Part shown: in pieces, positions 1-32,950 of the stretch
Position numbering within the stretch: the stretch's first letter is position 1
Layout of the letters: the number at the start of each line of letters is the position of its first letter
NCBI GenBank assembly: GCA_030672385.1
Contig: DAOVGN010000094.1
Coordinates: forward strand, 1 to 32,950
Origin: Deltaproteobacteria bacterium
GTDB lineage: Bacteria; Desulfobacterota; B13-G15; RBG-16-54-18
Direction: 5' to 3'
Length of the DNA: 32,950 bases
The notes under the pieces: model-generated
What the model saw: the letters and a program-made list of their open reading frames with translations, nothing else
What the model was told of the DNA's origin: nothing
Databases searched by the model: none
Program-made: the position numbers and the translations under genes

Positions 1-58
<58 letters not shown>

Positions 59-61
59 GTC

Positions 62-1003
62 CCCAGCTATGTTCGCGGATCCCCCAAGGGGATCTATATC
101 TACGTGAATGGGCGCTACATCAGAGACAAATTGATCTCCCACGCTATCTCAGAGGCATACCGGAGATTTATCCCCGCCAGGATGTACCCGGTGGTCATCC
201 TCTCACTCTCTGTCCCCTTGCCTGAAGTGGATGTCAACGTCCACCCGACGAAGATGGAGATCCGCTTCAGGAGTGTGGAGGAGGTACACCGTTTGGTCTC
301 AGGTTCCATAAGGCGCGCATTGGGTCGCCCTCCAGAGGACAGAGCCCAGGAGTACTTGGAGGTGAAAGAGGCCTTTTTACCTTATATGATCCCTTCTTAC
401 ACAACTGGTAGTGAGGGGATCTCTCCCCCCTCTTGGCGGATGGTGGGACAGATTAAAGGGACCTACATCGTGGTGGAGGGGGAGGAGGGGGTGATGATCA
501 TCGACCAACATGCAGCCCATGAGAGGATCCTCTACGAAAGGTTGAAGACCTCTCTACAGGGGAAGATGTTGCCCCAACAGCGTTTCCTCCTCCCCCAGCT
601 CATCGAGGTAAAAGGGGAGGAGATGCAAACACTCCTGGGGCATCGAGAGGAGCTGGGGAGATTGGGGCTGGAACTGGAGGAGTTCGGGGATAGGACCTTT
701 GCCTTAAAGTCAATACCATTATTCCTGCAGGGAGAAGATATGCAGTCCCTCCTAGAGACCTTGAGTGAAGAGCTGGCGCAGTGGGGGGAGGGTGATGCAA
801 TAGAGCGCGTCTTGGATGGTATCTGTGTACTGTTGGCCTGCCGTGGGGCCATTAAGGCGAATAGGAGGCTACAAGAGGAGGAGGTGAGATCTCTCTTGAG
901 GGAGTGGGAGGAGGCTACACAACCTGTCACCTGCCCTCACGGGCGGCCCATCTTTGTCAGATGGAGTTGGAGGGAGTTCGAGGGATGGTTTAGGAGGGTT
1001 TAA
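62..1003 (+). CDS. mutL: DNA mismatch repair protein MutL, 5'-truncated
   Basis: Frame is open upstream of the listed GTG: PSYVRGSPKGIYIYVNGRYIRD; VNVHPTKMEIRF motif; C-terminal endonuclease motif DQHAAHERILYE (DQHA-X2-E-X4-E) and CPHGRPIF. Confidence 0.95.
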   Translation, partial: PSYVRGSPKGIYIYVNGRYIRDKLISHAISEAYRRFIPARMYPVVILSLSVPLPEVDVNVHPTKMEIRFRSVEEVHRLVSGSIRRALGRPPEDRAQEYLEVKEAFLPYMIPSYTTGSEGISPPSWRMVGQIKGTYIVVEGEEGVMIIDQHAAHERILYERLKTSLQGKMLPQQRFLLPQLIEVKGEEMQTLLGHREELGRLGLELEEFGDRTFALKSIPLFLQGEDMQSLLETLSEELAQWGEGDAIERVLDGICVLLACRGAIKANRRLQEEEVRSLLREWEEATQPVTCPHGRPIFVRWSWREFEGWFRRV

Positions 1004-2373
1004 AGGCCATATTTGGCCAATTTGTACCTCATTGCCCGGAAGTTTATCCCCAAAAGCTCGGCGGCCTTCTTTTTTACCCCCCCTGCCTGTCCCAAGGCCT
1101 TGATGATGAAGGCCTTTTCCAAATCCTCCACCACCCTGTTGAGGTCAAGCCCCTCCTCTGGGATCTCAATCGAGGGAGGAATGCTCCTGGAGATAATCCT
1201 TTCAGTGAGATAGGAACGGATGTGCCTTTCTGTGATCATCGGAGAGGTTTCCAGGGTTATGCCCCTCTCGATGATGTTCTCCAATTCCCTGACATTGCCG
1301 GGGAACTCGTAGCTCAACAGCAGCCCCAAGGCCTCAGGTGACATCCCCCCTATCTCCTTTCCCATATCTTGGCTGTATTTTCGAACGAAGTGATTGACCA
1401 ACAGCGGGATGTCCTCTTTACGCTCCCTCAGGGGGGGGAGCTTGACTTGTATCACGTTAAGGCGGTAGAAGAGGTCTTCGCGAAACTCACCTTTTACTAC
1501 CATCTGTTCCAGGTCTTGATTGCTGGCCGAGATCATCCTTACATCCACCTTGATATCCTCTATCCCCCCAACCCGTTTAAACTCACGTTCTTGGATCGCA
1601 CGCAGCAACTTCACCTGCAGGGGGAAAGAGAGTTCCCCTATCTCGTCCATGAAGAGGGTCCCCCCGTCGGCTACCTCTAGCAGGCCCCTCTTATTGGCAA
1701 TGGCCCCGGTGAAGGATCCCTTCATGTGACCAAAGAGTTCGCTCTCCAAGAGGTTTTCCGGGATGGCACCGCAGTTCAGGATGATAAAGGACCTATCTTT
1801 CCTGGGGCTATTGTAGTGGATGGCCTTGGCCACAAGCTCCTTCCCTGTGCCGCTATCCCCAGTGATCAATACATTGGCCTTGGTTTGAGAGACCTTTTCC
1901 ATCAGTTCGTATACCCGCTGCATCTTAGTGCCCTTACCTATGAGGTTCCAGAATTTATACCTCTCCTCCACCTCTTGGCGCAGGCGGATGTTTTCCTCGA
2001 GGAGGGTGCTCCTCTCCAGGGCCTTCTTGATGGTGAGTTTCACCTCATCTATCCGAAAGGGTTTGGTGACGTAGTCGTAGGCCCCCTCTTTCATAGCAGT
2101 GACCGCCCCCCCGGGAGAACCATGGGCGGTGATCATTATTACTACTGTATCAGGACTTAACTCTTTGGTTTTTCGCAAGACCTCAAAGCCGTCCACGCCG
2201 GGCATCTTGATATCGGTGAGGACCATACTGTAGAGGTTGTTTTCCAATAATTCCAAACTATTTTCCCCACTGGTAGTGCAGGTTACATCATATCCTTCCT
2301 TATTTAACATGATCTCCAAAAAATCACACATGTTCTTTTCATCATCGATTACCAGTATTTTTTGCTTCGCCAT
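1000..2373 (-). CDS. Sigma-54-dependent response regulator (NtrC/PilR family)
   Basis: Receiver domain (DDEKN, LTDIKMPG), AAA+ domain with GDSGTGKE Walker A and GSFTGA loop, C-terminal Fis-type HTH; follows a kinase gene in the pil operon. Confidence 0.93.
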   Translation of the reverse strand: MAKQKILVIDDEKNMCDFLEIMLNKEGYDVTCTTSGENSLELLENNLYSMVLTDIKMPGVDGFEVLRKTKELSPDTVVIMITAHGSPGGAVTAMKEGAYDYVTKPFRIDEVKLTIKKALERSTLLEENIRLRQEVEERYKFWNLIGKGTKMQRVYELMEKVSQTKANVLITGDSGTGKELVAKAIHYNSPRKDRSFIILNCGAIPENLLESELFGHMKGSFTGAIANKRGLLEVADGGTLFMDEIGELSFPLQVKLLRAIQEREFKRVGGIEDIKVDVRMISASNQDLEQMVVKGEFREDLFYRLNVIQVKLPPLRERKEDIPLLVNHFVRKYSQDMGKEIGGMSPEALGLLLSYEFPGNVRELENIIERGITLETSPMITERHIRSYLTERIISRSIPPSIEIPEEGLDLNRVVEDLEKAFIIKALGQAGGVKKKAAELLGINFRAMRYKLAKYGL

Positions 2374-2408
2374 CTTCGTTCCTCCGGCAGGTGGGATTCG
2401 TCAAGCGT

Positions 2409-4001
2409 TTATGAAGCGGGGAAGGTAAGGGTGAAGGTGGTACCACGATCAGATTGGCTCTCCACGGATATATCACCTTCATGGCTTTCCACTATTTTAT
2501 GCACAATAGAAAGCCCCAATCCTGACCCTCCCTCTTTGGTGGTGAAAAAGGGGTCGAAGACCCTATTTATTTCTTTCGTCGGGATCCCTTTGCCCGAATC
2601 CGAGATTAGGAGCATCACCTCCTGCCCCCCTCCATCCTTAAGAACCCTAACCTCCAACAGGCCTTTTCCATCCATGGCGTCGACAGCGTTGATGAAAAGG
2701 TTCCAAAGGACCTGTTGTAACTGTGAAGGGTCTCCTGTAATAGTGACATTTGGTTCTATAATTTTGGATAATTTTATTTCCTGTGTCCATTGCGGAGAAC
2801 GGGAGAAGACCTCCAGGGTATCGTCAACTAAGGCGCCGACATCCACCTCCTTTTTTTCGAGCTTCGGAGGATGCGCATAGAGCAGGAAATCGGTAATGAG
2901 ACGGTTCAGGCGGTTAGACTCTGCCAAGATGATCTCCATCAACTTTTCGGTGCTTTCACCCGCCTGGTCTTCCTCCTTTAGCAACTGGATGGCTCCACTT
3001 ATGGAGGCGAGGGGGTTGCGAATCTCATGGGCGATGCCGGCGGCCAGTTGACCGATAGTGGCCAATTTCTCCGACCTCCTCATGGATTCCTCCATCTCTT
3101 TTACGTGTGTGAGGTCCTGAAAGATGATGATCTTGCCTACCTCTTTGCCCTTGTGGTTCTTCAGGGGGGAGAAGGAGAACCCCAACCCTATCTCCCCTCC
3201 ATCAGGTCTCTGAAAGGTGATCTCCGTACGGGGGTGGGGTTTCCCAACAGACCCCTTTTCTATCTCGGGGAACAGGTCAGTTAGGGGGCGGTACCTGTGT
3301 TGAGAAATCCTAATGCCCAGGATCTCCTCCCCAGCCCGGTTCAGAAAGGTTATCCTTTCATCCAGGTCGATGGTCAGAAGCCCACTCTGGATACTCTGAA
3401 TTACATAGCGGTTAAAGGCCTCGAGACGACTGTAGTCCTCTCGAGTCTTCTTCAATTCCCCACCCCTCTTGCGGACCTCTTCAGCCAGATAGCCTGTGAG
3501 GTATCCCGCCAAATAGAGGCTCAAGATGGCGAGAAAGAGTTTATTTAGGAGATAGATGCTGTAATAGGGGAAATTAGAGGCAGAGGAAGGAATAACCCAA
3601 TAGTATTCCATGATTAAGAGGAGCCCGTAAGAGATACCGCAGGAGGAGGCCGCCATGAGCCCCCCTTGCCTCTCTAAGATGACCCCAGCTTCCAAGACCA
3701 CCAGGACATAGAGGGGGAAAAAGAAACTCAGACCACCACCTGTTACATAGACGATGCCCGTGATGCCCACAGCATCAGAAACGATTTGGAGATAGGTCAA
3801 GAGGGTGGTCTGTTCAATCTTCCGCAGGCCGAGGGCGAAGATGAAGGTGGTGACGTAGAGGAGGCCGATGAAGAAGTTGAAAAAGGTATAAGGCCCCCAA
3901 AAGATGAAGACCCCCTTGAGATGGAAGAGCAACCCCATGAGCAGTAATGCGGAGATGAGGGCGAGTCGATAGAAGACCAGTTTTTTCAGCCGCAGTTGCA
4001 T
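2409..4001 (-). CDS. Membrane PAS-domain sensor histidine kinase (PilS-like); likely start MQLRLKK at 4001 rather than 4070
   Basis: N-terminal hydrophobic helices, PAS region, H-box AAGIAHEIRNPLASISGA, N-box NLFINAVDAM, G-boxes DSGKGI and GGSGLGLSIV. Confidence 0.9.
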   Translation of the reverse strand: MQLRLKKLVFYRLALISALLLMGLLFHLKGVFIFWGPYTFFNFFIGLLYVTTFIFALGLRKIEQTTLLTYLQIVSDAVGITGIVYVTGGGLSFFFPLYVLVVLEAGVILERQGGLMAASSCGISYGLLLIMEYYWVIPSSASNFPYYSIYLLNKLFLAILSLYLAGYLTGYLAEEVRKRGGELKKTREDYSRLEAFNRYVIQSIQSGLLTIDLDERITFLNRAGEEILGIRISQHRYRPLTDLFPEIEKGSVGKPHPRTEITFQRPDGGEIGLGFSFSPLKNHKGKEVGKIIIFQDLTHVKEMEESMRRSEKLATIGQLAAGIAHEIRNPLASISGAIQLLKEEDQAGESTEKLMEIILAESNRLNRLITDFLLYAHPPKLEKKEVDVGALVDDTLEVFSRSPQWTQEIKLSKIIEPNVTITGDPSQLQQVLWNLFINAVDAMDGKGLLEVRVLKDGGGQEVMLLISDSGKGIPTKEINRVFDPFFTTKEGGSGLGLSIVHKIVESHEGDISVESQSDRGTTFTLTFPAS

Positions 4002-4014
4002 CTTCCCTCTTTGG

Positions 4015-5220
4015 CTAAAAGGTTCCGGCCATCTTGAAGATGGGCATGTACATTGCGATGACCAAGCCACCGATGACCACGCCCAAAAAGATCATCAGCA
4101 TCGGCTCGAGCATGGAGCTCAGGGTTGCCACGGCCATGTCCACTTCTTCCTCGTAGAAATCGGCGATCTTGATAAGCATGAGTTCTAGAGCCCCGGTGGT
4201 CTCACCCACCGAGATCATCTGGGTCACCATTACAGGAAAGACGCCGCTCTGGGCCAATGGTTCAGAGATGGTCTGCCCCTCACTGATACTGGTCCGTCCC
4301 TTCCGGATGGCCTGCTCCACCACCTTGTTCCCCGACGTCCCGGCCACAATGTTTAGGGACTCCAAGATGGGTACCCCACTGGTCACCAGGGTGGCCAGGG
4401 TTCGGGCAAACCTGGCGATAGCCACCTTCCTGATGAGTTCCCCAAAGATGGGGAATTTAAGGATGAATCCATCGATTTTGAGCCTTCCATTTTCCGTCTT
4501 GTAGTAGTATCTCAACGCAAAGGACAAGATCACAAAGAAGAGGATGATAAAGGGCATATATTTCTTGGCAAACCTGCTGATGCCGATGACGACCTGGGTG
4601 GGGAGAGGGAGAGCTACCCCCGTTCCTGCAAACAACTGCTCAAAGATCGGAATGACAAAGACCAAAAGGACGACGGTGACGATGATGGCTACAGAGACAA
4701 TCATGGCGGGATATACCAAGGCCGACTTGATCTTCCTTTTTAACTCCTCCATCTTTTCGATATGGGTGGCCAAGCGGTTGAGGATGACATCCAGATTACC
4801 AGATTCTTCCCCCGCCACTATTAGGTTGACGTAGAGGTGATCAAAGATGCGGGGATACTTCTGTAGGGCCGCCGCAAAGGTAGCTCCGGCCTCCACATCT
4901 TCCCTTACCCCCTTTATGGTTTCCTTAAAGGTCTCGTCTTCCTCTTGTTGGAATAAGATATCCAAGGATTGGACCAAGGGGAGACCCGCATCGATCATGG
5001 TGGCCAATTGACGGGTGAAGATCGCCAGGGACTTCTTTTTTACCTTTCCCTTCATGAAGGGGAGGGTAATCTTGATCTCCTTCCCCTTGGCGGCGATCTT
5101 GATAGGGATGATTTGCTGTTGTCTGAGGTAGGCCCTGATGGCCGTCTCATTGGGTCCCTCAAGTTCTCCCTTGCGAAATTCTCCGCGAGGGGTCCTCCCT
5201 TTCCAAATATATATTGGCAT
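4015..5220 (-). CDS. pilC: Type IV pilus inner-membrane platform protein PilC
   Basis: 401 aa; T2SSF repeats, FTRQLATMIDAGLPLVQSL and FARTLATLVTSGVPILESL; neighbours pilT and pilB. Confidence 0.94.
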   Translation of the reverse strand: MPIYIWKGRTPRGEFRKGELEGPNETAIRAYLRQQQIIPIKIAAKGKEIKITLPFMKGKVKKKSLAIFTRQLATMIDAGLPLVQSLDILFQQEEDETFKETIKGVREDVEAGATFAAALQKYPRIFDHLYVNLIVAGEESGNLDVILNRLATHIEKMEELKRKIKSALVYPAMIVSVAIIVTVVLLVFVIPIFEQLFAGTGVALPLPTQVVIGISRFAKKYMPFIILFFVILSFALRYYYKTENGRLKIDGFILKFPIFGELIRKVAIARFARTLATLVTSGVPILESLNIVAGTSGNKVVEQAIRKGRTSISEGQTISEPLAQSGVFPVMVTQMISVGETTGALELMLIKIADFYEEEVDMAVATLSSMLEPMLMIFLGVVIGGLVIAMYMPIFKMAGTF

Positions 5221-5237
5221 TGCGCCCTCTTTTTAGT

Positions 5238-6314
5238 CTACTTTTTCACCGAGGTCTCCCCCAATATCTGCCGAAACTCCTCCATGTTGGGGGATCTGCT
5301 CATGGCGTCATTGAGGGTGATAAGCCCCCTCTCGTAAAGGTTGATGAGGGATTGATTCATGGTCTGCATCCCAAACTTGAGTTGTCCCACCTGCATCTGC
5401 CCGTAGATCTGATGGACCTTGTCCTCCCTTATGAGATTGCGGATGGCAGGATTAGGGATCATGACCTCCAGGGCCAGGGTCAACCCCTTCTCGTTGGACC
5501 GGGGCAAGAGCTGTTGCGTGAGAATCCCCTCCAAGACAAAGGAGAGCATCGTCCTTACTTGAGGCTGCTGGTGGGGGGGGAAGACGTCGACAATCCTGTT
5601 TATGCTCTCAGCGCAGGAGTTGGTGTGCAGGGTGGCGAGGGTGAGGTGTCCAGTCTCGGCAATGGTGAGTGCCGCCTCTATTGTCTCCAAATCCCTCATC
5701 TCTCCGATAAGGACCACATCCGGGTCTTGACGGAGGATATGTTTCAGCGCCGCCTGAAAGCTAAAGGTATCTGAGTTTATCTCCCTCTGATTCACAACGC
5801 ATCCCTTATGTGTGTGGAGGTACTCGATGGGGTCTTCGATGGTGATGATGTGGGCGTTTCTCTCCTCATTTATCCTATCTATCATGGCGGCCAAGGTGGT
5901 GGATTTACCGCAGCCAGTGGGGCCTGTGACCAGGATGAGCCCCTTGGGTCTCCTATTTATCTCCTCTATGATGGGGGGGAGGCCCAATTCTTGAAAGGTC
6001 CTGATTTTATAGGGGATGGCTCTGATGGCCGCTCCCACCGCCCCCCTTTGGTGGAAGATGTTTCCCCTGAACCGGGACAGCCCCTTTATCCCAAATGAGA
6101 AATCGAGCTCGTGCTCCTCCTCAAAGCGGTGTTTCTGGGCATCGGTGAGGATGCTGTAGGTGAGCCTCTTGGTGTCGGCAGGGCCCAGAGGGGGAAGATC
6201 GAGGGGGATAAGTCTACTGTTCACCCGGATCTGGGGAGGGGTGGCGGTGGTAATATGGAGGTCCGTGGCCCCATGTTCGATCATCGTCCTGAGCAGATCC
6301 TGTAGGTCAGGCAT
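5238..6314 (-). CDS. pilT: Type IV pilus retraction ATPase PilT
   Basis: 358 aa; Walker A GPTGCGKSTT, Asp box, TGHLTLATLHTNSCAESINRIVDVFP. Confidence 0.93.
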   Translation of the reverse strand: MPDLQDLLRTMIEHGATDLHITTATPPQIRVNSRLIPLDLPPLGPADTKRLTYSILTDAQKHRFEEEHELDFSFGIKGLSRFRGNIFHQRGAVGAAIRAIPYKIRTFQELGLPPIIEEINRRPKGLILVTGPTGCGKSTTLAAMIDRINEERNAHIITIEDPIEYLHTHKGCVVNQREINSDTFSFQAALKHILRQDPDVVLIGEMRDLETIEAALTIAETGHLTLATLHTNSCAESINRIVDVFPPHQQPQVRTMLSFVLEGILTQQLLPRSNEKGLTLALEVMIPNPAIRNLIREDKVHQIYGQMQVGQLKFGMQTMNQSLINLYERGLITLNDAMSRSPNMEEFRQILGETSVKK

Positions 6315-6334
6315 GGCTAATCTTCCTATTGAGG

Positions 6335-8023
6335 TTATTCTGCAGTTACCCTGAGCACCTCTTCGATGGTGGTTACCCCTTGTTTGATCTTGGTGATCCC
6401 GCTATCCCTCAAGGTCTTCATCCCCGCCTGAACAGCCGCATTCTTGATCTCATGGGCAGGGGTCCTTCGTAGGATCAATTCCTTAATCTTTTCATTCACG
6501 GGCATCACCTCGAACAGGGATATTCTGCCGCTGTATCCGATGTTGCTGCAGCTACTGCAGCCGCGACCACGATAGCAGGTGAAATCGTAGACTTCCTCTT
6601 CTGGTATCCCAAGATCGATGATGGCGTTGGGGGGTACCTCGATGGATTCCTTGCACTCAGGGCAGATGATGCGAACCAGTCTCTGAGCGACCACCATGAT
6701 CGTCGATGAAGAGACGAGAAACGGTTCCACCCCCATATCCAGCAAACGGTTTATCGCACTGGGGGCGTCGTTGGTATGAAGGGTACTGAGGACCAGGTGC
6801 CCTGTCAAGGCGGCCTTTACCCCTATCTCGGCCGTCTCCAGGTCCCTGATCTCTCCCACCATGATGATGTCAGGGTCTTGGCGCAAAAATTCTCTGAGGG
6901 ACGTTGTGAAGTTTAGTCCAATGGCATCATGCATCTGGACCTGGTTTACCCCAGGGAGGTTGAACTCTATGGGGTCTTCCGCAGTACAGATGTTATCAGA
7001 GACCTGATTCAGCTCAGAGAGGACGGAATAGAGGGTGGTGGTCTTTCCGCTCCCGGTAGGTCCTGTAACTAAGATCATACCGAACGGTTTATGGATGGCC
7101 TTTCGGAATATCTCCAGCGCCTCAGGTTCGAAGCCCAATTTGGTCATATCTAGCTGGAGCTTCGCCTTGTCTAGGAGCCGCATGACCACCTTTTCTCCAA
7201 ATAGGATGGGGATAATCGATATCCGAAAATCCATCTCCCTGTTCTGCATCCTGATTAGGAAACGCCCACCCTGTGGGAGGCGCCTTTCGGCGATATCCAA
7301 TTGGGCCATAATCTTGACCCTGGAAATGAGAGCGTTCTTCATCTGGATGGGTGGCCTCATTACCTCATAGAGGATCCCATCGATTCTATATCTCACCCGA
7401 AAGTATCTTTCATATGGCTCCAGGTGTATGTCGCTGGCTCCTTTGCTGATGGCATCAGCAAGGATGAGGTTGACCAGTTTTATCACTGGGGCCTCTTCTG
7501 CGGTCTTTTCCAGTTCGCTGATGTCGAAGGTTTCTTCGTGACTCACCACCTCCATGCCTTCGTCCTCGAAACCAGAAAGGACCCCGTTGATGGAAGCGGT
7601 GGGATCAACGAACCTATCTATCGCCCCCCTGATGGCTGTCTCCGAGGCCACCAAGGCCTCAACATGATAGCCTGTACGGAACTTGATATCGTCTATCACC
7701 GAGACATCAAAGGGGTCAACCATTGCCAAATAAAGGGTGGAACCACTTCTGCGTACCGGGACTACTTGATTTTTATGCATAAACTCTTGCCCGATCAACT
7801 CCACCAGCTTGGGTTGCAACTCCATATCGTCGAGGTTTATGGAGGGGAGCCCATACCTTTTGTGGAGGAAACTTAGGAGGTCATCTTCCAAGAGAGATCC
7901 CAGCTCTATCAGGGCGGAACTCAAACTTACCCCCTTGAGCTTCTGCTCGTTCAGGGCCTGCTTGAGTTGGTCTTCAGTGATTATCTCTCCCCTTAAGAGG
8001 AGTTGTCCCAATCTGTCAGACAT
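6335..8023 (-). CDS. pilB: Type IV pilus assembly ATPase PilB
   Basis: 562 aa; N-terminal MshEN domain, GPTGSGKTTTLY, ASDIHLEP, tetracysteine CPEC...CSSC. Confidence 0.94.
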   Translation of the reverse strand: MSDRLGQLLLRGEIITEDQLKQALNEQKLKGVSLSSALIELGSLLEDDLLSFLHKRYGLPSINLDDMELQPKLVELIGQEFMHKNQVVPVRRSGSTLYLAMVDPFDVSVIDDIKFRTGYHVEALVASETAIRGAIDRFVDPTASINGVLSGFEDEGMEVVSHEETFDISELEKTAEEAPVIKLVNLILADAISKGASDIHLEPYERYFRVRYRIDGILYEVMRPPIQMKNALISRVKIMAQLDIAERRLPQGGRFLIRMQNREMDFRISIIPILFGEKVVMRLLDKAKLQLDMTKLGFEPEALEIFRKAIHKPFGMILVTGPTGSGKTTTLYSVLSELNQVSDNICTAEDPIEFNLPGVNQVQMHDAIGLNFTTSLREFLRQDPDIIMVGEIRDLETAEIGVKAALTGHLVLSTLHTNDAPSAINRLLDMGVEPFLVSSSTIMVVAQRLVRIICPECKESIEVPPNAIIDLGIPEEEVYDFTCYRGRGCSSCSNIGYSGRISLFEVMPVNEKIKELILRRTPAHEIKNAAVQAGMKTLRDSGITKIKQGVTTIEEVLRVTAE

Positions 8024-8034
8024 GGCTTCTTCCC

Positions 8035-8062
8035 TTTCCCCAAGGAGGTTTCCTCGGGGAAA
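8035..8062 (-). promoter_or_regulatory. 12-bp stem-loop in the pilB leader, abutting the ribosome-binding region
   Basis: Minus strand TTTCCCCGAGGA-AACC-TCCTTGGGGAAA, complementary with one G-U wobble, 12 nt from the ATG. Confidence 0.55.
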
Positions 8063-8120
8063 TTATCTTTTATCATTTTTAAGCCTTTATGTCAACATTT
8101 CTTTGCAATTTGAGTTTGTT

Positions 8121-8906
8121 TTATTCTATTTCCGCCCTCAAGTACTCAACAATGTCTCTCAGGGTGCTGACGATATCCTCTTCTTTGGAGAACTCGGAGG
8201 GCATCGATTCTAGGGTCAGCAGTCCCTTATAATTGAGCCGGCCCAATTGGAGGAGGAAGCGTGTCAAAGGCAGTTCCCCCCGGCCAGGCAGGAGGTGTTC
8301 CTTCCCGTGACCATAGTCGCTGAGGTGGATGTTCTTGATCCTCCCCGTGGCAAAAAAGGTGAAGAACTCATCGATGAAGAAGTCGACCTCATGGGTCCCC
8401 ATGTGGGTGCAGTCGAAGGTCAGGTAGAGGTTCCTCTCGGTAATGAATGCAATTAGGCTCTCGGTATCCCCCCAACTGTAGCCATTGAGCCTAAGCTCCC
8501 CCCCTACCAGCGGCATGTTCTCGATGGTGACAATTACATTATCCCTCCCCAATTCCTCTTGGAAGTCCTTAACACCCCTGAGCCAGTACCAGAAGCCGAG
8601 CTCCAGGTTGATCCAGGAAGGGGGGTGGAAATTTACTAAAGGGATGGAAAACGTCATGGCACACTCTATGGTTTTGAGGAGAGAACCCACCCTCCCCCTC
8701 CAGCCCTTATAGCGCATAAAGGGGGCATGGAGGGAGTAAACAGGTAGGATTTGGAGGAGTCTGGGAAGGGAGGAGATGATGCTTCTTTCACAGATTTTTT
8801 TGTTCAACACCAATTCTAGCCCATCAAAGCCAGCCTCTTTAGCGATGAGGAATGTCTCTTCGAGGGGATTGGTATACAGGGTACCGGTGGATAGGATGAT
8901 CCGCAT
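8121..8906 (-). CDS. Sugar phosphate isomerase/epimerase-like TIM-barrel protein (AP endonuclease 2 fold)
   Basis: MRIILSTGTLYTNPLEETFLIAKEAGFDGLEL..., TIENMP, LTFDCTHMGTH, IKNIHLSDYGHGKEHLLPGRGELP. Confidence 0.8.
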   Translation of the reverse strand: MRIILSTGTLYTNPLEETFLIAKEAGFDGLELVLNKKICERSIISSLPRLLQILPVYSLHAPFMRYKGWRGRVGSLLKTIECAMTFSIPLVNFHPPSWINLELGFWYWLRGVKDFQEELGRDNVIVTIENMPLVGGELRLNGYSWGDTESLIAFITERNLYLTFDCTHMGTHEVDFFIDEFFTFFATGRIKNIHLSDYGHGKEHLLPGRGELPLTRFLLQLGRLNYKGLLTLESMPSEFSKEEDIVSTLRDIVEYLRAEIE

Positions 8907-8964
8907 GGGAAGTCAATTTCTCCCTTAGTATTTTTGGGCGGAAGAAATTTATTATATTTTACTT

Positions 8965-8982
8965 TTACTACATATGTAATAA
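8965..8982. promoter_or_regulatory. Imperfect 18-bp palindrome between divergent genes
   Basis: TTACTACATATGTAATAA; perfect 10-bp core TACATATGTA. Confidence 0.4.
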
Positions 8983-9014
8983 TATGTCCAGCGAATGGCA
9001 AGGAGGAGGCAGAA

Positions 9015-10193
9015 TTGAAAGATAAAGTAAAAGTGGAGATGTCAGAGAGGATCGAGGGGCTTTCCCCTTATCTCTTTGCTGAGCTGGATCGCAGGAAGGT
9101 TGCATTAAGGGCTAAGGGGGTGGATATCATCGACTTGGGAGTGGGGGATCCCGATCTCCCCACCCCGAAGAGGATAGTAGAGAGGATGATGAAGGAGATC
9201 CTCAATCACCTGAACCACCGCTACCCTAGCTATGAGGGGTTGCGGGAGTTTAGGGAGGCAGTGAGTAGATGGTATGAGAGGAGGTTTGGAGTGGGGGTGG
9301 ACCCCGATGTTGAGGTCCTGGCCCTTATCGGTTCCAAAGAGGGCATTGCCCATATTCCCCTGGCCTTCCTCAACCCCGGTGATTGCTCTCTCATTCCCAG
9401 TCCTGGATATCCGGTCTATCATGCTGGTACGATCTTCGCAGGTGGGGAGTCCTTTTTCTTGCCCCTCTTGGAGGAGAGGGGATTTTTGCCTGATCTGGGT
9501 CAAGTTCCTCAGAGAGTGGCTGAGAAGGCCAAGCTTATCTTTATCAATTATCCCAATAACCCTACAGCAGCCGTGGCGGACAAGGAATTCTTCTCCGAGG
9601 TTGTGGCGTTTGCCCAACGTTACCACCTGATCGTCTGTCACGATGCGGCATATAGTGAGATCTTCTTCGATAGCTATTCCCCCACCAGTTTTCTGGAGGT
9701 AGATGGGGCCAAGGAGGTGGGGGTGGAATTTCACTCCCTATCTAAGACCTATAATATGACCGGTTGGCGTTTGGGCTTTGTGGTCGGGAACAGGGATGTT
9801 TTGGCTGGGCTTGGAAAGATCAAGACCAATATCGATTCGGGGGTTTTTCAGGCCATCCAGTGGGCAGGGATAGAGGCCTTAGGTGGTGATCAGTCCGATG
9901 TGGAGCAGATGCGCGAGATATATCAAAGACGACGCGATGTAATGGTCCAAGGACTCCGCAAGATGGGGCTGGAGGTGACCCCTCCCCTAGCCACCTTCTA
10001 TCTCTGGGTAAAGGTGCCCTCTGGCTATGATTCGGCCTCATTCACTTCACTGTTGCTCGATGAGGCAGGGGTGGTGGTCACTCCTGGAAGAGGCTTCGGA
10101 GAGGCGGGAGAGGGATATGTGCGCCTGAGCTTGACCGTACCGGAGTCCAGACTGGAGGAGGCGGTGGAGAGGTTTCAGCGTATCAGCCTCTAA
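9015..10193 (+). CDS. dapL: Class I/II aminotransferase, probable LL-diaminopimelate aminotransferase; likely TTG start after AGGAGG
   Basis: GVDIIDLGVGDPDLPTP, YPSYEGLREFREAV, NYPNNPT, SLSKTYNMTGWRLGF; AGGAGGAGG immediately upstream of TTG at 9015. Confidence 0.82.
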   Translation: MKDKVKVEMSERIEGLSPYLFAELDRRKVALRAKGVDIIDLGVGDPDLPTPKRIVERMMKEILNHLNHRYPSYEGLREFREAVSRWYERRFGVGVDPDVEVLALIGSKEGIAHIPLAFLNPGDCSLIPSPGYPVYHAGTIFAGGESFFLPLLEERGFLPDLGQVPQRVAEKAKLIFINYPNNPTAAVADKEFFSEVVAFAQRYHLIVCHDAAYSEIFFDSYSPTSFLEVDGAKEVGVEFHSLSKTYNMTGWRLGFVVGNRDVLAGLGKIKTNIDSGVFQAIQWAGIEALGGDQSDVEQMREIYQRRRDVMVQGLRKMGLEVTPPLATFYLWVKVPSGYDSASFTSLLLDEAGVVVTPGRGFGEAGEGYVRLSLTVPESRLEEAVERFQRISL

Positions 10194-10411
10194 CTGAAAG
10201 GTGTCAAATAGTTGATGGATAACTCATCCCCAAGACTGCGCAGGATCTCCCTTATCTCCTCCTTTTGGTGGGGAGGGAACATTAGTTCTACGATACCTTT
10301 TTTGGGGTCAACGGTCCTCATTGTAGCTACCCCTTCATAAGACTCTAGGACGAACGTGAGGAAGGCTATTTCCCGGGGTGGTATTTGAATGAGGATGGTA
10401 ATGGCATTCAT
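10190..10411 (-). CDS. Small protein resembling the DUF4911 family
   Basis: 73 aa; IQIPPREIAFLTFVLESYEGVATMRTVDPKKGIVELM. Confidence 0.6.
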   Translation of the reverse strand: MNAITILIQIPPREIAFLTFVLESYEGVATMRTVDPKKGIVELMFPPHQKEEIREILRSLGDELSINYLTPFS

Positions 10412-10430
10412 CGAAAGAGCGCCAAGGATG

Positions 10431-11699
10431 TTATTTCATTAACACCTCTTCGGGGTGGGCTATTTTCCCCTTTATAGCACTGGCTGCGGCCACAGCAGGG
10501 TTGGAGAGATAGACCTGGCTGGCGGGGTGCCCCATCCTCCCCACGAAGTTACGGTTGGTGGTGGCGATGGCTACCTCCCCTGCTCCCAAGACACCCATGT
10601 GGCCGCCGAGACAGGGACCACAGGTGGGAGTGCTTACCACCCCCCCAGCCTCCACAAAGATTTCCAATAGTCCCTCCCGGAGGGCCTGCAGATATATCTC
10701 TTGGGTGGCAGGGATCACGATGAGACGGATATATGGAGCTACTTGTTTCCCTCGGATGATGTGGGCTGCGACCCTTAGATCCTCTAGTCTCCCGTTGGTG
10801 CAAGAGCCGATGACCACCTGATTTATCTCTACACCAGACACTTCCCTTACCCCCTTCACATTGGCTGGGGATGAGGGACAGGCCACCTGGGGTTCGGTCC
10901 GTGAGATATCGTATTCCTTCACCTCTGCATAGTGGGCGTCTTTGTCGTTGTGGTGGAGTTTATACCCCTTTTCGATCCTCCCCCTGAGGTATTCCAAGGT
11001 GATCTCATCGAGGGGGAAGATGCCATTTTTCCCACCGGCCTCGATGACCATGTTGGCCATGGTAAACCTCCCTGCCATCTCCAGGGCAGAGATGGCCTCA
11101 CCTGTAAACTCCATAGCCCGATAGAGGGCTCCATCCACCCCTACCTTTCCGATGGTGTAGAGGATGAGGTCTTTTCCTCCTACCCATGGCTGCCAACTTC
11201 CATAGTAGACGAACTGTATCGTCTCGGGGACCCGGAGCCATATTTCTCCGATGGCCATCGCAGCAGCCAGATCAGTGCTCCCCACACCTGTGGCGAAGGC
11301 CCCGACTGCACCGTAGGTGCACGTATGGCTGTCGGCCCCGACGACCAGATCACCGGGCCCCACTAGTCCCTTTTCGGGCAACAAGACGTGTTCAATCCCC
11401 ATCCGCCCCACTTCAAAATAGTGGCTCAGCCCCTGCTCTTGGGCGAACTCCCGTACCAGCCGACATTGCTCGGCTGACTGGATATCCTTGTTAGGGGTGA
11501 AATGATCGGGCACCAGGATCACCTTGTCCCTATCAAAGACCCTTTTCCCCCCCACCTCTCTGAAGGCCTCGATGGCCAAGGGGGCGGTGATGTCATTACC
11601 CAAGGCCACATCCACCTTGGCGTTAATGATCTGTCCTGGAGCTACCTCCTTCAGGTCGGCATGCTCCGCCAGGATCTTTTCGGTGATAGTCATGCCCAT
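10431..11699 (-). CDS. leuC: 3-isopropylmalate dehydratase large subunit (LeuC/HacA-type aconitase family)
   Basis: [59 protein letters not shown]. Confidence 0.93.
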
Positions 11700-11702
11700 T
11701 AT

Positions 11703-13229
11703 TTAAAGTCCTTGTAGCCTCTTTTTCCGGTACTCCAGCTTGTTCAGGGCGTTGATGTAGGCCTTGGCGCTGGCGATGATGATATCGGTACTGGCACCTT
11801 GGCCTATGGTCGTTTGACCATCTTCCTCTATCCCCACCGTTACCTCTCCCTGGGCATCAGTTCCACCGGTGATAGCCGCCACCGCAAACCGCACCAATCT
11901 GCTCTTGGAGTTGGTGATATGCTGGATGGTCTTCAAGGCTGCATCCACCGGTCCATCTCCGAAGCCAGCATCCTGAACGAGCTTTCCATCTACCTCCATC
12001 TGGACAGTGGCCGTTGGGATGGTGACCGTTCCACTTTGGACATTGATGTTGATCAACTTATACTTGTCCGGAACCCTGAAGATCTCATCCTCCACAATGG
12101 TCATTATATCTTCATCATAGACCACCTTTTTTTGGTCGGCCACCTTCTTGAAACGTTTAAAGGCGACGTCCAATTCCGCACTGCTCAACTCATACCCCAG
12201 CTCTCCTAATTTTTCTCGAAAGGCGTGTCTGCCTGAATGCTTACCGAGGACTAAGGAACTCTTGGGGATGCCAACAGACTCAGGTGTCATAATCTCGTAG
12301 GTGGTTTTTTCCTTAAGGATCCCATCCTGATGTATCCCCGCCTCATGGGCGAAGGCATTGGTCCCCACAACGGCCTTATTTGGTTGCACCACCATCCCTG
12401 TAATGGTGGAGACCAGACGACTGACGGGAAATATCTGTTCAGTATGTATGTCAGTGTAGAAGTCGAGGAGGTCTTTTCTGACCCTGATGGTCATGACGAT
12501 CTCTTCCAAGGAGGCGTTCCCCGCCCTTTCCCCTATACCGTTTATGGTGCACTCCGCCTGCCGTGCACCGCTCTCTATGGCGGCCAGGGAGTTGGCCACC
12601 GCCAGCCCCAGGTCGTTGTGACAGTGGACGCTGATGGTTGCCTTATCGATATTGGGGACCCGTTCTTTAATGGTCCTGATGATTCGGCTGAACTCCGAGG
12701 GGATGGTATAACCCACGGTGTCGGGTATGTTGATCGTGGTGGCCCCCGCCTCGATTGCCACCTCAATAACCCGACAGAGGTATTCGAGGTCACTCCGGGT
12801 GGCATCCTCAGTGGAGAACTCCACATTCTCTGTGTATCCCTTGGCGTGGGAGACCGCCCGCACCACATCCTCCAGCACCTGCTCCCTTGTCTTTTTGAGT
12901 TTGTGCCTCAGGTGAATATCAGAGGTAGCGATAAAGGTATGGATCCGAGGGCGTTTGGCGTACCGTACCGCACCCCAGGCCCGATCGATATCGGTGATAT
13001 CTGCCCTGGCCAAGGCAGCGATCTCGCACCCCTCTATGGCCTTGGAGATGGCCTCTACGGCCTCGAAATCCCCATCAGAGGCCATGGGGAAGCCTGCCTC
13101 AATCACATCGACGTTTAATTTCTCCAGTTGCTTGGCCACCCTGAGCTTTTCCTCCACATTCATCGAGGCCCCAGGTGACTGTTCCCCATCCCTCAACGTA
13201 GTATCAAATATAACGATCTTTTCCCCCAT
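11703..13229 (-). CDS. leuA: 2-isopropylmalate synthase
   Basis: FDTTLRDGEQSPGASM, SVHCHNDLGLAVANSLAA, NGIGERAGNASLEE, C-terminal LeuA dimer domain. Confidence 0.96.
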   Translation of the reverse strand: MGEKIVIFDTTLRDGEQSPGASMNVEEKLRVAKQLEKLNVDVIEAGFPMASDGDFEAVEAISKAIEGCEIAALARADITDIDRAWGAVRYAKRPRIHTFIATSDIHLRHKLKKTREQVLEDVVRAVSHAKGYTENVEFSTEDATRSDLEYLCRVIEVAIEAGATTINIPDTVGYTIPSEFSRIIRTIKERVPNIDKATISVHCHNDLGLAVANSLAAIESGARQAECTINGIGERAGNASLEEIVMTIRVRKDLLDFYTDIHTEQIFPVSRLVSTITGMVVQPNKAVVGTNAFAHEAGIHQDGILKEKTTYEIMTPESVGIPKSSLVLGKHSGRHAFREKLGELGYELSSAELDVAFKRFKKVADQKKVVYDEDIMTIVEDEIFRVPDKYKLININVQSGTVTIPTATVQMEVDGKLVQDAGFGDGPVDAALKTIQHITNSKSRLVRFAVAAITGGTDAQGEVTVGIEEDGQTTIGQGASTDIIIASAKAYINALNKLEYRKKRLQGL

Positions 13230-13276
13230 AAAAAAACTCCCTTTCTGCCTTACATTCCAAAGGAAAAGTGAAGGTT

Positions 13277-13305
13277 ATTATAGGATTTTTAAGGGGGGTT
13301 GTAAA
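13277..13305 (-). promoter_or_regulatory. Sigma-70-type promoter for leuA
   Basis: Minus strand TTTACA - 17 bp - TATAAT. Confidence 0.7.
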
Positions 13306-13332
13306 GGCGTTTAAATATTTTGATAAAACCCT

Positions 13333-13361
13333 TTGACAAGGCCAAAAATATAAGGTATGTT
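13333..13361 (+). promoter_or_regulatory. Sigma-70-type promoter for the tetR-RND operon
   Basis: TTGACA (13333-13338) - 17 bp - TATGTT (13356-13361). Confidence 0.75.
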
Positions 13362-13367
13362 TTATGG

Positions 13368-13386
13368 TGACGGACTCGTCAGTCCA
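13368..13386. promoter_or_regulatory. Interleaved TetR-family operator at the predicted transcription start
   Basis: TGACGGACTCGTCAGTCCA contains the symmetric pattern GACNGACNNGTCNGTC; also TGACG-GACT-CGTCA and GGACT-CGTC-AGTCC as two overlapping palindromes 4 bp apart. Confidence 0.7.
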
Positions 13387-13405
13387 CTTAAAGGGAGATT
13401 ATAAA

Positions 13406-14038
13406 ATGAAGATTACAGATAAAGCAAAGAGAAAAGCACTTACCCAAATGAGGCAAAAACAGATACTTGATGTCGCAGCTCGTGTTTTTTCTAAAAAAGG
13501 ATTTGCCCGTACCCAGGTTGATGAAATAGCAGATCAGGCAGGTCTAGGTAAGGGAACAGTTTATCGGTATTTTAACGACAAAAAGGACCTCTTTCTCTCT
13601 GTTGTAGATAGAGGCATAGAAAATTTAAAGGATTTGGTATTAGAAGCGATGGCAAATGAAAAAGAACCCCTAGATAAGATCAAGAAAGCGATAGAGACAT
13701 ATTTAAGATTTTTTGAGGGACACTCAAACCTTATTGGAATATTAATTCATGAACAGAGTGAGTTTCAAAAGAGGATACAGAAAAGATATTTTGACCGTTA
13801 TTATGAGCACATCAATAAAATGGAAGAGGTATTCAGACAAGGCATAGCCAAAGGTCAGATAAAGAAAATAGATGTCAGGGGTGCGATCGGCATTTTGACA
13901 AATATGCTCAATGGTCTCGTCTATATGTGGCAGATAGAAGGTAGAAAATACCCGATTACAGAGAAGCTTCCTATGTTTTTGAAGATATACTTTACAGGCA
14001 TAGTTAAGGATAGACAGTCGAGAGAGGCTTACATATGA
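13406..14038 (+). CDS. TetR/AcrR family transcriptional regulator (start MKITDKAKRK; the 13364 start would lie before the predicted transcription start)
   Basis: ILDVAARVFSKKGFARTQVDEIADQAGLGKGTVYRYFNDKKDLFLSV HTH domain. Confidence 0.92.
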   Translation: MKITDKAKRKALTQMRQKQILDVAARVFSKKGFARTQVDEIADQAGLGKGTVYRYFNDKKDLFLSVVDRGIENLKDLVLEAMANEKEPLDKIKKAIETYLRFFEGHSNLIGILIHEQSEFQKRIQKRYFDRYYEHINKMEEVFRQGIAKGQIKKIDVRGAIGILTNMLNGLVYMWQIEGRKYPITEKLPMFLKIYFTGIVKDRQSREAYI

Positions 14039-15447
14039 ACTCCCTTAGAAATTTTGTTTTATCGTACAGTAAGATTGGTATTGCTAACGGGGTGAAGTAT
14101 ACAGCTGCACTTGTCTTATTATTTTTTTTACCAATAAATTCTTATGCTGACGAAGCTAAAGTGAACCCAGAGGCACTTACTTTAGAAGAGAGCATCGATA
14201 TAGCCTTAAAAAATAACCCTGCCTTGAAGGCTACCTCAGAAAAAATCATTGGTGCTAAAGAAAAAAGTTGGGAGGTAAAGACTTTGTTTTTGCCAAAACT
14301 TAAAGCAGAATCTTCCTATACCCATCTAAACAAACCTCCGAGTTTAGATTTAGAAGCAGGCGTTCTTACACCACAGGCCCTCTCAATAAAGATCGGTGAT
14401 GATGATATGTATAATGCCCAGGCTGTGGTCCAACAGCCACTCTTTACAGGAGGCAAGATCCTTTCTTTAAATAAGCAAGCAAGAAATAATTTAGAAGCCA
14501 CAAAATATAATTATGAAGGGGCAAAGCAAAATCTAATCTTACAGGTTAAAGAGGCCTATTTTGGGATATTAGTGACCCAAAAGTATAGGGAAGTCTGTCA
14601 GGATGCAGTAGAGCAGATGAAGGCGCATCTCGAGACAGTGAGGGGTCTCTATAACGCCGGTATTGTTCCTCATATCGACCTTTTGAGAACAGAGGTGCAG
14701 TTGGCAAATGCAGAGCAGGCGCTCATTAAGGCTGAAAATGGCGTTGAGTTAGCAAAGTCTCTATTTAACACCATATTAGGTAGAGACCTAAATTCGCCTG
14801 TGAAGGTAGTTGATGTATTTGAGATTATAGAACAAGATTATGACTTAGACCAATTATTTAAACTAGCTCAAGAACATCGGCCTGAGATCTATAAGATGAA
14901 GCACAATATTGAAATGGCCAAGGCTGGTATTGGCGTAGCTCAAAGTAACTACTGGCCACAAGTAGGACTTTTTGGAAACTATAGATACCATAAGGGTGAT
15001 GAGCCTATTGTAGAATGGAGAGAAGACTGGATGGTAGGCGTAAATGTTAGTGTGAACGTCTGGAATTGGGGTGAAACTAAGGCACAGGTAGGGCAGGCAA
15101 AGGCTGCTTTAAGAGAATTAGAACATCTAGAAACCCAACTAAAAGATGGAATTGCTTTGGAGGTAAAGGGCGCCCTATTAAATCTTGAAGAGGCTAAAAA
15201 GAGAATCAAGGTATCAGAGAAAGCGGTAATCCAGGCCCAAGAAAGTCTGAACAGTGCACAAATTGGGTATAAAAATGGTCGAGTAGACAATGTAGAAGTG
15301 CTAGCTGCTCAATTAGCTTTAACTGAAAGCCAGACAAATAATCTTGAGGCAATATATAATTATATTTTGAGCCAGGCAAGATTAGAAAAGGCAACAGGCA
15401 TGCCTGCCGAAGTTTTAGCGAGGGCAGAGAAATCAGGAGGCGAATAA
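14035..15447 (+). CDS. TolC-family outer membrane efflux protein
   Basis: Signal-like N terminus, LTLEESIDIALKNNPALKA, QQPLFTGGKI, VNVWNWGETKAQV; ATGA overlap with tetR. Confidence 0.92.
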   Translation: MNSLRNFVLSYSKIGIANGVKYTAALVLLFFLPINSYADEAKVNPEALTLEESIDIALKNNPALKATSEKIIGAKEKSWEVKTLFLPKLKAESSYTHLNKPPSLDLEAGVLTPQALSIKIGDDDMYNAQAVVQQPLFTGGKILSLNKQARNNLEATKYNYEGAKQNLILQVKEAYFGILVTQKYREVCQDAVEQMKAHLETVRGLYNAGIVPHIDLLRTEVQLANAEQALIKAENGVELAKSLFNTILGRDLNSPVKVVDVFEIIEQDYDLDQLFKLAQEHRPEIYKMKHNIEMAKAGIGVAQSNYWPQVGLFGNYRYHKGDEPIVEWREDWMVGVNVSVNVWNWGETKAQVGQAKAALRELEHLETQLKDGIALEVKGALLNLEEAKKRIKVSEKAVIQAQESLNSAQIGYKNGRVDNVEVLAAQLALTESQTNNLEAIYNYILSQARLEKATGMPAEVLARAEKSGGE

Positions 15448-15449
15448 CT

Positions 15450-16361
15450 ATGAAGAGACCTATAATTTGGGCATTGATAATTTTCTTAGTAGCACTGGGC
15501 GGTTTTAAAATTATTAAGATTATAAGAGGTGATAATGATAAGAGTCAAGAAGAGGTAATGGTTCCCACTGTTAAAGTAGCTCAAGTTATAAAAGGTGAAG
15601 TTGAAGATAAGATATCTTGCGTAGGTAATATTGCTGGCCAAGAAATGGTGACCTTGATGAGCAAGATTCCAGGGAAGATTGATAGCTTTCTTGTTAAGGA
15701 AGGCGATAAGGTAAAGAGGGATGATGTCTTGGTATTGATTGATAGAGATATAGAAGGCATGAAATATAAAAAGGCCTCGATTAAATCTCCGTTCAATGGG
15801 ATAGTAATAAAAAAATTTTTAGATGAAGGTTCCCAGGTTGAACCTAGTGTAAGTCCTATGATGAGGGTTCCAGTAATTATGGTAGCTAATATTGATACAA
15901 TAAAGGTCTTGGTAAACGTCTCTGAGAAATATTTAGGGAAATTAAGAGAAAAAACCGAGGCAAAGATTAAGGTAGATGCATATCCAGATGAGATTTTCCT
16001 TGGTGAAGTTACAAGGATTGCTCCTTTGGTTGACCTTACTACAAGAACTGCTGAGGTGGAGGTAAGGGTTCCTAATAAAGAGCATCGGCTTAAGCCGGGG
16101 ATGTTTGCCAGAGTAAGTATTATATTAGAGAAAAAAGAAGACGCACTCATCGTGCCTATTAAGGCAGTGCTTAATGAGAATGGCTGTAATTTCGTCTTTG
16201 TAGATAATGATAATGTGGCTCATAAAAAAGAAGTAAAAACAGGTATATATCAAAAAGACTCGGTGGAAATAGTTGAGGGATTAAAAGAAGCTGATTGGGT
16301 AATTATCGAAGGTAACTACGGTTTAAAAGACGGCGCTAAAGTGGAGATAAAGAAGGACTAA
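15450..16361 (+). CDS. RND efflux periplasmic adaptor (membrane fusion protein), short form without the alpha-hairpin
   Basis: Lipoyl halves KIDSFLVKEGDKVKRDDVLVLID and IKSPFNGIVIKKFLDEGSQVEPS; beta-barrel LTTRTAEVEVRVPNKEHRLKPGMFARV. Confidence 0.9.
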   Translation: MKRPIIWALIIFLVALGGFKIIKIIRGDNDKSQEEVMVPTVKVAQVIKGEVEDKISCVGNIAGQEMVTLMSKIPGKIDSFLVKEGDKVKRDDVLVLIDRDIEGMKYKKASIKSPFNGIVIKKFLDEGSQVEPSVSPMMRVPVIMVANIDTIKVLVNVSEKYLGKLREKTEAKIKVDAYPDEIFLGEVTRIAPLVDLTTRTAEVEVRVPNKEHRLKPGMFARVSIILEKKEDALIVPIKAVLNENGCNFVFVDNDNVAHKKEVKTGIYQKDSVEIVEGLKEADWVIIEGNYGLKDGAKVEIKKD

Positions 16362-16364
16362 ATT

Positions 16365-19300
16365 ATGAAGTTACCTGAATTTTCTGTTAATCGCTCGGTT
16401 ACGGTTTTGATGTTAATTGGCATCATTGTCGTCTTTGGGATAGTATCCCTATCCAGATTAACAGTAGAGGTTATGCCTGATTTGACCTATCCTACGGCCT
16501 CGGTTATTACCACCTATGGAGGTGCTGCCTCTGAGGATATAGAAACATTGGTTACTAAGTCCATTGAGGCAGCAGTAAGTAAGGTCAAAAATGTCAAGAC
16601 CGTGGACTCTATCTCCCAAGAAGAGATCTCCATTGTAATGGTGGAGTTTGAGTGGGGCACTAATATAGATTTTGCTACCCAGGATATACGCGATGCCATT
16701 GGGGTAATTGAAGAGTTTCTCCCTGAAGATGTAGATAAGCCTATCGTTGTCAAGTTTGACCCATCTCTTATCCCTGTGATTGCCTATGGTATCACTGGAG
16801 AACGGGATTTAAGAGATTTAAGGACCTTGGTTAAGGACCAGATAAAGGACCGTCTCGAGATGGTCGATGGCGTGGCTAACTGTATGATTATGGGCGGAAG
16901 GGAGAGGGAGATTCAGGTAAGGATTGATAGAGAAAAACTTGAAGCACTCAAGATCTCCATTCAGCAGGTGATATCTACTTTAAGACATGAAAACCTTGAC
17001 CTCTCTGGTGGACATATCACCAGGGGCTATACAGAATATCTTCTACGCACACTGGGAGAATTTGAGAACTTAGACCAGATAAGAGACACAGTAATTACTG
17101 TTAGAGACCAAAGGCCAGTATATCTAAAGGATCTTGCCGAGGTCTATGATACCCATACTGAAGTCCGAAACTATAGCCGCACTAATAAAAAGAACGGCCT
17201 CATATTAGCAGTTATCAAGGAATCTGGGGCAAATGACTTAGAGGTAGTAAATGGCGTAAAGAAAAAGCTAAAAGAGATAAAAAAAGACCTTCCCCCTGAT
17301 ATCAAGATATATATTGCCTTAGATCAGGGAAGGATAACTCAGTTAATGATTTCTACTACTGCCAATGATTGTATCTGGGGTGGACTTTTAGCGGTTGTAA
17401 TCCTTTTTTTATTTTTGCGCAATTGGAGGCCGACCTTAACCATTGCCTTGTCTATTCCATTGTCGATTTTAGCCACCTTTATCGCTGTCTATTTCTTAGG
17501 TTATAGCCTGAGTATAATGACGATGAGTGGTCTTGCCTTGGGTGTAGGTATGCTTGTCTCTAACGCCATTATTGTTATTGAGAATATCTTCCGGCATTTA
17601 GAAGAAGGAAAGAACAGAAATCAAGCAGCCATTGTAGGCACAAGTGAAGTGGGTATGGCGATCGCTGCTTCTACCCTTACTACTATTGCCGTCTTTTTGC
17701 CCCTAATCTATGCCACTGGTATTGCGGGAAAGCTTTCGAGGGGGTTGGCCCTTACTGTTACTGCTTCACTTATTGCCTCTTTATTTGTTGCCCTTACATT
17801 AGTTCCAATGATGGCCTCTAAGATATTTAAGAAGGAGAAGTCAAAGAAAGATTATGAACTCCATTTTGGTGAAAGGGGATTTAGTTTCTTAAAAGATTGG
17901 TATAAGAGGACTCTTGCCATTGCCCTTCGTCACCGCATCAAGGTTTGCGTAGTATCTATAGGGGTATTTGCCCTAGGTATGTGCCTTTTGCCTTTTGTGG
18001 GCAAAGAATTTATGCCAGTAATTGATCCAGGGTTAGTTATCGTTAAGGTTAAGATGCCTGTTGGCACAAGTCTTGAGGAGACAGACCGCATAGTTCAAAA
18101 AATAGAAGATATTATGCTTCGCCAGAAAGAAGCCGATGTTTTAGGGTCCTTTACCGGTTTAATGGAGGGGACAAAGTTAGATGTGGCTTTCAGCGGAAGT
18201 GGAATAGGCAATACGGGAGTGAACGAGGCGATGATATTTGCCCACCTGCTTGATAAAAGCAAAAGAAGGCGTTCCAGTATTGAGATACAAGATAGTATTC
18301 GTAAACAATTCCCTCGAATTGAGGGTGCCAAGATAGAATTTATTGATCTGGCCAGGTTCATTACTTCAGGAGGCACAGGCCAAATTCCTATTGAGATAAA
18401 GATATTTGGTAAGGACTTAGCAACACTTGAAAAAACAGCTGATGAGATTATGGCCAAGATAGAACCTATCCAAGGGCTCTATGATATAGATACTACCCTT
18501 CGCCATGGCAAGCCAGAATTGCAATTTGTAATAGATAGGGATAGAGCCTCTCAGTTAGGATTAAATGTTGGGCAAATCGCCTCTGTAATGCGGGCCAATT
18601 TTGAAGGTCAAGTTGCCACTCGCTTTAGGACCGCTGGTGATGAATTTGACCTGCGGGTGCAATATAGAGATGAAGATGCTCAAGACTTTGACGATGTAAA
18701 ACGTGCGGTTATTTTTTCAAGCCTTGGTTCTCAACATCATTTAGAGGATGTAGCGAAGGTTATTGAGGGCAAAGGCCCGGTTAAGCTTTACCGGGAAAAT
18801 CAAGCGAGAAAGACATCTGTTACTGCCAACTTCTCTGGCAGGGATTTAGGAAGCATATTAAATGATATAAAAACCAAGATAAAAGAGATAGATTTGCCCT
18901 CAGGATATTTTGTTGAATATGGCGGTGAGGCAAAACGAATGCGTGAAACATTCGTTGTCTTAGGCTCCGTATTTATTTTGGCAATCTTGTTAGTGTATAT
19001 GATCATGGCTGCACAGTTTGAATCGTTAGTGCATCCCTTTACAGTAATGTTTACTGTTCCCTTTGGCTTGACAGGTGTAATCTTAATACTGCTATTAACC
19101 GGCAATAGTCTTTCCATGGTTTCTCTATTAGGCGTCATAATCCTTGCCGGTGTTGTAGTTAATAACGGCATAGTCCTTGTAGATTACGTTAACCAACTTA
19201 GGGCTAAGGGCCTGAGTAAGGATGAAGCGCTTATCCAGGGTGGAGTTACTAAATTAAGAGCAGTTTTATTAACAGCAGCCACAGCCACATTTGGAATGCT

Positions 19301-19487
19301 TCCTATGGCTATAAGTAGGTCAGAAGGCTCAGAGCTGAGGTCTCCTATGGCCTTGGCAGTTATTGGAGGATTAGTGGTTTCTACCTTCTTGACATTAATA
19401 ATTGTGCCCACAGTTTACAGTATTTTAGATGATATCGCCCATCGAACTAGAAAAAAAGTAAGTAAGAGATTAGTTGGGGAAGAATAA
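16365..19487 (+). CDS. RND-family efflux permease (AcrB/HAE-like), 1040 aa
   Basis: SVNRSVTVLMLIGIIVVFGIVSL, PDLTYPTASV, GLALGVGMLV, VNNGIVLVDYVNQLRAKG, two RND repeats. Confidence 0.95.
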   Translation: MKLPEFSVNRSVTVLMLIGIIVVFGIVSLSRLTVEVMPDLTYPTASVITTYGGAASEDIETLVTKSIEAAVSKVKNVKTVDSISQEEISIVMVEFEWGTNIDFATQDIRDAIGVIEEFLPEDVDKPIVVKFDPSLIPVIAYGITGERDLRDLRTLVKDQIKDRLEMVDGVANCMIMGGREREIQVRIDREKLEALKISIQQVISTLRHENLDLSGGHITRGYTEYLLRTLGEFENLDQIRDTVITVRDQRPVYLKDLAEVYDTHTEVRNYSRTNKKNGLILAVIKESGANDLEVVNGVKKKLKEIKKDLPPDIKIYIALDQGRITQLMISTTANDCIWGGLLAVVILFLFLRNWRPTLTIALSIPLSILATFIAVYFLGYSLSIMTMSGLALGVGMLVSNAIIVIENIFRHLEEGKNRNQAAIVGTSEVGMAIAASTLTTIAVFLPLIYATGIAGKLSRGLALTVTASLIASLFVALTLVPMMASKIFKKEKSKKDYELHFGERGFSFLKDWYKRTLAIALRHRIKVCVVSIGVFALGMCLLPFVGKEFMPVIDPGLVIVKVKMPVGTSLEETDRIVQKIEDIMLRQKEADVLGSFTGLMEGTKLDVAFSGSGIGNTGVNEAMIFAHLLDKSKRRRSSIEIQDSIRKQFPRIEGAKIEFIDLARFITSGGTGQIPIEIKIFGKDLATLEKTADEIMAKIEPIQGLYDIDTTLRHGKPELQFVIDRDRASQLGLNVGQIASVMRANFEGQVATRFRTAGDEFDLRVQYRDEDAQDFDDVKRAVIFSSLGSQHHLEDVAKVIEGKGPVKLYRENQARKTSVTANFSGRDLGSILNDIKTKIKEIDLPSGYFVEYGGEAKRMRETFVVLGSVFILAILLVYMIMAAQFESLVHPFTVMFTVPFGLTGVILILLLTGNSLSMVSLLGVIILAGVVVNNGIVLVDYVNQLRAKGLSKDEALIQGGVTKLRAVLLTAATATFGMLPMAISRSEGSELRSPMALAVIGGLVVSTFLTLIIVPTVYSILDDIAHRTRKKVSKRLVGEE

Positions 19488-19520
19488 TAAAACCTTTTGA
19501 TAGGGGGAAGTCAAGGACAA

Positions 19521-19558
19521 AGTGAACTACCACCGAGCAGGTTCGGTGGTAGTTCACT
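19521..19558. repeat. Perfect 16-bp inverted repeat with 6-nt loop
   Basis: AGTGAACTACCACCGA - GCAGGT - TCGGTGGTAGTTCACT. Confidence 0.95.
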
Positions 19559-19573
19559 GTCAACCCCGTCCGG

Positions 19574-19858
19574 TCACTCGAGGGTGACGATGTTGCCCAC
19601 GCTCAGCGCCCCGCCGGAGTAACAGACCACCTTTGCACTGCCCACACGTACCACGCACCTCGTGGCCTTTTTCGAGAGCACTTGCCGATTAGCAGTTTGT
19701 CAATGCTGTTGTCCTTGACGAGGTGGCGGATCTCTTCCATCTGGTCACATCCAGACCGCGCATGCCCTCGGTGATTTTCAGGATATCCCCGACGCCGAGC
19801 CCCGTCAGGTGGGTGGCCAGGGATATGTCCATGAAGACTTTCGTGTGTGTGCTCATCG
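19574..19858 (-). pseudogene. Small uncharacterised gene (~95 aa if repaired) broken by two apparent single-base deletions
   Basis: Minus strand MSTHTKVFMDISLATHLTGLGVGDILKITEGMRGLDVT | MEEIRHLVKDNSIDKLLIG | VLSKKATRCVVRVGSAKVVCYSGGALSVGNIVTLE*, in three successive frames. Confidence 0.5.
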
Positions 19859-19981
19859 CTCTTCCTGCGGGCACGATCCAGGATGGTGCCCGCCTCCATC
19901 AGCAGGGTATCGCTGATCTCGGATCGATCGGTAAAAGGCCGATCTAGGGGCGGAGCAGCAATTTTTTTGCAATTTTTGACC

Positions 19982-20009
19982 TTGACAAAAGAAAGGAGAT
20001 ATATATACT
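19982..20009 (+). promoter_or_regulatory. Sigma-70-type promoter for the DUF177-rpmF-plsX operon
   Basis: TTGACA (19982-19987) - 16 bp - TATACT (20004-20009). Confidence 0.55.
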
Positions 20010-20083
20010 GATGTCTTTAAATTCGAGGAATATGCAAATCCTGCCGGCGAGAAATTTAGGAAACAGGAGCTTAAGATAATCAG

Positions 20084-20635
20084 ATGAAAGTTAGATGGGA
20101 AGATATCCCTCCGCAAGGGAAGGAGATTTCTTTAGATGAACCCCCCCCTTTTTGCCTACAGGGGCCCCATGGAGAAGATGAGAATGGGATGAGGTTGGCC
20201 TCGGCGGTGAGGGGCAGCCTTTTTCTCCGTCGTACCCCCAAAGGCATCGAAGCCAAGGGACGCATAGATACAGCGGTATGTATAAACTGTGCTCGGTGTT
20301 TGAAGGAATTTGTCCTGCCCATCGTATCGGAGTTTGAGGAGTTCTTTCTCCTTGGGGAGTATGCATCGAGTGAGGAAGAGAAAGAGCTCTTGCTTGAAGA
20401 GATGGGCGTAAGCTTTCTGCCTGAGGGGGGACTGGAGATAAGGGATATCATAGAGGAGCAGATATGGCTTAACATCCCCATGAAACCCCTCTGTCATAAC
20501 AGGTGTAAGGGGTTGTGTAGCATATGTGGGGCTGATTTTAATATCGGAGAATGCGGGTGTGATCGGAATTATATAGATCCCAGGTTCGCTATTTTAAAAG
20601 GTCTCATACCAAATCTTCCCCAAGGGAGTAGATAA
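20084..20635 (+). CDS. DUF177 (YceD) family protein
   Basis: CINCARCLKEF, PLCHNRCKGLCSICGADFNIGECGC; directly upstream of rpmF. Confidence 0.9.
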   Translation: MKVRWEDIPPQGKEISLDEPPPFCLQGPHGEDENGMRLASAVRGSLFLRRTPKGIEAKGRIDTAVCINCARCLKEFVLPIVSEFEEFFLLGEYASSEEEKELLLEEMGVSFLPEGGLEIRDIIEEQIWLNIPMKPLCHNRCKGLCSICGADFNIGECGCDRNYIDPRFAILKGLIPNLPQGSR

Positions 20636-20817
20636 TGGCCCTTCCTAAAAGAAGGACTTCCAAGGCGAGACGAGATAAGAGGAGATCCCATAGAAAATTA
20701 ACCCCCTTCAACCTCTCGCTCTGTCCTCAATGCCACGAGCCAAAGCTGCCCCATCGAGTTTGTCCCCATTGCGGTATGTATAAAGGGGAGGAGATCTTGA
20801 AATTGAAGGAGGGTTAA
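20635..20817 (+). CDS. rpmF: 50S ribosomal protein L32
   Basis: MALPKRRTSKARRDKRRSHRKL...CPQCHEPKLPHRVCPHCGMYKG (zinc-binding form). Confidence 0.97.
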   Translation: MALPKRRTSKARRDKRRSHRKLTPFNLSLCPQCHEPKLPHRVCPHCGMYKGEEILKLKEG

Positions 20818-20852
20818 CTCCACCTCTTGACTTATATAGAGGGATGAAGGCG

Positions 20853-21917
20853 ATGAAGGTTGCGGTGGATGTCATGGGAGGCGATAATGCCCCGGAGGCC
20901 ATTGTGGAAGGGGCGGTGTTGGCGGCGAGGGCGTTGAGGCTGGAGGAAGTGATTCTTGTAGGGGACAAGGCGCTGGTGGAGGGGGAGTTGGCCAAGCACC
21001 GATGGGAGGGGTTAAATCTGAGTGTTGTCCATGCGCCCCAAGTGGTGGAGATGCATGAGTCTCCAGCCAAGGCCCTGCGGACTAAGAGGAACTCATCTAT
21101 CAGCGTGGCACTGGAATTGGTGAAGGATGGCAGAAGTGATGCGGTGGTGACGGCTGGGAACTCAGGGGCGGCGATGGCCATCAGTATGTGGAAACTGAAG
21201 ATGTTGGAGGGTGTGGAGCGACCTGCGCTCGCCAGCCTTCTCCCCTCCTCCACAGGGGTTTCAATCCTGATAGATGCCGGGGGGAATGTGGACTGTAAAC
21301 CCATCCACCTGGTGCAATTTGCCATCATGGGTGAGATGTACGCCCGTTTCATCTCGGCCAAGGACCGTCCTCGTGTAGGCATTTTGAGCAACGGCAGGGA
21401 GGATAGCAAGGGGAATGAGCTCACCAAGCGGGTCCACGCCATACTGAGCAAGAGCGGGTTGAACTATATCGGGCATGTAGAGGGGAGGGATATCTATAGT
21501 GGCACGGCCGATGTGATCGTGTGTGATGGCTTTGTGGGCAATGTGGCCTTGAAGAGCGGTGAGGGGATTTCTGAATCCTTCGGCGCGATGTTGGGGAGAG
21601 AGATCCGCAAAAACCTGTGGGCCAGGATCGGTTACTTCTTTATGAGGGGGGCCCTGGAAAACTTCAGGCGTCGAGTCGATTACTCCGAATATGGGGGGGT
21701 TCCCCTGCTGGGCATCAATGGTACCTGTTTTATCTGTCATGGGCACTCCTCCCCCAAGGCCATCAAGAACGCCATCCGGGCCGCCTCCGCATATGGGCGT
21801 AGAGATATCAACCGGCTTTTGATCGAGGCCCTGCGCGACAGTCAAGACCTGAAGGAATTGGGAGAAAGGGTTGCCCCTAAGATATGGGAGCGGATAAAGG
21901 AGAAGATGATACACTGA
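20853..21917 (+). CDS. plsX: Phosphate acyltransferase PlsX
   Basis: MKVAVDVMGGDNAPEAIVEGA, TAGNSGAAMA, DGFVGNVALKSGEG. Confidence 0.95.
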   Translation: MKVAVDVMGGDNAPEAIVEGAVLAARALRLEEVILVGDKALVEGELAKHRWEGLNLSVVHAPQVVEMHESPAKALRTKRNSSISVALELVKDGRSDAVVTAGNSGAAMAISMWKLKMLEGVERPALASLLPSSTGVSILIDAGGNVDCKPIHLVQFAIMGEMYARFISAKDRPRVGILSNGREDSKGNELTKRVHAILSKSGLNYIGHVEGRDIYSGTADVIVCDGFVGNVALKSGEGISESFGAMLGREIRKNLWARIGYFFMRGALENFRRRVDYSEYGGVPLLGINGTCFICHGHSSPKAIKNAIRAASAYGRRDINRLLIEALRDSQDLKELGERVAPKIWERIKEKMIH

Positions 21918-21943
21918 AACATCTGTTTGGGGGGTACTATTAG

Positions 21944-23107
21944 GTGGACTATTTTTTGACCGAAGACCAAAAGATGCTCAAGGACTTGGCCCGTAGGATA
22001 GCCGAGGATAAGATAATGCCGGTGCGGGCAGAGTTGGATGAAAAAGAGGAGTTTCCTTGGGAGATCATGCGCACTTGTGCAGAGACGGGGCTCTTTGGGG
22101 TCTCTATGCCTGAGGAATATGGTGGTTTTTCCGGTGGAGTGTTCGAGAACTGCTTGGTAGTAGAGGAATTGAGCAGGGCCTGCATAGGGGTATCGGTCAG
22201 CTTTGCGGGGAGTGGATTGGGGGCCTATCCAATTCTGCTCTCCGGCACCGAAGAGCAGAAGAGGCGATATCTTCCCGAGATCGCCAGTGGGAGGAAACTG
22301 GCCGCTTTTGCCGCCACCGAGGCCAATGCTGGAAGTGATGTAGCGGCGATGCAGGTCACGGCGGTGAGAGATGGTGATGGATATAGACTGAACGGAACCA
22401 AACAGTGGATCACCAACGGGGGCGAGGCGGAGATCTATTCTGTCTTCGCCGTCACCGACAAGAAGAGGGGGCCGCGGGGGATCAGCGGCTTTATCGTTGA
22501 AAAAGGGACCCCTGGGTTTTCCTTCGGCAAGAAGGAGCAGAAATTGGGGATTCGGGCCTCGGCCACCAGGGAGTTGGTCTTTGAGGACTGTTGGATCCCC
22601 CAAGGGAACCTCATCGGTGCAAGAGAAGGTATCGGACTCATCATCATCCTGAGGACCTTTGACCTGACCCGGCCAGGGATCGGTGCCCAGGCAGTGGGGC
22701 TTGCCCAGGGGGCTTTTGAGATAGCGGCCAGATATGCCCGAGAGAGGGTCCAGTTCGGGCAGAGGATCATCTCCTTTCAGGCCGTACAACATATACTGGC
22801 CGATATGGCTACGCAAATAGAGGCAGCCCGCGCCTTGGTTTACGCCGTGGCCAGCTACATTGACAGCCATCCTAAAAACTACAGTAAGGAGTCGGCCATG
22901 TCCAAACTCTTCCCCAGCGATGTAGCCATGAAGGTGGCTATAGATTCCGTTCAGGTCTTGGGGGGATATGGATACATGCGTGATTTTCCTGTGGAGAAGA
23001 TGATGAGGGATGCCAAGATCCTGCAGATCTATGAAGGGACCAACCAGATACAGCGCAACAATATCGCCTTGGAGCTCATAAAAGAGATCGCCAGCGGGAG
23101 GAGATAA
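21944..23107 (+). CDS. Acyl-CoA dehydrogenase family protein (GTG start)
   Basis: DYFLTEDQKMLKDLARRIAEDKI, TEANAGSDVAAM, LGGYGYMRDFPVEKMMRDAKILQIYEGTNQIQRN (catalytic-type Glu retained). Confidence 0.95.
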   Translation: MDYFLTEDQKMLKDLARRIAEDKIMPVRAELDEKEEFPWEIMRTCAETGLFGVSMPEEYGGFSGGVFENCLVVEELSRACIGVSVSFAGSGLGAYPILLSGTEEQKRRYLPEIASGRKLAAFAATEANAGSDVAAMQVTAVRDGDGYRLNGTKQWITNGGEAEIYSVFAVTDKKRGPRGISGFIVEKGTPGFSFGKKEQKLGIRASATRELVFEDCWIPQGNLIGAREGIGLIIILRTFDLTRPGIGAQAVGLAQGAFEIAARYARERVQFGQRIISFQAVQHILADMATQIEAARALVYAVASYIDSHPKNYSKESAMSKLFPSDVAMKVAIDSVQVLGGYGYMRDFPVEKMMRDAKILQIYEGTNQIQRNNIALELIKEIASGRR

Positions 23108-24053
23108 TGGGAAAGACGGCCTTTATCTTTCCCGGACAGGGTTCTCAATATGTGGGGATGGGGAAGGAGCTATACGAAAATTTCTCTGCTGCTAGGGAGA
23201 CTTTTGCTGAGGCCAACGAGGCCCTGGAATTTGACCTCCAGAACCTCTGTTTTCATGGTCCAGAGGAGAATTTAAGGTTGACCGTCAACACTCAGCCCTC
23301 CGTCCTGACCGTGAGCATCGCTGCTTTAAGGGTCTTAAGGGAAGAGCTGGGGTGGAAAGCCGACTACCTTGCTGGACACAGCCTCGGGGAGTTCACCGCC
23401 TTAGTAGCGGCCGAGTCGATGAGTTTTCGTGATGCCGCCAGGGTGGTCAGATTGAGGGGAAAGTTTATGCAGGAGGCGGTTCCTGTGGGTGAGGGGGGAT
23501 GGCGGCGGTCTTAGGTATGGACAGGGATCGGGTGGAGGAAATCTGCCAGAAGGTAGCGCAGGGGAAGGTCCTCACCACCGCCAATTTTAATTCACCCGGC
23601 CAGATAGTGATCTCCGGACATATGGAGGCCATCGAGAGGGCAATTGCCTTGGCCAAGGAGATGGGTGCGAAGAGGGCCGTTCTGCTTGAGGTAAGTGCGC
23701 CCTTTCATTCCCCCCTGATGGTGGTTGCTGGTCAAAAGCTGGGAGTGGAATTGGCCAAGGTAGAGGTCAATGAATTGAAGGTCCCCGTGGTGACCAATGT
23801 TGAGGCCGAGGCAAACCTTGCCAAGGATAGGGTGTGGGATCTTCTGGTCCGGCAGATGAGCAGCCCGGTGAGATGGGAGGAGTCAATACACAAGATGATA
23901 GGGTTGGGGGTGGAGAGGTTTGTGGAAATAGGGCCGGGGAAGGTGCTTTCGGGTTTGATACGCCGCATAGATGGACAAAAGGAGGTCCTTAATCTGGAGG
24001 ACCCAATGGGCCTGGATAAATTGAAGAATCTTGCAAAAAGCCCTTCAGCATGA
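23107..24053 (+). CDS. fabD: Malonyl-CoA-ACP transacylase FabD, split into two ORFs by an apparent -1 indel in a G6 run (23493-23498)
   Basis: FIFPGQGSQYVGMGKELYE, LAGHSLGEFTALVAAESM, then a frame change at GEGG|MAAVLGMD, NFNSPGQIVISGH, APFHSPLM. Confidence 0.92.
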
Positions 24054-24105
24054 GAGGTAGGGGATAGGAAGAGACTAATCATATTATGAAGGAGGTGAGA
24101 GTTCG

Positions 24106-24336
24106 ATGTCTTTGGAAGAAAAGGTAAAAGAACTGATCGTTCAACAGTTGGGGGTTAGCGAGAGCGAGGTTGTTCCCGAGGCGAAGTTCGTGGACGATCT
24201 AGGTGCAGATTCTCTGGACTTGGTAGAGCTGGTGATGGCCCTGGAGGACGAATATGGGATAGAGATACCCGACGAGGATGCCGAGAAGATATTGACTGTT
24301 GGTGATGCCATGAAGTACATCCAGGAGCATATTTAA
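24106..24336 (+). CDS. acpP: Acyl carrier protein
   Basis: 76 aa; [33 protein letters not shown] with phosphopantetheine Ser. Confidence 0.97.
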
Positions 24337-24453
24337 AAGGAGGGTTGAGATTATTCTCCTTTCATTTTATGTGTCCCTTTAAAATCTTCAGAGAAGCTTT
24401 TTCCTGTACCCACGCTATAAGGGAAGAGGAACAAAGGAGATCGAGGTGTTAGC

Positions 24454-25695
24454 TTGAAAAGAAGGGTGGTAATTACCGGGGCTGGCCTTGTCCTCCCACA
24501 GGGGATAGGAATCGATCCTGTCTGGGAAAAGATATGTGGGGGGGTCTCCGGGGTTGGCCCTATAACGAAGTTTGATGCCACAGGTTTCGAGACCAAAATC
24601 GCCGCTGAGGTCAAGGACTTCAGGCGCGAGGACTTTATCGAGCCTAAGGAAATCAAGAAGATGGATACATTTATCCATTATGCAATGGCGGCGGCGCACA
24701 TAGCCCTGAGTGATTCAGGCCTGGAGATCTCCGAGGGGAATGCCGAGAAGATTGGGGTCATTGTGGGTACCGGTCTAGGAGGGCTGAGCACTATCGAGAA
24801 GTACCACAAGGTCCTTTTGGAGAGGGGGCCGCAGAGGATTACTCCCTTCTTTATACCCATGCTGATAGCCAACGAGGCCTCAGCCCAGATCGCCATCCAC
24901 CATGGGGCCAAGGGTCCCAATTTATCTGTGGTAACGGCTTGTGCCACTGGAGGTCATTCCATCGGCGATGCCTTCCGGTGCATCCAATATGGAGATGCCG
25001 ATGCAGTCATCGCCGGAGGGGTGGAGGCCACCGTCACCCCCTTGGCTGTGGGGGGGTTTAATGCCATGAAGGCCATCTCCACTAGAAACGATGAGCCAGA
25101 GCGGGCCAGTCGCCCCTTTGAGAGGGATAGGGATGGCTTTGTGATCGGGGAGGGGGGCGCCATCGTGATCTTGGAGGAGTTGGAACATGCCCGGGGGAGG
25201 GGAGCCAAGATATATGCGGAGATCATCGGCTATGGGTATAATGGTGATGCCTATCACTTGGCAGCTCCTGATCCTGATGGGGATGGGGCAGCCAGGTGTA
25301 TGCAGATAGCCCTGAAGGATGCGCGGATCTCATCAGAAGAGATCGACTACATCAACGCCCATGGGACCTCCACTGAGCTAAACGACATAACCGAGACAAT
25401 AGCCATCAAGAGGGTCTTTGGAGATTATGCCTATAAACTCCCAGTCATCTCTACCAAATCGGTGACTGGCCACCTCCTGGGGGCTGCCGGTAGTACCGAG
25501 GCCGTCTTCTCCATCCTTTCTATTAGGGATAAGGTTCTCCCTCCCACTATTAACTATGAAAACCCCGATCCACGCTGTGACCTGGACTATGTCCCCAATG
25601 TGGCGAGAGAGAAGGATGTAAAGGTGGTCATGTCCAACTCTTTCGGTTTTGGGGGGGCCAACGCCGTATTGGTCTTCAGGAGGTTTGAAGGCTGA
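24454..25695 (+). CDS. fabF: 3-oxoacyl-ACP synthase II FabF (TTG start)
   Basis: [69 protein letters not shown]. Confidence 0.96.
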
Positions 25696-25696
25696 G

Positions 25697-26149
25697 ATGC
25701 GGATAGCGATGGCGTGTGATCACGGAGGGGTTCGCCTCAAGGAAGATCTGGTGGCCTTCTTAAGGGAACTTGGGCAGGATGTAGAGGATCTGGGGAGTTT
25801 TGGCGAAGGGCCTGTGGACTATCCGGACCTGGGTCAAGAGGTGGCTCAGAAGGTTTCAGCCGGTGAGGTAGAGGGGGGAATCCTCATCTGTGGTACAGGA
25901 ATCGGGATGAGCATCGTCGCCAACAAATTCCCAGGGGTGAGGGCAGCCCTCGTCCACCATACCTATGCTGCTCGCATGGCGAAGGAGCACAACGCCGCCA
26001 ATATCTTGATAATGGGGGGGAGGATTGTGGGTTCTGGTCTTGCTCGGGAGATGGTCAAGACATGGTTGGAGGCAGAGTTTCAAGGTGGGAGACACCTGCG
26101 CAGACTGACGAAGATTGAGGAGATAGAGAGGAGGAACTTCAAAGGTTGA
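25697..26149 (+). CDS. rpiB: Ribose-5-phosphate isomerase B (start [11 protein letters not shown])
   Basis: [52 protein letters not shown]. Confidence 0.94.
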
Positions 26150-27411
26150 CATATCTTAAGTCCAGCCTGAGGGAAGTTGATCCAGAGATGGCGGCCGCCA
26201 TCGAGAAAGAAACACTGCGCGAGGAGAACAAGATAATCCTGATCGCCTCGGAGAATTATACCAGCGAGGCGGTTCTGGAAGCTCAAGGAGGGATCCTCAC
26301 TAACAAGTATGCCGAGGGCTATCCCGACAGGAGATATTATGGCGGCTGCGAATATGTGGACCTGGTAGAAAAGCTCGCCACCCAGCGAGCCGAGGAACTC
26401 TTTGGTGCCGCTCATGCCAATGTCCAACCCCTCTCTGGTTCAGCGGCCAATATGGGGGTATATTTCGCCGTCCTGTGTCCCGGAGATACCATTCTGGGGA
26501 TGGACCTCTCCCATGGGGGGCATTTGACCCATGGTGCTCCCGTTAATTTTTCGGGCAAGCTGTATAAGGCGTCTTTTTACGGCGTATCGCGAGAGACGGA
26601 GTGTATCGACTACGACGAGGTCCTCTCCTTGGCCAAAGAGGTTAGGCCGAAGATGATCATCGCCGGGGTCAGTTCGTATTCACGGACTATCGACTTCCGA
26701 CGTTTTCGGGAAATCGCAGATGAGGTAGGGGCATACCTGATGGCGGACATGGCCCACATTGCAGGATTGATCGCCGCTGGGGTTCATCCCACTCCAGTCC
26801 CACATGCCCACTTTGTAACCTCTACCACCCATAAGACTCTGCGGGGGCCTCGGGGCGGGTTTGTCCTTTGTCAGGGGGAGTTCAGTGACCTCATAGATCA
26901 AAGTATATTTCCTGGACTGCAGGGGGGCCCCCTTATGCATGTGATTGCTGCCAAAGGGGTCTGTTTTAAAGAGGCCATGACAGAGGAGTTCAGGGCCTAT
27001 CAGAGGCAGGTAATCCGAAATGTCCAGGTCCTGGCAGAGGAGTTGAAGCTATGCGGTTTTAGGGTCGTCTCTGGGGGAACGGATAACCATCTCTTTCTTA
27101 TCGATCTGACCAATAAGGGGATTAATGGGAAGGAGGCGGAGGAGGCCCTGGAGCGGGCTGGGATCACCGTGAACAAAAATATGATTCCCTATGATCAAAG
27201 GAGCCCCATGGTCACCAGTGGGATCCGGATTGGCACACCTATTGTGACCACTCGGGGGATGAAGGAAGATGAGATGGTTCAGATTGCCTCTCTCGTCGCC
27301 GAGGTCCTCGATAGCTATCCAGACCCCCAAGTGCAAATCCGCGTGGCCCAGCAAGTGGAAGAACTCTGCCGGAGGTTTCCCTTTTATCGAAATAGACTTT
27401 CCAAGGATTAG
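26146..27411 (+). CDS. glyA: Serine hydroxymethyltransferase (TTG start)
   Basis: [51 protein letters not shown]. Confidence 0.97.
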
Positions 27412-27861
27412 ATGGCACGTCCAAGCTGGGATGAGTATTTTATAGAAATCACCCGGCTGGTGGCAAGCAGGTCAACCTGTCTCAGACGGCACGTGGGGGC
27501 AGTCATCATCAAGAATAAGCAGATCTTGACCACCGGGTACAACGGTGCCCCCTCTGGATTGGCCCACTGCCTGGACGTGGGTTGCCTGCGTGAACAGTTG
27601 GGGATACCGTCGGGTCAGCGGCATGAGCTCTGTCGCGGATTGCATGCCGAGCAGAACGCCATCATCCAGGCCGCCTATCATGGGGTCTCTATCAGGGGGG
27701 CCACCCTCTACTGTACTGATCTTCCCTGTATTATCTGTACCAAGATGATCATCAACGCCGGGATCGAGAGGGTCGTCTATGAGGGGGGATACGCCGATGA
27801 CCTGGCCCGTCAGATGTGGGAAGAATCACAGGTGGCTGTGGAGAAATTTAAGGGGGAATAG
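27412..27861 (+). CDS. dCMP deaminase (ComEB family cytidine deaminase)
   Basis: [62 protein letters not shown]. Confidence 0.93.
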
Positions 27862-28344
27862 ATGAGGTGCCCTTTTTGTTCCAGTCTGAGCAACCGAGTG
27901 ATTGATAGTCGCTTGAGCAAAGAGGGGGATGAGATACGCCGCCGCCGCGTCTGCAACGACTGCGAGCGGAGGTTCACCACGTATGAGCGGGTGGCCGATG
28001 TGCTTCCCGTGGTGGTGAAGCAGGACGGGCGCCGTGAGCCCTTTTCCCGCGAGAAGATCATGGTTGGCCTGCGAAAGGCCTGTGAGAAGAGACCGGTGAG
28101 CATGGACATCTTGGAAAAGGTGGTGGAGCGGATCGAGGGGTGGGTCCAGGAAAAAGGGGGCAAAGAGATCGCCTCCAGCGAGGTCGGCGAACGCGTTATG
28201 GAGGAGTTGCGCGATCTCGATGAAATTGCCTATGTCAGATTTGCATCGGTCTACCGGCAGTTTAAAGACATCGATCAATTTATGAAGGAGCTTAGGGGGC
28301 TCCTCGATCGGAAGGAACGCAAGGATGTTCACGGGGATCGTTGA
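27862..28344 (+). CDS. nrdR: Transcriptional repressor NrdR
   Basis: MRCPFCSSLSNRVIDSR, RRRRVCNDCERRFTTYE zinc ribbon plus ATP-cone. Confidence 0.97.
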   Translation: MRCPFCSSLSNRVIDSRLSKEGDEIRRRRVCNDCERRFTTYERVADVLPVVVKQDGRREPFSREKIMVGLRKACEKRPVSMDILEKVVERIEGWVQEKGGKEIASSEVGERVMEELRDLDEIAYVRFASVYRQFKDIDQFMKELRGLLDRKERKDVHGDR

Positions 28345-28972
28345 GGGGATGGGGAAGGTGGCGAAGGTGCAGCGGCAGGGGGAGCTAGTGCGCTTAAACG
28401 TCGCCCCGCCAGCTGCGTTGACAGATATGGCGGTAGGTGATAGTATTTGCATCAATGGGGCCTGTTTGACGGTGGTCGAGCGAGGGGAGGGGTATATTCA
28501 GGTTGACATCTCCCCGGAGACCTTGGCGAGGACCACACTCGACTCCCTCAAGCCCAACGATGCGGTCAACCTAGAGCGGGCCCTTCGCGTTGGCGACCGT
28601 CTAGGGGGACACCTGGTGGCGGGCCACATCGATGGAACGGGGTCTGTTGTTGCGGATGTGGTAAGGGCGGAGGGCCGGGTGATGACCATCAGGGTTGCAC
28701 CGAAGCTTTCGCAGTACCTCGTGGAGAAGGGATCAGTGGCGGTGGAGGGGGTCAGCCTCACTGTCAGCGGCATGCGAGGAGACGAGTTTCAGGTGACCAT
28801 TATCCCCTATACCGCCCAGAATACCACCCTTGGTGCCAAGCGGGCGGGGGATCGGGTGAACGTAGAGGTCGATATCATTGGAAAATACGTGAAGCGGTTT
28901 GTAGACAAGGCAGACGGCGAAGGAGGTGGGGTTGACTTGGACTTCCTTGCCGAACATGGATTTGTGCCATAG
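28325..28972 (+). CDS. ribE: Riboflavin synthase, alpha subunit
   Basis: [43 protein letters not shown]. Confidence 0.96.
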
Positions 28973-28986
28973 GAGGGAGAGCGAAG

Positions 28987-30195
28987 ATGGTCAGCACCAT
29001 TGAGGAGGCTATAGAGGACATCAAGGCAGGAAAGATGGTCATCCTCGTGGATGACGAGGACAGGGAGAATGAGGGTGACTTGACCATGGCGGCCGAGAAG
29101 GTCACTCCCGAGGCCATCAACTTCATGGCCACGTATGGGCGCGGGCTGATATGCCTCTCTATGACCGAGGAGCAGGTGGAGCAGTTGAGACTCCCCTTGA
29201 TGGTAAATGAGAACACCTCTGCCTTCGGCACGGCCTTTACCGTTTCGGTCGATGCCAGACGAGGGGTGACCACGGGGATATCAGCCGCCGATCGCGCCTT
29301 CACCATCTTGACTACTATTGCCGATGGCGCCAACCAGGAGGACTTGGTTCGGCCAGGGCATGTCTTCCCTCTGAAGGCGAGGAAGGGAGGGGTGCTGGTG
29401 CGCACCGGTCAGACCGAGGGCTCGGTGGATTTGGCTCGACTGGCCGGTCTTAAACCTGCTGGGGTGATCTGTGAGATCATGAGAGAAGATGGCACCATGG
29501 CCAGGATGCCCGATCTGAAGGTGGTTGCCAAGCGGCATGGCCTCAAGATTGTGACCATCGCCGATCTCATCAAGTATAGGCTGCATAAGGAGTCCTTTGT
29601 AAAAAGGGTGGTCACGGTCACTCTCCCTACCACGTATGGAGGGGAGTTCACGGGGATCCTCTATGAGAACGATGTGGACACCAAACATCACCTCGCCCTG
29701 GTGAAGGGAGAGATTGGTCCTGAGGATGAAGTCCTGGTGCGGGTCCATTCCGAGTGTCTGACAGGGGATGTCTTTGGCTCGTTGCGCTGTGACTGTGGGG
29801 AGCAATTGCACGCCGCCATAAGGATGATCGCTCAAGAGGGGAAAGGGGTGCTCCTCTATATGCGCCAGGAGGGACGGGGGATCGGCTTGGCCAACAAACT
29901 CAAGGCCTATTGCCTCCAAGAGCTAGGCAAGGACACGGTGGAGGCCAATAAGGAATTGGGGTTCAAGGCAGATTTGAGGGATTACGGGATTGGGGCCCAG
30001 ATATTGGTCGATTTGGGGTTGCACAAGATCCGTCTCTTGACCAACAACCCCAAAAAGATCATAGGGCTGGAGGGTTATGGAATTGAGGTGGTGGATAGGG
30101 TGCCCATCGAGGTTAGTCCTAGCCGCGAAAATATCAGTTACTTAAAAACCAAACAGAAGAAGATGGGCCATGTCTTGAAGATAGAAGGAGCGTAA
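28987..30195 (+). CDS. ribBA: Bifunctional DHBP synthase / GTP cyclohydrolase II
   Basis: [48 protein letters not shown]. Confidence 0.97.
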
Positions 30196-30196
30196 T

Positions 30197-30676
30197 ATGG
30201 CTAAGATCGTAGAAGGTAGGTTGGCAGCAGATGGTCTGCGCTTTGGGATTGTGGTGAGCCGTTTTAATAGTTTTATCACCGATAGGTTATTAGAGGGGGC
30301 ATTGGATGCTATCAGGAGAAACGGAGTCCACGAGGACGATATCGAGATATTCCGAACTCCTGGTTCCTTTGAGATACCTTCGGTGGTCAGGCATCTGGTG
30401 GAACGGGACAGCTATGACGCCATCATTTGCCTGGGGGCGGTGATCAGAGGGGCTACCCCTCATTTCAGCTATATCAGTGCCGAGGTGACCAAGGGTATCG
30501 CGCAACTTTCCCTTCAGAGCTCCATTCCCATCTCCTTTGGGGTGATCACGGCCGATACGATAGAGCAGGCCATAGAGCGTGCCGGCACCAAAGCAGGCAA
30601 CAAGGGGTGGGATGCAGCCATCTCGGCCATAGAGATGGCGAACCTCTATCGGGAGTTAGGTGTTAAGAAGGGTTGA
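30197..30676 (+). CDS. ribH: 6,7-dimethyl-8-ribityllumazine synthase
   Basis: [69 protein letters not shown]. Confidence 0.97.
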
Positions 30677-30704
30677 GGCCTGCCCGGCCTGAGATGGATG
30701 TGCG

Positions 30705-31115
30705 GTGGGGAAAAGGCGACGGTCGAGAGAGATCGCTTTGCAGGTACTCTATCAGATGGAGGTCAATCCTCGTGATCCCAACGAGGCCATGGAGCTGTTT
30801 TGTAGGAACTTTCCCACATCGGAGGAGGTGAAGGAGTTTGCAGCCAGGATCGTTGAGGGGGTACACCAGCACAAGGAGGAAATAGACCGATTGATCGAAA
30901 AGTACTCAGAGCATTGGAAGCTGCATAGAATGGACAGGGTGGACAGGAACCTCTTGCGGATGGGGGTTTTCGAACTCATATACTGTGACGACATACCGAT
31001 CAAAGTGGCCTTGAACGAAACCATTGATCTGGGAAAGAAGTTTGGCTCCGAAGAATCGGGGGCGTTTATAAACGGCATCTTGGACAGGATTAGCAAGACC
31101 ACAGGGAGTGGTTAA
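30705..31115 (+). CDS. nusB: Transcription antitermination factor NusB (GTG start)
   Basis: RRRSREIALQVLYQMEVN, NLLRMGVFELIYCDDIPIKVALNETIDLGKKFGSEESGAFINGILD. Confidence 0.95.
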   Translation: MGKRRRSREIALQVLYQMEVNPRDPNEAMELFCRNFPTSEEVKEFAARIVEGVHQHKEEIDRLIEKYSEHWKLHRMDRVDRNLLRMGVFELIYCDDIPIKVALNETIDLGKKFGSEESGAFINGILDRISKTTGSG

Positions 31116-31139
31116 CCTATATAATCGGAGGAGAGGAGC

Positions 31140-32057
31140 ATGGTGCAGAAGGTGGACAGCATATGGATGGATGGAGAGTTCATCCGTTGGGATGAAGCGA
31201 AGGTACATATCCTTACCCACACCCTTCATTACGGTTTGGGGGTCTTCGAGGGGATTCGCTGTTACCTGTGTCACGACGGCCGCTCCGAGGTTTTCCGGTT
31301 GAAGGAGCATATCGATCGACTCTTTGACTCGGCCCTGATCGCAGAGCTAGAGATCCCCTTTTCCCCTGAGGAGATCATGGATGCGTGTAAGGAGATATTA
31401 CGGCTCAATGGCCTCAAGGAAGGGTATATACGGCCCCTCGTCTTTATCGGGGATGGTGTCATGGGGGTTCATCCCCAGGACAACCCCATCAGGGTAGTCA
31501 TCGTGACCTGGGAATGGGGGGCCTATTTAGGTGAGGAGGCCTTACAGCAGGGTACCAGGGTTAAGACCTCTTCTTATACCCGTCACCACGTGAACGTGAT
31601 GATGACCAAGGCCAAGATCTGTGGTAACTACGTAAACTCGGTGTTTGCCAAGCGTGAGGCGGTGCGGCTGGGTTATGACGAGGCCCTGATGCTGGATACC
31701 GATGGATATGTCTCCGAGGCCACCGGGGAGAATATATTCATGGTGAAGAATGGGTTGATCAAGACACCTCCCCTCAGCTCCATCCTGGCTGGGATAACCC
31801 GTGATTCAATTATCACCATCCTCAAGGACAAGGGCCTCGAGTTGGTAGAGCAGCGGTTTACCAGGGATGAGCTCTATACAGCCGATGAGGTCTTTTTTAC
31901 CGGTACAGCGGCTGAGGTTACACCTGTCCGTGAGATAGATGACCGCGCCATCGGTGCGGGCAGACCAGGACCCATCACCAAGGAAATCCAGACCACCTTT
32001 TTCCGGGCCGCACGAGGTGAACTGGAGCAGTATAGTAGGTGGGTCTCATACCTCTAA
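31140..32057 (+). CDS. ilvE: Branched-chain amino acid aminotransferase
   Basis: HTLHYGLGVFEGIRCY, NYVNSVFAKREAVRLGYDEALMLDTDGYVSEATGENIF, FTGTAAEVTPV. Confidence 0.95.
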   Translation: MVQKVDSIWMDGEFIRWDEAKVHILTHTLHYGLGVFEGIRCYLCHDGRSEVFRLKEHIDRLFDSALIAELEIPFSPEEIMDACKEILRLNGLKEGYIRPLVFIGDGVMGVHPQDNPIRVVIVTWEWGAYLGEEALQQGTRVKTSSYTRHHVNVMMTKAKICGNYVNSVFAKREAVRLGYDEALMLDTDGYVSEATGENIFMVKNGLIKTPPLSSILAGITRDSIITILKDKGLELVEQRFTRDELYTADEVFFTGTAAEVTPVREIDDRAIGAGRPGPITKEIQTTFFRAARGELEQYSRWVSYL

Positions 32058-32075
32058 TTCCATTCTTCCCTGCAG

Positions 32076-32588
32076 ATGTCCCTCGAGCTCCTGATAGATG
32101 GGTATAACCTCATCAGACAATCTCCCTCACTGAGCCAGTTTGAGGCCTTGGGCCTCGAGAAGGGCAGAGAGGCCCTGCTGGAGCGGCTGGCGGCATATAG
32201 GAAGGTACGAGGCCACCGGATAACGGTGGTCTTTGATGGGTGGGGCAGCCCCCATCTCGAGAGCAAACAGATGAGCCAGCAAGAGATCACGGTGGTCTTT
32301 ACCAAACGGGGAGAGACCGCCGACGAGTGGATCAAGCGGAGAGTAGGGGAGGTGAGGGAAGGCGCCGTGGTGACCTCTGATCGGGAGATACAGGGATATG
32401 CCGAGCAAGCCGGAGTCCCCTCCATCTCCTCCCAGGAGTTCGAGCGCAAGATGGAGGAGGCCATCTACTTTGATCTGAAGGGGATCGAACTCAACGATGA
32501 GGGACCGGTTATCAATATCAAGAAGGGTCCTGCTAGGCAGTTGTCCAAAAAAGAGAAAAGGCGGCACGCCCTCTGGAAGAAGCTATGA
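32076..32588 (+). CDS. NYN-domain (YacP-like) putative RNA-binding nuclease
   Basis: LELLIDGYNLIRQ, RITVVFDG, ETADEWIKRRV, VVTSDREIQGYAEQAG. Confidence 0.87.
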   Translation: MSLELLIDGYNLIRQSPSLSQFEALGLEKGREALLERLAAYRKVRGHRITVVFDGWGSPHLESKQMSQQEITVVFTKRGETADEWIKRRVGEVREGAVVTSDREIQGYAEQAGVPSISSQEFERKMEEAIYFDLKGIELNDEGPVINIKKGPARQLSKKEKRRHALWKKL

Positions 32589-32950
32589 TCTTCCCCACAT
32601 CCTGCTCTCCTCACCCCGCAACAGCCTTTGTATGTTTTCGGTATGTCGATAGAAGATCAGCCCCCCGACGATGATGCTTAGGATAAGGTAGGGTTTCGGA
32701 TATCCCAGCAGCCAGATCAGCAGGGGCATAGTTGCAGCGGCCGAGAGTGAACCCACCGAGACCCTCTTGCTTATGAGTACCCCCCCGGCAAAGACCAAGA
32801 GATTGCAACCGATGGCGAGTGGCACCACGGGGAGATAGATCCCCAGGGCCGTGGCCACCCCCTTTCCCCCCCTGAGTCGTAGATATATAGGAAAGAGGTG
32901 TCCCACGAAGGCCCCCAGGGCCACTGCACTAATCCACATCTCTCCCCTGC
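32583..32950 (-). CDS. plsY: Glycerol-3-phosphate acyltransferase PlsY, N-terminus beyond the window
   Basis: GHLFPIYLRLRGGKGVATALG; C-terminal part only; convergent with the NYN gene. Confidence 0.93.
   Translation of the reverse strand, partial: RGEMWISAVALGAFVGHLFPIYLRLRGGKGVATALGIYLPVVPLAIGCNLLVFAGGVLISKRVSVGSLSAAATMPLLIWLLGYPKPYLILSIIVGGLIFYRHTENIQRLLRGEESRMWGRS

What the first reader, a model, noticed from the sequence alone, without database searches (positions are those of the whole stretch)
16365..19487. RND pump lacking the canonical proton-relay Asp pair and Lys
TM4 reads SLSIMTMSGLALGVGMLVSNAIIVIENI. It aligns without gaps to AcrB [28 protein letters not shown], so D407/D408 become S399/N400 (codons tct aac at 17559-17564). 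The TM10 Lys (AcrB K940) becomes N933 (VVNNGIVLVDYVN), while the TM11 region keeps R and T (KLRAVLLT). The ORF is full length with no decay, so this looks like a functional pump with an altered coupling site (other ion, other carboxylate, or non-proton transport). Some RND subfamilies vary here, so novelty is uncertain.
Basis: partly seen in the sequence, partly recalled or inferred. Interest (0 to 1): 0.68.

Follow-up and report, generated by a model that had tools for sequence, protein, structure and literature searches.

The report
Efflux pump missing its proton-binding aspartate
This is an intact, horizontally acquired three-part drug-efflux-type pump whose motor site has lost the one acidic residue that nearly all its relatives use to pick up protons; the loss is kept across seven genomes, so the pump is probably working but powered or gated in an unknown way.

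Summary
The 1040-aa RND permease (16365-19487) has Ser399-Asn400 where AcrB has D407-D408, and Asn933 where it has K940. Two of the three changes are ordinary: N at 408 and N at 940 are the norm in this subfamily (LVDNAIVVIEN / VVNNAIV), which works with a single Asp at 407.

All three changes are shared by the seven full-length clade members (six relatives at 64-89% identity, mostly labelled Omnitrophota), with dN/dS about 0.06-0.09 and Ser encoded by both TCY and AGT. So this is not decay or a sequencing error. No compensating carboxylate appears in the membrane core.

D407 was lost at least three times (this clade, one Bacillota pump, a deep clade with T/A/N-N). R971K+P974A accompany the loss in this clade and in part of the deep one.

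The operon (TetR-TolC-hairpinless adaptor-RND) is a 40% GC island in 53% GC DNA, hence laterally acquired. It holds the genome's only RND pump gene, arguing against a heterotrimer partner.

Best reading: a functional exporter whose coupling does not use TM4 Asp protonation. The actual energy source is undetermined.

The parts
16365..19487 (+). RND permease (ACR_tran), 1040 aa, Asp-less relay
   Evidence: full-length Pfam match, AlphaFold model matching CmeB/CusA/AcrB structures (TM-score 0.82-0.89)
17559..17564 (+). S399-N400 (AcrB D407-D408), codons TCT AAC
   Evidence: Ser in all seven full-length clade members, Asp in 85 of 85 comparison sequences
17580..17582 (+). E406 (AcrB E414), retained acidic residue of the GX3DX6E motif
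   Evidence: acidic in 100% of relatives
17367..17369 (+). D335, clade-specific acidic residue near the periplasmic end of TM2 (AcrB position 343); candidate, unproven
   Evidence: D in 7 of 7 clade members, mostly N/A/T/S outside
19161..19166 (+). N933-N934 (AcrB K940-N941); Asn at 940 is the subfamily norm
19182..19184 (+). D940 (AcrB E947), retained
19251..19262 (+). K963...A966 (AcrB R971, P974): clade-specific TM11 changes
19272..19274 (+). T970 (AcrB T978), retained
15450..16361 (+). Periplasmic adaptor (MFP) without the alpha-hairpin, BesA-like
   Evidence: best solved relative 4kks (BesA); hairpin segment present in AcrA and L036 is missing
14035..15447 (+). TolC-family outer-membrane channel
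   Evidence: OEP, 232 bits
13364..14038 (+). TetR-family regulator, first gene of the operon
13230..19500 (.). Low-GC island (about 40% versus 53.5% in the rest of the window) carrying the whole operon
   Evidence: flanking genes not shared with relatives

Best explanation
A functional, TetR-regulated tripartite RND exporter, acquired horizontally as an operon. It descends from the single-Asp (LVDN) HAE-type subfamily but has lost the last titratable TM4 carboxylate (D407->S) and re-tuned TM11 around it (R971->K, P974->A). It most likely still cycles as a pump by the usual alternating access. The trigger is not protonation of a TM4 Asp. The neutral polar S399/N400/N933/N934 cluster and the retained E406-K963 pair on the cytoplasmic side (AcrB E414-R971) are the most likely substitute switch, driven by H+ at E406/D940/K963 or by another cation. 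SHOWN: residues, conservation, purifying selection, fold, operon, GC island with unshared flanks, absence of a partner pump gene. INFERRED: that it transports, that it is energised at all, and which ion or residue does it.
For: Full-length ORF with complete operon. AlphaFold model (pLDDT 82) superposes on solved RND pumps at TM-score 0.82-0.89. Triple change S399/K963/A966 invariant in seven full-length genes of 64-89% identity. dN/dS 0.06-0.085; Ser399 as TCY in six and AGT in L036, so Ser itself is probably selected. Only 6 of 96 near-invariant columns changed in the whole clade, four of them around the relay in TM4/TM11 (positions 407, 411, 971, 974). R971K+P974A recurs in other Asp-less pumps: a TM11-pattern search blind to TM4 hit this gene, an A-N family (G019, G091; G056 fragment with TM4 missing), a T-N gene (G058) and one exception with Asp, G196. 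The same K/A pair is in G398's A-N gene. E406 is 100% acidic in relatives.
Against: In AcrB and MexB the D407, D408 and (AcrB) R971 substitutions reported in the papers read abolished efflux (PMC4359379, PMC5719797, PMC8277102), so a pump without them could be inactive as a secondary transporter. No new carboxylate was found in the core. Association of R971K with D407 loss rests on about three independent losses and is not significant on the tree (sign test median p 0.5). Clustering of changes at the literature-listed relay sites is weak statistically (P 0.12).
Confidence: 0.5

Rival explanations
1. Uncoupled exporter: the membrane domain no longer harvests an ion gradient, and the complex works as a gated conduit driven by the substrate gradient or by substrate binding alone.
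For: The residues shown to be essential for proton coupling in AcrB (D407, D408, K940, R971) are all different here. Different Asp-less lineages changed the rest of the site in different ways (T978 to I, S or A; R971 kept or K), as expected if coupling is relaxed.
Against: The transmembrane site is not free to drift: Ser399, K963, A966, T970, E406, N934 are invariant in the clade and dN/dS is very low. A passive conduit would be expected to be under less constraint.
Confidence: 0.25
2. Na+-coupled (or other cation) pump: S399-N400-N933-N934 with the G395 backbone bulge form a carboxylate-free cation site.
For: The site is all neutral oxygen ligands. Na+-driven members exist in the superfamily (PMC8277102 states proton or sodium motive force). 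The pattern S/T-N recurs in several Asp-less genes.
Against: The S/T bias is partly built into the search pattern; other finds also include A-N and N-N, and Ala is not a side-chain Na+ ligand. No direct Na+ evidence.
Confidence: 0.13
3. Degenerate subunit of a heterotrimer (as in MdtB2C, where the relay matters more in one type of subunit), energised by a partner RND protein with intact Asp.
For: MdtB and MdtC tolerate relay mutations differently (PMC4338810). Some clade genomes (G395, G396, G397, G400) carry further Asp-containing RND genes.
Against: G000 and G399 have a single ACR_tran RND gene, the other G000 hit being SecD. G000 is 93% complete, so a missed partner is possible but unlikely in both.
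Confidence: 0.07
4. Inactive remnant or pseudogene, or assembly/sequencing error.
For: Loss of an essential residue alone would suggest it.
Against: Seven full-length genes in separate assemblies, dN/dS under 0.09, intact operon.
Confidence: 0.03

Closest known systems
Single-Asp HAE-type RND permeases of Elusimicrobia / Deltaproteobacteria (TM4 LVDNAIVVIEN, TM10 VVNNGIV)
   Same: About 50% identity over the whole length, same N at 408 and 940, same short adaptor in those examined
   Different: They keep D407, R971 and P974; the window clade has S, K, A
E. coli AcrB (HAE-1)
   Same: Fold, topology, E414, N941, R973, T978, G403
   Different: D407S, D408N, K940N, R971K, P974A; no acidic residue at the 407/408 proton site
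AcrB D407N laboratory variant
   Same: TM4 Asp neutralised
   Different: In AcrB this is a loss-of-function mutation (PMC4359379); here the neutral residue is the fixed natural state
CusA/CzcA (HME)
   Same: Single TM4 Asp plus Glu motif in the ancestral state; moderate HMM score (545 bits to TIGR00914, below its 701 cut-off)
   Different: CusA keeps D at 407
Borrelia BesABC
   Same: Adaptor without alpha-hairpin; BesA (4kks) is the nearest solved adaptor (PMC3807786)
   Different: BesB relay residues were not examined here
Deep Asp-less RND clade found here (L121-L126, L167, L168, L170, L171; TM4 T/A/N-N)
   Same: No Asp at 407/408; some members also have R971K+P974A
   Different: Only about 27-37% identical, separate branch of the tree, so the loss is independent

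Membership tests
ACR_tran (Pfam PF00873), RND permease fold | Full-length HMM match above gathering score; RND fold | tested here: met
   856 bits versus cut-off 28; Foldseek to RND pumps, E down to 1.7e-69
HAE-1/HME proton-driven RND pump | TM4 motif G403-X3-D407-X6-E414, reported highly conserved in HAE1/HME (PMC2891726) | tested here: not met
   G395 and E406 present, D407 is Ser
HAE-1 (AcrB-like) | D408 and K940 | tested here: not met
   N400 and N933, but this is shared by most of its subfamily
HAE-1 (AcrB-like) | R971 and T978 in TM11 | tested here: not met
   T970 kept, R971 is K963
HAE-1 / HME curated models (NCBIfam) | Score above NF033617, TIGR00915 or TIGR00914 cut-off | tested here: not met
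   739/1250, 454/940, 545/701 bits
Tripartite RND efflux operon | Adaptor and TolC genes adjacent, same strand | tested here: met
MdtBC-type heterotrimer | A second RND permease gene in operon or genome | tested here: not met
   G000 and G399 have one
Ion-coupled transporter | Transport driven by H+ or Na+ gradient | not testable with these tools
   needs proteoliposome or cell assays

The most novel reading that the evidence does not exclude
A natural, conserved group of RND exporters that run without any TM4 relay aspartate, using a rebuilt TM4/TM10/TM11 site (S/T/A-N, N-N, K-x-R-A) coupled to a different residue or ion. This would show that the 'essential' aspartate of the RND motor has been dispensed with more than once in evolution.
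Probability: 0.5. Interest if true: 0.75.

Novelty: new variant of a known kind. Interest (0 to 1): 0.55.

Why it matters
The TM4 aspartate is described as essential for energy conversion in the RND pumps studied. A selected natural lineage without it, with a recurrent accompanying TM11 change, offers a test of whether RND pumps can be driven by another residue or ion, or can work without ion coupling. I found no description of such pumps in the held literature, but most subscription papers are not held.

Tried and rejected
Pseudogene or error: rejected (dN/dS, seven genes). Heterotrimer partner: no second RND gene in G000 or G399. Replacement carboxylate in the core: none found; D335 at the periplasmic end of TM2 is the only clade-specific acid and looks peripheral. 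The hypothesis that the K940/D408 losses are special: rejected as subfamily norm. Statistical proof of D407/R971 co-evolution: only about 3 independent losses, sign test not significant; clustering test P 0.12. Plasmid collection: no close relatives, best 38%. TM4-pattern hits in Omnitrophota other than the clade and G217 (L114) were judged TM10 matches from their motif and position, and set aside.

Full report
CHECK. The ORF at 16365-19487 (+) is a complete 1040-aa RND permease at the end of a TetR-TolC-adaptor-RND operon. Aligned with E. coli AcrB, MdtB, MdtC, CusA and about 120 homologues, S399/N400 occupy AcrB D407/D408, N933 occupies K940, T970 occupies T978. The stated codons are correct. 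One correction: the Arg in KLRAVLLT is AcrB R973. R971, the residue described as affecting the pKa of the carboxylates and lying on the proton release path (PMC8277102, PMC5719797), is K963 here, and P974 is A966.

WHAT IS ORDINARY. In the permease's own subfamily the TM4 motif is LVDNAIVVIEN and TM10 is VVNN(G/A)IV: Asn at 408 and at 940 is the norm, and such pumps have one acidic residue at the site. This agrees with published remarks that D408 is less conserved and that many members have a single protonation site (PMC5719797).

WHAT IS NOT ORDINARY. D407 belongs to the motif GX3DX6E, reported present in all 254 Burkholderia sequences examined (PMC2891726). It is Asp in 85 of 85 comparison sequences here (L100 and two other Asp-less genes were left out of that set, see below) and Ser in all seven full-length clade members. 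The clade comprises the window gene, L033, L034, L035, L037, L048 (87-89% identity) and L036 (64%); L074 is a fragment covering TM10-TM11 only. Of 96 columns at least 95% conserved outside the clade, only six changed throughout it: D407S, V411I, R971K, P974A, and two others. Four lie around the relay in TM4/TM11. The formal enrichment for the literature-listed sites is weak (P 0.12) and the choice was made after seeing the data. dN/dS among the close members is 0.06-0.085, and Ser399 is TCY in six genes but AGT in L036. The protein is maintained by selection, and probably so is the serine. No new acidic residue appears in the membrane core; the only clade-specific acid is D335 near the periplasmic end of TM2.

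RECURRENCE. A TM4 pattern search of 395 genomes of the window's phylum hit eight genomes; one (G217) was a TM10 match, the other seven are Asp-less RND genes, the window's own included. In 193 genomes of the phylum of G402 (an Omnitrophota-labelled genome) the true TM4 hits were only this clade. In 200 genomes around G401 (Bacillota) only G401 itself hit. These patterns allow only certain replacement residues, so the counts are lower bounds. On a tree built without the trait columns, D407 was lost at least three times: this clade, L100 (Bacillota), and a deep clade with T/A/N followed by N. A TM11 pattern (K-x-R-A) that ignores TM4 found the window gene, G058 (T-N), G019 and G091 (A-N), G056 (fragment, TM4 not covered) and one exception with Asp (G196). 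G398's A-N gene also has K-x-R-A. R971K+P974A thus tends to accompany Asp loss, but independent events are too few to prove it.

CONTEXT. The operon is a 40% GC island in 53.5% GC surroundings with low GC3. Close relatives share the operon at about 57-89% per gene but not the flanking genes (L036 is lower outside the permease). Lateral acquisition is the natural reading. The host genome, like G399 with the same gene, has no other ACR_tran pump: the second weak hit in G000 is SecD. This argues against a heterotrimer partner of the MdtB2C kind (PMC4338810). The adaptor lacks the alpha-hairpin, as in BesA of Borrelia (PMC3807786).

STRUCTURE. AlphaFold2 on a 35-sequence alignment gives mean pLDDT 81.9 and a standard RND protomer, best matching CmeB, CusA, AcrD and AcrB.

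MECHANISM. In AcrB, D407N, D408N, K940A and R971A variants lose proton translocation and efflux, and R971 sits near E414/N415 in the engaged state (PMC4359379). Here the acid and the K940 partner are gone, R971 is Lys, while E414 (E406), N941 (N934), R973, T978 and E947 (D940) remain. My preferred reading (0.5) is a working exporter with coupling moved away from TM4 Asp, for example to the E406/K963 pair or a neutral cation site. An uncoupled conduit (0.25), a Na+ site (0.13) and a heterotrimer (0.07) are rivals. Shown: sequence, conservation, selection, fold, operon, island. Inferred: transport, coupling, ion.

VERDICT. A new variant of a known kind: a conserved RND pump branch without the canonical relay aspartate. 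Not a new fold or system.

Noticed in passing
window 13230-19500: The whole efflux operon is a low-GC island (about 40%) in 53.5% GC DNA, with best relatives in genomes mostly labelled Omnitrophota. Carrier genomes were drawn in the sample of the phylum of G402 (Omnitrophota-labelled) but not in the sample around the window's own genome, so transfer may have crossed phyla.
   Followed up: partly
window 15450-16361: Adaptor protein lacks the alpha-hairpin that normally docks TolC (BesA-like); the relatives with Asp that were examined (L042, L047, L051) lack it too, while L036's adaptor has it.
   Followed up: partly
window 23107-24053: FabD-like sequence split into two overlapping frames (23107-23514 and 23499-24053), an apparent frameshift or assembly error.
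   Followed up: no
window 19488-20083: GC-rich non-coding stretch with a perfect 16-bp inverted repeat (about 19521-19558) directly after the pump gene, possibly a terminator or the border of the transferred segment; the rest may be decayed coding sequence.
   Followed up: no
L100:506-3676: Bacillota RND pump with LVSN in TM4 and a Glu next to T978 in TM11 (PIMETT instead of PILMTT), a possible relocated carboxylate.
   Followed up: partly
L121, L122, L123, L124, L125, L126, L167, L168, L170, L171: A deep branch of RND permeases in several taxa entirely without Asp at 407/408 (T/A/N-N), with T978 also changed in some.
   Followed up: partly
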